Assembly (NCBI RefSeq): GCF_014023125.1
Contig: NZ_CP048914.1
Location: 124,001-188,000 of the forward strand
DNA from: Candidatus Xianfuyuplasma coldseepsis
GTDB taxonomy: Bacteria; Bacillota_I; Bacilli_A; Izemoplasmatales; Izemoplasmataceae
Direction: 5' to 3'
Length of the DNA stretch: 64,000 nucleotides
Shown here: positions 1 to 64,000 of the stretch, one piece after another
How positions within the stretch are numbered: the first letter of the stretch is position 1
Layout of the letters: every line of letters begins with the position of its first letter
Position numbers and translations under genes: made by a program
Notes under the pieces: generated by a model
Database searches by the model: none
What the model saw: only the letters and a program-made list of their open reading frames with translations
What the model was told of the DNA's origin: nothing

Positions 1-1260
1 CTCACTGATTAACAACAATGCTTGAATACTATCTTTGTCACGGACAAAATCTTTGATGACATACCCATAACTTTCTTCATAACCAAACATAAATTCTGTA
101 TCCGTAGCTTCAATTGTTTTGGCTTGTTCACCAATGAATTTAAAGCCTGTTAACGTGCTTTTTACACCCATGCCAAATGCTTTGGCAATCGTTGCTCCAA
201 ATTCACTTGTCACCACCGTATTGTAAACCATTCCTTGTTTAGGGAGCGTCCCTTGTTGCTCTCTGGTGTGCAAAATATAATGCACTAGAATGGCTCCGGT
301 TTGATTTCCTGTTAGTAATTTGTACTCACCGTCATGCCATACGGCAACACCCAATCGATCCGCATCGGGATCGGTCGCAATCAAAATATCCGCGTTATGT
401 TTTGTCCCATAACGAATGGCATATTCAAACGCTTCTTTATTTTCCGGATTTGGACTTTTTACGGTACTAAAATTCGGATCTGCCACCATTTGTTCTTCAA
501 CCGGAATCACATGATAGCCATTTCGTTGTAATGCTTTTGTTCCGATCATTGCACTTGTGCCATGAAGCGGTGTAAAGACTATATCTACGATCTTTGGTAC
601 ATCATTTCGTAGTTGCACGGTATCCACCATATCGAGATATGCTTTGTCAATGTCCTCGCCAATCCATGTAATCATACCATTTTGCTCTGCTTCATTAAAA
701 TCAACGACGTCAATATCAAATACATCGTCAACAGCATCGACAAGCGCAATTACCTGATCGGCATATTTCGGTACCAGTTGGCAACCATCTTCGTCGTATA
801 TTTTATACCCGTTATATTTCGGTGGGTTATGACTTGCAGTAACAACAATTCCACCGATGGCATTCAGATGCCGCACCGCAAAACTTAACTCCGGTGTTGG
901 TCGCAATGCTTCAAAAATATAGGATGTAATCCCAAATGTCGCCAAAACCTTGGCACTTTCTTTGGCAAATTCAACACTTTTATTACGATTGTCATGAGCA
1001 ATCACGACTCCGCGTTTGACATCGTCATGATAGAGGTTCTTCAAGTAGGTTCCAAAGCCGACATTTGCTTTACGAATCGTATAGATGTTCATCCGGTTTG
1101 TACCAGCACCTATGATACCGCGCATTCCCCCTGTACCAAATTCAAGGGATCGGTAAAACGCATCTCTCTTCGCCGTTTCATCCATCCCTTGTAGTTCTTG
1201 TAAAAGCTCTTCTTCAAGCCCTTTTTGATTCATCCATTTCTCGTACTCAGCTTGTACCAT
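1..1260 (-). CDS. pgcA: Phosphoglucomutase/phosphomannomutase, C-terminus outside window
   Basis: Alpha-D-phosphohexomutase family, interconverting glucose-1-phosphate and glucose-6-phosphate, which would link the nearby glycogen genes to glycolysis. The first 420 residues are readable and the frame is still open at base 1; the family is usually 560-600 residues, so about a quarter is missing. Visible motifs are the catalytic phosphoserine loop TASHNPP (Ser about 143), the metal-binding DPDADR loop, the sugar-binding GFKFIGE stretch and GYEESYG near the edge. The ATG at 1258-1260 follows an AAAGGTG ribosome site. The gene has its own promoter, which overlaps the terminator of the peroxiredoxin gene upstream. 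Preference for glucose over mannose phosphate is inferred from the PgcA-like length and motifs. Confidence 0.92.
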   Translation of the reverse strand, partial: MVQAEYEKWMNQKGLEEELLQELQGMDETAKRDAFYRSLEFGTGGMRGIIGAGTNRMNIYTIRKANVGFGTYLKNLYHDDVKRGVVIAHDNRNKSVEFAKESAKVLATFGITSYIFEALRPTPELSFAVRHLNAIGGIVVTASHNPPKYNGYKIYDEDGCQLVPKYADQVIALVDAVDDVFDIDVVDFNEAEQNGMITWIGEDIDKAYLDMVDTVQLRNDVPKIVDIVFTPLHGTSAMIGTKALQRNGYHVIPVEEQMVADPNFSTVKSPNPENKEAFEYAIRYGTKHNADILIATDPDADRLGVAVWHDGEYKLLTGNQTGAILVHYILHTREQQGTLPKQGMVYNTVVTSEFGATIAKAFGMGVKSTLTGFKFIGEQAKTIEATDTEFMFGYEESYGYVIKDFVRDKDSIQALLLISE

Positions 1261-1296
1261 TACCGTCACACCTTTCATCGAAAAAACATCGAAACC

Positions 1297-1325
1297 ATTA
1301 TAACAAAAAAAGACTTATTTTACAA
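1297..1325 (-). promoter_or_regulatory. Putative promoter of the phosphoglucomutase gene
   Basis: On the minus strand TTGTAA (1320-1325) is followed after 17 bases by TATAAT (1297-1302), about 37 bases upstream of the start codon. It is embedded in the 3' part of the peroxiredoxin terminator hairpin. Confidence 0.55.
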
Positions 1326-1341
1326 TGTAAAATAGTCTTTA
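1304..1341 (-). terminator. Rho-independent terminator after peroxiredoxin
   Basis: A hairpin with AAAGACTATTTTAC pairing to GTAAAATAAGTCTTT, followed on the minus strand by a run of T, lies just past the peroxiredoxin stop codon. Confidence 0.85.
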
Positions 1342-1363
1342 TAATGTATAACTGGATTTGATT

Positions 1364-1939
1364 TTACAAGAAGTCTTCTCCGGGGAACCATCCACAAGGA
1401 ACCATTTCACCTTTTGCTTCATTTTGGAATACTTCCAATGTCCGCAATACTTCTTCCACATTACGTCCCCCTTCACCATGGTTGACATATGCCGCTTTCA
1501 AAATACCTTCTGGGTTAATGACAAATGTCCCGCGCCATGCAACCCCTTTTTCATCATCCAAGATACCGTATGCTTCACTGACTTCATGATTGTTATCGGA
1601 TGCGTGAATATGATTGAGACGTCCTAAACTACTGTGATCTTGCCATGCTAAGTGACTGTGGCAACTATCGGTTGACGCAGCAACCAATACAGCACCTTTT
1701 TCTTCGAATGTCTTGTTTAAAGCATTAAATTTTTGAATCTCTGTTGGACATACAAAGGTAAAATCAAGGGGATAGAAATAGAGTACTACCCATTTTCCTT
1801 GTTCCAATAAGTCATCGAGGTTGACTGTCCCAAAACGATCCAACCCTTCACCTTCCGGCATGATTGCTTCCATTTCAAATTTCGGTGCTGGTTTTCCAAC
1901 TTTTGCACCTGTTACGTAAAATTCATTATCAAATTTCAT
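1364..1939 (-). CDS. Peroxiredoxin, 2-Cys AhpC/Prx1 type
   Basis: Thiol peroxidase that reduces hydrogen peroxide and organic peroxides in the cytoplasm. At 191 residues it has the family's usual length. The peroxidatic cysteine is in FTFVCPTE (Cys64) and the resolving cysteine in the C-terminal PCGWFPG segment (Cys182), so the typical two-cysteine cycle looks intact. Start ATG at 1937-1939 follows GGAGGAAG. No AhpF-type reductase is in the window, so the electron donor is unknown. It is monocistronic, with its own terminator and a plausible TTGCCA...TACAAT promoter upstream. Its position beside an oxygen-reducing operon fits a role in handling partly reduced oxygen, but that link is inference. 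Confidence 0.95.
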   Translation of the reverse strand: MKFDNEFYVTGAKVGKPAPKFEMEAIMPEGEGLDRFGTVNLDDLLEQGKWVVLYFYPLDFTFVCPTEIQKFNALNKTFEEKGAVLVAASTDSCHSHLAWQDHSSLGRLNHIHASDNNHEVSEAYGILDDEKGVAWRGTFVINPEGILKAAYVNHGEGGRNVEEVLRTLEVFQNEAKGEMVPCGWFPGEDFL

Positions 1940-2078
1940 TTTCTTCCTCCATAAATAGTTTCGTTTTTACCATAAATATTGTATCACATTTGGATACTTT
2001 GGCAAATCATATCCTTTGCTTTTGCACAATCATTCTCCTGTTGCAAGAACGGTATATCCAACGTTCATCTTTGTTGTA

Positions 2079-2105
2079 AAAAAAAAGACGCAATGTTATG
2101 CGTCT
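2079..2105 (-). terminator. Rho-independent terminator after the ECF S-component gene
   Basis: A GACGCATAACATTGCGTC hairpin runs straight into a tract of nine T on the minus strand and overlaps the last codons of the gene. Confidence 0.85.
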
Positions 2106-2679
2106 AATTCATATTCAGTGCTGGTTTTAATGCATTGTACGTTGCATAGAACACTGCCATGATGATTCCACCTTTAATCAAATTAAATGGAATGTATACA
2201 CTGAGAATCGTTGTGATATACGTCGGATTGAAAATATTGGGGAATACTTCTCCAGCCAACGCAATACCAAACAACGGAGTGATGAATAACCAGTTTGCAA
2301 ATGTCATTAGTAACGACATAAAGACAACACTGAACACCATACTCAGCAATACCTTCAGATTTAATTTGTTAGTCGCAAAGTAGAACCCACCAATATACGC
2401 AGCACTTGCAAGAAATGCAGCCAACTCACCAACACCTGCGGTGTAATTCGTTCCCGGGAATACGAAATGGATGGATGATTTTACAAATGCAACCAGCAAT
2501 CCCTCTTTCGCTCCGAAAAAGATAAACACCAACAACACCACAACGTCACTCAAATCAATCCGTAAGAAATTGTAAAATACGAACGGAAGTTCCAAATACA
2601 TTAACGCTGTCGCTAATGCGGATAATACACCCAAAGCGGTTAATCTTTGTGTTTGTGATAATGATTGAATTGATGTCAT
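2104..2679 (-). CDS. ribU: RibU-like riboflavin ECF transporter S component
   Basis: Membrane substrate-binding subunit of an energy-coupling-factor transporter, predicted to import riboflavin. The 191-residue protein is almost all hydrophobic with about six membrane segments, and it carries the family-like stretches FLRIDLSDV and ISVSGIT-region equivalents near the middle. The strongest evidence for the substrate is an FMN riboswitch in the leader, with an attenuator hairpin between it and the GGAGG ribosome site. The shared EcfA/A'/T module is not in this window. The neighbouring rnf genes encode flavoproteins, so a nearby flavin importer makes sense physiologically. Confidence 0.88.
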   Translation of the reverse strand: MTSIQSLSQTQRLTALGVLSALATALMYLELPFVFYNFLRIDLSDVVVLLVFIFFGAKEGLLVAFVKSSIHFVFPGTNYTAGVGELAAFLASAAYIGGFYFATNKLNLKVLLSMVFSVVFMSLLMTFANWLFITPLFGIALAGEVFPNIFNPTYITTILSVYIPFNLIKGGIIMAVFYATYNALKPALNMN

Positions 2680-2697
2680 ATTGATTTCCTCCTTTAA

Positions 2698-2729
2698 AAT
2701 AAAAAACTAACGAATTAAATCTTCGTTAG
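2698..2729 (-). terminator. Attenuator (expression platform) of the FMN riboswitch
   Basis: CTAACGAA pairs with TTCGTTAG (2706-2729) and is followed by a T-rich run on the minus strand, placed between the riboswitch aptamer and the ribU ribosome site. This is the layout of a transcription-attenuating FMN riboswitch. Confidence 0.8.
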
Positions 2730-2773
2730 GCAGTTGAAAGGATTCAATAAACACAAAAAAATCTATTGAAATC

Positions 2774-2882
2774 ATCTTCTTTCATCTAGACTATACTATC
2801 GGTATTGGAATTGCACCAATTCATGCGTTCTCACGCTCGCGGACTATACCGCCGGTCGGGAATTTCACCCTGCCCTGAAGAT
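2774..2882 (-). promoter_or_regulatory. FMN riboswitch (RFN element)
   Basis: Read on the minus strand, the segment begins with the hallmark CAGGGTGAAATTCCCGACC, continues GGCGGTATAGTCCGCGAGC and closes with a P1 stem (ATCTTC at 2774-2779 against GAAGAT at 2877-2882). These are the conserved joining sequences of the RFN family. It would switch off ribU when FMN is plentiful. Confidence 0.96.
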
Positions 2883-2894
2883 TAATTCATGTGT

Positions 2895-2923
2895 ATTATA
2901 GTGCAGTTTGAAATGAATGTCAA
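2895..2923 (-). promoter_or_regulatory. Consensus promoter of the riboswitch-ribU transcript
   Basis: TTGACA (2918-2923), a 17-base spacer and TATAAT (2895-2900) on the minus strand. Both hexamers match sigma-A consensus exactly and lie just upstream of the riboswitch 5' end. Confidence 0.88.
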
Positions 2924-2973
2924 ATAATACTACATAGTTTTTGTATAAAACTTGTTCTATTCATATTTTTTCT

Positions 2974-3004
2974 AAAAAAAGAGCGATTTCTTGTGAAATC
3001 ACTC
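2974..3004 (-). terminator. Rho-independent terminator of the cyd-rnf operon
   Basis: GAGTGATTTC pairs with GAAATCGCTC and is followed by seven T on the minus strand. The rnfB stop codon lies inside the stem, which confirms that the short rnfB ends here. Confidence 0.9.
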
Positions 3005-3298
3005 CTCATCAAAGGTAATTTTTCCGTCTTTGTAATCATCCAACAATTTTTGAATATTACGCTTCATTTGATCGGTCCCCGGCTTGCATTTTGTAACCGG
3101 ATATCCATTCATAACAACTTCTTCGGCCATGGCCATGCATCCTGGTGTACCACAACCCCCACAGTTAAAATGCGGTAACATATCATAGACTTGTTGCACC
3201 ATTGGATGGGCTTTGACTTCGAGGTACTTATTCGCAATACCGATGGCAACCCCAAGTACCAATCCGATGGCACCAATGTATAAGATCGCATTTAACAT
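2999..3298 (-). CDS. rnfB: RnfB-like membrane FeS subunit, short form without ferredoxin domains
   Basis: The 99-residue product has an N-terminal membrane helix (about 3-23) and one 4Fe-4S domain with FNCGGCGTPGC and a fourth cysteine in KCKPG, matching the N-terminal third of RnfB. Canonical RnfB continues for 150 or more residues with two or more CxxCxxCxxxC ferredoxin clusters that receive electrons from soluble ferredoxin. Here the frame stops inside a terminator hairpin, so this is the natural end rather than a frameshift visible in the sequence. It overlaps the rnfA stop by one base. Electron transfer through one cluster remains possible, but the usual ferredoxin-type clusters are missing. 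Confidence 0.88.
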   Translation of the reverse strand: MLNAILYIGAIGLVLGVAIGIANKYLEVKAHPMVQQVYDMLPHFNCGGCGTPGCMAMAEEVVMNGYPVTKCKPGTDQMKRNIQKLLDDYKDGKITFDEE

Positions 3299-3873
3299 TA
3301 TATCAACCCCACAAAGCCTTTAAATAATAGGGACATAATCGCAGCCGCGATCAATCCACTTGGAATCCCTTTAAATCCTTCTGGAATCGGCGCTTTATGC
3401 ATTTGTTCACGGATGTAACTAAAGACGACAATAATCGCTGTATAACCAAGTGATGTAAAGGCACTAAAGGTAATCGTTTCTACAAACGTGAAATTGTTTT
3501 GGATATTTAATATCGCAACCCCTAATACGGCACAGTTGGTTGTAATCAGTGGTAAGTAAACACCAAGTGCACTATATAAATTCTTATTGAATTTCTTAAT
3601 CGCCATTTCCAAGATTTGAACCATTCCTGCAATCACTAAGATAAAGACGATAGTTCGCATAAAGGTAATCTCACCAGGAACCAAGATGTAGTAATAAATC
3701 GTCCACGTTAGCATACTACTTAACGTAATAACAACAAATACGGCGACGCCCATACCAATCGCTTTGGAACGTTTATTTGATACGCCAAGGAAGGAACAAA
3801 TTCCTAAGAATTGACTTAAAATAATGTTCTGAACTAAGAACGAAGTAAACGCTAATGAAATTAAATCTTGCAT
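3298..3873 (-). CDS. rnfA: RnfA, membrane electron-transport subunit
   Basis: Integral membrane subunit of the Rnf/Nqr family, 191 residues with about six helices, full family length. The paired half-helix cysteines that hold the RnfA/RnfE iron-sulfur cluster are present in LGICSFLGVS near residue 26 and LITTNCAVLG near residue 108. Its start is immediately after the rnfE stop, indicating translational coupling. In known Rnf complexes this pair passes electrons across the membrane between RnfB and the flavin subunits. Conserved cysteines suggest this step is still functional in the cut-down complex. Confidence 0.95.
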   Translation of the reverse strand: MQDLISLAFTSFLVQNIILSQFLGICSFLGVSNKRSKAIGMGVAVFVVITLSSMLTWTIYYYILVPGEITFMRTIVFILVIAGMVQILEMAIKKFNKNLYSALGVYLPLITTNCAVLGVAILNIQNNFTFVETITFSAFTSLGYTAIIVVFSYIREQMHKAPIPEGFKGIPSGLIAAAIMSLLFKGFVGLI

Positions 3874-4629
3874 CTAATTCGCCCCCTTCAAGTTCATCTC
3901 AGGCTTGACGGTAGGAACTTCTTTTTTTGCGGCTTCTTCCGCGGCTTTTTTCGCAGCTTCTTTGGCGGCTTTTTTCGCCAATGCAGCTTTAATTTTAGCA
4001 TCTAAAATCGCTTTTTTCTTTTTCTCACGATCAATGCGAACGGTATTGATGACTCCAATAATTAATCCCAAGGTCAAGAATGCCCCGGTTGGTTGAATCA
4101 AGAAACTCGCTGCACTGTTCGCATCAAAGAAGGTAAATCCTAATACTGAACCGGTACCAAGCAACTCACGGACAAAGGCCAATGTGGATAATCCAAGGGT
4201 AAACCCTAGACCCATACCCATACCATCAAAGATACTGTCCTTTACCGTATTGTCCGATGCGTACGCTTCAGCTCGTCCTAAGACGATACAGTTCACGACA
4301 ATCAATGGTAAGTACACACCAAGTCCATCATACAATAGCGGTAAGTTTGCTTCAATAAACCATTCGATTAAGGTAACGACTAATGCAATCACAGTAATGT
4401 ATACAGGAATCCGAATTTCTGGTGGTACGATTTTACGAATTGATGCGATTATCGCATTGGTGACCATCAATACAAATAATACACTGACACCCATCCCAAA
4501 TCCATTGGATAACGATGTGGTTGTCCCAAGTGTTGGACACATACCAAGGATTAACACAAACGTTGGATTTTCTTTTATTAATCCTTTAATAATGTTTTGT
4601 TTTGGCGTCAAACGTTTATTCTTACTCAT
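3874..4629 (-). CDS. rnfE: RnfE with a Lys/Ala-rich C-terminal tail
   Basis: Partner of RnfA in the membrane core. The 251-residue protein starts with the family-typical GLIKENPTFVLILGMCPTLG, and its cluster cysteines appear in LGMCPTLG and VNCIVLGRAEAYAS. About the last 50 residues form a highly charged tail of repeated AAKKAAEEAAKK-like units, which is longer than a usual RnfE C-terminus and should be helical and cytoplasmic. ATG follows GGAGGTG; its start overlaps the rnfG end by eight bases. Confidence 0.94.
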   Translation of the reverse strand: MSKNKRLTPKQNIIKGLIKENPTFVLILGMCPTLGTTTSLSNGFGMGVSVLFVLMVTNAIIASIRKIVPPEIRIPVYITVIALVVTLIEWFIEANLPLLYDGLGVYLPLIVVNCIVLGRAEAYASDNTVKDSIFDGMGMGLGFTLGLSTLAFVRELLGTGSVLGFTFFDANSAASFLIQPTGAFLTLGLIIGVINTVRIDREKKKKAILDAKIKAALAKKAAKEAAKKAAEEAAKKEVPTVKPEMNLKGAN

Positions 4630-5185
4630 TGATGTTCACCTCCTTGTTGTAATGTTCATATAGTTTATCATACATTGTTTCGAGTGCATTCCATGTTGTA
4701 GTTGCTCCTGCTAATTGATCCACATCCACATCAGCAATCGATTGACCAACTAATTTTTCAATCTCTTCATCACGGGTGTATTTCTCACCGAGGTTTGGTG
4801 TCTCAGCATGATCATAATAGGTGACACCGATAATCGTTTCGGTGAATGGATCAACAGCAACCAATCCGTAAATAACATCATTACGTCCTTGAATATTCAT
4901 ATCATAGATCAATGCAAACAATTCATCATCTTGATCCAGTACTTCATAAATGTCGGTTATCGAACTATATTCCGAGCTATCTTGACGATACTTATTATCG
5001 GCTTGATCATCATTCTTTTTATATCCCTCTTCTGGATCAAACAACAACGCGATATTATCACTAATCTTTTTATTGGTATTGGCAATAATAATTGGTTGTG
5101 TATAGTTGTATCCAAGATATGCAATCAAGGTAACAATCATTCCCAATACAGCTAAGTAGATAGCGAAATAAGCAGTCTTTTTCAT
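4622..5185 (-). CDS. rnfG: RnfG, FMN-binding subunit
   Basis: Single-span membrane protein with an extracytoplasmic FMN-binding domain, 187 residues. The N-terminal helix covers about 5-27. The family motif HAETPNLGEK is at 126-135. The flavinylation motif reads AGATT at 159-163 where SGAT is usual; the acceptor threonine (Thr162) is kept while the first serine has become alanine. In known complexes FMN is attached by ApbE, which is not found in this window. The start overlaps the rnfD stop as ATGA. This appears to be the only subunit here still able to carry covalent FMN. Confidence 0.93.
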   Translation of the reverse strand: MKKTAYFAIYLAVLGMIVTLIAYLGYNYTQPIIIANTNKKISDNIALLFDPEEGYKKNDDQADNKYRQDSSEYSSITDIYEVLDQDDELFALIYDMNIQGRNDVIYGLVAVDPFTETIIGVTYYDHAETPNLGEKYTRDEEIEKLVGQSIADVDVDQLAGATTTWNALETMYDKLYEHYNKEVNINE

Positions 5186-6249
5186 GCTTTAGCACCTGCC
5201 TTTTTCACAGGAGCTTTGCGTTTTTCTTTAAACACTTCGTTTAATAGTGGCGTTAGCATACTCATAAACAAGACAGCAAAGATGACCCCTTCTTCATGGG
5301 TCCCTGCCAAGCGAATAAACACCGTTAAGGCTCCAACAACAACGCCAAATACAATCTTACCTTTAAATGGCATTGGTGTTGTAATCGGATCAGTCATAAC
5401 AAAGATTGCGACAAATAAGAACGAGCCACTAAATAAGTGATACAGTGGATAGACAAGTTCTTGTTGTTGTACAAGACCAACAATCCATGCCGTAAGCACA
5501 AATGTTGCAGTAGCAATAACAGGTATTTTCCAATCAATAACTTTTTTAACCACAAAATACACAAACATTAACAACAATACCAGCGCACTACCAACAACAC
5601 CAGGATTCAGTCCGACAAACAACTCACCGATTGCGTAAAACGGAACCGTTTCATCCGTTAACGCCGCTAACGCATTTGCCGCTGTAGCTGGATCGTAATT
5701 GCCACCAATGGCCAACGTATTGTTAAAGAAGGAATTGTCAAACAATAACTCTAAAATATAATTATCAAATGACGTCATAAACGCAACACCATCAACAATT
5801 TGACTCCAACCAAGTGTAACCACAATCACCCCTACTAACGAGGAATGGAATACCATGTGATGAAATCCACCAAACAGCAATTTACCAAGTAACGTCGCCA
5901 ATGCGGCACCAAGTCCGACCAACCATAATGGTGTGCCCACAGGAATCAACAACGCATAAATCATTGCGGTTACTTCGGGATAGGATTTCTTGATCAAGTC
6001 TTTCGCTGTTTGCCGATCAATATCTTTATCATGGGTATAGAATAAAATCTCGGTTTCCCGGGTAACAATAATCGATAGCACAACCATCAACAGCAACTTA
6101 ACGGCATACATAAACGCAAACAAATAGTAATATTGAAGGACCATGAAAATCGTTAACACCCATAAAGCTTGCATAAGAATCTTCATATTGCCATCTTTAA
6201 CGAACTTGCTTCGTGCAGACGGCCATAACATTATTTTTTTCGTAGCCAT
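5182..6249 (-). CDS. rnfD: RnfD-like membrane subunit, divergent at flavin motifs
   Basis: RnfD/NqrB-family polytopic membrane protein, 355 residues with about nine helices. Family assignment rests on KKVIDWKIP, FVMTDPITTPMPFKGK and the C-terminal segment ending in MLTPLLNEVF. The usual FMN-acceptor motif (D-x-x-S/T-G-A-T-P-L) aligns with DPATAANAL (about 186-194), putting asparagine where the acceptor threonine should be. The conserved NxFNPA motif is also replaced by MVFHSSLVG. Covalent FMN is therefore doubtful. I chose ATG at 6247-6249, spaced correctly after AGGGGTG, rather than an upstream TTG; this leaves a 10-base gap from cydB. Confidence 0.88.
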   Translation of the reverse strand: MATKKIMLWPSARSKFVKDGNMKILMQALWVLTIFMVLQYYYLFAFMYAVKLLLMVVLSIIVTRETEILFYTHDKDIDRQTAKDLIKKSYPEVTAMIYALLIPVGTPLWLVGLGAALATLLGKLLFGGFHHMVFHSSLVGVIVVTLGWSQIVDGVAFMTSFDNYILELLFDNSFFNNTLAIGGNYDPATAANALAALTDETVPFYAIGELFVGLNPGVVGSALVLLLMFVYFVVKKVIDWKIPVIATATFVLTAWIVGLVQQQELVYPLYHLFSGSFLFVAIFVMTDPITTPMPFKGKIVFGVVVGALTVFIRLAGTHEEGVIFAVLFMSMLTPLLNEVFKEKRKAPVKKAGAKA

Positions 6250-6259
6250 CACATCACCC

Positions 6260-7288
6260 CTATTCAAAATCCTTTGCTAATTTTGTTGCAAATTTCTTAT
6301 ATTTCCATACCTGATATCCAATGATAACAGGGAATGCTACAACCGCTACGATAAAGATGATTTGTCCACTTTTTACTTGGGTAACAACGTCATGGATGAT
6401 CATACTGGATGATGGATCGACGTTGGACGGTACGATTTCAGGAAACATACCTACGAACCCCACAATAACAAACATCGCCATAGTTAATAAACTAAAAATG
6501 AACAATTTCTTATGATCCTGTTGAAGTCCAAAATAAAGGACTAGCATCGCACATGCAAATGCTATGAAAGGTAGGATAAATAAGACCGGATATGCGGTAA
6601 ACAACTCACCAACAAATAAGCGATCGGCAACATTGTATCCCATAAAGACTAACAATAATAATACGGGTACCATAATATTAAATCCAATTTTTTTCACAAA
6701 CGCTAATCCTCGTTGTCCGAGTTCTCCTTCTGTTGTCAAGGCAATCCACGCGGCACCAGCGGTTACACTTAAGGCAAAAAACAACAACCCACCGGCAATT
6801 GACGTGACACTGAATATACTAAAGAAACTACCGGTTAATCCCGTACTTTCAAGCGGGAATCCATAGAACCAGTTGGTGATATATACCCCAAATAAGAAGA
6901 TAATCAATGCGCTCGAAATCGCCCATGCTCTGGCATTCCATTTGACCCAGATAGGACTATCCATTTTATACAATGTTTCAATCACAATTCCGCGAGTGAT
7001 TAACGCATACAGAAGCAAATAAAACACCACATATAAATACGTATAGGTCATCGCAAATGCTTGCGGAAACGCACCTAGTAAAATCGTTACCGAGGCGATG
7101 AACCAGACTTCAATTCCATCCCAATGTAAACCCGATGAATATTGAATTTGCTTTCGTTCTTGTTCGTCTTTTGCTAAGACAAGATTTAATGCACTAGAAC
7201 CCGTAATAAACACTTCTTGAATCAGATACATTACCCACGTGAAGCCAATGATGATATAGAGTGCATTCGCTAGAAATAGACTACTCAT
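6260..7288 (-). CDS. cydB: Cytochrome bd oxidase subunit II
   Basis: Membrane partner of CydA in the bd-type oxygen reductase, 342 residues with about eight helices, normal family length. The conserved tryptophan-aspartate pair appears in SGLHWDGIEVW near residue 56. It overlaps the end of cydA by eight bases and is followed after only ten bases by rnfD, so oxidase and Rnf genes are on one transcript. ATG follows GGAGGTG. No CydCD transporter is seen in the window. Confidence 0.95.
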   Translation of the reverse strand: MSSLFLANALYIIIGFTWVMYLIQEVFITGSSALNLVLAKDEQERKQIQYSSGLHWDGIEVWFIASVTILLGAFPQAFAMTYTYLYVVFYLLLYALITRGIVIETLYKMDSPIWVKWNARAWAISSALIIFLFGVYITNWFYGFPLESTGLTGSFFSIFSVTSIAGGLLFFALSVTAGAAWIALTTEGELGQRGLAFVKKIGFNIMVPVLLLLVFMGYNVADRLFVGELFTAYPVLFILPFIAFACAMLVLYFGLQQDHKKLFIFSLLTMAMFVIVGFVGMFPEIVPSNVDPSSSMIIHDVVTQVKSGQIIFIVAVVAFPVIIGYQVWKYKKFATKLAKDFE

Positions 7289-8450
7289 GGTTCACACCTC
7301 CATCACGGGGCAAAATGCCTTTTTTAATTCGGGAAATGGTTAATACATAATCTAGGATAAACAAAATCGCATAGAATAACGTGATCGTAATAATCGAGAA
7401 CCACACTTGAGCAACCGGTACATCCGATACTCCTGCACTGGTTTCCATGATGTTATAAATAATCCACGGTTGACGCCCAAGTTCAGTGACAATCCAACCT
7501 GTAATAATTGCAATGTACGGTAGTGGTACTAATTTTACATACAGAGATTGGAGGGTTGGTGATGCCTCGTATTTCTTGCGGAAAATTACGGTATACATAC
7601 CAAATCCCAAGAATAAGAATCCAAGTCCAACCATGATATGGAAACTAATCCGAACAACTGCTTCAAGCGTTCCCGTTTGCAACCCTTGAATCATATTAAT
7701 CTTTGTCGGTTGAACTTCGGTAATCAGCCCCATATAACTATTTCCTATCAGTGGTAATAAAATCGCCGTAATCAAGATCGTCCAGCTACCATATCGAGCG
7801 GCAATCTTGAAGATCTCTTTATCTTCTTCTTTTCCTTTTAAAAGGTGCCAGGAACTAATTGCCAAAACCACAAATCCACTGAGTAGAATTGCACTGATGT
7901 GATTATGGAAGAACATATACCATGCATACGGATTAAACACGAGCTCTGCAAAACTATTCAACACCATCTGTGTTCCATCCCATGTCGCACCAACAGGGTT
8001 GTGCATAAACCCGTTTACGGTGATAATCCAGACAGCACTAAGCGTCGTACCAATGGTGATCATTGATACCACGATCAACCGCAATTTTTTCGTCAGTTGA
8101 TTTTTACGGAAGAACCAAATCCCATTGAATGTCGATTCCAAGAAGAACGCCAATATCGCTTCGAGGACTAGTGGCGAACCGAAAATCTCACCCATGACAA
8201 CGGTAAAATTCCCCCAGTTGGTTCCAAATTGAACCGTCATGGCAATCCCAGTAACAATCCCAAACGCGTAGTTAATTAAGAAAATATCGCTAAAATAATT
8301 GGATAATATTTTAAACCGCTGGTCATCGCTTCGATAATACTTGATTTCGAACACCAACACCAAAATAATTAATCCAACCGTTAATGGAACAAAAATAAAA
8401 TGAAATGCAATGGTTAATGCAAATTGTAATCTCGATAATATTTCTACCAT
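7281..8450 (-). CDS. cydA: Cytochrome bd oxidase subunit I lacking the Q-loop
   Basis: Catalytic heme subunit that reduces oxygen to water. All three heme ligands are visible: His17 in the N-terminal LQFALTIAFHFIFVP, His182 in FHNHISA, and Met273 in FHIMVG. The proton-path glutamates (97, 105) and GRQPW with Glu323/Arg326 are also kept. The protein is only 389 residues against 440-520 for the family. The segment between Lys250 (E. coli Lys252) and residue 271 (E. coli Arg391) is about 20 residues instead of about 138, so the quinol-binding Q-loop is essentially gone; Glu257 and Arg391 equivalents are Gln255 and His271. Oxygen chemistry looks intact while quinol oxidation does not. ATG follows GGAGG. 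Confidence 0.94.
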   Translation of the reverse strand: MVEILSRLQFALTIAFHFIFVPLTVGLIILVLVFEIKYYRSDDQRFKILSNYFSDIFLINYAFGIVTGIAMTVQFGTNWGNFTVVMGEIFGSPLVLEAILAFFLESTFNGIWFFRKNQLTKKLRLIVVSMITIGTTLSAVWIITVNGFMHNPVGATWDGTQMVLNSFAELVFNPYAWYMFFHNHISAILLSGFVVLAISSWHLLKGKEEDKEIFKIAARYGSWTILITAILLPLIGNSYMGLITEVQPTKINMIQGLQTGTLEAVVRISFHIMVGLGFLFLGFGMYTVIFRKKYEASPTLQSLYVKLVPLPYIAIITGWIVTELGRQPWIIYNIMETSAGVSDVPVAQVWFSIITITLFYAILFILDYVLTISRIKKGILPRDGGVNHE

Positions 8451-8482
8451 ATTACGACCTCCGATACTATAAATGTATTATA

Positions 8483-8674
8483 TCACGATTCTGATGGCTT
8501 ACGAATAAGTAACAGAATAAAAACAACAACCGCAACAACGGTAGCAACGATTCCACCGGTAACATGTGCATAAAACGTATTGGTCCACTCAAACACCCGC
8601 ATCGCTACTGCAATCAAAACGTACAAACCAATAAACGTGATTCCGGCATAAATCATACTTTCGATAAGTTTCAT
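8483..8674 (-). CDS. Small two-helix membrane protein of the cyd-rnf operon
   Basis: A 63-residue protein with two hydrophobic segments (about 5-25 and 38-58) joined by a short polar loop containing RVFEWTNTFYAH. It matches no family I recognise. It overlaps the preceding gene as ATGA, has an AAGGAG ribosome site, and is followed 32 bases later by cydA. Small accessory subunits (CydX, CydS) are common in bd oxidases but are usually single-span and encoded after cydB. A role as an extra subunit or adaptor between modules is inference from position. Confidence 0.72.
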   Translation of the reverse strand: MKLIESMIYAGITFIGLYVLIAVAMRVFEWTNTFYAHVTGGIVATVVAVVVFILLLIRKPSES

Positions 8675-9297
8675 TTTGAAAACTCCTTCAACAACTTATT
8701 ATTGACATACAAAATCAACAACATTCCGTATATCACTTTATCAAACCACTCGCCAACCCATAATAGATGAGCAAACAATGCGAGATAAATAATGTACGCT
8801 GCCTTTTGAACCAATAACCAATCCTTTGGTTTAATTTCCCGTTTGATGATTTGAAACGATATAATCGTCAAGGGAACCATCAAGACATACGCAACAATAC
8901 CAAACAGATTAATACCGTCAAATACTTCAAATACATGTAATACAGCGTGCGGACTAATCAGGATAAACCCCATAATCGACAATGTCCCGCGACGTTTTTT
9001 GATATGGCGACTTACCGTCCATTTATTGGGGAGTACACCAACCATCATCACCACAAAGAGTATCGCATAGGGGAGATATCCCCTTGTGACGTAGTCCATC
9101 CATTCTTCGGTGTGAAAGATGACTGCAAGTACCGCTAGTACAAGCGACAGAAAATACCATAGTATCCGCGCTTGAAATAGATGTGGCCATTTATATAACA
9201 ATGCAGTCAACATTCCTGCCACAGCAAGAATGTTTAACGAGACACTCATCACGTCTACAATCAACAACATCAACAGCACCAAGATAACTCCAATCAT
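8671..9297 (-). CDS. Ferric-reductase-like heme membrane protein (MsrQ/YedZ-like)
   Basis: A 208-residue protein with about six hydrophobic helices. The middle part resembles the ferric reductase-like transmembrane domain: KKRRGTLSIMGFILISPHAV with a second histidine seven residues later in the helix, then PLTIISF, and a later helix KAAYIIYLALFAHLLW with another histidine. These histidines are in positions suited to bind b heme across the bilayer. No NAD- or flavin-binding soluble domain is attached. It is the first gene of the cyd-rnf operon with a good AGGAGGTG site. I infer an electron-carrying role; the exact family is uncertain because similarity is by eye. Confidence 0.7.
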   Translation of the reverse strand: MIGVILVLLMLLIVDVMSVSLNILAVAGMLTALLYKWPHLFQARILWYFLSLVLAVLAVIFHTEEWMDYVTRGYLPYAILFVVMMVGVLPNKWTVSRHIKKRRGTLSIMGFILISPHAVLHVFEVFDGINLFGIVAYVLMVPLTIISFQIIKREIKPKDWLLVQKAAYIIYLALFAHLLWVGEWFDKVIYGMLLILYVNNKLLKEFSK

Positions 9298-9327
9298 CGT
9301 TTCACCTCCTAAAATTCACTAAAATAT

Positions 9328-9357
9328 ATTATACCATATAAGTACTATTGTACTTAT
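9328..9357 (-). promoter_or_regulatory. Promoter and palindromic operator of the cyd-rnf operon
   Basis: A TATAAT -10 box lies at 9328-9333 on the minus strand. Immediately upstream, 9338-9357 is a perfect dyad, ATAAGTAC-N4-GTACTTAT, which covers the -35 position where no consensus hexamer exists. This is a strong candidate binding site for a dimeric regulator that represses or replaces -35 recognition. Which regulator binds cannot be read from the sequence; it does not match Rex, Fnr or Fur consensus. Confidence 0.65.
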
Positions 9358-9372
9358 TGAAACGCTAAAAAA

Positions 9373-9411
9373 ACACAGCAAAAAAACAGCTTGATTCAAG
9401 CTGTTTATTTT
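9373..9411 (-). terminator. Rho-independent terminator after glgP
   Basis: AACAGCTTGA pairs with TCAAGCTGTT, followed by a T run on the minus strand, overlapping the glgP stop codon. Confidence 0.88.
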
Positions 9412-11801
9412 AATGGTTCAATGTTCCATATTTCTTCGGCATACTGACGAATGGTGCGGTCGCTGCTGAAGTATCCACTTTTCGCAATGTTGATGATGCT
9501 GGCTTTAAACCATGCTTCTTCGTCTTTATAGAGCTCATTCGCCCGTTCGTGCGCTTGCCGATAACTTTCAAAATCTTCCAATACAAAGTAATGATCTTGT
9601 TGTAATAAACGATCAGAGATTTCTCGGAATTCCTCTTTGTCAACATCCTCAAAGAATCCATTGGTTAACTGATCAATGACCAACCGCAAATCGACATGGT
9701 TATGATAGACATCAAGCGGTTGATACCCTCCGTTTTCATAACGAGAATTTACTTCATCGCTTGTCAAACCAAACAAGACAATATTGTCTTCTCCGACCAG
9801 TTCCGCAATTTCCACATTCGCTCCATCTAGAGTTCCAATGGTAATCGCACCATTCATCATAAACTTCATATTTCCAGTCCCACTTGCTTCTTTCGATGCC
9901 GTTGATATTTGCTCACTAAGATCACACGCTGGCATAATACTTTCGGCATAGGTAACGTTGTAGTTTTCAACAAATACAACCTTCAGCAATTCATTGGTAT
10001 CGGGATCTTGATTGACTTTATGGGCAATGGTATTGATCAACTTAATAACTTTCTTCGCAAAGTAATACCCACTCGCTGCTTTTGCTCCAAAAATGAAACT
10101 GTGAGGGACGTAATTCGCTTTAAAATCCGCATCGCTTTTTAATTTATTGTAGACATACATAATGTGCAATGCATTCATTAATTGGCGTTTGTATTCATGG
10201 AGACGTTTTACCTGAATATCAAAGATGCTACTAGGATCAAGTTCAATACCTTGTTCATCGTAAATTCGCTCTGCAAGTGCTTTTTTCTTTGCCAATTTCA
10301 TTTTTTTAATTAATGCACGATATTTTTTCGTCGTTGCTTTTTTTACTAATTTCTGTAGTTCCATCGGATCGTATACCCAGTTGTCAGAAACCATATCCAA
10401 AATCGCACTCAACTCTGGATTCGAATGCAACAACCAGCGACGATGGGTAATTCCGTTGGTTTTATTGTTGAATTTTTCTGGATATAACGTATTAAAATCA
10501 CGCATTTCAATATTCTTTAAGATATCCGTATGAAGCGCTGCAACACCATTGACACTAAACGATCCAACAATCGCTAAGTGTGCCATTTTAACGACACCAT
10601 CGGCGATAATGGCCAATTTCGTGACAGTTTCTTGTGGATAGTTGCTATCCAATAATCCCTTGCAGAAACGACGATTAATTTCTTCGATGATTTGGTAAAT
10701 CCGAGGCAATACTGGTTCAAAGATATCCACGGGCCATTTTTCAAGTGCTTCAGCTAATATCGTGTGATTGGTATAGGCACACGTATTGGTTGTAATTGTC
10801 CACGCTTGTTCCCAGTCGATATGATAATCATCAACGAGTAATCGCATTAATTCAGCAATTACTAGTGACGGATGCGTGTCATTAATTTGAATCACGATTT
10901 TATCTGGTAATGTAGATAGATCATTGTATTTTGCCATGTGTTTGCGAACAATGTTTTGTACCCCCGCAGCACTGAAGAAGTATTGCTGTTTAATTCGTAA
11001 CACTTTTCCTTCTCGTGTTGCATCATCGGGATATAAAAATCCACTTATACGACGAATTTCGGTATCGTATTCAAAGGCATTCAAATGCGGAGGACGTTTA
11101 TCGGTTGGTTCGGCATTCCATAACCGCAAACTGGTGACCATGCCATTGTGATTGCCGACAACGGGGACATCGTATGGTACGGCATGAATTTGTTCGTCTG
11201 GGTAATACACGGCATTTCCGTCCTCAAACGACACATACCCACCAAAGGGAATCAAGACCGCTTCTTCTTCTTTGCGAACTTCCCATACATATCCTTCTTT
11301 TAGCCAGTCATCTGGCTTCTCGACTTGGTATCCATCTTCGATTTTTTGCTCAAACAATCCGTAGCGATAACGAATTCCGTTACCAAAACCGGGATACCCC
11401 ATTGATGCGATCGAATCCAAGAAACAAGCCGCAAGACGACCAAGCCCACCATTTCCAAGACCCGCATCACTTTCATAGTGTTCAATTGCATTGAGATCCA
11501 AATCTTCCATCGCAAATGCTTTTTCAATCGTGTCGCGTAATCCGAGATTCATTATGTTGTTGGTGATTAAACGACCCATCAGAAACTCCATGGAGAAGTA
11601 ATACACTTCTTTATGGTCGATGTCGTGTAATTCCAAATTGGTTTCCAACCAGTTCTTTGCAATCACTTCCGACACCATTTCTCCAAGCACATGGTATTTT
11701 TGCCGAATACTGGCGTCTTTTAATTCTATAATATAACGTCTTTCAAGTCGAGATTTAAACTCGCTGAGAAACGTATATTCATCCGTAAAATAATTACTCA
11801 T
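9405..11801 (-). CDS. glgP: Glycogen/maltodextrin phosphorylase
   Basis: Releases glucose-1-phosphate from stored alpha-glucan. The product has 798 residues, the standard length, and includes the PLP-lysine region EASGTGNMKF followed by GTLDGANVEI. The upstream frame has an extra in-frame methionine, but the ATG at 11799-11801 sits behind GGAGTGG and matches the family N-terminus, so it was chosen. It lies 77 bases downstream of the glgD-glgA fusion gene, after a strong hairpin, and has an extended -10 (TGTTATAAT) of its own. It can thus be expressed separately from the biosynthetic genes. Confidence 0.96.
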   Translation of the reverse strand: MSNYFTDEYTFLSEFKSRLERRYIIELKDASIRQKYHVLGEMVSEVIAKNWLETNLELHDIDHKEVYYFSMEFLMGRLITNNIMNLGLRDTIEKAFAMEDLDLNAIEHYESDAGLGNGGLGRLAACFLDSIASMGYPGFGNGIRYRYGLFEQKIEDGYQVEKPDDWLKEGYVWEVRKEEEAVLIPFGGYVSFEDGNAVYYPDEQIHAVPYDVPVVGNHNGMVTSLRLWNAEPTDKRPPHLNAFEYDTEIRRISGFLYPDDATREGKVLRIKQQYFFSAAGVQNIVRKHMAKYNDLSTLPDKIVIQINDTHPSLVIAELMRLLVDDYHIDWEQAWTITTNTCAYTNHTILAEALEKWPVDIFEPVLPRIYQIIEEINRRFCKGLLDSNYPQETVTKLAIIADGVVKMAHLAIVGSFSVNGVAALHTDILKNIEMRDFNTLYPEKFNNKTNGITHRRWLLHSNPELSAILDMVSDNWVYDPMELQKLVKKATTKKYRALIKKMKLAKKKALAERIYDEQGIELDPSSIFDIQVKRLHEYKRQLMNALHIMYVYNKLKSDADFKANYVPHSFIFGAKAASGYYFAKKVIKLINTIAHKVNQDPDTNELLKVVFVENYNVTYAESIMPACDLSEQISTASKEASGTGNMKFMMNGAITIGTLDGANVEIAELVGEDNIVLFGLTSDEVNSRYENGGYQPLDVYHNHVDLRLVIDQLTNGFFEDVDKEEFREISDRLLQQDHYFVLEDFESYRQAHERANELYKDEEAWFKASIINIAKSGYFSSDRTIRQYAEEIWNIEPLK

Positions 11802-11828
11802 ATAATCCACTCCTATTTGTACTACTTC

Positions 11829-11872
11829 ATTATAACAAAGAAGAACGTTCACGATAGCGTGAAACCGTTCTC
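11829..11872 (-). terminator. Hairpin and likely glgP promoter between glgDA and glgP
   Basis: AGAACGGTTTCACG pairs with CGTGAACGTTCT (11842-11872) just after the glgDA stop; the following minus-strand bases are only moderately T-rich. TGTTATAAT, an extended -10 box, follows at 11829-11834. It probably works as a partial terminator combined with a promoter for glgP. Confidence 0.6.
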
Positions 11873-11878
11873 TTATTT

Positions 11879-14293
11879 TTAATTTTCGATAATAACCCGG
11901 TACAGTTCCATGTAACGTGACGCACTTCGCTTCAAACTATTGTCCAATTTCATTGCGCGAACCATGAGTTGATTCCAAATCGTCCGATTATTTTGATACA
12001 GATTAAGTGCAGACAAAATGGTCTGTTTGCATTCATTTGCATCGTAATTAAAGAACTTAAACCCATTTCCACGGCGAGTAATTGGATCGTATTTCATGAC
12101 AGTATCAGCCAATCCACCAGTATCGCGCACAATTGGCAATGTTCCATACCTAAGGGCAATCATCTGACCCAGTCCACATGGTTCATAACGACTCGGCATT
12201 AAGAAGGCATCACACCCGGCATATATGTAATTTGGCACAGTTGCATCATAGCCTAAATTGAGTTTGATTTTATCTGGATATCGCGATTCTAGTTTTTTTA
12301 ACTCTTGCTCGTACTTAATATCTCCCGTTCCCAGTAATACAAATTGAATGTTATGGTGGGCAAATAAATCATCAAAACTATGCAAGATCAAATCAAATCC
12401 TTTTTGTTCAACAATACGCGTTACCATGCCAATCATAAACCGCTCCGGATTCACTTCTAAGTTCATGATTTCTTGAAGATAGGTTTTATTGGCAACCTTT
12501 AGTTCTGGGGATTGCAACGTATAGTTGGTGTGAATCAATTTGTCTTTTCCTGGATTCCAGCTACTGGAAATCCCATTCAAAATCCCATAAAAATCCCGTT
12601 CTCGTCGCAGTAATGCATACGTTAGATTTTTACCATAATATTCATATTTCAACTCTTCTTTATATGTGGGCGAAACCGTCGATAATTTCGTTGCCATGTT
12701 GATTCCAACTTCTAAGCAATTGAAATATTCATCTCTCATCGTTGGTTCATCGATGTCGAGTTTGTCCAAAATCGAGCGATGAGTAAATCCTTGATAATCC
12801 ACATTGTGGATTGTCAATAAGGTTTTTAACCCACGTAATGAAGAATGCTCAATAAGAAGCGGCATTAAGGCTGTATGCCAATCATGAACATGAACAACGT
12901 CAAATGGTTCAGCTTGTTCAATCAACATCAAGGCAGCTTTGTTAAAGAAGGCAAAACGCTCGACATCATCCTCGTAGTTATACACTTGTTTCCGATCAAA
13001 ATAGTCATGACTTTCCACGAAATAGTACTGTACTTTTTTATAGGTATAACTGTATTTACGGAAGTAAACTTTCTCCGAACCAAACGTCATCGAAAATCCG
13101 TCTTCACGTTTCAGTGATTCACTAAAGGAATCCTTGATTTTTTTATACAGTGGGATAATAACCGTAACATCTTCTCCCAAACGCGCCAAGTTGCGTGACA
13201 GTGAACCGATGACATCGGCTAACCCACCCGTCTTAATAAATGGATAGGACTCACTGGCAACCATACAAATACGTTGTCGTTTTTGATTGGTGATGATTTG
13301 CTCTTTTTGCGTAATAAATGGACGGCGCAATGTACCGGTAATCATCGTATTATCTTTAACGACGGTTTGTTTATCGGTAATCGCAAATTCAATGTGGGCA
13401 TTTTCCTCGATGAAACAACCACTCATAACATAGGAATTTTTGACAATTGCCCCACGTCGAATGATGACATCGCGACCAATTATACTGTTGATTACAGTTC
13501 CATCGACAACGCTACCACTGGACACCATCGAGTTTTCAATTCGCGCATTTTGTCCGTATTTTGCAGGTGGAGCAGTCTTCTCTTTTGAGAAGATTGGTCG
13601 GTCCTCGCGGAAGACATTGCGTCCCGTATCAAACCGCAGCATATCCAAGTTACTTTTCAAGTAATTGAAGGCATCCGTAATCGTTCGGGTATACCCTTGG
13701 TGTTTATAAATGTGAACTTTGATATTCGGCGCTTTTTCAACTAAATCAAGCATATTTCGATATTCCAAAGTATCATAGGTAAGAATGTATTCCAATAACA
13801 GTTTTTTGGAAATCACAAATGTCTTAAGGCGGATATTCTGATGCATAACTTCGGTAATATCTGCGCCTTCTTCAATATGGTTGGTCAATACCTTTCTAAA
13901 GTCAATATTCCAGACAATATTCGGTGCGGTAATAACCGCATATTCTTGGTTGGAACGTCGGAAATATTCAATGTGTTCATACATCCGTTGGAACGAGATC
14001 ATATTCCCAGGAATAATGTTTAAATTCTTCGGAGGAAGAATAAATAATCCGTCGCGACGACGGTCCAAATCCCACCGTTTTCCACTTCCAATATGATCCT
14101 GTAAACTCCGATAATTTCCATACGGAAAAATCGCGACATTTGTGATGCCACTGTTGCGCATATTACTCAAGGTAAAATCAATCAGTCGGAATTTTCCAGC
14201 AAAAGGTAATGCACCGGGCATCCGATGTAAGGTCAGTTGATCAAGGTTTTCTTTAAAGGTTGCATCAATCACTGCAAGGATACTTTTATTCAT
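11879..14293 (-). CDS. glgDA: GlgD-GlgA fusion: ADP-glucose pyrophosphorylase-like subunit joined to glycogen synthase
   Basis: A single 804-codon frame. Residues 1 to about 335 match GlgD, the non-catalytic partner of GlgC, with PFAGKFRLIDFTLSN and a C-terminal hexapeptide-repeat region (SVVDGTVINSIIGRDVIIR). Residues 341-804 are a full glycogen synthase: KTGGLADV at 354-361 for ADP-glucose, VHDWHTALMP, and the catalytic SRYEPCGLGQM. The joint is a short basic linker (ITNQKRQR). Both halves have near-normal length. The fusion would tether glycogen synthase to the enzyme making its substrate. Start ATG follows GGAGGGG and overlaps glgC by eight bases. GlgA has no start of its own in this frame. 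Confidence 0.94.
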   Translation of the reverse strand: MNKSILAVIDATFKENLDQLTLHRMPGALPFAGKFRLIDFTLSNMRNSGITNVAIFPYGNYRSLQDHIGSGKRWDLDRRRDGLFILPPKNLNIIPGNMISFQRMYEHIEYFRRSNQEYAVITAPNIVWNIDFRKVLTNHIEEGADITEVMHQNIRLKTFVISKKLLLEYILTYDTLEYRNMLDLVEKAPNIKVHIYKHQGYTRTITDAFNYLKSNLDMLRFDTGRNVFREDRPIFSKEKTAPPAKYGQNARIENSMVSSGSVVDGTVINSIIGRDVIIRRGAIVKNSYVMSGCFIEENAHIEFAITDKQTVVKDNTMITGTLRRPFITQKEQIITNQKRQRICMVASESYPFIKTGGLADVIGSLSRNLARLGEDVTVIIPLYKKIKDSFSESLKREDGFSMTFGSEKVYFRKYSYTYKKVQYYFVESHDYFDRKQVYNYEDDVERFAFFNKAALMLIEQAEPFDVVHVHDWHTALMPLLIEHSSLRGLKTLLTIHNVDYQGFTHRSILDKLDIDEPTMRDEYFNCLEVGINMATKLSTVSPTYKEELKYEYYGKNLTYALLRRERDFYGILNGISSSWNPGKDKLIHTNYTLQSPELKVANKTYLQEIMNLEVNPERFMIGMVTRIVEQKGFDLILHSFDDLFAHHNIQFVLLGTGDIKYEQELKKLESRYPDKIKLNLGYDATVPNYIYAGCDAFLMPSRYEPCGLGQMIALRYGTLPIVRDTGGLADTVMKYDPITRRGNGFKFFNYDANECKQTILSALNLYQNNRTIWNQLMVRAMKLDNSLKRSASRYMELYRVIIEN

Positions 14294-15416
14294 GTTGGTA
14301 CCCCTCCTGTTTTAGGTAATCTTCATCGATTACCTTGACCTTGTCACATTCAATTCTTGTGTATGGAGGAATTCTCGTATGATCCAATATGATGACATTT
14401 TTTAGTACACTTCCCGTTCCAATATGAACGTGTTCATAAATAATGCAATCACGTATTAACGCCCCATCTTCAACAACGATCGAACTGGATAATACACTGT
14501 GATAGATATCACCAAGAATCAGGCATCCATCACTGATGAGTGTATTGTGGATGATGGATTGTTTGCCGATATGATGTGGCGGTAAGTTTGAGGACTTTGT
14601 ATATACAGGTGAATCAACGTATTCATGTAGTTTTAATAGTTGCGGATTATCAATCAATTCCATATTGGCCTTGAATAGACTGTTGATGGTTCCAACATCA
14701 CGGAAATACCCGTTAAAACGATAGACATGAATCCGTTTGTTCTTGTGTATGGCAAGGGGAATGATATCGTGTCCAAAATCAACATTCTCCTGCTCATTTT
14801 CCGCTAATAGTTGACGCAACACTTCACGTTTAAAGACATAGATTCCCATCGATGCTAGATTCGATTTCGGATGATCTGGTTTTTCTTCGAAATTCGTCAC
14901 CCATCCATCATTTGTCGCCGTGATAATGCCAAATCGCGATGCATTTTTCGATGCGTGAAATGCACCAATGGTGACATCAGCATCTACGGCAATGTGATCC
15001 TCAATCATCTGTGTATAGTTCATTTTGTATATATGATCTCCACTGAGGATAAGGACATAATCCGCTTGGTATTGATCAATGTAGCGAAAATGTTGTTTGA
15101 TCGCATGGGCCGTCCCTTTTTGCCATAAGTCTCCATCCATACTTGTGTACGGCGTCAAAAAGCTGATTCCACCATCATTAATATCCAAGTCCCATGTACT
15201 ACCATGGCCGATATAGCTCATTAATTCATGGGGTTCATATTGGGTAATAATACCGGCTGTGTCAATGTTCGAATTGGATAAATTACTCAATACAAAATCA
15301 ATCAGTTTGTATTTCCCAGCAAAAGCAACCGCTGGTTTTGCGGTTTTCTTTGTGATGTTTTCCAATCGACTTCCACGACCCCCAACAAGGACCATGGCAA
15401 TGACACGTTTTTTCAT
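14286..15416 (-). CDS. glgC: Glucose-1-phosphate adenylyltransferase, catalytic subunit
   Basis: Makes ADP-glucose from ATP and glucose-1-phosphate, the first committed step of glycogen synthesis. The 376-residue protein shows the nucleotide-binding GGRGSRL, KPAVAFAGKYKLIDF, the LSGDHIY active-site segment and a C-terminal left-handed beta-helix with hexapeptide repeats. It follows glgB by one base and overlaps the glgD-glgA fusion. ATG is preceded by GGGAGG. Together with the GlgD half of the fusion it probably forms a heterotetramer, as in Bacillus-type GlgCD; that part is inference. Confidence 0.96.
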   Translation of the reverse strand: MKKRVIAMVLVGGRGSRLENITKKTAKPAVAFAGKYKLIDFVLSNLSNSNIDTAGIITQYEPHELMSYIGHGSTWDLDINDGGISFLTPYTSMDGDLWQKGTAHAIKQHFRYIDQYQADYVLILSGDHIYKMNYTQMIEDHIAVDADVTIGAFHASKNASRFGIITATNDGWVTNFEEKPDHPKSNLASMGIYVFKREVLRQLLAENEQENVDFGHDIIPLAIHKNKRIHVYRFNGYFRDVGTINSLFKANMELIDNPQLLKLHEYVDSPVYTKSSNLPPHHIGKQSIIHNTLISDGCLILGDIYHSVLSSSIVVEDGALIRDCIIYEHVHIGTGSVLKNVIILDHTRIPPYTRIECDKVKVIDEDYLKQEGYQHE

Positions 15417-15417
15417 A

Positions 15418-17271
15418 TTATTCCTCCCGTTTTAAGATCGTAACGGATAATGGAGCGACCACCATTTGCAAGGATTGTTCAAATCCATGCATGGGGATAT
15501 CTTCGGTAAACATGGTGTCTCCGTTATAGATATTACTACCACCATAAATATCTTTATCACTGTTGATAACTTCCGCAAAGGATCCTGCTTGCGGTACACC
15601 GATACGGAAATTGTGATGGACTAGTGGTGTCATATTGATAATGACACATACAAAATCATTTGAATCTTTGGCGTAACGAACAAAGCTAAAGATGCTTTGA
15701 TCCGAGTTCGAGGCATCAATCCACGCAAATCCCATAGGTTGATGATCGAGCTCATAAAGCGGTTTGTGATATTTTACAACGCGGTTCATATCATGTACGA
15801 ATCGCTGTGCTGCTCGATGCAATGGGTATTGCAATAAATGCCAGTCCAACTCCTCATAATCTTTCCATTCATGCATTTGGGCAAACTCACCACCCATGAA
15901 GAGTAAGGTCTTACCAGGATGGGTAAAGAACATCCCCATCAACACTCGATAGTTGGCAAATTTTTGCCAGTAATCCCCAGGCATCTTATTCACCAATGAT
16001 TTCTTTCCATGGACGACTTCGTCATGGGATAGTGGTAACACGTAGTTTTCACTGAACGCATAGCTTAAACCAAACGTAATATTATTGTGATGGTATTTTC
16101 GGTAAATCGGATCTTTTTCAAAGTATTCCAATGTATCGTTCATCCAACCCATATTCCATTTGTAGTTGAATCCCAAACCACCCTGATCGACAGGATGCGT
16201 TACTTTGGGATATGCAGTGGAGTCCTCAGCAATTAATAACGCATTGGGAAACTCTTGAAAAATCTGGGTTGACAGGTTCCGTAAAAAAGTCAATGCGCCA
16301 TGGTTTTCCCCATTTCTTGAATCGCCAAGAAAATAGATGATATTGCTCACGGCATCAATCCGAAATCCATCGACATGGAAGTATTTCATCCAAAACAAGG
16401 CGTTACTTATCAAGAAACTTTGTACTTCACCTCGCCCTAGATCAAGATTGGCTGTTCCCCAAACGACATTTTCCCGCTTCCACTCTTCACTGTATTCATA
16501 AAGTGGTTCACCATCAAACATATACAGTCCGTGTTCATCACGGTTGATGTGTCCTGGGACCCAGTCCAAAATGACTTTAATACCATGTTGATGACATCGA
16601 TCGACTAAATACATAAAATCCTTTGGCACACCATACCGTGCGGTTGCACTGTAGTATCCAACACCTTGGTATCCCCATGATTGATCAAGAGGATGCTCGA
16701 TTACCGGCATGAGTTCCAGATGCGTAAACCCGTTATCGAGAAGATATGGTATCAATAAATCAACGACTTCATTGTATTTATGATAACTGCCATCTGGTTT
16801 TGTCATCCACGTACCAAGATGGCACTCGTATATGCTCATTTGATGATCATAGGGAGCTTCATTATTGCGATGATTCATATACTCACCATCGTTCCAATAA
16901 TACCCATCCAGATCATAGATTTTGGACATTTGCTCCGGTCGTTCTGCACTAAAATATCCATAGGGATCAACTTTGTATAAAGTGCGTCCATCCCATGTCT
17001 TAATTTCATACTTGTATTGATGCCATTCCTTTGCACTATCGATAAACAAGCTCCAAATACCGACATCATCGACTTTGCTTAAGTTGTGAACCCAAGCTTG
17101 GAATCCATTAAATTCACCAAGTACCGATACTTCTTTCGCATGGGGTGCCCATACGGTAAACTCGGTACCGAGGATAGTCCCTTTTTTATCTTTTTTCAAA
17201 TGCGCACCAAAAATGCGATAGGCATCGTATAGTTGTCCTTGATTAAAGAAGTATAAGTCGTCTTTTAACAT
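15418..17271 (-). CDS. glgB: 1,4-alpha-glucan branching enzyme
   Basis: Introduces alpha-1,6 branches into glycogen. The protein has 617 residues: an N-terminal CBM48-type domain (about 15-110), then the GH13 barrel. Catalytic elements visible are the nucleophile aspartate in DGFRIDAVSN, the acid/base glutamate in LLIAEDSTAYP and the transition-state aspartate in LSHDEVVHGK. The C-terminal beta domain is complete. ATG follows GAGGAGG. It overlaps the recX end by seven bases, so glycogen and recX/ctpA genes share a transcript. Confidence 0.96.
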   Translation of the reverse strand: MLKDDLYFFNQGQLYDAYRIFGAHLKKDKKGTILGTEFTVWAPHAKEVSVLGEFNGFQAWVHNLSKVDDVGIWSLFIDSAKEWHQYKYEIKTWDGRTLYKVDPYGYFSAERPEQMSKIYDLDGYYWNDGEYMNHRNNEAPYDHQMSIYECHLGTWMTKPDGSYHKYNEVVDLLIPYLLDNGFTHLELMPVIEHPLDQSWGYQGVGYYSATARYGVPKDFMYLVDRCHQHGIKVILDWVPGHINRDEHGLYMFDGEPLYEYSEEWKRENVVWGTANLDLGRGEVQSFLISNALFWMKYFHVDGFRIDAVSNIIYFLGDSRNGENHGALTFLRNLSTQIFQEFPNALLIAEDSTAYPKVTHPVDQGGLGFNYKWNMGWMNDTLEYFEKDPIYRKYHHNNITFGLSYAFSENYVLPLSHDEVVHGKKSLVNKMPGDYWQKFANYRVLMGMFFTHPGKTLLFMGGEFAQMHEWKDYEELDWHLLQYPLHRAAQRFVHDMNRVVKYHKPLYELDHQPMGFAWIDASNSDQSIFSFVRYAKDSNDFVCVIINMTPLVHHNFRIGVPQAGSFAEVINSDKDIYGGSNIYNGDTMFTEDIPMHGFEQSLQMVVAPLSVTILKREE

Positions 17272-18065
17272 GGTGATTCCTCCTCAAGCAGTTCCTTTAT
17301 TCGGTCGTAATTAAATCCTTTGCGTAATAATTTTTGTATCAGTTTTTGGCGATCATCATAGTGATCAATATCATGTGTTTTTCGTAGGAAGCAGTACTCT
17401 TTTTGAAGTAGTTCACGATCATCGATTTGTTCTAGGATATCATCCTTAAACGATACAATTGCGCTGTCGATGACATGTAGATGAAAGCCACGATTTATCG
17501 CTTTTCGTTTTAGTGATTCAATATACTTTCGGTACGGTTTTTTGATGGTATAACGAATATCTTTGCGAATAAAATCTTCCATTTTTGCATATTCAAGGGT
17601 CTCGGTATACCGTTGTAACTCGGAATCAATCAAATCGTAGTGAATCCCTTTTTGAATCAATTTTTCTTTGATTTTTATGGGGCCGATGATATCGTATTCC
17701 AACTTCTCGGATACGTACTCTTTGACGTAGGTTGCATCGTTTATATAGTGATCCTTTTTCAATCGATCAACGATTGTTTGAATCACGGATTCATCGCTGG
17801 TAGATTTACCAAGATGTTTTTTGACTTCACTGATGGTTCGCATTTGGTAGGAGATAAAATGTAACGCTTTGTTGTAGAGTTGATCGTACTCATTCTCCTG
17901 AACCAGTTGACGATAAAACGCTGTGGGTAATTCTTGTCCAATTTCAAGATGATGGGTATAAATGAAATGCATCGAGACAACATGGTGATGTGTCACCTGG
18001 TTCTCTTGTACCTCTAACACCGCTTGTTCTTGTTTGGCCGAGGTGATGTTGGTGATTTTAATCAC
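17265..18065 (-). CDS. recX: RecX regulatory protein
   Basis: Modulator of RecA filament growth. The 266-residue protein has the tandem three-helix repeats of RecX, seen in ALHFISYQMRTISEVKKHL, IVDRLKKDHYINDATYVKEYV and KLIQKLLRKGFNYDRIKELL. The N-terminal 60 residues are a small beta domain also found in longer RecX forms of Gram-positive bacteria. Start is a GTG at 18063-18065 inside the ctpA end, with no clear ribosome site, so translation is probably coupled. Its position before glgB has no obvious functional meaning. Confidence 0.9.
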   Translation of the reverse strand: MIKITNITSAKQEQAVLEVQENQVTHHHVVSMHFIYTHHLEIGQELPTAFYRQLVQENEYDQLYNKALHFISYQMRTISEVKKHLGKSTSDESVIQTIVDRLKKDHYINDATYVKEYVSEKLEYDIIGPIKIKEKLIQKGIHYDLIDSELQRYTETLEYAKMEDFIRKDIRYTIKKPYRKYIESLKRKAINRGFHLHVIDSAIVSFKDDILEQIDDRELLQKEYCFLRKTHDIDHYDDRQKLIQKLLRKGFNYDRIKELLEEESPC

Positions 18066-19503
18066 GGTCGGGATGGTCTACCAAATACTCAATGGCTGCT
18101 AACAACTGAGAGTCATCCATTGGATTATCTTGAAACTCATCAAGGGCATCATTCAAGATTGCCAAGACATCATTGTCCACAATTCCATTCACCGTCAACC
18201 CATTGTTGGTTTGAATGTCGATAATGGCTGTTTGCGTCGCCATATCAAAATACCCATCTTGACGGACAACATAGCCCATTACATGAAGGATGTATTGCAT
18301 GTTTTCAATCCGCTCGTCAACTTGATCAAAGACAAAGGTTTCATCATCAAACAAGAACATTTTATACGCGGTCTCGTACACCGATTGTTCCACGACAATA
18401 TCCGGTGTAATGCCATCGGTACCACCGTTGAAATGAACCCAGTTTCCATCACTGGTAAACCATTTACCTAAGGATAGGTGGAGTCGATCGCTTCCAGTTG
18501 TCTGAATGATCGGATTGGTCTGCATTGTTCCTTTGCCATAGGTTGTTGTTCCAATCAATGTATAGTTTCCGTGCTCTTGCATCGCCGAAGCAAACACTTC
18601 CGATGCACTGGCACTACCACCATTGACAAGGGTGACAATATTGTATGCTTTATATTCATCCCTTGTTCCATAGTAATCATCATGATAAAACGTACCGTTG
18701 TAATAGTACTCGGTATAGAACATCGGGTATTGATCACGTACTAAAAATTCTTGGAGCATACTTGTTACTGTTGGTAAGTACCCACCACCATTATTGCGTA
18801 AATCAATGATCATGCTATCGATGTTTTGGGCTTCTAAGGCTTCGATTGCATCGGCAAACTTTTCTGTGGTTTCATCACCAAATTGATTTACTTGAATGTA
18901 TCCGATGAGCTGTCCATTTTCTTCATAGGTTGTATAAACAACACTGCTGTTATTGATGACAGCACGGGTTAACTCTTTGGTTATGATTTCATCTTCACCT
19001 GCTCGTACAATTCCGATTGTAAGAGTTGTTCCTTCATCACCAAGAATCATAGCTAAGATGTTGTACATATCGTCTCCACGTACATCAATTCCATCGACAA
19101 AGGCAATAATATCGTTCGGTTGCATACCGGCATCATGAGCTGGGCTTCCAGGGAATACATCTTCAATGATGAGTAATCCATTCACCATAGTGACACGAAC
19201 GCCAATGCCAACATAGGATTCTCCAAAACCAGCTTGAAAGTTTGCATAGGCCTCACCATCAATATAATACGTGTGAGGATCTTCTAACGATGAGATCATG
19301 CCATCAATCATCCCTTGGTATAGTTCTTCTTCGGTTGGCTGTGAATAGTGGTCTTCCATCAACTTGTCCATCACTTCTAAAACCACTGCATCTTCTAGTT
19401 CTGTTGGTCCAGTATATCCTTCATCAACGGTTAATTGTCCAACATAAAAACTTGCTCCTATCGCTATAATAAAGGCCAGTACGGCAACAATTCGTTTCAT
19501 CAT
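18058..19503 (-). CDS. ctpA: S41 C-terminal processing protease with PDZ and peptidoglycan-binding domains
   Basis: Exported serine protease of the CtpA/CtpB type, 481 residues. An N-terminal membrane anchor covers about 5-22. A PDZ domain (about 95-170) includes VFPGSPAHDAGMQPNDII. The catalytic domain has LRNNGGGYLP, the serine in GGSASASE (297-302) and the lysine in TYGKGT (Lys324). A C-terminal PG_binding_1 domain covers about 400-455. The presence of a wall-binding domain suggests the cell makes peptidoglycan. The start overlaps the yitT stop; the first of two ATG codons was used. Confidence 0.94.
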   Translation of the reverse strand: MMKRIVAVLAFIIAIGASFYVGQLTVDEGYTGPTELEDAVVLEVMDKLMEDHYSQPTEEELYQGMIDGMISSLEDPHTYYIDGEAYANFQAGFGESYVGIGVRVTMVNGLLIIEDVFPGSPAHDAGMQPNDIIAFVDGIDVRGDDMYNILAMILGDEGTTLTIGIVRAGEDEIITKELTRAVINNSSVVYTTYEENGQLIGYIQVNQFGDETTEKFADAIEALEAQNIDSMIIDLRNNGGGYLPTVTSMLQEFLVRDQYPMFYTEYYYNGTFYHDDYYGTRDEYKAYNIVTLVNGGSASASEVFASAMQEHGNYTLIGTTTYGKGTMQTNPIIQTTGSDRLHLSLGKWFTSDGNWVHFNGGTDGITPDIVVEQSVYETAYKMFLFDDETFVFDQVDERIENMQYILHVMGYVVRQDGYFDMATQTAIIDIQTNNGLTVNGIVDNDVLAILNDALDEFQDNPMDDSQLLAAIEYLVDHPDRD

Positions 19504-20387
19504 TATGCATCACTCTCACTTTCGATAAAATCCCCATGTATTTCCGTAGCTGGGGTTACATAGACAAAGGCTTCATCATCAATCGATGCAATGATATTAC
19601 GGATGAGATAATATTCTCTTCTCGTGATGACTGTTACCAGCATGATTTTATCATGTCCAGTATACCCACCTTTGATATTCATAACAGTAACACCGCGTGA
19701 AACCGAAGCAAAGATTGCTTCTTTGATTTCATCGGGATGATTGGTAATAATTTGCATTGCTTTTTTCGAGTTGCTTCCGACAACAACGACATCGGCTAGA
19801 CGACCACTGATATAAATTGATATCAAAGCGTAAAGTCCAACAACTAGACCGTTACTATTCAAGAAGGCAAGAATCCCGATACTGACAATTATGCCGTCAA
19901 ATAGATAGACACTCGTGCTAATCGGGACATTGAATTTCTTGTTCAAGATTTTTACAGGAATATCCGTTCCACCACTTGTTCCACCGTATTTCAGCATGAG
20001 GCCAAATCCAATTCCGACCAACGCCCCACCAAACACGGTACCGATGACGTAATCCCCTTGAAGATCGACTACTGGAACAAAGCGTTCCAAGAGTAATAGT
20101 ACCGTGGGAAACAAGATACTACCATAGATACTGCGTAAGAATATCCGTTTTCCGAGTACTAGTAGTCCCAGTATCAACAAGAACCCATTCAAGATATAGA
20201 CAAAAATCGAGACATCCCACTCAAACCAATGTTCAAGGACAATCCCAAGTCCGGTGACACCACCGGCGACCAATCGCAGTGGAATTAAAAAGAAATGAAA
20301 TCCAGCTGCCATGAGAATAATCCCAAGGCTAATCATACTATATTGTTCGACTTTTGTTATCTGTCGTAAGGGGGTGTGTTTTTTCAT
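19503..20387 (-). CDS. YitT family membrane protein
   Basis: DUF161/DUF2179 family, function unknown. The 294-residue protein has five to six membrane helices in residues 15-190, with conserved glycine-rich LVAGGVTGLGIVLEHW and KYGGTSGGTDI, and a C-terminal soluble DUF2179 domain (about 215-285) with SRGVTVMNIKGGYTG. Length and domain order are normal. ATG at 20385-20387 begins one base after the prfB stop, behind AGAGGA. Members are common in Bacillota and often occur in several copies. Confidence 0.93.
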   Translation of the reverse strand: MKKHTPLRQITKVEQYSMISLGIILMAAGFHFFLIPLRLVAGGVTGLGIVLEHWFEWDVSIFVYILNGFLLILGLLVLGKRIFLRSIYGSILFPTVLLLLERFVPVVDLQGDYVIGTVFGGALVGIGFGLMLKYGGTSGGTDIPVKILNKKFNVPISTSVYLFDGIIVSIGILAFLNSNGLVVGLYALISIYISGRLADVVVVGSNSKKAMQIITNHPDEIKEAIFASVSRGVTVMNIKGGYTGHDKIMLVTVITRREYYLIRNIIASIDDEAFVYVTPATEIHGDFIESESDA

Positions 20388-20388
20388 G

Positions 20389-21486
20389 TTAATCCTCTTG
20401 TACTTGATGTTTTAAATATGCTTGAATAAACGGCATGACATCGCCGTCCATTACTTTTTGAACATTTCCCGTTTCTTCGTTGGTACGATGATCTTTCACC
20501 ATCGAATAGGGATGCATGACATAACTGCGTATTTGAGACCCAAAGGCATTGGCTTGATCGCTGCGATAACTGGACAATTCTTCTTGTTTTTTTGCCAGCT
20601 CCATCATATATAATTTCCCTTTTAATATGTTTAAGGCGGTTTCTCGATTTTTGATTTGAGACCGTTCATTTTGAACGGTAACAACGGTGCCCGTCGGGAT
20701 ATGTGTCACACGTACGGCACTATCGGTTGTATTCACCGATTGTCCTCCTGCACCACTGCTGCGATACGTATCAATTTTGAGTTCATTCTCTAGTAATTCC
20801 ACTTCAACCGAATCATCAATTTCCGGAATAACGGTGACGCTGGCAAAACTCGTGTGACGACGTCCACCGGAATCAAATGGACTGATGCGAACCAATCGGT
20901 GCACCCCGTGTTCCGCTTTTAAATACCCAAAACTATTGGTTCCACGAATCGCGAATGTTACCCGTTTAATTCCAGCTTCTTCACCGGCTAAATAATCAAG
21001 CAATTCAAAGGTAAATCCATTACTTTCTGCAAATCGCATATACATCCGATAGAGCATACTCGCCCAATCTTGGCTTTCGGTACCACCGGCACCTGGATGA
21101 ATCTCAAGGATGGCGTCCAAGCCATCGTTTTCACCATTTAACAACAGTTCAATCCGTAGTTCTTCAGCTTGTTTTTTTAAAGTTACTGTCTGATCTTCAA
21201 ATTCATCAAGCATCGATTCTCCTGACTGAATGAATTCGTAGAGAACTTCGATATCTTCAAACAAGCTGACAAAGTCTGCTAATCGATCATATCGTTGTTT
21301 TAATCCTTTGAGTCGTTTGATGGTCTTATTGGCTTTGGCAACATCACTCCAAAAATCCTGATCGTACGTTTGACGATCAAGATGATCTACTTCGTGCTTT
21401 AAAGCATCGATGGATACCATTGATGTAATGTCTTCCACCAATCGAGATACTTCTAAAAATATCGGTTTCACTTCATTTATTTGCAT
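20389..21486 (-). CDS. prfB: Peptide chain release factor 2
   Basis: Terminates translation at UGA and UAA. The protein has 365 residues with the GGQ peptidyl-hydrolysis loop in RSSGAGGQSVNTTDSAVR. It is followed downstream by yitT. The programmed +1 frameshift found near codon 25 in most prfB genes is absent: the frame runs straight through DITSMVSIDALKHEV. ATG at 21484-21486 is six bases behind AGGTG and was chosen over an in-frame GTG three codons upstream, which lies inside that ribosome site. A secA-prfB order is typical of Bacillota. Confidence 0.96.
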   Translation of the reverse strand: MQINEVKPIFLEVSRLVEDITSMVSIDALKHEVDHLDRQTYDQDFWSDVAKANKTIKRLKGLKQRYDRLADFVSLFEDIEVLYEFIQSGESMLDEFEDQTVTLKKQAEELRIELLLNGENDGLDAILEIHPGAGGTESQDWASMLYRMYMRFAESNGFTFELLDYLAGEEAGIKRVTFAIRGTNSFGYLKAEHGVHRLVRISPFDSGGRRHTSFASVTVIPEIDDSVEVELLENELKIDTYRSSGAGGQSVNTTDSAVRVTHIPTGTVVTVQNERSQIKNRETALNILKGKLYMMELAKKQEELSSYRSDQANAFGSQIRSYVMHPYSMVKDHRTNEETGNVQKVMDGDVMPFIQAYLKHQVQED

Positions 21487-21502
21487 CTTGTTCACCTATA
21501 TC

Positions 21503-21525
21503 CAAAAACCCCTATATAGGGGCTT
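21503..21525 (-). terminator. Short terminator between secA and prfB
   Basis: CCCCTATATAGGGG followed by TTTTT on the minus strand, just after the secA stop. The stem is compact, and no clear separate promoter for prfB is seen, so some readthrough is likely. Confidence 0.7.
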
Positions 21526-21533
21526 TTATCTGT

Positions 21534-24032
21534 TTATTTACCGTGACAGTGTTTGTATTTCTTACCGCTTCCACACGGACAAGGATCGTTTCGTCCAACT
21601 TTGCTAACCGTCCGCGGTTTGCGTTTGGTTTCTTCTTTTCCACTACTGGTATGTGTGGGTTTCGCAATTTGAACCCGCTGGATATTATCGCGGATTTGCG
21701 CACGAAGAACATAACGAGATACGTCCCTTTCGATGGATTCAATCATTTCATTGAACATCCGGAATCCGGTATCTTGATACTCACGTAAAGGATTCATCTG
21801 GGCGTAACTTTGCAATCCAATACCTTGGCGCAACTCACTCATTTGATCGATATGTTGAACCCAGTAGGTATCGACGACGCGCAAAATGACAGCTTTTAGG
21901 AACTCGTTAAATTTTGCCGATTCCATTTGCTCTTGACGTGACGTAAATTCATGATTCACTAGTTCAAGGACATATTCCTGAACACGTTCAGGGGAATCGT
22001 TTAAACGCGATTTCGATACAACATTTGGTGCGAAATATCGTCCTAGTAATACTTTATATAGTTCATCACCATTGACGAGTGGTGTCTTCGATTCTTCTTG
22101 TAAATACTGATAAACGAGATTGGTCATCGTCCGTTCAATCATGCCGGTGGCAATGTCATTGACATCATCGTGGAACAGAATATCGCGGCGCTGTTGATAA
22201 ATAACTTCCCGTTGTTTTCGATTCACTTCATCATATTGTAAAACGGTTTTCCGACGATCGAAGTTGTTCCCTTCAATCTGACGTTGCGCTCGTTCTACGA
22301 TACGAGAAAAGAACTTCATCTCAATCGGTGACTCATCATCACTACCCCTTGTTTGGGTGAGCATTGATAGTCTTGCTTTGAAGGTGTCACCACCAAAACG
22401 GCGTAATAAATCGTCTTCGGCGCTGAGGTAGAATCGTGTGTAACCAGGATCTCCTTGCCGTCCTGAACGTCCACGCAACTGATTATCTATCCGTCGTGAT
22501 TCATGACGTTCGGTTCCAATAACAGCAAGTCCACCAAGTTCAACAACACCCTCACCGAGTTTGATGTCGGTCCCACGACCAGCCATGTTGGTTGCAATCG
22601 TAACCGATCCTTGTTGCCCAGCATTCTCAACGATATCCGCTTCACGTTCGTGTTGTTTCGCGTTCAATACATCATGCCGTATTCCGCGTCGTTTTAATAA
22701 TTTGCTTAAGTATTCTGATGTCTCAATCGAAATCGTCCCGACCAAGATGGGTTGTCCTAGTGTATGACGGCGTTTAATCTCTTCCGCAATCGCTTTGTAT
22801 TTTGCTTTCATCGTTGCAAAAATCAAATCATTGGCATCGTCACGAACAATGGGTTTATTGGTTGGGATTTCGATAACCAACATATTGTAGATATTGCGGA
22901 ATTCTTCTTCCTCCGTTTTTGCTGTCCCGGTCATCCCCGATAATTTCGTGTACATCCGGAAGTAGTTTTGGAAGGTTATGGTTGCCAAGGTTGTGGTTTC
23001 TTTTTTGATTTCAACCCCTTCTTTTGCTTCCAATGCCTGGTGCAATCCTTCACTAAACTGACGACCATGCATCAACCGTCCGGTAAAACTATCCACGATG
23101 ATTACTTTGTTATCTTGAACAACGTAATCGACATCGCGATCCATCGTATAATTCGCTTTTATCGCATTTGTAATACTATGCAAAATACTTACATTATTGA
23201 CATCATATAAGTTGTCTAAGCTAAAGTAGTTTTCAGCACGAGAGATTCCGTTTTCGGTTAATGTAATGTTTTTCGTTTTAATTTCAATGTCGTAATCCTC
23301 TTCACTCAGATTACGGGCAAACGCTTGCGCTTGCAAATACAGACTACTGGTATTTTTAGCTCCACCACTAATGATTAATGGGGTTCGCGCTTCATCGATT
23401 AAGATCGAGTCAATCTCATCAATAATCGCATAGTTCAATGGTCGTTGGACCATTTGTTCTTTGTAGATCACCATATGATCACGTAAATAATCAAATCCGA
23501 GTTCATTATTGGTTGAGTACAAAATATCCTTGTTGTAGGCTTCGCGTTTTTCCTCTTTGGTTAAATCGCGAATGTTTAACCCAACACTGAGTCCCAACCA
23601 TTCAAAGAGTTCCCCGATTTCACCTTCGGCTTCACGAGAAGCTAAGTATTCATTCACGGTAACAATGTGAACGCCAAGTCCAGGTATCGCATTTAAATAG
23701 GCTGGCATAACACTGGTTAAGGTTTTCCCTTCACCGGTTTTCATTTCCGCAATGTTTCCTTCGTGAATGGCACATGCACCCATTACTTGCACGAAAAATG
23801 GTGTCATATGCAGTACTCGTGTAGAGGCTTCGCGTACTGTCGCAAATGCTTCGACCAACATACTGTCCAATGACGCACCATTTTGATATCGTTCTTTAAA
23901 CTCGGATGTCTTTGCTTGTAGCTGCTCATCTGTAAGCTTTTTATAGTCTTCTTCTAAGGCAAATACTTGATGTGCGATTTTTTCATAACGCTTTAAATCT
24001 TTTCTACTTGGATCAAATAATCGTTTGATCAT
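21534..24032 (-). CDS. secA: Preprotein translocase ATPase SecA
   Basis: Motor ATPase of the Sec secretion pathway. The 832-residue protein carries the Walker A AEMKTGEGKT (about 95-104), the DEAD-like IIDEIDSILIDEARTP, NMAGRGTDIKLG in motor domain 2, and a C-terminal zinc motif GRNDPCPCGSGKKYKHCHG that binds SecB or ribosome. All domains are present. ATG follows GAGGTGG. Gene order hpf-secA-prfB is shared with Bacillus. Confidence 0.97.
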   Translation of the reverse strand: MIKRLFDPSRKDLKRYEKIAHQVFALEEDYKKLTDEQLQAKTSEFKERYQNGASLDSMLVEAFATVREASTRVLHMTPFFVQVMGACAIHEGNIAEMKTGEGKTLTSVMPAYLNAIPGLGVHIVTVNEYLASREAEGEIGELFEWLGLSVGLNIRDLTKEEKREAYNKDILYSTNNELGFDYLRDHMVIYKEQMVQRPLNYAIIDEIDSILIDEARTPLIISGGAKNTSSLYLQAQAFARNLSEEDYDIEIKTKNITLTENGISRAENYFSLDNLYDVNNVSILHSITNAIKANYTMDRDVDYVVQDNKVIIVDSFTGRLMHGRQFSEGLHQALEAKEGVEIKKETTTLATITFQNYFRMYTKLSGMTGTAKTEEEEFRNIYNMLVIEIPTNKPIVRDDANDLIFATMKAKYKAIAEEIKRRHTLGQPILVGTISIETSEYLSKLLKRRGIRHDVLNAKQHEREADIVENAGQQGSVTIATNMAGRGTDIKLGEGVVELGGLAVIGTERHESRRIDNQLRGRSGRQGDPGYTRFYLSAEDDLLRRFGGDTFKARLSMLTQTRGSDDESPIEMKFFSRIVERAQRQIEGNNFDRRKTVLQYDEVNRKQREVIYQQRRDILFHDDVNDIATGMIERTMTNLVYQYLQEESKTPLVNGDELYKVLLGRYFAPNVVSKSRLNDSPERVQEYVLELVNHEFTSRQEQMESAKFNEFLKAVILRVVDTYWVQHIDQMSELRQGIGLQSYAQMNPLREYQDTGFRMFNEMIESIERDVSRYVLRAQIRDNIQRVQIAKPTHTSSGKEETKRKPRTVSKVGRNDPCPCGSGKKYKHCHGK

Positions 24033-24121
24033 GTTACCACCTCTTTATAGTCATATATATCATATCACAAAGGCTAGATTTTTTAAAATTAAATATATTA
24101 TATTTATTTTAAAAGAAAGCC

Positions 24122-24148
24122 AAAAAAAATGCGCCGAAGCGCATTTTG
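24122..24148 (-). terminator. Rho-independent terminator after hpf
   Basis: AAATGCGCTTCGGCGCATTT with a TTCG tetraloop and a T run on the minus strand, immediately past the hpf stop. Confidence 0.9.
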
Positions 24149-24688
24149 TTACTGGGTTTGTATAATACCGTATTTTCCATCGTTTCGCAAATATACAACA
24201 TGGACTTGTTTCGTCAAATCGTTCTTGTAAACAAAGAAATCATGGCCTAACATTTCTAGTGCTGTAATAGCTTCTTCATCGGACAGTTCATCCAACTCAA
24301 TCAGTTTCGTTCGAACCGGTTGATGAACAAGTTCACGTTCCAATGCTTCGATGTCTAAATCTTCATGGAAGATGTCTTTTACACCATCTCTCTTCTGAAG
24401 ACTACGCGTAATTTTTGCCTTGTGTTTTCGAATCTGTGATTCCAGTTTATCGATTGTTAAATCGATTGCGCCATACATGTCGGGATTCCCAACTTCAGCA
24501 CGCATTGTGTAATACTTAGTAGGGATTGTTACTTCTACCTTGTGGTGATCATTGTAGACTTTACAAACCACATATGCATCCAATTCTTCGCGGAAGTACC
24601 GTTCGATTTTTTCGAGTTTATCCACGGCGTATTGTTCAATTGCTCTTGTGACTTGAAATCCATTTTTACCACGTACTTGAACTCTCAT
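24149..24688 (-). CDS. hpf: Ribosome hibernation promoting factor, long form
   Basis: Dimerises 70S ribosomes into inactive 100S particles during slow growth. The 179-residue protein has the N-terminal S30AE/RaiA domain (about 1-100) and the C-terminal dimerisation domain (about 120-175) with MLGHDFFVYKN and VVYLRNDGKYGII. This two-domain layout defines the long form of Bacillota. ATG follows GGGAGTG. An extended -10 (TGTTATAAT) lies just upstream at about 24726-24731, so it may have its own promoter. Confidence 0.96.
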   Translation of the reverse strand: MRVQVRGKNGFQVTRAIEQYAVDKLEKIERYFREELDAYVVCKVYNDHHKVEVTIPTKYYTMRAEVGNPDMYGAIDLTIDKLESQIRKHKAKITRSLQKRDGVKDIFHEDLDIEALERELVHQPVRTKLIELDELSDEEAITALEMLGHDFFVYKNDLTKQVHVVYLRNDGKYGIIQTQ

Positions 24689-24762
24689 AATTTCACTCCC
24701 TTATTTCTTAATTTGATGATACTTTATTATAACACAATTTCGATAAAAAAATATGAAAATAA

Positions 24763-24791
24763 CGATGTAATTTTTTTAGTCTCTTACATCG
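24763..24791 (-). terminator. Possible weak terminator after the ComFC-like gene
   Basis: CGATGTAA and TTACATCG form an eight-base inverted repeat with a 13-base loop, overlapping the end of the gene and followed by a T-rich stretch on the minus strand. Confidence 0.5.
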
Positions 24792-25162
24792 GTTTCTACA
24801 AGATACTTCTCAAACAAACCAATTAGCCATAAATCACCATTAAGGAGTGGTTCGATCATATGTAGCATCTGATACTGGTTCATATCATCAATGAATAACA
24901 CAATTGACCAATTACGATTATTTATGATTTTCTCAACAATATGATGTCCACATTTTAAAAACAAGAACTCTTCATCACTCGCTTCATATCCTACTGGAAA
25001 CAAATACCATACATGACACTGAAATCGACCAAATGGATACGATGTGTATTGATCCATATGAAATGTGGCAAGACACGAATCATGTATCCAGTAGTCCCAA
25101 CGAAACAATGTAGAAAAAGTCAGTTCCTTATACAAATGTTCTCCGCATAACTTACAATACAT
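24776..25162 (-). CDS. Small zinc-finger protein, possible ComFC remnant
   Basis: A 128-residue protein beginning MYCKLCGEHLYKELTFSTLF, which resembles the N-terminal zinc finger of ComFC. The second metal pair reads HDSC rather than CxxC, giving a possible CCHC site. The rest contains no phosphoribosyltransferase loop, the defining part of ComFC, and I recognise no other domain. Its location directly upstream of hpf and secA is where comFC sits in Bacillus, which supports descent from it. It may be a shortened, repurposed or decaying gene. The start ATG has only a weak upstream GGTG-like site. Confidence 0.6.
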   Translation of the reverse strand: MYCKLCGEHLYKELTFSTLFRWDYWIHDSCLATFHMDQYTSYPFGRFQCHVWYLFPVGYEASDEEFLFLKCGHHIVEKIINNRNWSIVLFIDDMNQYQMLHMIEPLLNGDLWLIGLFEKYLVETDVRD

Positions 25163-25201
25163 AAAAACACCTCACTGATATCATACCAGTGAGATGGTTG
25201 T

Positions 25202-25705
25202 TTATCGTTTTAACAGTTCTAAATACACGTAGTGTGTCGCATACACATCACTTAATGCTCGGTGCGCATCCTCGTTTTTAATATTGAAGATTCGGCATAA
25301 AGCTGCGAGTGAATAACTGCGTAATCCTTTGATTTTACTTCGAGCAAACCAGACCGTATCCTTCACCACAAATGGATTGAATTTTACAAAGTGTCGATCA
25401 AACTCACTTTGTAAAAATGGATAGTCAAATCGCTTTGCATTATGTCCTACCAAATACTCGGTATCCTTAATAAATTCATGGAAGCGATACAGGACTTCTC
25501 CGGGCAATTTCGCATCGGCAACCATGTTGTCATATATGTTGTTAATCGCGGATACATTCGCGGGAATTGGCACACCTGGATTGATTAACATGTTAAACTC
25601 TTCGATAACTTGACCACCCTCTACTTTTACTGCTCCAATTTCAATAATTCGGTCATTCCATGTATCCAGTCCAGTGGTCTCAATATCAAATACTACATAA
25701 CTCAT
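25202..25705 (-). CDS. DnaQ-like 3'-5' exonuclease
   Basis: DEDDh exonuclease of the Pol III epsilon/PolC proofreading type, 167 residues, standing alone without a polymerase domain. Catalytic residues appear as DIETTG near the N-terminus, NAKRFDYPFL in the middle and EDAHRALSDV near the end. ATG at 25703-25705 was chosen because AGGTG lies correctly upstream and the protein then starts MSYVVFDIETTGLD, as in relatives; the longer frame adds 12 unlikely residues. The role may be in repair or RNA/DNA end trimming. Confidence 0.88.
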   Translation of the reverse strand: MSYVVFDIETTGLDTWNDRIIEIGAVKVEGGQVIEEFNMLINPGVPIPANVSAINNIYDNMVADAKLPGEVLYRFHEFIKDTEYLVGHNAKRFDYPFLQSEFDRHFVKFNPFVVKDTVWFARSKIKGLRSYSLAALCRIFNIKNEDAHRALSDVYATHYVYLELLKR

Positions 25706-25786
25706 GCAAATCACCTCATTCCTATTGTACCACACATTCACACGTTTTTTTCATGTCCTATGGTATAATAGTTGTAGGTGATTTAT

Positions 25787-26680
25787 ATGAATACATTTGC
25801 GTTTCAAAACAAGAAGAAAAAGAACTATTTTGAAGGATGGTATTACCGCATTACTGATGCTGAGAACAACATCAATATTGCGGTTATTTTTGCATTGACG
25901 AAAGATAAAAAACACCCGCATAGTTTTATCCAGTTTTATGATGGTCATCAGAAAAAAGCGTATTATTATACGTTTGATATAAATGATTTTTACTATGATG
26001 ATGCCAATGATACTGTGCGGATCGGCCAAAATGAACTATCGGTGCATCATCTTTTGTTACATACCGATGATGTTCACATCGAAGCTACTAATCATGAAGT
26101 GGTACCATTGCAGATCTACAATGGACATCAAAGTGCGATGGGGTACTTATCGAATGCACCTTTAGAGTGTTTTCAAGAGGTTTTATTTATGACAAGTGAT
26201 GTGACTTTCACCCTCAACAATTCGCCCCATAAAGGTACTTCCTACATGGAGAAAACGTATGGAACTAATTTTCCATCGCAATGGATTTGGCTCCAAAGCA
26301 ACCATTCAAAAAACGGAAGTCTAATCAGTTTTAGTGTTGGCAAAGTACCAGTCTTATTTTTTGAAGTCAAAGGATTCTTCTTGATTCTAAACATCAATGG
26401 AAAGGAACAACGGTATGGATCGTATAATTTCTCAAAGATAAAAATCGATGCCGTCAGCGATACCCATACAACATTCAGTATTCGCAAAGGAACAACAACC
26501 ATTATTATCACGGCGAAAACAAATCATCCTGTTGAACTTGTTGGTCCACGAAAAAATGGAACCATGGATCTCGCCGTTCACGAATCTTTAAACGCTACCG
26601 CGACGATTAAAGTATTCAATCATAATGACATCATCTTCGAGGATGAGTATGAACATGTTGGATTGGAACTAATGTACTAA
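25787..26680 (+). CDS. Tocopherol cyclase-like protein
   Basis: Plus-strand gene of 297 residues. YFEGWYYRI near the N-terminus and SYMEKTYGTNFPSQWIWLQ in the middle match the tocopherol cyclase-like family (PF14249). Bacterial members outside phototrophs have no proven function, and tocopherol synthesis is not expected here; a lipid- or terpenoid-related role is only a guess. ATG at 25787 lies behind AGGTG; an upstream GTG is part of that site. A TATAAT box just upstream (about 25762) suggests its own promoter. It ends in a terminator shared with buk. Confidence 0.78.
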   Translation: MNTFAFQNKKKKNYFEGWYYRITDAENNINIAVIFALTKDKKHPHSFIQFYDGHQKKAYYYTFDINDFYYDDANDTVRIGQNELSVHHLLLHTDDVHIEATNHEVVPLQIYNGHQSAMGYLSNAPLECFQEVLFMTSDVTFTLNNSPHKGTSYMEKTYGTNFPSQWIWLQSNHSKNGSLISFSVGKVPVLFFEVKGFFLILNINGKEQRYGSYNFSKIKIDAVSDTHTTFSIRKGTTTIIITAKTNHPVELVGPRKNGTMDLAVHESLNATATIKVFNHNDIIFEDEYEHVGLELMY

Positions 26681-26707
26681 AAAAGCACTCAAACGAGTGC
26701 TTTTTTT
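26681..26707. terminator. Bidirectional terminator between the tocopherol cyclase-like gene and buk
   Basis: AAAAAGCACTC and GAGTGCTTTTTTT flank a short loop, giving T runs on both strands between two convergent genes. Confidence 0.92.
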
Positions 26708-27767
26708 AATACGTACGAATCGTAATCAATCCTTGTTCCAGTTGTTGTAAGTTGTAGTTTAATGCTTCCATTTCACCTTCACCAGGATAGACGATAATGT
26801 TTCCCATGTGTTCTAAATACTCCGTCAACGGGTTAATCACATCGTCATTATACGCCAATCCGCCCGTAAGAATAATCGCATCTAATTTACCTCTTGTAAC
26901 AGCGTAGAGTGCCCCAATTTCTTTCGCAATTTGATACACCATCGCTTTCATTACACGTTTGGCTAATACATGGCCATCAGCAATCATTTTACTGACTTCC
27001 ATCGCATCGTTTGTACCGAGGTACGATACAAGTCCTCCATATCCATGATTCAATTTCCTAAATTGTTCAATACTATATTGACCACCATAAGCTAATTCAT
27101 AGACGCTACCCACCGGTAGTCCACCGGTTCGTTCTGGTGTGAATGGGCCATCACCATCAAGGGCATTATTCACATCGGTGACCCGACCTTGTTTGTGTAA
27201 TCCAACACTAATTCCCCCACCTAAATGGGCGACAATCAACACCGATTGATCGTATGTTTTTTTGGTGGTTTCACAATATTTTTTGGCAACGGCTTTTTGA
27301 TTTAAAGCGTGCCACAAGGGACGTCGCTGAATCCCATTTAATCCTGATATCTTTGCGACACTACTCATCTCATCAACAACAACAGGATCGGCAATATAGG
27401 CTTTTTTATGAAATTGATCGGCGAACTCTTTTGCTAAAATACCTCCTAAATTAGAAGCATGTTCACCGTATTTACAAGTTGCCATATCGGTAACCATCTG
27501 GGCATTTACTTCATAGATTCCGGATTTTACTGGTTTCATTAATCCACCCCGACCAATGAATCCATCAATTTCTTCGATTGGTATTTCACAAGAATCTAAG
27601 AAGGTTTGAATCATTTGTTTTCGAAATGGTAGTTGTTCAATCAACTCATCAAATTTTTTCAAATCTTTTGCACGGTGTCTTATGGTTTCCTTACAGACCT
27701 TTTTGTCGCCGTCAAATACGGCAACTTTAGTCGAAGTACTTCCCGGATTTATAACGAGTGTTTTCAT
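26706..27767 (-). CDS. buk: Butyrate kinase
   Basis: Converts butyryl- or branched acyl-phosphate and ADP to the free acid and ATP. ASKHA-fold protein of 353 residues with the N-terminal phosphate loop NPGSTSTKVAVFDG, AHLGGGISVGLH in the middle and TGGLAYN near the end. It overlaps the end of ptb (ATGA) and is the last gene of an operon that starts with a 2-oxoacid:ferredoxin oxidoreductase. That context favours isobutyrate, isovalerate or 2-methylbutyrate as products, with butyrate from lysine as another possible source. Confidence 0.96.
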   Translation of the reverse strand: MKTLVINPGSTSTKVAVFDGDKKVCKETIRHRAKDLKKFDELIEQLPFRKQMIQTFLDSCEIPIEEIDGFIGRGGLMKPVKSGIYEVNAQMVTDMATCKYGEHASNLGGILAKEFADQFHKKAYIADPVVVDEMSSVAKISGLNGIQRRPLWHALNQKAVAKKYCETTKKTYDQSVLIVAHLGGGISVGLHKQGRVTDVNNALDGDGPFTPERTGGLPVGSVYELAYGGQYSIEQFRKLNHGYGGLVSYLGTNDAMEVSKMIADGHVLAKRVMKAMVYQIAKEIGALYAVTRGKLDAIILTGGLAYNDDVINPLTEYLEHMGNIIVYPGEGEMEALNYNLQQLEQGLITIRTY

Positions 27768-28663
27768 AGAATATCCGTACTGACCACAGCAAGTGCAATC
27801 GAATATAATTTGGATTTATATGAGTCACTTCTTGATGTTAGAACAATCGGGTTGGATGCTCCTAAAATGATACCTACTGGTGTCGAATTTGCAAAGAATG
27901 TTGTCGATTTATAAAAGGTATTCCCTGCTTCGATATTGGGGAAAATCAATACATCTGCATCCCCAGCAACCACGTGCTTAATGCCTTTTGTTTCAGCTGC
28001 TTCATGACTAACGGCAATGTCGATGCTCATCGGTCCACCGATGTAAAAACGTTCATCATCACGTAGTTGTTCGACAATGTTTTTTGCTTCGACGGTAGAT
28101 TGAATTTCTTCATGTACCGTTTCAAACGCACTAACAAGTGCAATTTTCGGTTTAAAGATACCTAAGCTCGTGACGAATTCGAGGGTGTTATTGATGATTT
28201 TGATTTTCTCCTCTTCATTAGGAGAAATATTGAATGCCGCATCACTGATAAATAGTAATTTGTGATAGGCTGGAATATCAATAACACCAAGATGACTTAA
28301 AAAATCACCTGTGAGTAACCCGTGTTCTTTGTCGTGCACTTCATCGAGTAGTGTAATGGTATCGATGAGGCCTTTCATTAGAATCGAGTTTTCTTGTTTG
28401 CTGACGAGTTTTACACTCATCAACGCTGCATCTTTTTTATCCTTTGCATTATATATTTCATATCCTGCTTTACTGATACCCAGTTCCATAAATAGATCGA
28501 GAATTTTCTTCTTATCTCCGACCAAAACAGGTCGAATTAATCCCATTTGAAAGGCATCATTAATGGCGATTAAAATCGAGGTGTCTTCGGGACTGGCTAC
28601 AATCAAATCTTTTGTTTCGAGACTTCTGGCGTAATCGACAACTTGTGTGAAATTTCGAAACAT
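27764..28663 (-). CDS. ptb: Phosphate butyryltransferase
   Basis: Transfers an acyl group from CoA to phosphate, feeding butyrate kinase. The 299-residue protein matches the Pta/Ptb family, with ISDAAFNISPNEEEK, GGPMSIDIAVS and the C-terminal GASNPIVLTSRSD. ATG follows AGGGAG, and 13 bases separate it from the oxidoreductase gamma gene. Context points to branched-chain acyl-CoA as main substrate, but the family is broad enough that butyryl-CoA cannot be excluded. Confidence 0.95.
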   Translation of the reverse strand: MFRNFTQVVDYARSLETKDLIVASPEDTSILIAINDAFQMGLIRPVLVGDKKKILDLFMELGISKAGYEIYNAKDKKDAALMSVKLVSKQENSILMKGLIDTITLLDEVHDKEHGLLTGDFLSHLGVIDIPAYHKLLFISDAAFNISPNEEEKIKIINNTLEFVTSLGIFKPKIALVSAFETVHEEIQSTVEAKNIVEQLRDDERFYIGGPMSIDIAVSHEAAETKGIKHVVAGDADVLIFPNIEAGNTFYKSTTFFANSTPVGIILGASNPIVLTSRSDSYKSKLYSIALAVVSTDIL

Positions 28664-28676
28664 ATCATCATCTCCC

Positions 28677-29219
28677 TTACTGGATTACGGCGTTTTTACC
28701 GACTTCTAGTGCTTGTCGATTGATGTCAATTAATTTTGCTTTAGTACCGGTAAACTTGTGTTCTAATACACTGATTACATCATCAAAGGTAAAGATTTTG
28801 GTGATGGCTAAGTACGCGCCCAACATGACCATGTTGGCGACTTTCAAGTTCCCGAGTTGTAACGCTAGATCATTCGCAGGAACCTGATATATTGTAACAT
28901 CGTCGCGATAGGCTTCATCAATCACTAAACTGGAATTCACAAAACAGAGACCGCCTTGTTTCAGTTTTGGTTGGAATTTCGCCAAGGATGGTTTATTCAT
29001 AATAATGATCGAGTCCGGTGTGGAAATAACAGGACTATTTACATATTCTTCACTAATGGTAACACTGCAGTTGGCAGTTCCTCCACGGGTTTCTGGACCA
29101 TAGGATGGAAACCATAACGTATTCACATCTTTTTCGGTGGCACAGTACGATAGGATTTGTCCCATCAACATCACACCTTGCCCACCAAAACCGGCAATAA
29201 TCACTTTTTCGTTAATCAT
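28677..29219 (-). CDS. vorC: 2-oxoacid:ferredoxin oxidoreductase, gamma subunit
   Basis: CoA/nucleotide-binding domain subunit of a four-subunit 2-oxoacid:ferredoxin oxidoreductase. The 180-residue protein starts with IAGFGGQGVMLMGQIL, the family signature, and shows FPSYGPETRGGTANC, where a substrate-contacting arginine lies. It overlaps the TPP subunit by eight bases. Similar subunits occur in 2-oxoglutarate (Kor) enzymes; assignment to a branched-chain (Vor) enzyme rests on the adjoining ptb-buk genes. Confidence 0.92.
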   Translation of the reverse strand: MINEKVIIAGFGGQGVMLMGQILSYCATEKDVNTLWFPSYGPETRGGTANCSVTISEEYVNSPVISTPDSIIIMNKPSLAKFQPKLKQGGLCFVNSSLVIDEAYRDDVTIYQVPANDLALQLGNLKVANMVMLGAYLAITKIFTFDDVISVLEHKFTGTKAKLIDINRQALEVGKNAVIQ

Positions 29220-29979
29220 TGGCTTGTTCCTCCTTTGTCCGATCTTTATAGACCCCTAAAGGATAATACGGAATCATGTGTTCAACCGCCCAATCGACGG
29301 CATCTTTTGGTGTCATACCCCAGTTTACGGGACAGGTTGATACAAATTCGATTAAACTGAATCCTTGTTTTTTATCTTGAATATCAAATGCTTTCTTCAA
29401 GGCTTTTTTCGCTTTGTTTACATGTTGTGGATTGTGAACACTAACGCGTTCTACATAAGTTGCACCCGGAATGGTTGCCATCATTTCACTAATTTTCAGA
29501 GGCAATCCTGTTTCTTTTGCATCGCGTCCATCCGGTGATGTCGTGGTTTTTTGGCCAATCAATGTTGTTGGAGCCATTTGTCCACCCGTCATTCCATAGA
29601 TGGCATTATTGACAAAGATAATCGTAATGTTTTCACTGCGGTGGGCTGCATGGATGGCTTCGGCAATTCCGATACTAGCCAAATCTCCATCCCCTTGATA
29701 GGTAAATAGGATTGCATTGTCGCGAACGCGTTTGATTCCTGTTGCAACTGCTGGTGCTCGTCCATGCGCAACTTGAACCATGTCGCAGGAAAAGAAATCG
29801 TAGTTTAACGCACTACAACCAACACTACTGATTCCAATAGATCGTTCCAATAACCCCAGTTCTTCCAAACTTTGGGCGACTAATTTATGAATGATTCCAT
29901 GGGTACAACCGGGACAATAGGTTAATGGTACATCGGTTAACCCTGCACTCTTTTGATATACAATTTTACTTGTTGGCAT
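29212..29979 (-). CDS. vorA: 2-oxoacid:ferredoxin oxidoreductase, thiamine diphosphate subunit
   Basis: Binds thiamine diphosphate and carries the iron-sulfur cluster near it. Visible are CPGCTHGIIHKL, where two cluster cysteines lie, and the TPP/magnesium motif GDGDLASIGIAEAIHAAHR ending with NNAIYGMTGGQ. Length 255 residues is normal for the beta subunit. ATG follows GGAGGTG. The alpha gene overlaps it by one base. Decarboxylation of the 2-oxoacid occurs here, with electrons passing to ferredoxin via VorD. Confidence 0.94.
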   Translation of the reverse strand: MPTSKIVYQKSAGLTDVPLTYCPGCTHGIIHKLVAQSLEELGLLERSIGISSVGCSALNYDFFSCDMVQVAHGRAPAVATGIKRVRDNAILFTYQGDGDLASIGIAEAIHAAHRSENITIIFVNNAIYGMTGGQMAPTTLIGQKTTTSPDGRDAKETGLPLKISEMMATIPGATYVERVSVHNPQHVNKAKKALKKAFDIQDKKQGFSLIEFVSTCPVNWGMTPKDAVDWAVEHMIPYYPLGVYKDRTKEEQAND

Positions 29980-31046
29980 TATTTTGCACCTCCAACAATA
30001 TTCATAACCTGTTCAACAATTTCTTCAGCTTCTGGGACAACGCCTCCAACACGTCCATAGAAATGAACGTTATGACGGAACTGATCGGCAAGACGAACAT
30101 CATCCACCATTTGTCCTGTATTCATTTCAACAACCAAAATGTCTTGTACCTTTTGAGGAATCTCCTCAAATGCTTTGGTTGGGAATGGGAAAATCGTAAT
30201 GGGTCGGATAATACCGCATTCAATCCCATTTTCTTTTAAGATTTCCACGCTTGTACGGGCAATTCGCGAGGTCGATCCAAATGCACAAATCACGACTTCA
30301 GCCTTGTCCATGTTGATCATTTCATAGCGTTGATGATCGCGTTTCATCTCATCGTATTTTGCTTTTAATTTTAGATTATGCTGTTCTAGAACCAACGGAT
30401 CCAGGTATAAACTATTGACAATGTTTTTCTCCCGTCCGTTTGAACGATTTCCATCCGCTGCCCATGTTTTGGGTTCTAGTGTCCATTTTGGAACGTCGTG
30501 ATCAAAATCAACAGGCTCCATCATTTGGCCAATCAAACCATCTACGGCAATCATTACCGGATTACGGAAATAATCGGCAATATCAAAGGATTCTTTGATC
30601 AAATCAACAGCTTCTTGTAGGCTTTCTGGTGCTAAACTATACAGGTAGTAATCCCCATTTCCACCACCACGAGTGATTTGTTTATAATCTCCTTGTGATG
30701 GTTGGATACCACCAAGACCAGGTCCGCCACGCATAACATTGATAATGACAGCAGGTAATTCGGAACCAGCGATATAACTAATGCCTTCTTGTTTCAAGGC
30801 AATACCTGGACTACTCGAACTTGTCAAAACCCGAGCACCAGCCGCGGCTGCTCCATAGACCATATTGATTGCAGCAACTTCGCTTTCGCTCTGGACAAAC
30901 ACCCGATCATTCTCATGCATATGCTTACTCATGTATTCGGGAAGCTCATTTTGAGGGGTGATAGGATATCCATAGAATGCCTCACAACCCGCCTTAATTG
31001 CGGCAAGAGCCATTGCTTCATTCCCTTTCATTAATACTTTAGCCAT
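29979..31046 (-). CDS. vorB: 2-oxoacid:ferredoxin oxidoreductase, alpha subunit (VorB type)
   Basis: Pyrimidine-binding and transketolase C-terminal domains of the oxidoreductase. The 355-residue product starts MAKVLMKGNEAMALAAIKAG and contains YGYPITPQNEL and SSSPGIALKQEGISYIAG. An upstream in-frame methionine 27 codons earlier is inside the ferredoxin gene and lacks a ribosome site; ATG at 31044-31046 is behind GGAGG, and shares a base with the VorD stop (TAATG). The subunit set matches the 3-methyl-2-oxobutanoate dehydrogenase (VorABCD) pattern. Confidence 0.94.
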   Translation of the reverse strand: MAKVLMKGNEAMALAAIKAGCEAFYGYPITPQNELPEYMSKHMHENDRVFVQSESEVAAINMVYGAAAAGARVLTSSSSPGIALKQEGISYIAGSELPAVIINVMRGGPGLGGIQPSQGDYKQITRGGGNGDYYLYSLAPESLQEAVDLIKESFDIADYFRNPVMIAVDGLIGQMMEPVDFDHDVPKWTLEPKTWAADGNRSNGREKNIVNSLYLDPLVLEQHNLKLKAKYDEMKRDHQRYEMINMDKAEVVICAFGSTSRIARTSVEILKENGIECGIIRPITIFPFPTKAFEEIPQKVQDILVVEMNTGQMVDDVRLADQFRHNVHFYGRVGGVVPEAEEIVEQVMNIVGGAK

Positions 31047-31276
31047 TATCTCGCCTCCTTGATAAACCGCTCTACGGTAATAACAGAATCCGGACACATC
31101 GTCGCACAGAAACCACAGGCGATGCACTTATCGGGATCGGTAACCATGAGTGGTGTATATCCTTTCTTGTTGGTTCTGGATTCATCCAATTGTAAGATGT
31201 TTACGGGGCAATAAAACGTGCACAAACTGCATCCTTTGCAAACATCTTCTGCAATAATAATTCGACCTTTTGCCAT
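31046..31276 (-). CDS. vorD: 2-oxoacid:ferredoxin oxidoreductase, ferredoxin-like delta subunit
   Basis: A 76-residue protein with two 4Fe-4S sites: CKGCSLCTFYCPV and CIACGFCATMCPD. It carries electrons from the thiamine centre to free ferredoxin. It sits between the P-loop ATPase gene and vorB, with the overlapping TAATG junction suggesting coupled translation. Confidence 0.95.
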   Translation of the reverse strand: MAKGRIIIAEDVCKGCSLCTFYCPVNILQLDESRTNKKGYTPLMVTDPDKCIACGFCATMCPDSVITVERFIKEAR

Positions 31277-31286
31277 ATTCGTCCTC

Positions 31287-31940
31287 CTATAGCCATTTTT
31301 GCGCTACTAAGCGCTCTATTATAATCGTCTCTCCTGCGAAGGAGCGGGTAATTCCCGTAGTTTTTTCAACCGTAGTGTAGACAATTGGGATGTGTAACGT
31401 GTCACTCACTTCGTTGCATAGAGTTTCCCCATCCAAAATATCCTCCACCGTTGTATGTTGCATCAAATTGGTATTGTTTATCAAACCGGTAACGTTTAAC
31501 TGCGCTTCACTTTCCAGTTCTTTGATCGCATTGATAACTTTTTTTGCTGAATCATTTTCCGGTCGATATTTATTAACAACATACAAGAAGTCGATATCAT
31601 CCGTTGTCTTAATCCGATCACGAAACTGAATCAAGACACGTCCTCCGTTTTTCGTTCCCCCTAAATCGTATATTGCGCGAATTGTTGGGTTCACAAACGG
31701 TACCGCTGCTTCACCGGATACATAGGGCATGTCACTATTGAGTTTTCCTTTAATTGTCGACTCAATCACATGGATTCCGCGTTCTTCAAACTCAGCGGTT
31801 AATGCTCGACTACGAAAATAAGGATTGATGATGTCTAGATCTACAATCGTATCAATACCTTTTTGAAATGCCAAATTGGTACTTATCTCGCTCTTCCCGC
31901 TTCCATAATGTCCTGCTATAATGGTAATTCGTTTCATCAT
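31287..31940 (-). CDS. P-loop ATPase of the 2-oxoacid oxidoreductase operon
   Basis: A 217-residue protein with a Walker A motif GHYGSGKSEISTNLA and DLDIINPYFRSR resembling the switch region of MinD/ParA/CobQ-type ATPases. It is the first gene of the vor-ptb-buk operon, ten bases before vorD. Similar ATPases sit beside 2-oxoacid oxidoreductase genes in other anaerobes, but their job is not established; assembly or maturation of the FeS enzyme is a reasonable guess. It begins with two ATG codons behind GGTGG; the first is used here. Confidence 0.8.
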   Translation of the reverse strand: MMKRITIIAGHYGSGKSEISTNLAFQKGIDTIVDLDIINPYFRSRALTAEFEERGIHVIESTIKGKLNSDMPYVSGEAAVPFVNPTIRAIYDLGGTKNGGRVLIQFRDRIKTTDDIDFLYVVNKYRPENDSAKKVINAIKELESEAQLNVTGLINNTNLMQHTTVEDILDGETLCNEVSDTLHIPIVYTTVEKTTGITRSFAGETIIIERLVAQKWL

Positions 31941-31984
31941 TCCACCTACACAAAAAAAATCAGGAAATTTAGTATCCTATCATT

Positions 31985-32017
31985 GGTGCAAGAATGAAAG
32001 CGTTTTTACACCAACGT
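31985..32017 (-). promoter_or_regulatory. CcpA-like cre site inside an inverted repeat, vor operon leader
   Basis: On plus, ATGAAAGCGTTTTTA at 31994-32008 fits the cre consensus WTGNAANCGNWWNCA except T for C at position 14. It is flanked by a nine-base inverted repeat TTGGTGTAA / TTGCACCAA. It lies just after the predicted transcription start, a position expected to block transcription when CcpA binds. Confidence 0.55.
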
Positions 32018-32018
32018 T

Positions 32019-32047
32019 ATTATACCAAATATAACGTGTATATTCAA
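32019..32047 (-). promoter_or_regulatory. Promoter of the vor-ptb-buk operon
   Basis: TTGAAT (32042-32047), 17-base spacer, TATAAT (32019-32024) on the minus strand, about 80 bases upstream of the first gene. Confidence 0.8.
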
Positions 32048-32087
32048 CACGCGAACCGGATTTTTAACATTTTTCTACTTAAATACA

Positions 32088-32111
32088 AAATGGCTTTACT
32101 AAGCCATTTAT
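32088..32111 (-). terminator. Terminator after the Pr6Pr-like membrane gene
   Basis: AATGGCTTAGTAAAGCCATT followed by TTG on the minus strand, about 30 bases past the stop codon. The T run is short. Confidence 0.55.
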
Positions 32112-32137
32112 TATTATGAAAACAATGTAAAAACCGA

Positions 32138-32737
32138 TTATCTTCGTGAAACTATTTTCACAAGAAAAATAGACAACACCAAATGAACCCCAATTAGAAT
32201 CACAATCATACTGATTAATCCAACGATTCCAACATCGGTAACTTGGAAAAACGGATACAAATAATCATTGGTAATCAATCCATGGGTTAGTACAAATATC
32301 AAGTACAAAATGGGATAGATAAACCAGCTAATAATATCTTTTTGTTCAAAGAGATATTGTTTGCGGTAATAGATATAATAAGCAACGATAACAATGGGAT
32401 TGATGTAATGTAAACAAGCATTTCCAATCATATCCAATACACTTTGATCGTACGTTCCCTCAAGAAGAATCGCATAAATTACAAATGTAATCGTCTCGTA
32501 TATCACAATACCACCAAGAAAATGATCAAAGGATTGCGATCGCATTTGCAGTCGCATGGAGTACATCATCCAAAAATACGTTACGGCGAGGACACTCGTT
32601 ACTATCGTAAAATACTTAAATAATCGCACTGCACCAAGCGGATTGGTGAGTTCGCTAAAGAACGCATCATCGATAAAATAGGACAACAATCCTACGGTTC
32701 CAATAATTACAATACCTAATTGCCACCATCGTTTCAT
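32138..32737 (-). CDS. Pr6Pr-like six-helix membrane protein
   Basis: A 199-residue protein with six predicted membrane helices, resembling the Pr6Pr family: FKYFTIVTSVLAVTYF near the N-terminus, LHYINPIVIVAYYIYY in the middle and LTHGLITNDYLYPFF toward the end. No biochemical role is established for the bacterial members. I use the ATG at 32735-32737 behind GGTGA rather than the GTG three codons upstream. The gene is alone, with an apparent -10 element (TATTATA region) upstream. Confidence 0.75.
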   Translation of the reverse strand: MKRWWQLGIVIIGTVGLLSYFIDDAFFSELTNPLGAVRLFKYFTIVTSVLAVTYFWMMYSMRLQMRSQSFDHFLGGIVIYETITFVIYAILLEGTYDQSVLDMIGNACLHYINPIVIVAYYIYYRKQYLFEQKDIISWFIYPILYLIFVLTHGLITNDYLYPFFQVTDVGIVGLISMIVILIGVHLVLSIFLVKIVSRR

Positions 32738-32867
32738 ATTTATCACCGCTTATATTATAGCACACGAAATGGCTTCTATAAACGATATATCGCGTTTAGA
32801 ACTAAATTTTAGTAAAATCCATTAAAATACAAAAACGTCTGCAAACATTTGTCTACAGACGTTTATT

Positions 32868-35270
32868 TTAACTTACAACAAGATTCACTAGTTTGTTGGG
32901 TACGTAAATTTCTTTCCGAATTGTTTTACCGTCGATGAAGGATTGAACCTTCTCTAATTCTTTTGCTTTCGCTAAGATTGTTGCTTTATCGGTATCGACA
33001 GGAACTTCCATACGATCCCGAACTTTACCATTAACGCTGACAACGATTGTCATCGAAGTTTCCACCATTTTGGATTCGTCATAGACTGGCCATGGTGCAT
33101 AGACCATATCTTCTGTATGACCAAGCAGTTGCCACAATTCTTCGGCGATATGGGGTGCAAATGGGTAGACTAGTTTGAGAAGAATCTCGTAATCTGCAGT
33201 TGCAACATGATTGGCTTTGGACAATTCATTGACAAGCGTCATTAGTTTCGCAATAGCGGTGTTGAACTTGACGTTCTCGATATCTTCTTCGACACCTTGT
33301 ATCGTTTTATGGAGAATCATTTGATAGTCCTCATTTGGTTTGTCTTCTACTTTTTCTTCCAAACGAGCGAGTTTATCCAAGAAGCGGCGAGCTCCTTTAA
33401 CCCCATTTGGATTCCACGGTGTCGCTTGTTCATAATCACCGATAAAGAGAATGTATAGACGCAAGGTATCCGCGCCAAACTCATCAATGATTACATAGGG
33501 GTCGACGGTATTTTGAAGCGATTTGCTCATCTTTTCGCCATCTTCACCAAGAATCATTCCTTGAGCAGTTCGTTTTTTATACGGCTCTTTGGTTGGTACT
33601 ACACCAATATCATACAAGAATTGATGCCAGAAACGAGAGTAAATAACATGGCGTGTTACATGTTCCATTCCCCCATTGTACCAATCGACTGGTAACCAAT
33701 ATTTCAATTTATCATAGGCCGCAAGCTCGTTGTCATTGTGGGGATCGGTATAGCGCAAGAAATACCAACTAGACCCTGCCCATTGTGGCATGGTGTCGGT
33801 CTCCCGATGTGCCGGTCCACCACATTTTGGACATGTTGTGTGCACAAATTCGTCAATATTCGCTAGTGGACTTTGTCCATCTTCACCCGGCTCAAATTGA
33901 TCTACTTCTGGTAGTAGTAAGGGCAAGTCTTTCTCATCAAGTGCTACCATGCCACAGTTGTCACAGTGAACAATAGGAATTGGTTCTCCCCAGTATCGTT
34001 GGCGATTAAACGCCCAATCTTTCATTTTATAGTTGATGGCTTTGTGGCCAATACCTTCTTTTTCGAGATGGTCGATAATGGCAACTTTGGCTTCAGCAAC
34101 ACTCAAATCATTAAGGAAATCACTATTGACCAATATTCCTTCATCGGTATCTGTATACGCTTCTTTGGCAATATCTCCACCCGCGATAACTTCGATGATG
34201 TCACAACCAAATTTTTGTGCGAATTCATAGTCTCTTGTATCGTGTCCAGGAACGGCCATAATCGCACCTGTACCATACCCGATCATAACATAGTCAGCAA
34301 CAAAGATGGGAATGGATTTTCCCGTTAGTAGATTGGTTGCAGTTAAGCCATCAATCTCAACTCCAGTTTTATCTTTTGCTAGTTCAACACGTTCAAATTC
34401 TGTTTTTTTGCGCGCTTCTACTTGATACGCTTTAATCGCATCTAAGTTATTAATTTTATCCGCTTGACGAACCAGTATTTCATGCTCTGGAGCAATGACC
34501 ATAAATGTTGCTCCAAACAAGGTATCCGGGCGGGTAGTATAGACTTGTAGGACTTCATCTGTATTATTGACCGGGAAGTCTACATGTGCGCCTGTTGATT
34601 TTCCAATCCAGTTCTCTTGTTCAATCCGAATCCGTGGTAACGTTTCAAGATCTTTTAATCCTTCTAAGAGTCGTTCGGCGTATTCGGTAATCCGTAAGAA
34701 CCACACATCTTTCTCTTTTTGAATAACTGGTGTCTCACAACGATCACATTTTCCACCTTGTGAGTCTTCATTACTGAGCACAACTTTACAACTCGGACAA
34801 TAGTTGACATAGGTTTTATCACGGAAAGCAAGACCTTTGTTAAAGAGTTGGACAAAGATCCACTGTGTCCATTTGTAGTAGTTGGGATCGGTTGTGTCGA
34901 CATTCCGACTAAAATCAAAGCTGAACCCAGCTTGTTTTAGTTGCGATAAGAAGGTTTTAATATTGGTATCGGTAACTTCTCGTGGGTGGGTATTGGTTTT
35001 AATCGCATAGTTTTCGGTTGGTAAACCAAACGCATCAAATCCCATTGGGAATAATACGTTGTATCCCTCCATTCGTCGTTTCCGACTAATAATTTCCAAA
35101 CTTGAATAGGCACGAATATGACCAACGTGCATTCCTACCCCACTGGGGTATGGGAATTCAACAAGGGCGTAGTATTTCGGTTTGTCACTGAAATCTTCTG
35201 CGTGAAAACGATCATTGTCATACCAGTGCTGTTGCCATTTTGCTTCAATGGCTTTGTGATTGTATTCCAT
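32868..35270 (-). CDS. leuS: Leucyl-tRNA synthetase
   Basis: Charges tRNA-Leu. The 800-residue product has the HIGH-type motif GVGMHVGHIRAYSSLE, zinc-binding CPSCKVVLSN and CDRCE, an editing domain with TRPDTLFGATFMV and the KMSKS motif GEKMSKSLQN. ATG at 35268-35270 lies behind AAAGGAG and immediately after a T-box leader; an upstream in-frame methionine would fall within the leader terminator and was rejected. Length is typical for bacterial LeuS. Confidence 0.97.
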   Translation of the reverse strand: MEYNHKAIEAKWQQHWYDNDRFHAEDFSDKPKYYALVEFPYPSGVGMHVGHIRAYSSLEIISRKRRMEGYNVLFPMGFDAFGLPTENYAIKTNTHPREVTDTNIKTFLSQLKQAGFSFDFSRNVDTTDPNYYKWTQWIFVQLFNKGLAFRDKTYVNYCPSCKVVLSNEDSQGGKCDRCETPVIQKEKDVWFLRITEYAERLLEGLKDLETLPRIRIEQENWIGKSTGAHVDFPVNNTDEVLQVYTTRPDTLFGATFMVIAPEHEILVRQADKINNLDAIKAYQVEARKKTEFERVELAKDKTGVEIDGLTATNLLTGKSIPIFVADYVMIGYGTGAIMAVPGHDTRDYEFAQKFGCDIIEVIAGGDIAKEAYTDTDEGILVNSDFLNDLSVAEAKVAIIDHLEKEGIGHKAINYKMKDWAFNRQRYWGEPIPIVHCDNCGMVALDEKDLPLLLPEVDQFEPGEDGQSPLANIDEFVHTTCPKCGGPAHRETDTMPQWAGSSWYFLRYTDPHNDNELAAYDKLKYWLPVDWYNGGMEHVTRHVIYSRFWHQFLYDIGVVPTKEPYKKRTAQGMILGEDGEKMSKSLQNTVDPYVIIDEFGADTLRLYILFIGDYEQATPWNPNGVKGARRFLDKLARLEEKVEDKPNEDYQMILHKTIQGVEEDIENVKFNTAIAKLMTLVNELSKANHVATADYEILLKLVYPFAPHIAEELWQLLGHTEDMVYAPWPVYDESKMVETSMTIVVSVNGKVRDRMEVPVDTDKATILAKAKELEKVQSFIDGKTIRKEIYVPNKLVNLVVS

Positions 35271-35284
35271 ATGAATACTCCTTT

Positions 35285-35512
35285 CTATAAAAAAAGTCCA
35301 TCCTAAAATAAGGACGAACATAATATCCGCGGTACCACCTTGGTTCTTCTTGCGAAGCACTTAATTCGTTAACGCCGAATGACGAAACAGGCTCCCGTGT
35401 TGCACCTGTTTAACTCCCTAGACTAATTCGTATTTATCCATTCCTAATTTCCACCACCATTAGGTCGCTGTAAATCGTATAAATACTACTACTTCTAGTT
35501 CCTCGTTATACT
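35285..35512 (-). promoter_or_regulatory. T-box leader of leuS, UUA specifier
   Basis: On the minus strand the conserved T-box AGGTGGTACCGCGG ends at 35327, and a terminator hairpin with a seven-T run covers about 35287-35316. In stem I, GTATTTAT pairs with ATAAATAC, an AGTA segment faces GAA, and the codon after GAA is TTA (35424-35426), a leucine codon. The bulge TGGT would pair with the ACCA end of tRNA-Leu. Uncharged tRNA-Leu would therefore promote readthrough. Confidence 0.94.
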
Positions 35513-35517
35513 TAGAT

Positions 35518-35546
35518 ATAATATCATATGCCTATTTTATTATCAA
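35518..35546 (-). promoter_or_regulatory. Promoter of the leuS T-box transcript
   Basis: TTGATA (35541-35546), 17 bases, TATTAT (35518-35523) on the minus strand, just upstream of the T-box and overlapping the last codon of the preceding gene. Confidence 0.75.
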
Positions 35547-36352
35547 GGCTTTTTCTCTAATCGACGGACAATTTCCATACTGAGTTGATTGTTTTGTCGA
35601 AACGCGAAAATCAGCAATAAAACAACCAGTAACATATTCAAGTTATATAAGCTGTTTAAAATGAGGATGACATACAAACCAGTGGATGAATACACGGTCA
35701 TGGTAAAGAAATGACGGAAAGGGACAATTTTAAAGCGTAGTCGCAACATCCATGCACTAACGAGAATGAAAAACATGAACAAGAGAAAACCACTTAAGAA
35801 ATCGATTGCAATCATCATGGTTCCCCAAACCGTCTTGTACGACATCATATAGTCATCTACTGCGGTAAAAATCCGATCATTAAACGCGCGTTCGTCGGTT
35901 GTTTGAAGACTAAAATCAAGATTGGTAAAATCACCAGCAATGTCTCCTAAGAGTTCTTGATACAATACTTGATTATTAAACAGAAATACGACAGAATCCC
36001 CCTGTACGACAATACTATATTGACTATCGTAATTGTTGTATTGCAACTCTTCTGCGGTCTCGACGTAGAAGTTAACGACTTGATCTTGATAAAACAACAT
36101 TGTCTGTTCGGTATCACAATAGACTTCTGTATCATTGATACCACAATTAGGATCCAAATCTTCAAATCCATCAGCAACTTCAGTCTTTCGTGCTTCTGTT
36201 AGTCCATCATAGGTGATGACATCAATAACGGTTCTCGTACTTAACAAGACGGTAAACAACAATAAATATAGAAAAACCCACAGCAAATGATCATTGCGGT
36301 AGTCGAGTAATTTCTTTGGATTTACAATGCTATTTAAAAATCGTTCATACAT
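35543..36352 (-). CDS. DUF1189-like membrane protein
   Basis: A 269-residue protein with an N-terminal helix (about 25-45), a roughly 125-residue extracytoplasmic acidic domain, and three C-terminal helices (about 175-255). Topology and the start MYERFLNSIVNPKKLLDYR resemble the DUF1189 family of Bacillota, whose function is unknown. ATG at 36350-36352 is behind AAGGTGAG; the longer frame adds six residues without a better ribosome site. It stands alone, divergent from the radical SAM gene. Confidence 0.72.
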   Translation of the reverse strand: MYERFLNSIVNPKKLLDYRNDHLLWVFLYLLLFTVLLSTRTVIDVITYDGLTEARKTEVADGFEDLDPNCGINDTEVYCDTEQTMLFYQDQVVNFYVETAEELQYNNYDSQYSIVVQGDSVVFLFNNQVLYQELLGDIAGDFTNLDFSLQTTDERAFNDRIFTAVDDYMMSYKTVWGTMMIAIDFLSGFLLFMFFILVSAWMLRLRFKIVPFRHFFTMTVYSSTGLYVILILNSLYNLNMLLVVLLLIFAFRQNNQLSMEIVRRLEKKP

Positions 36353-36421
36353 GTGTCTCACCTTGAACAATTATACCATATATTTTGAAAAAGTGTGATA
36401 AAATGTCTATGAGGTGACACG

Positions 36422-37360
36422 ATGAATTACAGGACTGCTGAAAAACCATACAATACCCTAAACGCCTATTACCGCCATACATATGGTAAGAAGGTTTTTA
36501 AAGTGTCGCTTAACGGGGATTTTACATGTCCCAATAAAGACGGGACGAGTGGTGTTGGAGGATGCACGTTCTGCTCGCAAAGCGGCTCTGGTGATTTTGC
36601 TGGAGATAAAAAGCTCCCCCTCGCACAACAATTCCAAACAATCAAAGCGATGATGCATCAAAAATGGGATGACGCATACTACATTGCTTACTTTCAAGCA
36701 AATACAAATACATACGCTGATGTGACTCGGTTAAAAACGCTGTATGATGAAGCCCTCTCACTTGATTCGAACATTGTCGGTTTAAGCATTGCCACACGTT
36801 GTGATGCCTTGGATGATACGATTTATGATTTGCTCGAAACATACCACAATCAAACGGATTTAATTGTAGAACTCGGTTTACAATCGATCCACGATAAAAC
36901 CGCAGAATACATCAATCGCGGACACGATCTAGACTGTTTCACTAAAGCCGTTACAGAACTGCGCAAGCGAGGTATTGCAGTTGTGGTTCACATTATTAAT
37001 GGCTTTAAAACTGAAACCAAAGAAGACATGTTACAAACGATCGATTATATCAATACCCTCGATGTTCAAGGGATTAAAATTCATTTATTACACATTATGA
37101 AACATACAGCGATGGGACGCGAGTATCAAAGGAATCCGTTTCCGATATTATCGCGTGAGGCGTATGTGGATATTGTCTGTGATCAAATTGAACGACTCCA
37201 TCCCGATATCATCATTCACCGTCTTACCGGGGACAGTCCCAAAGATGTACTACTTGCACCATTGTGGAGTCTTAAAAAATTCGTCGTGATGAACGAAATT
37301 GACAAAGAATTACGTCACCGCGGTACGTATCAAGGAATATATTATAAAGATCCGAACTAA
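36422..37360 (+). CDS. TIGR01212-family radical SAM protein (YtqA/YhcC-like)
   Basis: A 312-residue radical S-adenosylmethionine protein. The cluster cysteines appear in FTCPNKDGTSGVGGCTFC, the wide spacing characteristic of this family. GLQSIHDKTAEYINRGHD and VHIINGFKTETKEDM are further family signatures. Substrate is not established; several relatives are tied to tRNA or metabolite modification. ATG follows GAGGTGACACG, and an upstream -10-like TATGATAAAATG precedes it. It ends in a strong terminator. Confidence 0.92.
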   Translation: MNYRTAEKPYNTLNAYYRHTYGKKVFKVSLNGDFTCPNKDGTSGVGGCTFCSQSGSGDFAGDKKLPLAQQFQTIKAMMHQKWDDAYYIAYFQANTNTYADVTRLKTLYDEALSLDSNIVGLSIATRCDALDDTIYDLLETYHNQTDLIVELGLQSIHDKTAEYINRGHDLDCFTKAVTELRKRGIAVVVHIINGFKTETKEDMLQTIDYINTLDVQGIKIHLLHIMKHTAMGREYQRNPFPILSREAYVDIVCDQIERLHPDIIIHRLTGDSPKDVLLAPLWSLKKFVVMNEIDKELRHRGTYQGIYYKDPN

Positions 37361-37378
37361 TTCGGATCTTTTTTTGTT
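37349..37378 (+). terminator. Rho-independent terminator after the radical SAM gene
   Basis: GATCCGAA and TTCGGATC flank a four-base loop and are followed by a T-rich tract on plus. It may also act on the convergent aldo/keto reductase gene. Confidence 0.92.
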
Positions 37379-38311
37379 TTACCAGGGGGTGTGTTTGGTT
37401 GTAATATACTGATCGTACAACGCTTCAAGTTGCGCCTTTGTCACGTCATCCATGGTATCGTCTTGACTCTGAACGTTGGATGTTAATTGGGCCAACGAGC
37501 GAACACCGGGTATCACAGCTGTAACTGCATCAAAGGATAAGATAAATCGCAATGCATCTTGCGCTAGATCATCGCTTGGACAAATGGCTTTGATTCGTTG
37601 TACAATATCGAGTCGTGTCTCTTTAACTTCGGTTGTCCACCGCGAGCGGATGCCTTGAAAGGTTGTATCCTTTGTATATTTACCACTGAGCCATCCGGAA
37701 TCAAGGGGAACTTTAATCAACAGCATAATACCTTTGTTCTGCACCTCATCAAACAATGTTTTTGGGGATTGATGAATGATATTGAACATGATTTCAATGA
37801 TGTCGACATCATTTTGATGGAGTACAATATCCAATTCTTCGACAGTGTCGATACTAACGCCAAAATGGCGTATGATTCCTTGTTTTTTATATTCACGTAA
37901 CGCTTGATATAAGGGTTGATCACCGTGAAGTAAATCACGTCCGGGATTGTGCAGAATTACACCATCTAAATAGGTCGTTTGGAGTCGTTGTAAACTACTT
38001 TCTACCATTTCATGAAGTCCATCGACACTGAAGTCAGTACGACCATCTGCGGTATGTCCAAATTTGGTGTTGATGAAGACATTGCTCCGGTCATCATGAA
38101 GTCCAATTCCGAGTAGTCGTTCACTGTTTCCACTACCGTATCCAGGAGCAGTATCAAAGATATTAATCCCTTGTCTCACTGCTTCTTTCACTAGGGATAA
38201 TGCGTGTTCATCTGTCATTTCGCCAAAGAATGCTTTGTTTCCTAATTGCCAAGCTCCAAACCCAATTTCTGAAATCGGGCGATTGATTTTTTTTGGTGTG
38301 CGATAATTCAT
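37379..38311 (-). CDS. Aldo/keto reductase
   Basis: NAD(P)H-dependent carbonyl reductase of the AKR barrel superfamily, 310 residues. Catalytic tetrad residues are visible: Asp and Tyr in FDTAPGYGSGNSERLLG, Lys in NTKFGHTADG and His in GVILHNPGRD. ATG at 38309-38311 is behind GGAGG; the longer frame overlaps the upstream gene and was rejected. It is the last gene of the glutamate-fermentation cluster (11 bases after the citXG-like gene), but no carbonyl substrate in that pathway is obvious. Confidence 0.92.
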   Translation of the reverse strand: MNYRTPKKINRPISEIGFGAWQLGNKAFFGEMTDEHALSLVKEAVRQGINIFDTAPGYGSGNSERLLGIGLHDDRSNVFINTKFGHTADGRTDFSVDGLHEMVESSLQRLQTTYLDGVILHNPGRDLLHGDQPLYQALREYKKQGIIRHFGVSIDTVEELDIVLHQNDVDIIEIMFNIIHQSPKTLFDEVQNKGIMLLIKVPLDSGWLSGKYTKDTTFQGIRSRWTTEVKETRLDIVQRIKAICPSDDLAQDALRFILSFDAVTAVIPGVRSLAQLTSNVQSQDDTMDDVTKAQLEALYDQYITTKHTPW

Positions 38312-38322
38312 GTAGCAACCTC

Positions 38323-39609
38323 CTAATCGTGTTTTAATAAATGTTTGATTTGTTCGTAGATGATTTTTAGGACGAGCAAGTCGGCACTTCCTCCAGGAGA
38401 AATACATTGTTGTTTATAGGTATCACTCAAATGAATGAATGATTCTTTGTTCTCCAAATAACCGCCATTATCGAGAAATTGCTGCACCTCTTGTTGGACT
38501 GTTCGTAATGTCTTTATTGAGGTTTTATGGACAATGGTTGTATCGTCGATAACAGCCATCAAACGCAGTAAATATCCATGATGGGTCACATCGTCATCAT
38601 GATGCACAATCGTTGGGATATCAAAGATGCATTGGAAGCCGCGGCAGGCTTCACCCCGTATTCCTTTTAATCCATGCTCGAGATAGATGTAATCTCCGTG
38701 AGACGTTGCGGTCTCTTCTGTCAACTGTTCGTAATAAGAACCAACGATTGCTCGAGATAATTCTTGTATATCTTGAATGAATTGCGCTTCGTTGTTGTGT
38801 TGGATAATGTTCTTCGTCAAGACTGGAAGAAATACCCCCAGCGCAAATATCAATCCTTTTTGGGTATTTATTCCAGCGGTCACCTGAAACATCTTCGCTT
38901 CTGCTTGTTGGCCAATTTGTTGTAATTTTTTGGGGTTGATATTGTCGTTACACCCTTCTTCAATATAGCGACTGATGAATGGTTTTAAGGCAAACGTACT
39001 ACGGATGAACGTCTCATAGTTCATGTCTAGATGACAGCCATTATCCCGATGAGAAACGAGGCCAAATTTGGGGTATAATTCTAGTTCACTGTAGATTGCC
39101 TTGATGGTAATATTGGTGAGATAATCAATTAAGAAATCACAGGTAATCTCTTGAATTTTCTGATGGATTTCATCGTCGCTGTGGGTTTTATTTCGACTAC
39201 AGATATGGGCGAAATTGTCACACAGTAGACAAGTTCTTGTTGCACATTGTAAATCTTGTCGAGATATCGGTTTTTTATAATATACGTCAAGATCAATTAA
39301 TCGTCCTATCGAGTTGTATTCTTCCAACTCAATTGTTCGTTCTTTGACTAAAGTACCGACTTCATTAATTACGTAGAAACAGTAATTTCCATCAGCGCTT
39401 TCTTGCCGACCATGCAATTGGATTTTTGCACCAAAGGTGCGGTGTACCAAGTCATTGAAAAACGAACAAATAAATCGCATATGAACCGGATTCTTGTTCG
39501 TTCCAACAACATTTGTTTTAAGAATCACCACCGAACAATCGGGGTATTGACGCATCAATTGTTGTACATGCTCGTGGCGCGCTTCTCGCGCTTGTAAAAT
39601 GGGATTCAT
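38323..39609 (-). CDS. citXG: CitX-CitG fusion, citrate-lyase-type prosthetic group synthesis
   Basis: A 428-residue two-domain protein. Residues 1 to about 165 match CitX, which attaches the phosphoribosyl-dephospho-CoA group to the acyl carrier, with VILKTNVVGTNKNP and CATRTCLLCDNFAHICSR. Residues about 175-428 match CitG, which makes the prosthetic group precursor from ATP and dephospho-CoA, with GLVSHRDNGCHLDMNYETFI and GIRGEACRGF. CitXG fusions are known elsewhere. Start ATG overlaps the citC stop region (TAAATG). It matures the CitD carrier. Confidence 0.93.
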   Translation of the reverse strand: MNPILQAREARHEHVQQLMRQYPDCSVVILKTNVVGTNKNPVHMRFICSFFNDLVHRTFGAKIQLHGRQESADGNYCFYVINEVGTLVKERTIELEEYNSIGRLIDLDVYYKKPISRQDLQCATRTCLLCDNFAHICSRNKTHSDDEIHQKIQEITCDFLIDYLTNITIKAIYSELELYPKFGLVSHRDNGCHLDMNYETFIRSTFALKPFISRYIEEGCNDNINPKKLQQIGQQAEAKMFQVTAGINTQKGLIFALGVFLPVLTKNIIQHNNEAQFIQDIQELSRAIVGSYYEQLTEETATSHGDYIYLEHGLKGIRGEACRGFQCIFDIPTIVHHDDDVTHHGYLLRLMAVIDDTTIVHKTSIKTLRTVQQEVQQFLDNGGYLENKESFIHLSDTYKQQCISPGGSADLLVLKIIYEQIKHLLKHD

Positions 39610-40629
39610 TTAGTGTCGTCCTAACGTGTGAGATTGAATCAATGAGATAATCTTTTGTCCCTTTTCACTGTGTAGATAATCATAGGTTGCCTGGGGGACA
39701 TAGGATTTGATTTTTTCGACTTTACCAGCTTTTATCATCTTCCGTACCAGCGATGCACTAATTGGTTTCTTATGATGTTCCTTACGGGGAATAATCTGGA
39801 TGTGTTGGCCAAGATGATCTTGCAATACTTGATTGTATTTGTTTGTATTATAGCTATATGGTTCATCACCGAGGTAACGCTTCTTAATATTAAATATCTT
39901 TGTATAATATGTTTTATACACCAAGACGTCAACCAACGTTTGTTCGTCTTTAATGAGTTGATCTTCTTTTAAGAAATACTTGGGGAATGTAATCTTACTT
40001 ACAAGATAACTAAGTGTCGGTACAACCGTGACATTAAGAAGATGTTCGGTCGCATGTTGGATGATTTCAAAGCGATCAACAAACGGGAAACTTGACAAAT
40101 CTTCACTGACAACAAAAACGAGAACTTGTTTGTTTTCTCGTGCTGCAGTTTCGATTAAATAGAGATGCCCATTGGTCATTGGATTGGCGTTGATGATTAC
40201 GGCTGCTTTGGGTGAATCATCAATCTTGTATGTGGTTTTTAACTCAGTCAAGACGTCATTGATATAGCGTCCACCTTCCAGTAAGACCGTATTCATCGTC
40301 TGCACAACTCGTTTCATGTGTAAACTACGGAATACTGATTCATTCTGTGGTAACGTAAAAACAAAGTAATGATCCACACCACGTTTTTCTAGTATATGAA
40401 CCATATGATGAAACATCATGTTGGTGATGTTTTGTTGCTGGTAGTTTGGTGCAACCAAAAAACACTTCATGATGTTGTTCGCCAATGATCCGGTTGCGAT
40501 AATCGTGTCCTTATCGTAGACCAATATCGAATAGGTGATATCAAACTCATAATCGAGATTATAGCGATGTAAGAAACGAATTAACTGTTGTTTTTCTTCT
40601 TCCAATATAACTTCTTTTATAGTAAACAT
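39610..40629 (-). CDS. citC: [Citrate (pro-3S)-lyase] ligase
   Basis: Acetylates the thiol of the acyl-carrier prosthetic group, activating citrate- or citramalate-type lyases. The 339-residue protein has an N-terminal GNAT-like domain (about 1-120) and a nucleotidyltransferase domain with AAVIINANPMTNGHLYLIE. SASLVRKMIKAGK near the end is a further family match. The ATG at 40627-40629 lies behind GGAGG; an upstream methionine in the same frame has no ribosome site. Confidence 0.94.
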   Translation of the reverse strand: MFTIKEVILEEEKQQLIRFLHRYNLDYEFDITYSILVYDKDTIIATGSLANNIMKCFLVAPNYQQQNITNMMFHHMVHILEKRGVDHYFVFTLPQNESVFRSLHMKRVVQTMNTVLLEGGRYINDVLTELKTTYKIDDSPKAAVIINANPMTNGHLYLIETAARENKQVLVFVVSEDLSSFPFVDRFEIIQHATEHLLNVTVVPTLSYLVSKITFPKYFLKEDQLIKDEQTLVDVLVYKTYYTKIFNIKKRYLGDEPYSYNTNKYNQVLQDHLGQHIQIIPRKEHHKKPISASLVRKMIKAGKVEKIKSYVPQATYDYLHSEKGQKIISLIQSHTLGRH

Positions 40630-40698
40630 TGTATTCCTCCTATTGTGGTCTCCAACATTATTATACACCCAAGTCAAAAAGAAAGACAAACGAGTTGT

Positions 40699-42105
40699 CT
40701 ATTTCTTTTGATATAAGGTATCAATAATGTCATACGTTCGATCTTCAATGACACCAATTGGGGTTGTTGTCCGTTTGATATCCCGGGGTGTACCGGTTAA
40801 TCGGTATGCCCGTTGTTGCAGTTCCTGGATCTCGAAAATCGGTAATGAGGAATGCGCCAGTTGTTGCCGTAAATCGGTTCGCTGAGGATGTATGGCAATC
40901 CCTCGTTCAGTAACCAGTATATCCACATGTTGTCCTAGGGTTGTAATCGTTGTAACGCGATCTTTGATCAAGGGTAACCGTCCCCGAAGTAATGGTGATA
41001 CAATCACAGTGATGGAACTATCACTTGCGGTATCACTATGACCACCACTTCCTCCAATAATGGTCTGATGGGAGTCAGTTGTTACGTTCACATTGAAGTC
41101 ACAATCTATTTCGGTGGCTCCTAGAATGACAATATCGAGATCCTTTGTAATATGCATTGGATCTTGGGGATTGGCATAGCGTGAAGCGCTGATGGCGATG
41201 TGATTGGGATTGGTTGCAATTGAATCGACCGCGTCCAAATCAAAACATTGGACATCGTATAGGCGTTCAACGAGACCTTCTTCTAACATCCTCACATGGT
41301 GCGTTGTGATTCCACCACTAAAGAAAGATGCTGTGATCTGATGTTCTTTCATGTAATCCCCAATGTGTTTGGTGACACGAAGACTGATTCCTCCCGCACC
41401 ACTTTGATATGAAAATCCATTGGTTATCGCTCCCAGTTCAATCAGTGTTTGCGTTGCTAAACGCGCTATTTTTACACCAATGGGGTTGGTAGTTATATTT
41501 GTTGTGCCACTGACAATTCCAGCGGGATTACCGATGTGATCGACAACAATCACACCGTCTACGTCGGTTCCTATTATTTCGGGTTGTTCCAGTTTGTCTT
41601 CAATGAGATGATCGGTAATCAATATGGTTTTTTTCGCGTGAATACTGTCCGCAATCGCATAGCCTAATGAACCGCATTTACTGGGTCCTAAGTAGCCGAC
41701 ACCATTACCGGATGAATCGACTGTTGGACAGGCAATATAGGCAACATCAATTACTTGTTTTCCTTCGATAATACTCCGCGCTCGACCCCCATGGGTCTGC
41801 ATTGTTAATTGCCCCGGTAGTCCATGGGTGCTAAGATAGTCACCGACGGGACCATTGATGTAATTGGTGGTAATATGGTCGATTTGGTTGTGTTCCAACA
41901 ACGTCATAATCGATGTATACGAAGGAAAGATTGAGCTCGGAAATAAATGGAGATGTTGGACGTTGTGATCGATATAGTAGGCTAAAACATCATTGATCAC
42001 AAAATCACCGTTTCGAAGGTGATGATGAAACGATATGTTTTTGTGGGTGTGAATGTCGAACTCTTGAAAAAAATGATCCAATGATGCATAGATTGTTGGT
42101 GCCAT
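40699..42105 (-). CDS. citF: Citrate/citramalate lyase alpha subunit
   Basis: Acyl-carrier transferase subunit that swaps the acetyl group for the substrate acid. The 468-residue protein has family segments HHHLRNGDFVIN, GGITTHHVRMLEEGL, GATEIDCDFNVNV and GGSGGHSDTA. It is about 40 residues shorter than typical CitF, mainly at the N-terminus, though the conserved parts are present. ATG follows AGGTG. Its location after methylaspartate pathway genes points to citramalate as the true substrate. Confidence 0.92.
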   Translation of the reverse strand: MAPTIYASLDHFFQEFDIHTHKNISFHHHLRNGDFVINDVLAYYIDHNVQHLHLFPSSIFPSYTSIMTLLEHNQIDHITTNYINGPVGDYLSTHGLPGQLTMQTHGGRARSIIEGKQVIDVAYIACPTVDSSGNGVGYLGPSKCGSLGYAIADSIHAKKTILITDHLIEDKLEQPEIIGTDVDGVIVVDHIGNPAGIVSGTTNITTNPIGVKIARLATQTLIELGAITNGFSYQSGAGGISLRVTKHIGDYMKEHQITASFFSGGITTHHVRMLEEGLVERLYDVQCFDLDAVDSIATNPNHIAISASRYANPQDPMHITKDLDIVILGATEIDCDFNVNVTTDSHQTIIGGSGGHSDTASDSSITVIVSPLLRGRLPLIKDRVTTITTLGQHVDILVTERGIAIHPQRTDLRQQLAHSSLPIFEIQELQQRAYRLTGTPRDIKRTTTPIGVIEDRTYDIIDTLYQKK

Positions 42106-42113
42106 AGTATCAC

Positions 42114-42929
42114 CTAGATTATCTTGTATTCGTGTGCAAGCTGTAGTAGTTTTTTTGCTTTTTCAATAATGGGGCGATCCACCATTTTACCATCTAGACT
42201 AAATGCCCCTTTTTTGGTCTCTTCCGCTTTTTTCACAATTCTCATGGCTTCATTAATCGCCGCTTGGGATGGTGTAAATATGGTATTAATGCAATCAATA
42301 TGATTCGGATGAATCGCGGCTTTACCTGTACATCCAAATTGCTTTGCCGTCTCTGTATCCGCTTCTAAACCAATGACATCCTCTTTATCAATCCATGGTG
42401 TATCGATTGCTTCAATATCATAAGCACGACATACAATCGCAAGGTATTGGCGAACGTATTCAATTTCCAATCCATCAGGTGTACGCTGAATATTCATCTC
42501 TTTGCTAAAATCCTCTGCTCCGAGCAACAACCCTTGTACCTGAGGATGTTGTGCCATTTCTTTTGATTCGAGAACGCCCCGTGGTGATTCGATTATGGGG
42601 ATCAGTGGTTTATCAGTATATTGCATGAGTTGCTTGATGGTTGAGAGCGATGCTTTGGGCAAGACAAACCCACAGATTTTTGTTGCGGAAAGCTGTGTCA
42701 CATCATCGATAAAATGCGGTGAAGATGGATCGTTTATCCGAACAAAGACATCGACATTTTGTGGTTGTACGTGACGCAAGAACTCATCGACCAATATTCG
42801 AGCGGCATCTTTTTCATATTCGACAACACTGTCTTCTAAATCAAGAATTACCGCATCGCTGTCGAACACATCGACATTTTGAATCATCGACGGGGTATTT
42901 CCAGGAATAAATAAGTAGCTTCTATTCAA
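42114..42929 (-). CDS. citE: Citrate/citramalate lyase beta subunit
   Basis: Cleaves the acyl-carrier-bound 2-hydroxy acid, giving pyruvate (from citramalate) or oxaloacetate (from citrate). Residues RSYLFIPGNTP, AVILDLEDSV, the magnesium-binding ESPRGVLESKEMA and GAEDFSKEM are typical of the HpcH/CitE family. The start is taken as TTG at 42927-42929, six bases behind AGGTG, giving MNRSYLFIPGN; the GTG three codons upstream is inside that ribosome site. It overlaps citD by eight bases. Confidence 0.93.
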   Translation of the reverse strand: MNRSYLFIPGNTPSMIQNVDVFDSDAVILDLEDSVVEYEKDAARILVDEFLRHVQPQNVDVFVRINDPSSPHFIDDVTQLSATKICGFVLPKASLSTIKQLMQYTDKPLIPIIESPRGVLESKEMAQHPQVQGLLLGAEDFSKEMNIQRTPDGLEIEYVRQYLAIVCRAYDIEAIDTPWIDKEDVIGLEADTETAKQFGCTGKAAIHPNHIDCINTIFTPSQAAINEAMRIVKKAEETKKGAFSLDGKMVDRPIIEKAKKLLQLAHEYKII

Positions 42930-43176
42930 TATAACCACCTCGTTTTAAGGCTGTGATGACGCGACTGCGAATCGTATAGTCCAGGGCTCCCTTATCAAAG
43001 CATTCTACTTTCATATCCGTGATGTTATGTTCCTGTAAAACCGTTGAAATCACCGCGTATATCTGATCACCAAACTGATCGAAAACAATGCTTTCGATTT
43101 GGATTTGTATTCCTTCACTAGGAGATACGTGTATACGGCAATCACTGGACTCGGTTGTTCCGGCAGTATGAATCAT
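42922..43176 (-). CDS. citD: Citrate/citramalate lyase acyl carrier protein
   Basis: The 84-residue gamma subunit carries the phosphoribosyl-dephospho-CoA arm. GTTESSDCRI near the N-terminus contains the serine that bears it, and KGALDYTIRSRVITALKR is the conserved C-terminal part. ATG follows GGGTG, five bases past the methylaspartate ammonia-lyase stop. Confidence 0.94.
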   Translation of the reverse strand: MIHTAGTTESSDCRIHVSPSEGIQIQIESIVFDQFGDQIYAVISTVLQEHNITDMKVECFDKGALDYTIRSRVITALKRGGYIE

Positions 43177-43180
43177 GATA

Positions 43181-44425
43181 TCACCCTTTGTGTTGAATTC
43201 GTGCTAGAGTACGATTCATGAAGTTATTCACAATCATAATTCCCTCATCGGTTCCCATACCTGGTTTGGCTAAGCACTGTGTTGCGTCACAGGCAATGGC
43301 AATAGCAGTCGTCACTTCAGCACTAATATTGGTTTCATTGCAGGTCCCACCACTATACGCACCAATGCCTTTGTCCTTGCAGTAGAGTAACGCTTCAATA
43401 ATATTGTTGACACCGCCTAAATCCGGTGTTTTTACTTGCAACATATGACCCGCTTGATGATCGGCAAAATACTTGACATCATCCAGGGTATTACACCATT
43501 CATCCGCGACGATTTCTATCGAGCGATGATCGGCATTGATCCGTTTTGTGAGTGCCTGAAGATGCATCATTGTCTCGTGCCGGTTTCCTGCATCTACAGG
43601 TCCTTCAATCCGCAACGTAAACGGGGATGCAATTGCTTCTAACTCACATAAGTACTGATACATTTGATCGATGTCATTATCAAAAATAATCCCAATTGTT
43701 CCATATACATCAATGTGAAAGATGGGGTGGTAATCATCCCGCGTCCGTAGTTGTAGGACGCGTCCGCGTAACCAAGACACATACTCTTGCAAAATTTCAC
43801 CGTGATGACCTAACTTAGTATCAATATTGTTGATTAATGCATGTGGCATTACATCGACTTCTTTGATAATCATCTTATCCACATTGGTGTAACGGTCATC
43901 TCCGGTTTGCGCAAATAACGGGATGCGACGATAGATTGTATCTTGTATATTGTACTCGTTACGGACAACTTCACTCATGGTGCAGTGTTGTGCTTTCGCT
44001 GTTGCATCGAGTAGTGCTTGAGTAATACCATAGCGTAATGCCGTATGAAGTTGCCGTCCATCGATGATGAGACGATCGATTTGCTCCGCGATGGGACGAA
44101 AAGATTCAACTTGTAATCCAATCAGTAATGGCGCAATATGTGTTGTAATAATCTCTTTTGCCTCAGACGCAATAAATAAGGGATCGCGTCCTCCAGCTCC
44201 ACTGTATTGTACGGCAGCAGCATCACCGTATGCTATCTGGCCATCATCCAACACCAACATGATACTAAGGGCTTCCCCTTTTTGACGAATGTGTTCAAAC
44301 TTATCGGTTTCAGGATCTCCCAAATAGGTGAATCCATCTTGGATGGCACCGTGTTTGATTGCTTGTTGATCGTCGAAATAAAATCCGGTTAAACTTTCAC
44401 TGCAAATGATGTCGATGATTTTCAC
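43181..44425 (-). CDS. mal: Methylaspartate ammonia-lyase
   Basis: Eliminates ammonia from 3-methylaspartate to give mesaconate, second step of glutamate fermentation. The 414-residue enolase-superfamily protein has family segments [29 protein letters not shown] and [17 protein letters not shown]; the latter contains the catalytic lysine region. Start GTG at 44423-44425 is behind AAGGAG and overlaps the glmE stop (GTGA). Confidence 0.95.
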
Positions 44426-45885
44426 TGTTCTTCTCCTTGAAATCCAACCAAATGTCCATCGCTGACAGCATAAATGTCGTCGATGACCATTTGGATACTA
44501 AATTCACGATGTTGTTTGTTGGCACGTTCTTGTAGTTTCTGATGATGAAATGTTTTGATGTCATCGTTGAATGCGAGATTACCAAACTCCAAAATTCGAA
44601 TTTTTCCCTCAATATCACGAGCCGGTAATACTTTTCCATGATTGAGTTCGCTAGGAGCAAACGGTATATCAAGGATTCCTCGTTTAAAAGCATTGACAAC
44701 GCCTTGAGCCACATCGCCTTTTCCCGCTTCGACCACAGCATGAAGTAAGGCATCGACTTCGCGTTTTATTTGATTGATTTCCATGTCTAATTCGGCACTA
44801 TTTGGAACTTGTTGATCTTTTAACAAATGTGTCAAATAGCGCGACGTACGAAGCGCATTGGCATTGGCTTCTTTTGTCGGAACCCCATACGATTCATGTG
44901 TTGTTTTGGTAATCATTTTCGTTGCTTTCCCTAACGCAGCAACGGTACTGGCATACCCAATCAACGCCATGGCTTCACTCTCATTTGCTGGGAAACCACC
45001 CATCCATTGATGGAAGACCGTGGTCACAAAGACATCGTTATAGCCAAAGAGCTTTAAATAATGGTTGGTTTGTTCTTCTAAGCTACGTAAGGCGGCAATA
45101 TCTTGGATCATATTCCCTCCTTGGCCATAGCCGACGGTAATATTTTTTACACCTTGTTCGGCTGCTAATAGTGCTTCGATAATCGCAACTGTATTCCCAA
45201 TTGATGGGGGTACGAGGGTTCCGGTTAAGGGACCAAACGGTTCACGGTTCAACTCAACACCATGTTCTTGGTAATAGCCAACCAAGCGGTCACAATATTG
45301 CCAGTAACGCAGGGTATCTTCTAAACTGATGTTTTTCGCATAGGGAATGTTGTAACTGATGCCGCCACCTTCATTGGATGTCCAGCCAGAGGCGTGAATA
45401 ATTTCACTTAGTAGCCGGGCATCGGGTGTTCCATGGCGAGCTTGAAGAGGTACATTGATACTATCAAGTACCTTTGTACATCCATCAACGCCATAGTTTA
45501 CGGCGGGAAAACCATTTAATAAACTACGACCTTGTTTTTCGGATTCTTTGATACCGTCCTCAGCATTATTATATCGATTGTGACGTGTATACGAATCAAT
45601 TGTCGAGGGTAACACGTCCGCTTTTCCTTCATTTTGTAAGTATTGTAATAGTTCTATATGTTTATCAATCGGGGCCATACCAGCACGTGGTTGAACCAAG
45701 GTAATACCACGTTTTTTTGCTTGTCGTAAGACATGCGAAAACTGTTTTTCCTGTGGTACTTGTTTTAGTTTTTCAACAGCCTTTTTCAAATCCAAATCCG
45801 GATGATTCCCAGTTGGCCAAGCACGTAAAACGTCCTGTCGAATCGACAGGAATTCTGCTTCGGTTAATCGTTTGTTTGTAATCAT
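44422..45885 (-). CDS. glmE: Glutamate mutase, epsilon (catalytic) subunit
   Basis: Adenosylcobalamin-dependent enzyme turning L-glutamate into L-threo-3-methylaspartate. The 487-residue barrel subunit shows [30 protein letters not shown] and [14 protein letters not shown], which contain substrate-binding arginines. ATG follows GAGGCG, 11 bases after glmL. It works with the B12-binding GlmS encoded two genes upstream. Confidence 0.96.
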
Positions 45886-45895
45886 GGTATCGCCT

Positions 45896-47284
45896 CTACA
45901 TTAAGTATTGTTTAAGCAGCTTCAGTGCTACCTTAGGGTATTTCTGACTTAATAATCCCATTGCTGACATGATGTAGCTCTTGTCGATTAAAATCGATGG
46001 ATTTGTCGGTCGTAATTCTAAGGCTTTGTTCGATTTTTTGTTCACTTGCTTTAAGATTTTTTTCGCTTCTTTATTGTTGATTAATACACCACCTGTACCA
46101 ATGACATATTGAATTCCAGTCAGGTCTTTCCCGGTTTGGTAATACATGTCACCTAAGGGAGTGTGTACGACTTCAACGTGACCAACGTGACGACTCATCG
46201 ACACATCACAACAGATTTTTGCAATCGCTTTGTCAAATTCTTCTTCATCTTTGGTTTTGGGGATAAAGTCGACGTGACTACTGCGACGATTGAGTGATTT
46301 TTCAATATTGTGATTACAGGTGTCATCCTCTTCAAAGTAGCGCTTAAATTCATAATCAGAGACCAAACTCAGTAAGGCGTTTGCACTGTAGCGCATCCCG
46401 AGATCACCTTCAACGGTACGTTTTGCGAAGGGTTCTTCTAGTCCTTTTAAAATGACTTCAGTTCGTTTGGGGAATCCTTCCCCAATGGTATGGACATCGG
46501 TGGTTGCACCACCAATGTCAATCACGATTAGTTCTCCATATCCTGCTTCGTCTTCATAGCCTTTACTTAAGAGTTCTGCAGCAAGTAATACGGCTTCAGG
46601 GGTAGGCATGATAATCTCCCCGATCCGTTCTTCGGCTTTTTTAATACCTTTGGCTTCAATGATTTTATCGATGAAGATTTTACGGATTGCGTGTTTAGCT
46701 TCACTAACATCGAGTTTTTTTAGTTGTGGCATAACGTTGTTGACGAAGTAGTATTCGATATTGGATTCTTGGAATTGTTCCTCGATTTCATCATAGGCAT
46801 CCTTATTCCCAGCAACAATCACCGGAACGCGAATGCCGAATTGTTTGATTTTCCTAGCGTTATGAAGGATGCATTCCTTGTTCCCACCATTGGTTCCACC
46901 GGCGAGTAAAACAATATCAATGTCCGCATCTTTCAGTTCTTGTGCTTCTTTGTTGGTCATATGGTGTGAATAGACTTTGGTAACAATGGCTCCCGCACCC
47001 AGACAAGCGCGTTTGGCGGCTTCCACGGTTAACTCTTCGACGAGACCAATTGCGGCCATTTTCAATCCACCTGCGGCACTACTACATGCAGAAATACCAG
47101 AGATGTGTTTAATCTCTGGGTGATCACTGATGAGGTATTTAAAGGCTTTGTCATAGCCATCTAAAACATCGGTTTCCACGGTTGTTGGTGCTTTCGCTGT
47201 CCCGATGATGTATTCGTTCTCTAAATCGACGCAGGTGAGTTTGGTGTAGGTTGATCCGAAATCTACTAGGAGATAAGGATTCAT
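45896..47284 (-). CDS. glmL: GlmL, glutamate mutase accessory/reactivating protein
   Basis: ASKHA-fold ATPase-like protein thought to maintain or reactivate B12-dependent glutamate mutase. The 462-residue protein starts with [14 protein letters not shown], the phosphate-1 loop, and has [13 protein letters not shown]-like sequence ([14 protein letters not shown]) and [12 protein letters not shown]. It overlaps glmS by four bases (ATGA) and lies between the two mutase subunit genes, as in clostridia. Confidence 0.94.
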
Positions 47285-47688
47285 TGAACCATCAGATCGT
47301 GACGTAAGTCCTTCAGGGCGTCTTCGATCTTTTGCCCTGGTGCATACACACGATCAAATCCCATGTCCTTAAAGCGTTTTTCGACTTCTGTGAAGTCTTG
47401 TTTCCCCACCACAATGTTTCCACCTACGTACAGTTTTACGTGGTCTAACCCAGCTTCCACGCATTTCTCTTTGAAATATCGACAGTCCATTTCACCATGG
47501 CCATATAGACTCGATACCAAGATTGCTTTGGCATCGGTTTCAATGGCGGCATTAATAAAATCTTCTTGACTCGACAACACACCAATGTTAACAACATTGA
47601 ATCCATTTTCACTGAGTACATAGTCAATGATTTTATTACCGACGGCATGGACGTCTGCTCCGATGACACCTATTACGACTGTATTCAT
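47281..47688 (-). CDS. glmS: Glutamate mutase, sigma (B12-binding) subunit
   Basis: Small cobalamin-binding subunit, 135 residues. The N-terminal stretch [16 protein letters not shown] contains the DxHxxG motif whose histidine coordinates cobalt, and [11 protein letters not shown] and YVGGNIVVG are later loop motifs. ATG at 47686-47688 is behind GGAGGAG; an upstream in-frame methionine is inside the leader ORF region and is unlikely. No cobalamin riboswitch was recognised in the leader. Confidence 0.95.
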
Positions 47689-47710
47689 CGATACTCCTCC
47701 TATAATAACA

Positions 47711-47744
47711 AAAGGACAGTCTCTAAAAAGAGTGCTATCCTTTG
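47711..47744 (-). terminator. Leader hairpin before glmS, possible attenuator
   Basis: AAAGGATAGCACTCT pairs imperfectly with AGAGACTGTCCTTT on the minus strand and is followed by TTTTGTTATTATA. It lies between the leader ORF stop (inside the stem) and the glmS ribosome site. Confidence 0.6.
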
Positions 47745-47836
47745 ATTTTTTCGTCACGAATAAACAGTGGTCGTTTTTCTGATAAAACGGCTGGTTTTCG
47801 AACTATTTTTCCGTTCATTTGACTGTTTGGAATCAT
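47735..47836 (-). CDS. 33-residue leader ORF upstream of glmS
   Basis: ATG at 47834-47836 with GAGG nine bases upstream opens a 33-codon frame ending in TAG at 47735-47737. The predicted peptide begins [18 protein letters not shown] and is rich in Lys and Arg (9 of 33). Its stop codon is in the stem of the hairpin before glmS. It could be a real small protein of the glutamate operon or a regulatory leader peptide; conservation would decide. I do not recognise it. Confidence 0.45.
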
Positions 47837-47885
47837 GTCTCGATACCTCTATTTATTCAGAGTTAGTCTGTAAAACATTATATAT

Positions 47886-47944
47886 ATTATACTAGTATGT
47901 TGTATAAATCAAGTGTTTTTGTGTTTTTTTTGTAAGCGTTTGTA
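47886..47944 (-). promoter_or_regulatory. Promoter and cre-like site of the glutamate-fermentation operon
   Basis: On the minus strand TATAAT (47886-47891) lies 15 bases after TTGATT (47907-47912), a somewhat short spacing. Upstream, TTGTAAGCGTTTGTA on plus (47930-47944) fits the CcpA cre consensus except T for C at position 14, the same deviation as the site before the vor operon. Upstream cre sites often activate. I see nothing else in the AT-rich stretch from 47945 to 48023. Confidence 0.5.
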
Positions 47945-48023
47945 TAAATGACTTGTTTTTCATCATATTTTTCAATTTTCATTCATTTTCATGCGTAATG
48001 GTCAAATGAAAATATTTTCAAAG

Positions 48024-48049
48024 AAAAAAAGCACAATTTGTGCTTTATC
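48024..48049 (-). terminator. Rho-independent terminator of the metK-lemA operon
   Basis: AAAGCACAAATTGTGCTTT followed by a T run on the minus strand, overlapping the LemA-like stop codon. Confidence 0.88.
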
Positions 48050-48524
48050 CAAAATATTCTTTTAGTTCAAGGTTCATCCGTAGGGCAAGATATCTCGTTG
48101 GAAAGACACTGATGGTTTGATTGTAGATCAGAACTTTCGAGTTGTATATCCGCCGGATTTTTTGAAGGTTGTCGTATTCCTCTTTCATAATGATGTATTC
48201 TGGTTCATCGTGTTCGTCCACTTCATCATAGAGGAGATTGATCGAGTTATATAAATCTTGGCGCGTATTTAAAAGCAACGAGCGAATTCGCTTTTTTCGA
48301 TAACGTCGAACCATGCGGACACATTCGAGATTGTCCTCGGTCTTGACAAGATCAAGATGTTCATAAAACAAGCGATGCACTTTTTCTAGTTGACGATAGA
48401 ATGCCACTTCATCTTTCGTTACTTCATTCCATAATCGAAGTAATCGCTTGCGTTGATAGACGATGATGACCCACACAATTGCTGCGAGTACAACGATGAT
48501 GAGTAAATCCCATAACCAGTTCAT
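48045..48524 (-). CDS. LemA-like membrane protein
   Basis: A 159-residue protein with one N-terminal membrane helix (about 5-25) and a long helical cytoplasmic or external part. The C-terminal RIYNSKVLIYNQTISVFP followed by ELKEYFG resembles the conserved end of LemA proteins (YN..V..YN..I..FP). It is shorter than the usual 180-190 residues. Function of the family is not known. ATG follows GGAGTG, 11 bases after metK. Confidence 0.7.
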   Translation of the reverse strand: MNWLWDLLIIVVLAAIVWVIIVYQRKRLLRLWNEVTKDEVAFYRQLEKVHRLFYEHLDLVKTEDNLECVRMVRRYRKKRIRSLLLNTRQDLYNSINLLYDEVDEHDEPEYIIMKEEYDNLQKIRRIYNSKVLIYNQTISVFPTRYLALRMNLELKEYFG

Positions 48525-48535
48525 CTAATCACTCC

Positions 48536-49687
48536 TTACAAGTATTGTTTCAATGCCTCAACTTTGTCTAATTTTTCCCATGGTAAATCAAGATCAGAAC
48601 GTCCAAAATGTCCATAAGCTGCTGTTTGTTTGTAGATGGGTCGTTTCAGATCCAGTTCTTTAATAATGGCTTTTGGATGGAGGTTAAACTGGTCTTCAAT
48701 CGCTTGGACAATTACCTCATCCGATACATGTCCCGTATTAAATGTTTCGACATAAATATTCATTGGATGGGGGATTCCAATCGCATAGGATACTTGCACT
48801 TCACACTTGTCAGCAAGCCCTGCAGCAACGACATTTTTGGCGACATAACGGGCCGCATAAGCAGCACTTCGATCGACTTTCGATGGATCTTTTCCACTGA
48901 ATGCTCCTCCACCATGGCGGCCAACACCACCATACGTATCGACGATAATCTTCCGTCCGGTTAACCCCGCATCTCCTTGGGGTCCACCAATGACAAAGCT
49001 ACCGGTCGGATTAATGTAGTATTTCGTATGTTCATCGAGTAAATTGGGATCAATAACAGCATCAATAACATGTGTTTTAATATCCGCATGAATCTGCGAT
49101 TGGGCAATCTCTGGAGAATGTTGTGTGGAGATGACAATACTATCAATTCGCTGCGGTTGATTGTCATCATCAAACTCCATTGTCACCTGCGTTTTTCCAT
49201 CCGGACGTAAGTATGCGAGGGTTCCATTTTTACGAACTTCGCTCATTTTCCGAGCGAGTTTATGGGCTAAGTGAATGGTGATTGGCATATATTCATCCGT
49301 CTCATTGGTTGCATATCCAAACATAATCCCTTGGTCGCCAGCACCTTGTTCGTGTTCAAGTGAATCATCCACGCCCATCGCAATATCAGGTGATTGGGGA
49401 TCAATCGCCACCAAAACCGCAAGATTTTCGGAATCAAAACCATATTTCCCTCGATCATACCCGATTTCTTTAACGGTATTACGAACGATTTCTTGAACGT
49501 TGATGTAGGTGGTTGTAGTTATTTCACCACTGACTAGTACTAACCCGGTTGTGACACTGGTTTCGACGGCCACTCGAGCATCGGGATCATCGGTTAATAT
49601 CGCATCTAAAATCGCATCGCTGATTTGATCGCAAATTTTATCAGGATGGCCTTCTGTTACACTTTCGGATGTAAAAAATCGTTTCAT
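48536..49687 (-). CDS. metK: S-adenosylmethionine synthetase
   Basis: Makes SAM from methionine and ATP. The 383-residue protein has the start [32 protein letters not shown] and [19 protein letters not shown], all diagnostic. SAM feeds the radical SAM enzymes in the window (KamA and the TIGR01212 protein) as well as methylation. ATG overlaps the stop of the upstream gene (ATGA). Confidence 0.97.
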
Positions 49688-51303
49688 TCTGCTTCACCTA
49701 ATTCTGAGTATTTATATTTCTCATAAAACGCTTCAAATTCCATTTGATATTTTAAGAATCGATCCAAAATGTAGGGTTCGAAGTACTCTTTGAACTCTAG
49801 CTGTAGTAAATCGATCGCGCGTTTATGTTTTAATTCACTTTTGTAATTTCTCTCTTGACGTAAGATATCATAAATTTCAGCAAGAAGGATAATCTGTCCT
49901 TCTTGTGAGCGTTGAATCCGTTTCATTTTCTCGACAAGGTTGGGATCCACGGTTTTCTCAAAGTGCATTCGAACAATGTCTTCTGATTTCTGATTGAGTT
50001 GCAATCGTTTGATAACAACACTACCAAGTACCGTTTTTTCACGAATGACACCGTAGTCTTTTTCCGTAAGCGTATCTTTGCCTTCGTATTGTAAGATGGA
50101 CAAATCGGTAACGCGATCAATATGAATCACGGAATAATTATAAATTTCGGAACATACACGTGACGAGAGGCCTAAGATGTTCGCTAGGCGACTTGCCATT
50201 TCCGCAACGCGGTGAACATCGGCTTTGTTCTGATTGATGGTATGCGAGTTAAACACACTGATAACATCAAATACATCCCCGACAACCGCCGTAAAGTCCT
50301 GTTCCATTTCGCGACGTTTTATCATTTCTTCTTTCCGTTTGTTATTCATCATCTGGCCAATCGATACACTGGAGTAAAGGGCAATGTAGAACACCACCAG
50401 CGTTACGGTTCTTAGGACAATGTCAATTGTAATATTGACATTGGTGACAAATAAGTAATCGTATAACTCTTGGAAGCTTGCTGCATGATCGTATAACGGA
50501 TACATGATTAAAATATGGACGATGAACATAAATCCAAAGACCCAGCGGAATAAGATTCGAAGTAAGGTTGCATCTTGATACAAACTAATTACGATCAACG
50601 AGAAATAGATTAATAAATATCCCGCTTGAGATATTGAAATATCAGTAATATAGGTCGTGATCCGCGCGTCATTTCCAAGTTGAACCAAATCGCCGATAAC
50701 GACATTCCCTGCGGACCACCGCAGTTTGATGTAGACCCCAATTGAGGCCATTAATATGTAGACACTACCGATGTACATCGCCATTTGTTGTTTCAGTAAA
50801 GTACGTGGTTTTTCATTGATGATTTTCCGCAAGGTACGTGAAATAATCAACATCAATACGGCAAATGCAGCAATGACGATATAGTTAGGTCGTTGATTAC
50901 CAATAAACCCAAAAAACAGAATGAAAATCGCATTGATGATGAATAAGATTCGGCGATTAACTTTATTCCGTTGGAAAAGGACCGATGTATTGTCCAAGAT
51001 ATCGACATCGGCTTCAAAGTTGAAGAGTTCGATGAATTTTTGAACAACAAATCGATAATATACTTTTATTTTATGGCGTAAGCCAGATGGTTTCTCAACG
51101 ACTTCTGTTTTCGGTTTTTCTTTTTTGTATAATATTTCTACTCGTGAGACCAAGTTTCTAAAGAAGATGGCTACTTTATCGGTAACGGTTAGTTTGTTTG
51201 GATCGATACCCTTGTTTAAATCTTCATAGTACTTCTTCAGTTCTTCGGGTTCAGACGTAGGTTTTTGAAAGAAATCGTCAAGGCGTTTATAGTCCTTAGC
51301 CAT
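49684..51303 (-). CDS. Membrane protein with a degenerate HD-GYP-like C-terminal domain
   Basis: A 539-residue protein. Residues about 115-325 contain six or seven membrane helices; residues about 350-530 read like an HD-GYP phosphodiesterase fold: [49 protein letters not shown] and a [12 protein letters not shown] ending. The metal site is broken: LHDIGK becomes IHIDRV, HHE becomes MHFEK, and GYP is missing. It is therefore unlikely to hydrolyse c-di-nucleotides and may sense or bind instead. ATG at 51301-51303 is used; the GTG three codons upstream is part of the ribosome site. Confidence 0.65.
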
Positions 51304-51315
51304 GGACCTCACTCC

Positions 51316-51876
51316 CTATACGTCTAAATCGAGTTTGATTTCCTCTACATTGGGATCTTTATGCGCTTCTATTTCATTTAGCATTTGGGCAACACGTGTC
51401 GAGGCTGCTGCTGCAAGAGCACCCACGATATCATCCATAAACGTATGACACATACCACCGTGTTTACCTTCACCGTTCAGACGATCGATAACCAGTGGTT
51501 TGTTGACATCAATATCGCCAAAGTTGGTTTTGCCGATGGTGCCGTACAAACCAGCTAATTCAAGACCAAACAACTCATCGATACCAAACATGCCTAAGTC
51601 GATTTTCAAGATGTCTTGAATCGGACCTTTGAATAAACCAGCATCGGTTAATCGATCAATTTCTGCACCGAGTTGCAAGATGTGGAAAACATCACGTAAA
51701 CTCAAGATTTTTTCCACGCTATCAATGCAATCAGCCATTGAGACTTGATCACTCCATTTTGCCTGTTGACGATACGCCACTTCGGCGATTTCTTCAACGG
51801 TAACGGTACGTTCTTTTAGCGTTTGAATATTTAACTCAAGCATCTCATCACGAGAATATAATCCGGTTGGTTTCAA
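51316..51876 (-). CDS. Phosphatidylglycerophosphatase A family protein (YutG-like)
   Basis: A 186-residue protein matching the PgpA-related family of Bacillota, with LYGTIGKTNFGDID and HTFMDDIVGALAAAASTRVA toward the C-terminus. Known PgpA enzymes dephosphorylate phosphatidylglycerophosphate in phospholipid synthesis; the Bacillus-type members are soluble and their activity is less clear. The start is taken as TTG at 51874-51876, six bases behind AGGTG; ATG two codons upstream directly abuts that ribosome site. Confidence 0.85.
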   Translation of the reverse strand: MKPTGLYSRDEMLELNIQTLKERTVTVEEIAEVAYRQQAKWSDQVSMADCIDSVEKILSLRDVFHILQLGAEIDRLTDAGLFKGPIQDILKIDLGMFGIDELFGLELAGLYGTIGKTNFGDIDVNKPLVIDRLNGEGKHGGMCHTFMDDIVGALAAAASTRVAQMLNEIEAHKDPNVEEIKLDLDV

Positions 51877-51916
51877 TTGCATCACCTCTAATATTATATT
51901 ATACCACAACTGTACA

Positions 51917-52861
51917 TTATTGAAATACTTTGTATAACTTAATCATGTTCCGTCCGGAACCGTTCATGAAGGTCTTTACATCTTGTTTTGTTTTCCCCTC
52001 TAATTGAACGGTAAAGACTTTTATAACACCATCTTCTGCTTTGACACCAAAGTACTCTTTTTGGACTTCGACAATGGTTCCATTCTGATATTGATCAAAG
52101 GTAGTATTCTTTGGATAAGTGCATGGTTGTACCTCAAGGATTTTTAGTCGTTTATTATCAAGGATACTATAGCACTGTGGTTCCGGAGTAAACGCGCGAA
52201 TATGGGCATCAATTTCTTCACACGAACGACCCCAGTTAATGTGTTCCTCATCACGCTTTAAGTTATATGCATACGTGACCAGCGACTCATCTTGCGGCGT
52301 CCGTGAATTGGTTCCCGCTACAATGTCAGGTAACGTATCCATCAATAAATCCCGTCCAAGCACACTCAGTTTTTCAAACAATGTACCAGAGGTATCATAC
52401 GGTTGAATCGTAATCGAACGTTGTGAAATAATATCGCCACTATCCATTTGCTGGGCCATATACATGATCGTGATTCCCGTAGTAACATAGAGCCGCTGAA
52501 TCGCACGTTGGATTGGTGCCCCTCCACGTAACTGGGGAAGCAAACTACCATGGACATTGATGCATCCTAACCGTGGCGCATCCAACACTTCATTCGGAAT
52601 AATTTGGCCGTACGCAGCGGTAATGATCAAGTCTGGTTTGGTGTCTAATATCACGTCAAAATCCTGTTTAATCCGACGTGGTTGAAACACGGGAATCTTG
52701 AGTTCCAATGCTTTTTCTTTGATGGGGCTATAGGTTAAAACTCGTTTCCGACCCACACGTTTATCGGGTTGCGTCACCACCAAGGTGACACCATATTTGT
52801 CGTGTACAGCTTCTAATATCCGTACACTAAACTGTGGTGTTCCCATAAATACAATATTCAT
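51917..52861 (-). CDS. fmt: Methionyl-tRNA formyltransferase
   Basis: Formylates initiator Met-tRNA. The 314-residue protein has FMGTPQFSVRILEAV at the start, the catalytic INVHGSLLPQLRGGAPIQRA and MDSGDI-type QMDSGDIISQ. The C-terminal OB-like domain is complete. ATG follows GGAGG, 11 bases after priA, the usual priA-fmt order. Confidence 0.97.
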   Translation of the reverse strand: MNIVFMGTPQFSVRILEAVHDKYGVTLVVTQPDKRVGRKRVLTYSPIKEKALELKIPVFQPRRIKQDFDVILDTKPDLIITAAYGQIIPNEVLDAPRLGCINVHGSLLPQLRGGAPIQRAIQRLYVTTGITIMYMAQQMDSGDIISQRSITIQPYDTSGTLFEKLSVLGRDLLMDTLPDIVAGTNSRTPQDESLVTYAYNLKRDEEHINWGRSCEEIDAHIRAFTPEPQCYSILDNKRLKILEVQPCTYPKNTTFDQYQNGTIVEVQKEYFGVKAEDGVIKVFTVQLEGKTKQDVKTFMNGSGRNMIKLYKVFQ

Positions 52862-52872
52862 AATACAACCTC

Positions 52873-55215
52873 CTATAAGAGTTGTGGATGTTTATCAATT
52901 GCCATCATAATCGTTTCGTTGTATGTATTATAGAGTTCTTTTAGGACTCGATCAATCGATGGTGACTGTTGGTGCTTAATGATGATTTGAGCTCGATAGT
53001 AATTATTAATTCGAGCCACTTTCGGTAGTACAGGACCGAGAACAATGACATCATCTTCCAGTTCTTTACGACACTGCATAACGATTGATGTTCCGATTTT
53101 TAACACCCGTTTCACATCTTTATCACGTATCAAAATCTGGACAATGTTGTAATACGGAGTATAACCACCAAGCTGACGGATCTTCATTTCGGTTTTATAA
53201 AACGATTCATAATCATGATCTTTGGCGTACAAAATCGCATAATGGTCTGGATTGTATGTTTGTATCACAACTTCTCCTTCGAGTTCATGACGGCCAGCCC
53301 GTCCTGAGACTTGCGTCAATAATTGGAAAGTTCGTTCTACCGCTTGATAATCTGGAAGATTTAACGACATATCAGCAGCCAATACACCAACCAGTGTTAC
53401 ATTGGGGAAATCCAAACCTTTGGCAATCATTTGGGTACCAATTAAGATGTCTCCTTCATGTTCAAATTGATAGAGGAGTTCTTCATGGGCATTTTTGGAA
53501 GTCGTTGTATCGGTATCCATGCGAATCACTTTAGCTTCCGGATACATCTCTTTGACGGTTTCTTCGACTTTCTCAGTACCAATCCCCATGTAGCGTATAT
53601 GGGGACTTCCACAATAGGGACAATTGGTTGGATTTTGTTCATCGTGACCACAATAATGACACCGCAATGTATCATTGCGCTCATGGTACGTTAAGGAAAT
53701 ATCACAGTTGGGACACATGATGACTTCACCACAGTTACGGCACATCACAAATGTCGAATGTCCGCGGCGATTTAGAAGAAGCATGATTTGTTGTTTCTTG
53801 GCTAAACGATCATCAATCAACGCTTTTAAGCGTTTGGAGAAAATCGAACGGTTACCACCTTGGAACTCATAACGCATATCTTCGATATAAACATCGGGTA
53901 ATGTTGTTTGATTGGCACGTTCCTCCATGGTAAGCATCGTATATCGACCCTCAAGTGCTTCAAAATAACTGTCTACCGAAGGGGTTGCACTCCCCAAGAT
54001 TAGTGGTATATCATAGTACTCAGCACGCATCATAGCGACGTCTTTTGCATGATACGTTGGCAAGGTATCTTGTTTGTAACTATCGGTATGTTCTTCGTCG
54101 ATAATGATAACACCCAGATGTTCAAACGGCGCAAAAATCGCACTTCGTGCCCCGACAACAACATCCACTTCTTTGCGACGAATTTTTCGCCATTCATCGT
54201 ATTTTTCACCAATCGACAATCGACTATGCAGCAAGGCTACTTTTTCACCAAAACGCCCTTTGAATCGGGATACCATCATCGGTGTTAAGGAAATCTCGGG
54301 AACCAACATAATCGCTTGCTTCCCTTGAGTGACAACATCTTCGATAATGTTTAAATAAATCTCCGTTTTTCCACTGCCAGTGACTCCTTTTAACAAAAAG
54401 GTCTGATGTTGGTTGAGATTTTGATGAATCGCATCGTATGCAACTTGTTGTTCAGCGGTAAAGGTGACGCATTTATTTAACGCATCATATCGATGCTGAA
54501 TCTGACGATATGTCTCTTCTTCGATCTCCGTAACGATACCTTTCTCAAGTAAAGACTTGATGGTTGAATGGGATGCCTTGGTTGCCATCAATACTTGTCG
54601 TTTTAATTGCGGTTCGTCATAGTCCGCTAAATACTTGATTATTGCTTGTTGTTTGGCTCCACGGACAGGGAAATCAGGTTGTTCAAGCGCAAGATATGTA
54701 ATGTATTTTTTATGTCCTCGTTGTTGTATCGTATGTCGAATTTCAATGACGCCTTGTTGGATATATTGCTTGATAGCAGGTAAAAATGGAATAATACTGT
54801 CATTATAGGGTGCTTCTTGATAACGATTGAACAAACCTGCTACATCACTATCCAGTTTGGTTATATCATGACAAACCAATGTTTTCTTGTATTTGGATTG
54901 TAAGGCGCGTGGTAACATTGCGTGATAAATACTTACTAGTGGACTAGTTGTTGTAAACTGCATCGTTTTACCTAGTTCTAAAAGTTCTCTTGTTAGTGAT
55001 GGAACAAGGTCCATCACCCCTTTAATTGCTTTGAGTCCTTGCACCTCTGTTGTTTCTTTCAGCTGAAGCACATATCCCATAATGAAACGAGGACCAAAGG
55101 GTACTTGCACCCGTTGTCCCATTTCAATAATCGATTCAAATGCAGCAGGTACTGCATAATCAAAGGTTCGATCTACCGCTTTAGCTGGTACATCTACAAG
55201 AACTTCTGCAATCAT
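52873..55215 (-). CDS. priA: Primosomal protein N', replication restart helicase
   Basis: Superfamily 2 helicase that reloads the replisome at stalled forks. The 780-residue protein has Walker A LLKGVTGSGKTEIYLN, the Walker B IIIDEEHTDSYKQ, zinc-binding cysteines in CRNCGEVIMCPNC and CHYCG/CPYCGS (eight in total), and SGRAGRHELEGEV in helicase motif VI. The N-terminal 3'-binding domain starts ATG behind AGGTG. Complete. Confidence 0.97.
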   Translation of the reverse strand: MIAEVLVDVPAKAVDRTFDYAVPAAFESIIEMGQRVQVPFGPRFIMGYVLQLKETTEVQGLKAIKGVMDLVPSLTRELLELGKTMQFTTTSPLVSIYHAMLPRALQSKYKKTLVCHDITKLDSDVAGLFNRYQEAPYNDSIIPFLPAIKQYIQQGVIEIRHTIQQRGHKKYITYLALEQPDFPVRGAKQQAIIKYLADYDEPQLKRQVLMATKASHSTIKSLLEKGIVTEIEEETYRQIQHRYDALNKCVTFTAEQQVAYDAIHQNLNQHQTFLLKGVTGSGKTEIYLNIIEDVVTQGKQAIMLVPEISLTPMMVSRFKGRFGEKVALLHSRLSIGEKYDEWRKIRRKEVDVVVGARSAIFAPFEHLGVIIIDEEHTDSYKQDTLPTYHAKDVAMMRAEYYDIPLILGSATPSVDSYFEALEGRYTMLTMEERANQTTLPDVYIEDMRYEFQGGNRSIFSKRLKALIDDRLAKKQQIMLLLNRRGHSTFVMCRNCGEVIMCPNCDISLTYHERNDTLRCHYCGHDEQNPTNCPYCGSPHIRYMGIGTEKVEETVKEMYPEAKVIRMDTDTTTSKNAHEELLYQFEHEGDILIGTQMIAKGLDFPNVTLVGVLAADMSLNLPDYQAVERTFQLLTQVSGRAGRHELEGEVVIQTYNPDHYAILYAKDHDYESFYKTEMKIRQLGGYTPYYNIVQILIRDKDVKRVLKIGTSIVMQCRKELEDDVIVLGPVLPKVARINNYYRAQIIIKHQQSPSIDRVLKELYNTYNETIMMAIDKHPQLL

Positions 55216-55223
55216 ATTTTCAC

Positions 55224-56012
55224 CTAAATTCGGCGTAGATAATTCTGATAATCGTTTAAGAAATGTTTCGTAAATTGCACCGACTCAATGTCCTCATATG
55301 CAATGGGAGTGATTCCATCATCTGTAAACTCATATATTATAGCACCTTCTAATGCCATTAGGATCGGTGAATGGGTTGCTAGAATAATTTGTGATCCGCT
55401 CCGTGCTAAATCAGTTAATAAAACCAGTAACTGATATTGGTTGAGGGGACTAAGAGGAGTCTCCGGTTCATCAAGTAAATATACTCCTTGTTGATGCATC
55501 CGTGCTTTGAAGAAGGTTAAGAAACCTTCTCCATGAGAGCGTTTATTAAGTTCCCCGTCATACGTCTCATGTAATTGATGCAACTGGCTAGCAATCGGTC
55601 CAAGAGCTAGGGAACGAACATATTCACTCTTATTCTTAAACTCGTCCGCAACTTCTTGATATTCAGCTTCAAGTTGCTGTTTCATTGTTTTTAAATGGTT
55701 GATGTAGGTAATGAAGTCTTCTCCACTAAAGAAAAATCCTTTGCGGGTTTGTACATCATGCGATAGTATCATCGACTTGGCTAGACGATGAACATCTTTA
55801 TAATACGGACTATGTAAATCATTCTTACTAACATTTATCGAGTTATTCTTATAAGCAATGGCTTGTAGAAGTGTTGATTTACCACTTCCATTGTCGCCGA
55901 CAAAGATCGTAATTGGTTGGTTAAGTGATAATGTTGATGTATGCTTCAGTGACGGAATATTAAATGGATAGTCTGATTGGTTTTTTTGCGAAAGACGTAG
56001 TTTCTTAATCAT
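55224..56012 (-). CDS. AAA/ABC-type ATPase
   Basis: A 262-residue P-loop ATPase with an AAA_23/AAA_21-type core: Walker A IFVGDNGSGKSTLLQA near residue 35, a signature-like SHGEGFLTFF, Walker B VYLLDEPETPLSP and H-loop ILATHSPIL. No membrane or substrate domain is present. Proteins of this kind act in DNA repair, toxin or defence systems, or have unknown roles; nothing here narrows it down. ATG at 56010-56012 overlaps the end of the HAD gene by eight bases. Confidence 0.82.
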   Translation of the reverse strand: MIKKLRLSQKNQSDYPFNIPSLKHTSTLSLNQPITIFVGDNGSGKSTLLQAIAYKNNSINVSKNDLHSPYYKDVHRLAKSMILSHDVQTRKGFFFSGEDFITYINHLKTMKQQLEAEYQEVADEFKNKSEYVRSLALGPIASQLHQLHETYDGELNKRSHGEGFLTFFKARMHQQGVYLLDEPETPLSPLNQYQLLVLLTDLARSGSQIILATHSPILMALEGAIIYEFTDDGITPIAYEDIESVQFTKHFLNDYQNYLRRI

Positions 56013-56790
56013 CGATAAATCCCAGTTTGACCAGTGCTTTATATAGCCCATCATTTTTTATATCGTCCGTCACATAAGTTGCATGTTTTTTTGCCAATTC
56101 ACTTGCATTTCCCATGGCAACACTATTGGGTATATAATCCAGCATTTCAATATCATTATCGCCATCACCAAATGCATATGCATTCTCTATTGGAATATTT
56201 TCAAGTTCTAAGATCTTCTTAATTCCCTCTTTTTTACTCATACCTTTGCTTAAAATATCGAAGCCACCACCCAACCAGCGTACCAAATCCATATTATCCA
56301 ACTGGTCACGGAAGAATTGATGTTTTTTTCGGTCGCAAAATGCCCACATTTGAAATATATCATTTTCTAAATAGAAATTCGGGTCAACTCTTGGTAGTTT
56401 CATGTCAACCAGCTCAAAAGCTTCTTTTCCCTTTTCATCAACGATGTTTAATGTCTCATCAAACTCACCTAAGAACCCATATTTCATATTGTGATCCTCG
56501 AGCGTTTGGACAATCTTAAGTACTTTATCCTTTGGAATCGGATTGCGATATATCGTTTCTCCATTCTTCATAATGATTTGTCCATTTATTAAAATGAAGA
56601 TATTTATGAAGGGTTTGATTTCTTCAATATTATGCAACATATAATACGCCCGACCAGTTGCAATAGCTATCTCAATATTCGGATTATTATGTAGTTGTTT
56701 TAATGCGCGAATGGTACTACGAGGTATCGATCTCGTATCTGGATCATAGAGGGTGCGATCAATATCAAAAAAGAGAATTTTCATACTCAT
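56005..56790 (-). CDS. Cof-type HAD phosphatase
   Basis: A 261-residue HAD superfamily hydrolase, subfamily IIB (Cof). Nucleophile aspartates appear in FFDIDRTLYDP, motif II in IAIATGRAYY, and the metal-binding end in AFGDGDNDIEMLDY. Such enzymes dephosphorylate sugar phosphates or flavin and pyridoxal phosphates with loose specificity. ATG follows AGGTGG. It is the first gene of the operon running to the LemA-like gene; a TATAAT box is at 56828-56833 on the minus strand. Confidence 0.92.
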   Translation of the reverse strand: MSMKILFFDIDRTLYDPDTRSIPRSTIRALKQLHNNPNIEIAIATGRAYYMLHNIEEIKPFINIFILINGQIIMKNGETIYRNPIPKDKVLKIVQTLEDHNMKYGFLGEFDETLNIVDEKGKEAFELVDMKLPRVDPNFYLENDIFQMWAFCDRKKHQFFRDQLDNMDLVRWLGGGFDILSKGMSKKEGIKKILELENIPIENAYAFGDGDNDIEMLDYIPNSVAMGNASELAKKHATYVTDDIKNDGLYKALVKLGFIDD

Positions 56791-56910
56791 CGAACCACCT
56801 CATTTCTATGTTTCTTAGTTTTATCATATTATACCATAAAAAAGGGCTTAAAATAAGCAAGATAAAAACATTTTCATAACATATTCTTTCCGATTACATT
56901 AGTTATTTGG

Positions 56911-56916
56911 TATAAT
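56911..56916 (+). promoter_or_regulatory. Likely -10 box of the rnjA promoter
   Basis: TATAAT at 56911-56916, 42 bases upstream of the rnjA start. The -35 region (about TTCCGA at 56888-56893) is only a partial match. Confidence 0.5.
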
Positions 56917-56957
56917 TAATATAGAAGATAACGATTCAGTTAGGAGGACTTCTATTA

Positions 56958-58643
56958 ATGCAAAACAATTTATTGAAAAAGAATGAAGTCGGTGTGTTTG
57001 CATTAGGTGGTCTTGGCGAAGTAGGTAAAAACATGTATGTCGTCGAATATCAAGACGAAATTCTTGTTATTGATTCGGGTATATTGTTCCCAGAGGACCA
57101 TTTACTCGGTATTGATTACGTCATACCAGATTACACGTATTTATTTGAAAACCAGGATAAAATTAAAGCACTTATTATTACACACGGACACGAAGATCAT
57201 ATCGGCGGTATCCCGTACTTGCTGCGTCAAGTAAAGGTACCAAAAATCTATGCCAGTGGTATAGCTGTAGGCTTAATTAAAAACAAACTAGAGAAACACA
57301 AAGGATTTAGAGTACCAATTATCGAGTATCAAGAGTATGAAAAAATCGTACTCGGTAAACTATCGATTAGTTTTTTTAGAACCAATCATAGTATTCCTGA
57401 TTCGTATGGTATTGCAATTCACACACCTGAAGGTGTGATTGTTCATACTGGGGATTTTAAGTTTGATTTCACCCCAACTGGACCGGATGCATCATATCAT
57501 AGAATCGCTGATTTAGGCCGTAAAGGAGTATTGTTATTGCTCAGTGATTCAACCAATGCAGAACTTACAGATTTCACAAAGAGCGAATCGGTTGTATCGG
57601 AAAATATCAAAGATATCTTTACCAAGATCGATGGTCGAATCATTGTGGCAACTTTTGCCTCCAATGTTCATCGGGTACAACAAATCGTTGAAGCTAGTGT
57701 TGCTACCAATCGGAAGGTTGCTGTTTATGGACGCAGCATGCTACGAACACTTGAAGTAGGTCGTGACATGGGTTACATAAAAGCACCCCAAGGAACGTTC
57801 ATTGATCCACATCATTTGAAGCGATACCCTAATGAACAGATGACGATTATCTGCACCGGTTCACAAGGTGAACCGATGGCTGCATTAAGCCGTATTGCAG
57901 CAGGTACACATCGTCAGATTTCACTTCAAAATGGGGATACCGTCATCTTTAGTTCTAGCCCCATACCTGGAAATCAAGAGGGTGTTAGTAAAACGATTAA
58001 CATGCTATTCCGTCGTGGTGCAAATGTAATTACCAACTCACCACTTACAGACACTCATACGTCTGGGCATGCTGGACAAGAAGAACAAAAGCTCATGTTA
58101 AAATTGATTAAGCCTAAGTTCTTTATGCCAATCCATGGTGAATACCGGATGTTGAAGATTCACTCTAAAATCGGAATTAACACCGGTGTACGAAAAGGAA
58201 ACGAGTTTGTTCTAGACAATGGAGACGTTCTCGCCGTAACAAGGCGCAGCGCTCGAGTTGCTGGAAAAGTTCAAGCTGGTAGCGTCTATATCGATGGATC
58301 AGGAATTGGTGACATTGGAAGTGTTGTTATTCGTGATCGTAAACTACTAAGTGAGGATGGACTACTAAGCGCAATTGTTACTGTTGATAAAGAAACTATG
58401 AAACTAGTTGGACAACCAGTTATTACATCTAGAGGATTCATTTACATGCGTGAGCATGAAGAGTTAACGTCTGAAATGAGCCAATTAGTGGGAACGGAAG
58501 TTCAAAACAAGTTGTCTAATTCTACAACAATTAACATCTCATACTTAAAGAAAACGATGACAAGAGTTTTAAGCAAATATATTTACGACAAAACCGAACG
58601 TAATCCAATGATTATGCCTGTTATTATGATTGTAAACAACTAA
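56958..58643 (+). CDS. rnj: Ribonuclease J
   Basis: Metallo-beta-lactamase/beta-CASP nuclease with 5'-3' exo- and endonuclease activity, central to RNA decay in Bacillota. The 561-residue protein has the zinc motif THGHEDHIGGIPYLL, HTGDFKFDF, the beta-CASP segment and HTSGHAGQEE, and the C-terminal domain is complete. ATG follows TAGGAGGAC. It is a single gene on plus, between divergent and convergent neighbours. Paralogues J1 and J2 exist in many species and cannot be told apart here. Confidence 0.96.
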   Translation: MQNNLLKKNEVGVFALGGLGEVGKNMYVVEYQDEILVIDSGILFPEDHLLGIDYVIPDYTYLFENQDKIKALIITHGHEDHIGGIPYLLRQVKVPKIYASGIAVGLIKNKLEKHKGFRVPIIEYQEYEKIVLGKLSISFFRTNHSIPDSYGIAIHTPEGVIVHTGDFKFDFTPTGPDASYHRIADLGRKGVLLLLSDSTNAELTDFTKSESVVSENIKDIFTKIDGRIIVATFASNVHRVQQIVEASVATNRKVAVYGRSMLRTLEVGRDMGYIKAPQGTFIDPHHLKRYPNEQMTIICTGSQGEPMAALSRIAAGTHRQISLQNGDTVIFSSSPIPGNQEGVSKTINMLFRRGANVITNSPLTDTHTSGHAGQEEQKLMLKLIKPKFFMPIHGEYRMLKIHSKIGINTGVRKGNEFVLDNGDVLAVTRRSARVAGKVQAGSVYIDGSGIGDIGSVVIRDRKLLSEDGLLSAIVTVDKETMKLVGQPVITSRGFIYMREHEELTSEMSQLVGTEVQNKLSNSTTINISYLKKTMTRVLSKYIYDKTERNPMIMPVIMIVNN

Positions 58644-58673
58644 AAAGAGTGCCTTATGCACTCTCTTTTTTTT
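58644..58673. terminator. Bidirectional terminator between rnj and kamE
   Basis: AGAGTGC and GCACTCT (58647-58665) flank CTTAT, with A/T runs on both sides, so it can stop both convergent genes; the kamE stop codon is within the stem. Confidence 0.92.
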
Positions 58674-59436
58674 GTCGCAGTTCTTCTACAAAGAATGAAG
58701 CAACATCTTCAGCGAACTTTTTCGGTCCAAATCCTGCATCAAACCCCAATTCTTTTGCTAATTCATGGGAAATTCGAGGCCCTCCAATAATCACTATGAA
58801 ACGCTCTCGCAGGTGCTCTGCCTCCAATAACTCAATGAAGTGTACGAGGTTATGAATATGAACGTCTTTTTGTGTAACCGTTTGACTGATCAATATCACA
58901 TCTGCATTCACATCCAATGCTTTTCGTATTAGCTCTTCATTGGATATTTGGCTGCCTAAGTTGTATGTAAGGATATTACGATATCTCTCTAATCCATAAT
59001 GTCCCCCAAAACCTTTCATATTCATTATTGCATCAATTCCAACGGTGTGTGCATCGGTTCCTGTAGATGCTCCTACAACGACAATCTCTCGTCCAATATA
59101 ATCATCGATATATTGCTCGATTTCATCGCGGTTCATTACAGGTGTATCGACCGTTTTGACATGGATGGATGTATAGTCTATGACATGATTGACCGAACCA
59201 TATATTATGTACATAGTATATGTATCTTCGATTGAAATTGCTTCTGCAATTAAGGGATCTGATAGGCCCATTTTTCGAGCTAATTGCCGGGCAGCTTCTT
59301 GACCTTTTTCATCATTCTGAATAGGTAACGTGAAACTAAGCTGCACTTTACCGTCGTTCATAGTATCGCCGTATGGTTTTACTTTTTTGAGATCAAGCTC
59401 TTTATCATATTGCTTTTTATTCAAATCGTAGCTCAT
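58654..59436 (-). CDS. kamE: Lysine 5,6-aminomutase beta subunit
   Basis: B12-binding subunit of the PLP- and adenosylcobalamin-dependent mutase acting on beta-lysine or lysine. The 260-residue protein has the cobalt-binding GASTGTDAHTVGIDA (DxHxxG) and VVIIGGPRIS-type loop (IVIIGGPRISHELAKELG). It overlaps kamD as ATGA. It ends the lysine operon. Confidence 0.95.
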   Translation of the reverse strand: MSYDLNKKQYDKELDLKKVKPYGDTMNDGKVQLSFTLPIQNDEKGQEAARQLARKMGLSDPLIAEAISIEDTYTMYIIYGSVNHVIDYTSIHVKTVDTPVMNRDEIEQYIDDYIGREIVVVGASTGTDAHTVGIDAIMNMKGFGGHYGLERYRNILTYNLGSQISNEELIRKALDVNADVILISQTVTQKDVHIHNLVHFIELLEAEHLRERFIVIIGGPRISHELAKELGFDAGFGPKKFAEDVASFFVEELRQKKESA

Positions 59437-60998
59437 ACGGATCCCTCCCGTAGTTCTTGTATCATTGCATCAAGTACAGGATTTACATACGATTCATGTT
59501 TTTTTACAACTCCATCCAAGCCTTTACCACCTGTTTTTTCGCGTTTAATACCCGCGAAAATTCCTTGTTCAATTGTTTCAAAGATCCCGATATTCGCGAT
59601 TTTCTGAAGCAAGTTCGTTGCATCATCAAGAACTTGGTGTGCTCGTTGCACAATAATACCATCTTTACGAAATTGAATTTCATTGCGGATGTCTTTCATC
59701 GTAGTATTGATATAAGAGGCGTTTTCAATTGCTAAGTATCGATCACTCATAAACGGTGTATGAACAGCCTCCGTTAACATACCCAGTAAATGGATTCGCT
59801 GATTTGTTACTTTTGTCACTATATTAAATAAGGTGTTTTGCACATGTCCTTTGAATATATTCCCAGTCATATATTTTGTTGGTGGCATATATTTTAATGG
59901 CGCTTTTGGGAAAATCTCACGAGCCATTTCAGCTTGGGCTAATTCATATAGGAAGCCGTTCTCAACATTTGGATCAATTTCGAACGCGTGCCCTAAACCC
60001 ATTTGTTCTTCTTTCATGTAAGCAAGTTTGGCAAATTGCTCATTAATAAATTGGGAAGCTAAAACCGTATGTGCTTCCGTAACTGCATCACTCGTTGTTA
60101 AATAGTTGTCTTCTCCAGTATTAATGATAATTCCAGAATAGGCATTAATAACACGGGAAAAATACTGATCAACAAACGTCCGTTGCTCATTAATATCACG
60201 AAACAAGATTCCATACAATGAATCATTCAACATCATATCAAGTCGTTCAATAGCTCCCATCGCAGCGATTTCTGGCATACATAATCCGGAAGCATAATTT
60301 ACAAGCATGATGTAACGATTTAGTTCCTCACCAATTTCATCCAATGCTTCTCGCATGATACGGAAGTTTTCCTGAGTAGCGTAAGTACCCCCAAATCCTT
60401 CTGTGGTAGGACCGTAAGGAACAAAATCCAGTAAACTTTGACCAGTTGAGCGTATTACAGCAATAATGTCTGCTCCTGCTTTGGCAGCAGCTTTTGCTTG
60501 CACAACGTCCTCATAAATATTACCAGTTGCAACGATTACGTATAGCAATGGTCCTTCCTTTTGTGGATATTTCAACATAAATGAAGTTCTACTAGAAGCA
60601 TTTTCTTTAATCTTAATAAGTATACTATCAATAAACATCTGTAATGTACTGTATACTTGTTTTTCATTAATATCAGGATATTTTGTAATATCAATCTTAT
60701 CATTCGAAATTAATTCACCAAGCTCAGAAATATCATAATTTGTGTGGAAAAGTGCCCCGGCAATATACCGAGCTACCCCTCGATCAAGTTTTCCAGCCTG
60801 TAAGACTTGATCAACAATGATGTTTGGATATGGTACACCCAAATCATTTACTCCATCAACACCCAATAATCGACAAACTGTCCGTTCTACAGATACAGTT
60901 GTGTGTTGATCAATAAACTTTTGCGTATCTAAAGCTACTTGTAGCGCGTAGTTGCGGGCTTTATTTATTTTTTCTTCATCTAAATATAGTAGATTCAT
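59433..60998 (-). CDS. kamD: Lysine 5,6-aminomutase alpha subunit
   Basis: Large catalytic barrel subunit, 521 residues, that moves the terminal amino group to carbon 5. Recognised by VDGVNDLGVPYPN, AAAKAGADIIAVIRSTGQSL and FVPYGPTTEGFGGTYATQ. Length is typical. ATG lies ten bases after GGAGTG. In the pathway it converts (3S)-beta-lysine, made by KamA, to 3,5-diaminohexanoate, the substrate of the Kdd dehydrogenase upstream. Confidence 0.95.
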   Translation of the reverse strand: MNLLYLDEEKINKARNYALQVALDTQKFIDQHTTVSVERTVCRLLGVDGVNDLGVPYPNIIVDQVLQAGKLDRGVARYIAGALFHTNYDISELGELISNDKIDITKYPDINEKQVYSTLQMFIDSILIKIKENASSRTSFMLKYPQKEGPLLYVIVATGNIYEDVVQAKAAAKAGADIIAVIRSTGQSLLDFVPYGPTTEGFGGTYATQENFRIMREALDEIGEELNRYIMLVNYASGLCMPEIAAMGAIERLDMMLNDSLYGILFRDINEQRTFVDQYFSRVINAYSGIIINTGEDNYLTTSDAVTEAHTVLASQFINEQFAKLAYMKEEQMGLGHAFEIDPNVENGFLYELAQAEMAREIFPKAPLKYMPPTKYMTGNIFKGHVQNTLFNIVTKVTNQRIHLLGMLTEAVHTPFMSDRYLAIENASYINTTMKDIRNEIQFRKDGIIVQRAHQVLDDATNLLQKIANIGIFETIEQGIFAGIKREKTGGKGLDGVVKKHESYVNPVLDAMIQELREGSV

Positions 60999-61007
60999 AA
61001 GATATAA

Positions 61008-62048
61008 TCACTCCAAATCTTGTAAAACATTTATCGGTTCAAATCCTATTGCGGCTCTTAGTTTAGACTTAAACTCATTATTATCAAAAGAATAACCGTA
61101 AGGTGAGATAGGATTGTATGCAACAAAGATTATGTCGATTGGATTCAGGACACTAATTTTTATACCGATTTTTGACAATTTTGCCAATGTTTGTGGTTTT
61201 AGTAAGATATAAGTTGCATCTTGTACGATAATTTTAAATTGTGTTAACTTATTTTTGTTCGATAAAATAACTTCAACTATTTTTTCATTTAGTGATCTTG
61301 GTAAGTATAGAACTCTAGTTTCTTCTGTTAAAAATTGTTCTAAAATGTGTTCTTTATCGATAATATTATCCTTTGTTACCGTTTTAATCGCCTTATTTTC
61401 AAATATAATTATATTGTTTTCATTTGTTTTTACATTGATTTTCAGCGATTGTTCTACAGCTTTTATACTATAGTGGTCAATTGTTATTTTTGTATCATTA
61501 ATAACCTTATCTATATTTGATGAATAACTTGCTCCTGTAACAAAGATTATCCCATCAACAAGTTCTCTTGACGCAATGGATTTTCGAAACAATGCTCCAT
61601 CAAATAGAATTTTGTACGGTTCATATTTTGTAATTATGGATTTTAGTTTTTTCATTTTATTTCGACTCGAAGGTCCTGCAACTAATATAAGTCCCGCTCT
61701 AATTACTTCACAGATCACCACAGTTCCTAAGGCGGTTCGGATATTTGTATTTTCGTGAATTACATACGTAATGGTTGATTGATCTAAACACTCTTTTGTT
61801 GTTGCGATAATCATACCTGGGTATACTTGTATCCGTGGTTTATTCTGATTGGTTATTGTATCGATTTCTTCACCATCTAATCCGACGGAGCTAATAGCAA
61901 GTCGTTTGGTTTTATGCGCACTGATAATGGTGTTTAAAACGGTTGTTTTCCCAGCATTTTTTGCCATTCCGATAATGGAAATACTGTGATAGGGCTCTAC
62001 ATACTTCTCAATCGATTTAATGATTGTTTTTTCGCTTTCGATGAACAT
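61008..62048 (-). CDS. kamB: KamB-like reactivase subunit for lysine aminomutase
   Basis: A 346-residue protein with an N-terminal Walker A motif SIIGMAKNAGKTTVLNTI. It lies between kamA and kamD, the place of kamB in fusobacterial and clostridial lysine clusters, and gene position plus the P-loop support this assignment; my recognition of the rest is weaker. KamB acts with the MutS-like ATPase KamC to restore inactivated aminomutase, but no kamC follows here. The coding sequence is clearly more AT-rich than its neighbours. The ATG overlaps the kamA end by 32 bases and has no good ribosome site. Confidence 0.7.
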   Translation of the reverse strand: MFIESEKTIIKSIEKYVEPYHSISIIGMAKNAGKTTVLNTIISAHKTKRLAISSVGLDGEEIDTITNQNKPRIQVYPGMIIATTKECLDQSTITYVIHENTNIRTALGTVVICEVIRAGLILVAGPSSRNKMKKLKSIITKYEPYKILFDGALFRKSIASRELVDGIIFVTGASYSSNIDKVINDTKITIDHYSIKAVEQSLKINVKTNENNIIIFENKAIKTVTKDNIIDKEHILEQFLTEETRVLYLPRSLNEKIVEVILSNKNKLTQFKIIVQDATYILLKPQTLAKLSKIGIKISVLNPIDIIFVAYNPISPYGYSFDNNEFKSKLRAAIGFEPINVLQDLE

Positions 62049-63276
62049 TATATTGATCTAACCGGATTGTCGATGTTAATTCCGGATCAAACACACCTTC
62101 TCGAGCGGCGACACAGTCTTCGCACTCACATTCATTATCGTAATGTGTAGGGCCATAATAGGTTGTAATCATACCTTCATAATTACGCAGAATCGTTCTC
62201 CCAGGAGCTTGTGAGATAATATAGTTCGGCATTACTGGGATTTTTCCACCACCACCGGGTGCATCTACAACAAATGTTGGAACTGCAATTCCACTTATAT
62301 GTCCTCGTAAACCTTCTATGATTTCAATACCTTTTGTAACTGGAGTTCTAAAGTGAGCAATTCCTTTCGATAAATCACATTGATAGATATAGTATGGCCG
62401 TACGCGTAACTGGATTAACCGTTTGACAAGTTTCTTCATTATATTCACACAATCATTCACACCTTTAAGTAATACCGATTGATTGCCTAAAGGAATCCCA
62501 GCGTTTGCCATCCGTGCTAACGCTGCTTGAACATCCGGTGTCAACTCTTTGGAGTGATTAAAGTGCGTATTTACCCAAATCGGGTGATACTTTTGTAGCA
62601 TATCAACGAGTTCCTGAGTAATTCGTTGGGGCATTACAACTGGTGTTCTACTACCAATTCGAATAACGCCTACATGTTCAATTTTACGTAACTCGCTGAT
62701 GATGTATTCTAGACGAGCATCACTGACCAAAAAAGCATCTCCACCACTTAGTAGCACATCATTTACTTCGGGATGATTGCGGATGTATTCCAATGCTTTG
62801 TCAACATAATCCATCTTTGATCCAGAATCTTGTTGGCCAGCAAATCGACGTCTGGTACAATGACGACAGTACATACTACACATATCCGTAATCAAGAATA
62901 ATACGCGATCAGGATAGCGATGTGTCAATCCAGGAACAACCATATCCCCATCTTCATGAAGGGGATCATCCAAATCATGAAGTCCAACGTACATTTCATC
63001 TACTGCAGGTACTGCTTGTAAGCGTACGGGATCTTTTTTGTTATCCGGGTTGATTAATGTTAGGTAATAGGGTGTAATTGCCATGCGAAACTGTCCTAAA
63101 ACACTGGCAATAACGTCTTTTTCCTTTTTATCTAATGGAAAATACTGCTCCAACTCTTCAACACTAGTGATTCGATTACGTACCTGCCAGTGCCAGTCAT
63201 TCCACTCTGCATCTGTAACATGGGGAAAGTATTGTTGACGACGAGCAAGATGTTTCGTATATAGTTTAACAGCCAT
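62017..63276 (-). CDS. kamA: Lysine 2,3-aminomutase
   Basis: Radical SAM enzyme converting L-lysine to (3S)-beta-lysine. The 419-residue protein has the cluster motif TDMCSMYCRHCTRRRF, GGDAFLVSD, and a C-terminal zinc-binding set in NECECEDC. PLP-binding lysine lies in VDAPGGGGKIPVMPNY. ATG follows AGGAGG, nine bases after the kdd stop. Confidence 0.96.
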   Translation of the reverse strand: MAVKLYTKHLARRQQYFPHVTDAEWNDWHWQVRNRITSVEELEQYFPLDKKEKDVIASVLGQFRMAITPYYLTLINPDNKKDPVRLQAVPAVDEMYVGLHDLDDPLHEDGDMVVPGLTHRYPDRVLFLITDMCSMYCRHCTRRRFAGQQDSGSKMDYVDKALEYIRNHPEVNDVLLSGGDAFLVSDARLEYIISELRKIEHVGVIRIGSRTPVVMPQRITQELVDMLQKYHPIWVNTHFNHSKELTPDVQAALARMANAGIPLGNQSVLLKGVNDCVNIMKKLVKRLIQLRVRPYYIYQCDLSKGIAHFRTPVTKGIEIIEGLRGHISGIAVPTFVVDAPGGGGKIPVMPNYIISQAPGRTILRNYEGMITTYYGPTHYDNECECEDCVAAREGVFDPELTSTIRLDQYNVHRKRKNNH

Positions 63277-63285
63277 ATGAACCTC

Positions 63286-64000
63286 CTAGGTATACAAGCG
63301 TTCAAACAACGCTTTTATTTTTGGAGCATGTTGAATTAAGTCCAATGTTAGTTCTGCGTGACCCTTGGTATATCCATTTCCAATAATCATCGTTACATCA
63401 CTACCAATACCTTCAGCACCAAGTGCAGCTTTGGTAAATGATGTTGCCATACTAAAGAAATAGACAATGCCAGTGTCTTTCGTACTTAATACACAACTCA
63501 TTTCCGTATTAGGCACATTCACTACATTAATGGTAACATCGCATAGTTCAGGTACAATATCTTGGACCTTGTGATATACCTCCATCGCTTTTGTTGCATC
63601 TGCAAGAATTATGGCATCACACAACCCAAGTTCTTGAAGTAAAGCTATTTGAGATTCCTCATTAACCAATCCGATAACACGACCAGTTGGACCGACTTTT
63701 TGTTTCGCTTGATATGCACAAAGCACACCAGATTTTCCTGCAGCACCCACAATTAATACGGTATCGCCATTTTTAACAAGCTTATCTACTTGTGCCGGAG
63801 CCCCAGCTACATCAAGAGCTGCTAACACAAGATGCTGATCCATATTTTCTGGTATAACTGCATAAATTCCAGACTCAAACAAAATCGCTTCTCCTGTAAT
63901 ATGAACTTGATCATTCTCGATACTAATGGAGTGGATAGTTTCGATTTTGAGCGGTGTAAGCGATAAGGACACAAGGGTAGCAATCGTTTGACCAATATCT
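63286..64000 (-). CDS. kdd: L-erythro-3,5-diaminohexanoate dehydrogenase, N-terminus outside window
   Basis: NAD-dependent dehydrogenase deaminating 3,5-diaminohexanoate in lysine fermentation. The last 238 residues are visible; the frame continues to base 64000, where codons read DIGQTIATLVSLSLTPL, so an internal GTG at 63972 is not the start. VLIVGAAGKSGVLCAYQ is the NAD-binding turn, and YFFSMATSFTKAALGAEG is typical of Kdd. It is the first visible gene of the kam operon, whose promoter is outside the window. Confidence 0.93.
   Translation of the reverse strand, partial: DIGQTIATLVSLSLTPLKIETIHSISIENDQVHITGEAILFESGIYAVIPENMDQHLVLAALDVAGAPAQVDKLVKNGDTVLIVGAAGKSGVLCAYQAKQKVGPTGRVIGLVNEESQIALLQELGLCDAIILADATKAMEVYHKVQDIVPELCDVTINVVNVPNTEMSCVLSTKDTGIVYFFSMATSFTKAALGAEGIGSDVTMIIGNGYTKGHAELTLDLIQHAPKIKALFERLYT

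Follow-up and report, generated by a model that had tools for sequence, protein, structure and literature searches.

A cytochrome bd-Rnf operon encoding a probable quinol-independent oxygen reductase in Candidatus Xianfuyuplasma coldseepsis

Candidatus Xianfuyuplasma coldseepsis, a deep-sea bacterium without a cell wall, carries a nine-gene operon that joins cytochrome bd genes to rnf genes. The probable product is an oxygen reductase independent of quinol, with an Rnf module that works only in the outward direction and feeds a cytochrome bd without a Q-loop. Well-studied bd oxidases, in contrast, take electrons from quinol. If true, this reading describes a respiratory chain without a mobile lipid carrier, corrects the published quinone-pool picture in Izemoplasma (PMC8397711, PMC7761423), supplies a plausible donor for bd oxidases that lack the quinol site and shows an anaerobic ion pump rebuilt for oxygen. 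The source strain, zrk13, is a strict anaerobe of the Izemoplasmataceae (PMC8397711), and its availability in culture opens the claim to experimental test.

Organization of the operon

The operon occupies positions 9297-2999 on the minus strand of the window, which is the 64,000-nucleotide stretch of DNA that was analyzed. Its nine same-strand genes (an frd-like gene, a 63-aa gene, cydA, cydB, rnfD, rnfG, rnfE, rnfA and rnfB) are separated, in order, by -4, 32, -8, 10, -4, -8, 0 and -1 bases, and the earlier note's description of a single tight operon containing cyd and rnf is borne out by all nine genes, with gaps from -8 to +32. The last seven genes, cydA to rnfB, were named using Pfam and NCBIfam, and the Pfam matches of the operon proteins comprise FeS, Rnf-Nqr (twice), FMN_bind, NQR2_RnfD_RnfE, Cyt_bd II and Cyt_bd I. 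The same note had given the operon one promoter and one terminator. The terminator stood, as a strong hairpin with a U run 3' of rnfB (2968..3008, minus strand; fold -16.2 kcal/mol, z = -5.1), but a promoter scan 5' of the first gene, frd, resolved none.

The frd gene (8671..9297, minus strand) encodes a membrane protein of 208 aa that is a candidate member of the ferric reductase/MsrQ-like superfamily, and this ferric-reductase-like, putatively haem b-type character of the first operon gene was overlooked in the earlier note. The assignment relies on the presence of PF01794 in orthologues and on histidine conservation. PF01794 matches six of eight orthologues, with a best E of 2.8e-7, and the window protein matches at E 7.7e-4, under the curated cut-off. 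Two histidines, H117 and H177, are invariant, and the pair suggests a bis-His haem b; we infer that the protein contains haem. Neither a search by fold nor a sequence search of the PDB returned a match for this protein, and its AlphaFold model (pLDDT 59) is too poor for use. The 63-aa protein (8483..8674, minus strand) has two predicted membrane helices by hydropathy, matches no family in Pfam or NCBIfam, and is conserved with the cassette: every complete cassette encodes an orthologue, as does L049, a locus described below.

CydA lacks the Q-loop and E257

The 389-aa CydA (7281..8450, minus strand) matches PF01654 (E 9e-112) in two stretches and lacks PF01654 positions of approximately 254-310. 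Its membership of the cytochrome bd superfamily follows from homology and from the retention of H19, H186, M393, E99 and E107. In alignments with PDB sequences, the segment that corresponds to residues 246-396 of E. coli bd-II is 33 residues long versus 151, and thus approximately 118 Q-loop residues are gone. The same segment is 28-35 residues long in all 11 Q-loop-less CydA proteins compared. The residue table shows that H19, H186, M393, E99, E107, K252, E445 and R448 are kept in all 11; the GRQPW motif is also kept. As for the features of a quinol oxidase, the Q-loop between helices 6 and 7 is absent, and K252 is retained but E257 is lost. E257 is replaced by Gln in the window and by Gln, Thr, Asn, Val or Ser across the 10 Rnf-linked CydA proteins (10/10), whereas the unlinked CydA of genome G292 keeps Glu. 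This tracking of E257 loss with rnf linkage is suggestive but, with one unlinked case, not proof. The partner subunit CydB (342 aa; 6260..7288, minus strand) matches PF02322 (E 4e-52). A search for CydD matched many ABC exporters, none above the cut-off.

The earlier note had the quinol site of CydA missing, which holds for the Q-loop and E257 but not for K252. It had also asked whether a second, normal cydA exists or whether relatives with the same operon have an ordinary quinol-binding CydA. The window cydA is the only one found in this single-contig genome, and every Rnf-linked CydA has lost both the Q-loop and E257.

Quinone and haem supply

Known respiratory quinone pathways need a UbiA-family prenyltransferase. 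This family was found in none of 11 genomes of the bacterial family (0/11) versus 14 of 14 controls, so quinone synthesis is not expected in these organisms; scavenging may occur. The Izemoplasma cytochrome bd has been described together with a quinone pool (PMC8397711, PMC7761423), and the negative UbiA result conflicts with these accounts. Searches for ferrochelatase were likewise negative in all 11 family genomes and positive in 8 of 14 controls, and the haem for CydAB must therefore come from elsewhere.

The Rnf subunits

The five Rnf genes lie on the minus strand. RnfB (99 aa; 2999..3298; PF04060 E 6e-12) consists of a membrane helix and a single FeS domain and has no ferredoxin domains. 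RnfA (191 aa; 3298..3873; PF02508 E 6e-52; best NCBIfam match TIGR01943 rnfA) carries the Cys motifs of structure 9ERI, and RnfE (251 aa; 3874..4629; PF02508 E 4e-60), which ends in a Lys/Ala-rich C-terminal tail, carries MCPTL and NCIVLG motifs that match those of 9ERI and 7ZC6. Relative to the solved structures, RnfA and RnfE retain the Cys motifs that hold the [2Fe-2S] cluster, and RnfB retains its FeS cysteines. RnfA scores 222 bits as RnfA versus 152 bits as NqrE, RnfE also scores as Rnf and not as Nqr, and the operon contains no NqrF gene, which sets it apart from Na+-NQR. RnfG (187 aa; 4622..5185; PF04205 E 1.6e-11) is held by a single membrane anchor and carries a GAT flavinylation motif within its single FMN_bind domain. 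This motif, GA[TS]xTW, is conserved across the cassette as GAT or GAS, and an ApbE flavin transferase is encoded in the genome.

RnfD (355 aa; 5182..6249; PF03116 E 8e-54) is different, and its altered flavin sites escaped the earlier note. The riboflavin ligand N123 of A. woodii RnfD is His (H135 in the window) in all seven Izemoplasma cyd-linked RnfD proteins; all other RnfD proteins in the alignment have Asn there. The seven share a second invariant His four residues before the N123 position. At the position of T156, the covalent FMN acceptor, the window has Asn, L011 has Ser and five relatives have Thr, and the surrounding motif is changed. Loss of covalent FMN from RnfD as a family-wide trait is weakened by the Thr in this column in 5 of 7 relatives. 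The RnfD of operon 2 of the same genome keeps both N123 and T156. Outside Izemoplasma, RnfD keeps both residues in G294 and N123 but not T156 in G471. The AlphaFold model of RnfD (pLDDT 46) is too poor for use. Judged by sequence, the outward arm (RnfB, RnfA/E and RnfG) is intact, and the return arm (RnfD and RnfC) is altered or missing.

The lack of RnfC is confined to this operon, and the earlier note's view that RnfC is missing does not hold. The genome has three Rnf operons, and a complete rnfCDGEAB set heads from contig position 123542, which is 459 bp beyond the left window edge and 3 kb past the operon end. Its full-length rnfC (433 aa; contig 122241-123542) matches Complex1_51K (E 1e-37) and has SLBB and 4Fe-4S domains. 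RnfC loss was thus rejected as a mark of the system. In other cassette holders, rnfC lies approximately 50 kb away (G080) or on other contigs (G045, G047, G049 and G051) and never inside the Izemoplasma cassette, which places it outside the unit. A third Rnf operon, at approximately 329-337 kb, encodes an RnfC-like protein, an RnfG with three FMN domains and a hydrogenase-like FeS protein. The short RnfB without ferredoxin domains was correctly described, but as a special mark of the system it was rejected because the trait is lineage-wide. All three RnfB proteins of the genome are short, leaving no full-length rnfB, for which the earlier note had suggested a check; RnfB-like frames in the 11 family genomes span 101-130 aa, and three further FeS matches of approximately 570 aa occur in other genomes.

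Conservation and linkage in other lineages

This CydA is found in 8 of 90 genomes of the order, with 66-78% identity between the window CydA and those of the seven relatives. All nine genes occur in the same order in the window and five relatives, and the L017 and L016 cassettes agree with this order up to their contig ends. The genes that flank the cassette vary among genera. A class-wide scan of 395 genomes (CydA threshold E 1e-25 or better) found CydA matches in seven, all without the Q-loop, and three of the seven are not Izemoplasma. G471 contains cydA-cydB-rnfD-rnfG-rnfE-rnfA with gaps of -23 to +4. G294 (L049, C22:129001-149000) contains a run of 15 genes with gaps of -29 to +14, which encode RnfD, G, E, A and B, NuoE, NuoF, three mostly FeS proteins, an RnfC-like protein, an FRD-like protein, a small protein, CydA and CydB; this run may constitute a complete NADH-to-oxygen chain. 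G292 (L050, C40:64001-84000) contains a Q-loop-less cydAB that keeps E257, with no rnf gene within the 20 kb read. In the RnfE tree, the Izemoplasma copies group together (100/98), and G294 and G471 are left unplaced, so that a single and a multiple origin of the cyd-rnf linkage both fit the tree. When genome contigs were scanned for the RnfD marker, only five records emerged, all from Izemoplasma or Tenericutes/Mycoplasmatota.

Proposed electron path

How might electrons reach CydA without quinol? In E. coli bd, the entry point for electrons into CydA is haem b558, which lies at the outer face beneath the Q-loop. The Rnf complex of A. woodii passes electrons from ferredoxin via RnfB and the RnfA/E cluster to the RnfG FMN at the outer face, and then via RnfD and RnfC to NAD+ (PMC11889175). 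With the Q-loop and the RnfD-RnfC return removed, the RnfG FMN and haem b558 would be left on the same side. We propose that the short RnfB would receive electrons at its single FeS cluster from a carrier in the cytosol, for which reduced ferredoxin is the most likely candidate. The electrons would then move to the RnfA/E [2Fe-2S] cluster, with Na+ export at RnfA/E, and to the covalent FMN of RnfG at the outer face. From RnfG, the electrons would pass to haem b558 of CydA, directly or via the putative haem b-type FRD protein, and finally to oxygen; the FRD-like protein could serve as a bridge between the two cofactors. The altered RnfD flavin sites and the absence of RnfC from the operon argue that the electrons go to haem b558 instead of NAD+.

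This chain is supported by the cassette order in eight genomes (two cut by contig ends) and by Q-loop-less cydAB beside rnf in two other, distant lineages. It is further supported by the kept haem ligands, the missing Q-loop, the tracking of E257 loss with rnf linkage and the negative UbiA result in all 11 genomes. Support also comes from the N123-to-His change in 7/7 RnfD proteins while the operon-2 RnfD keeps both residues, from the kept ligand motifs of RnfA/E, RnfG and RnfB, from the presence of ApbE, and from the known U-shaped Rnf path with the RnfG FMN at the outer face (PMC11889175). The core of the earlier proposal, transfer from RnfA/E/G to a haem oxidase without quinol, is strengthened by the conserved cassette, the two additional lineages, E257 and the lack of UbiA; its supports from RnfC and the short RnfB fell away. 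Against this chain stand the retention of K252, the literature that assumes a quinone pool (PMC8397711, PMC7761423), the negative ferrochelatase result (0/11), the description of the strain as strictly anaerobic and the G292 cydAB without rnf nearby. A general loss of FMN from RnfD is opposed by the Thr at T156 in five of seven relatives.

We infer complex formation, direct contact, the identity of the donor and the way in which the electrons flow, and our confidence in the exact donor and in direct Rnf-Cyd contact is lower than that in the chain as a whole. Ferredoxin is favored as the donor by the presence of RnfB, but not RnfC, in the cassette and by an apparent 2-oxoacid:ferredoxin oxidoreductase cluster at 28.7-31.1 kb, which is a possible ferredoxin source. 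We tentatively put forward the most specific version, a hard-wired ferredoxin:O2 oxidoreductase in which an Rnf that has lost its NAD arm would export Na+ and the RnfG flavin would reduce b558 with neither quinone nor cytochrome c in between.

Alternative explanations

The best surviving alternative changes only the entry point. NADH would be the donor of a quinone-free NADH:O2 oxidoreductase if the module borrowed RnfC from the neighboring rnfCDGEAB or used a NuoEF-type module. The complete rnfC only 3 kb past the operon end fits this idea, and nuoE and nuoF in one run with rnf and cyd in G294 indicate that NADH may feed such systems too. We nonetheless consider NADH an unlikely donor here, given the distant or separate location of rnfC in the other cassette holders and its consistent exclusion from the Izemoplasma cassette; furthermore, the usual partner of RnfC is RnfD, and the RnfD of this operon has altered flavin sites.

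A second alternative retains the quinol. CydAB would be an ordinary quinol oxidase supplied with quinones scavenged from outside the cell, and the Rnf module would reduce these quinones as Na+-NQR does. Exogenous quinones are used by some bacteria without quinone synthesis, and CydA retains K252, R448 and the GRQPW motif. The literature annotation agrees as well (PMC8397711, PMC7761423). This explanation is nevertheless quite improbable in light of the Q-loop segment of 28-35 versus 151 residues, the loss of E257 in every Rnf-linked CydA and the 0/11 count for the UbiA family, and the lack of NqrF and the score of RnfA as RnfA (222 bits) over NqrE (152 bits) speak against an Nqr-like quinone reductase. 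Finally, mere co-transcription for a shared oxygen-stress response, with Rnf serving another acceptor and CydAB another donor, would suit a strictly anaerobic host, a peroxiredoxin gene downstream and the G292 cydAB without rnf, but it is very unlikely to explain a fixed order with near-zero gaps in three lineages or the omission of RnfC and alteration of RnfD exactly in the cyd-linked copy.

Comparison with known systems

The OR-N and OR-C groups of Murali et al. 2021 are reportedly bd oxygen reductases without a quinol site. They resemble the quinol-independent reductase proposed here as bd oxidases that lack quinol-binding elements, a comparison made by description only, and we know of no Rnf linkage in these groups. 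The window CydA shares H19, H186, M393, E99 and E107 with E. coli CydAB (6RKO, 7OSE) but is approximately 118 Q-loop residues shorter, has lost E257, comes from an organism in which quinone synthesis was not detected and is joined into an rnf operon. The Rnf complexes of A. woodii (9ERI) and C. tetanomorphum (7ZC6) have homologous RnfA, B, D, E and G subunits with common FeS and RnfG flavin motifs. In contrast to them, the window operon has no RnfC, its RnfB has no ferredoxin domains and its RnfD has His in place of N123, and it adds cydAB, the FRD-like protein and the 63-aa protein.

Flavinylation-based outward electron transfer has been described for two-subunit Nqr/Rnf-like systems and for multi-FMN RnfG systems (PMC8238504, PMC10979944). 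There too, Rnf-derived parts send electrons to an extracytosolic acceptor, and MsrQ-like cytochromes occur in the clusters. Those systems differ from the window operon, whose acceptor would be an oxidase within the membrane, and the main texts on them make no mention of cyd genes (PMC8238504, PMC10979944). The open literature searched yielded no account of a cyd-rnf operon; the parts of the chain are known, and their composition was not found described there.

Genomic neighborhood

Directly past the rnf genes, an FMN riboswitch (RF00050; window 2770-2886, minus strand) lies 5' of a gene (2104-2679, minus strand) for a 191-aa membrane protein that resembles an ECF riboflavin transporter subunit. 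The peroxiredoxin gene lies 1.1 kb downstream of the operon. By eye, window positions 26706-31127 (minus strand) read as one cluster of butyrate kinase, phosphate butyryltransferase and three 2-oxoacid:ferredoxin oxidoreductase subunits. The region of the third Rnf operon (own genome 326000-342000, L022) encodes a 633-aa RnfG with three FMN_bind domains, with apbE and rhodanese/FMN lipoproteins nearby, and its RnfC-like protein shows a weak FMN-domain match only; this operon is possibly an outward electron-transfer system. A T-box leader (window 35307-35512, minus strand) precedes an 830-aa gene that resembles leucyl-tRNA synthetase.
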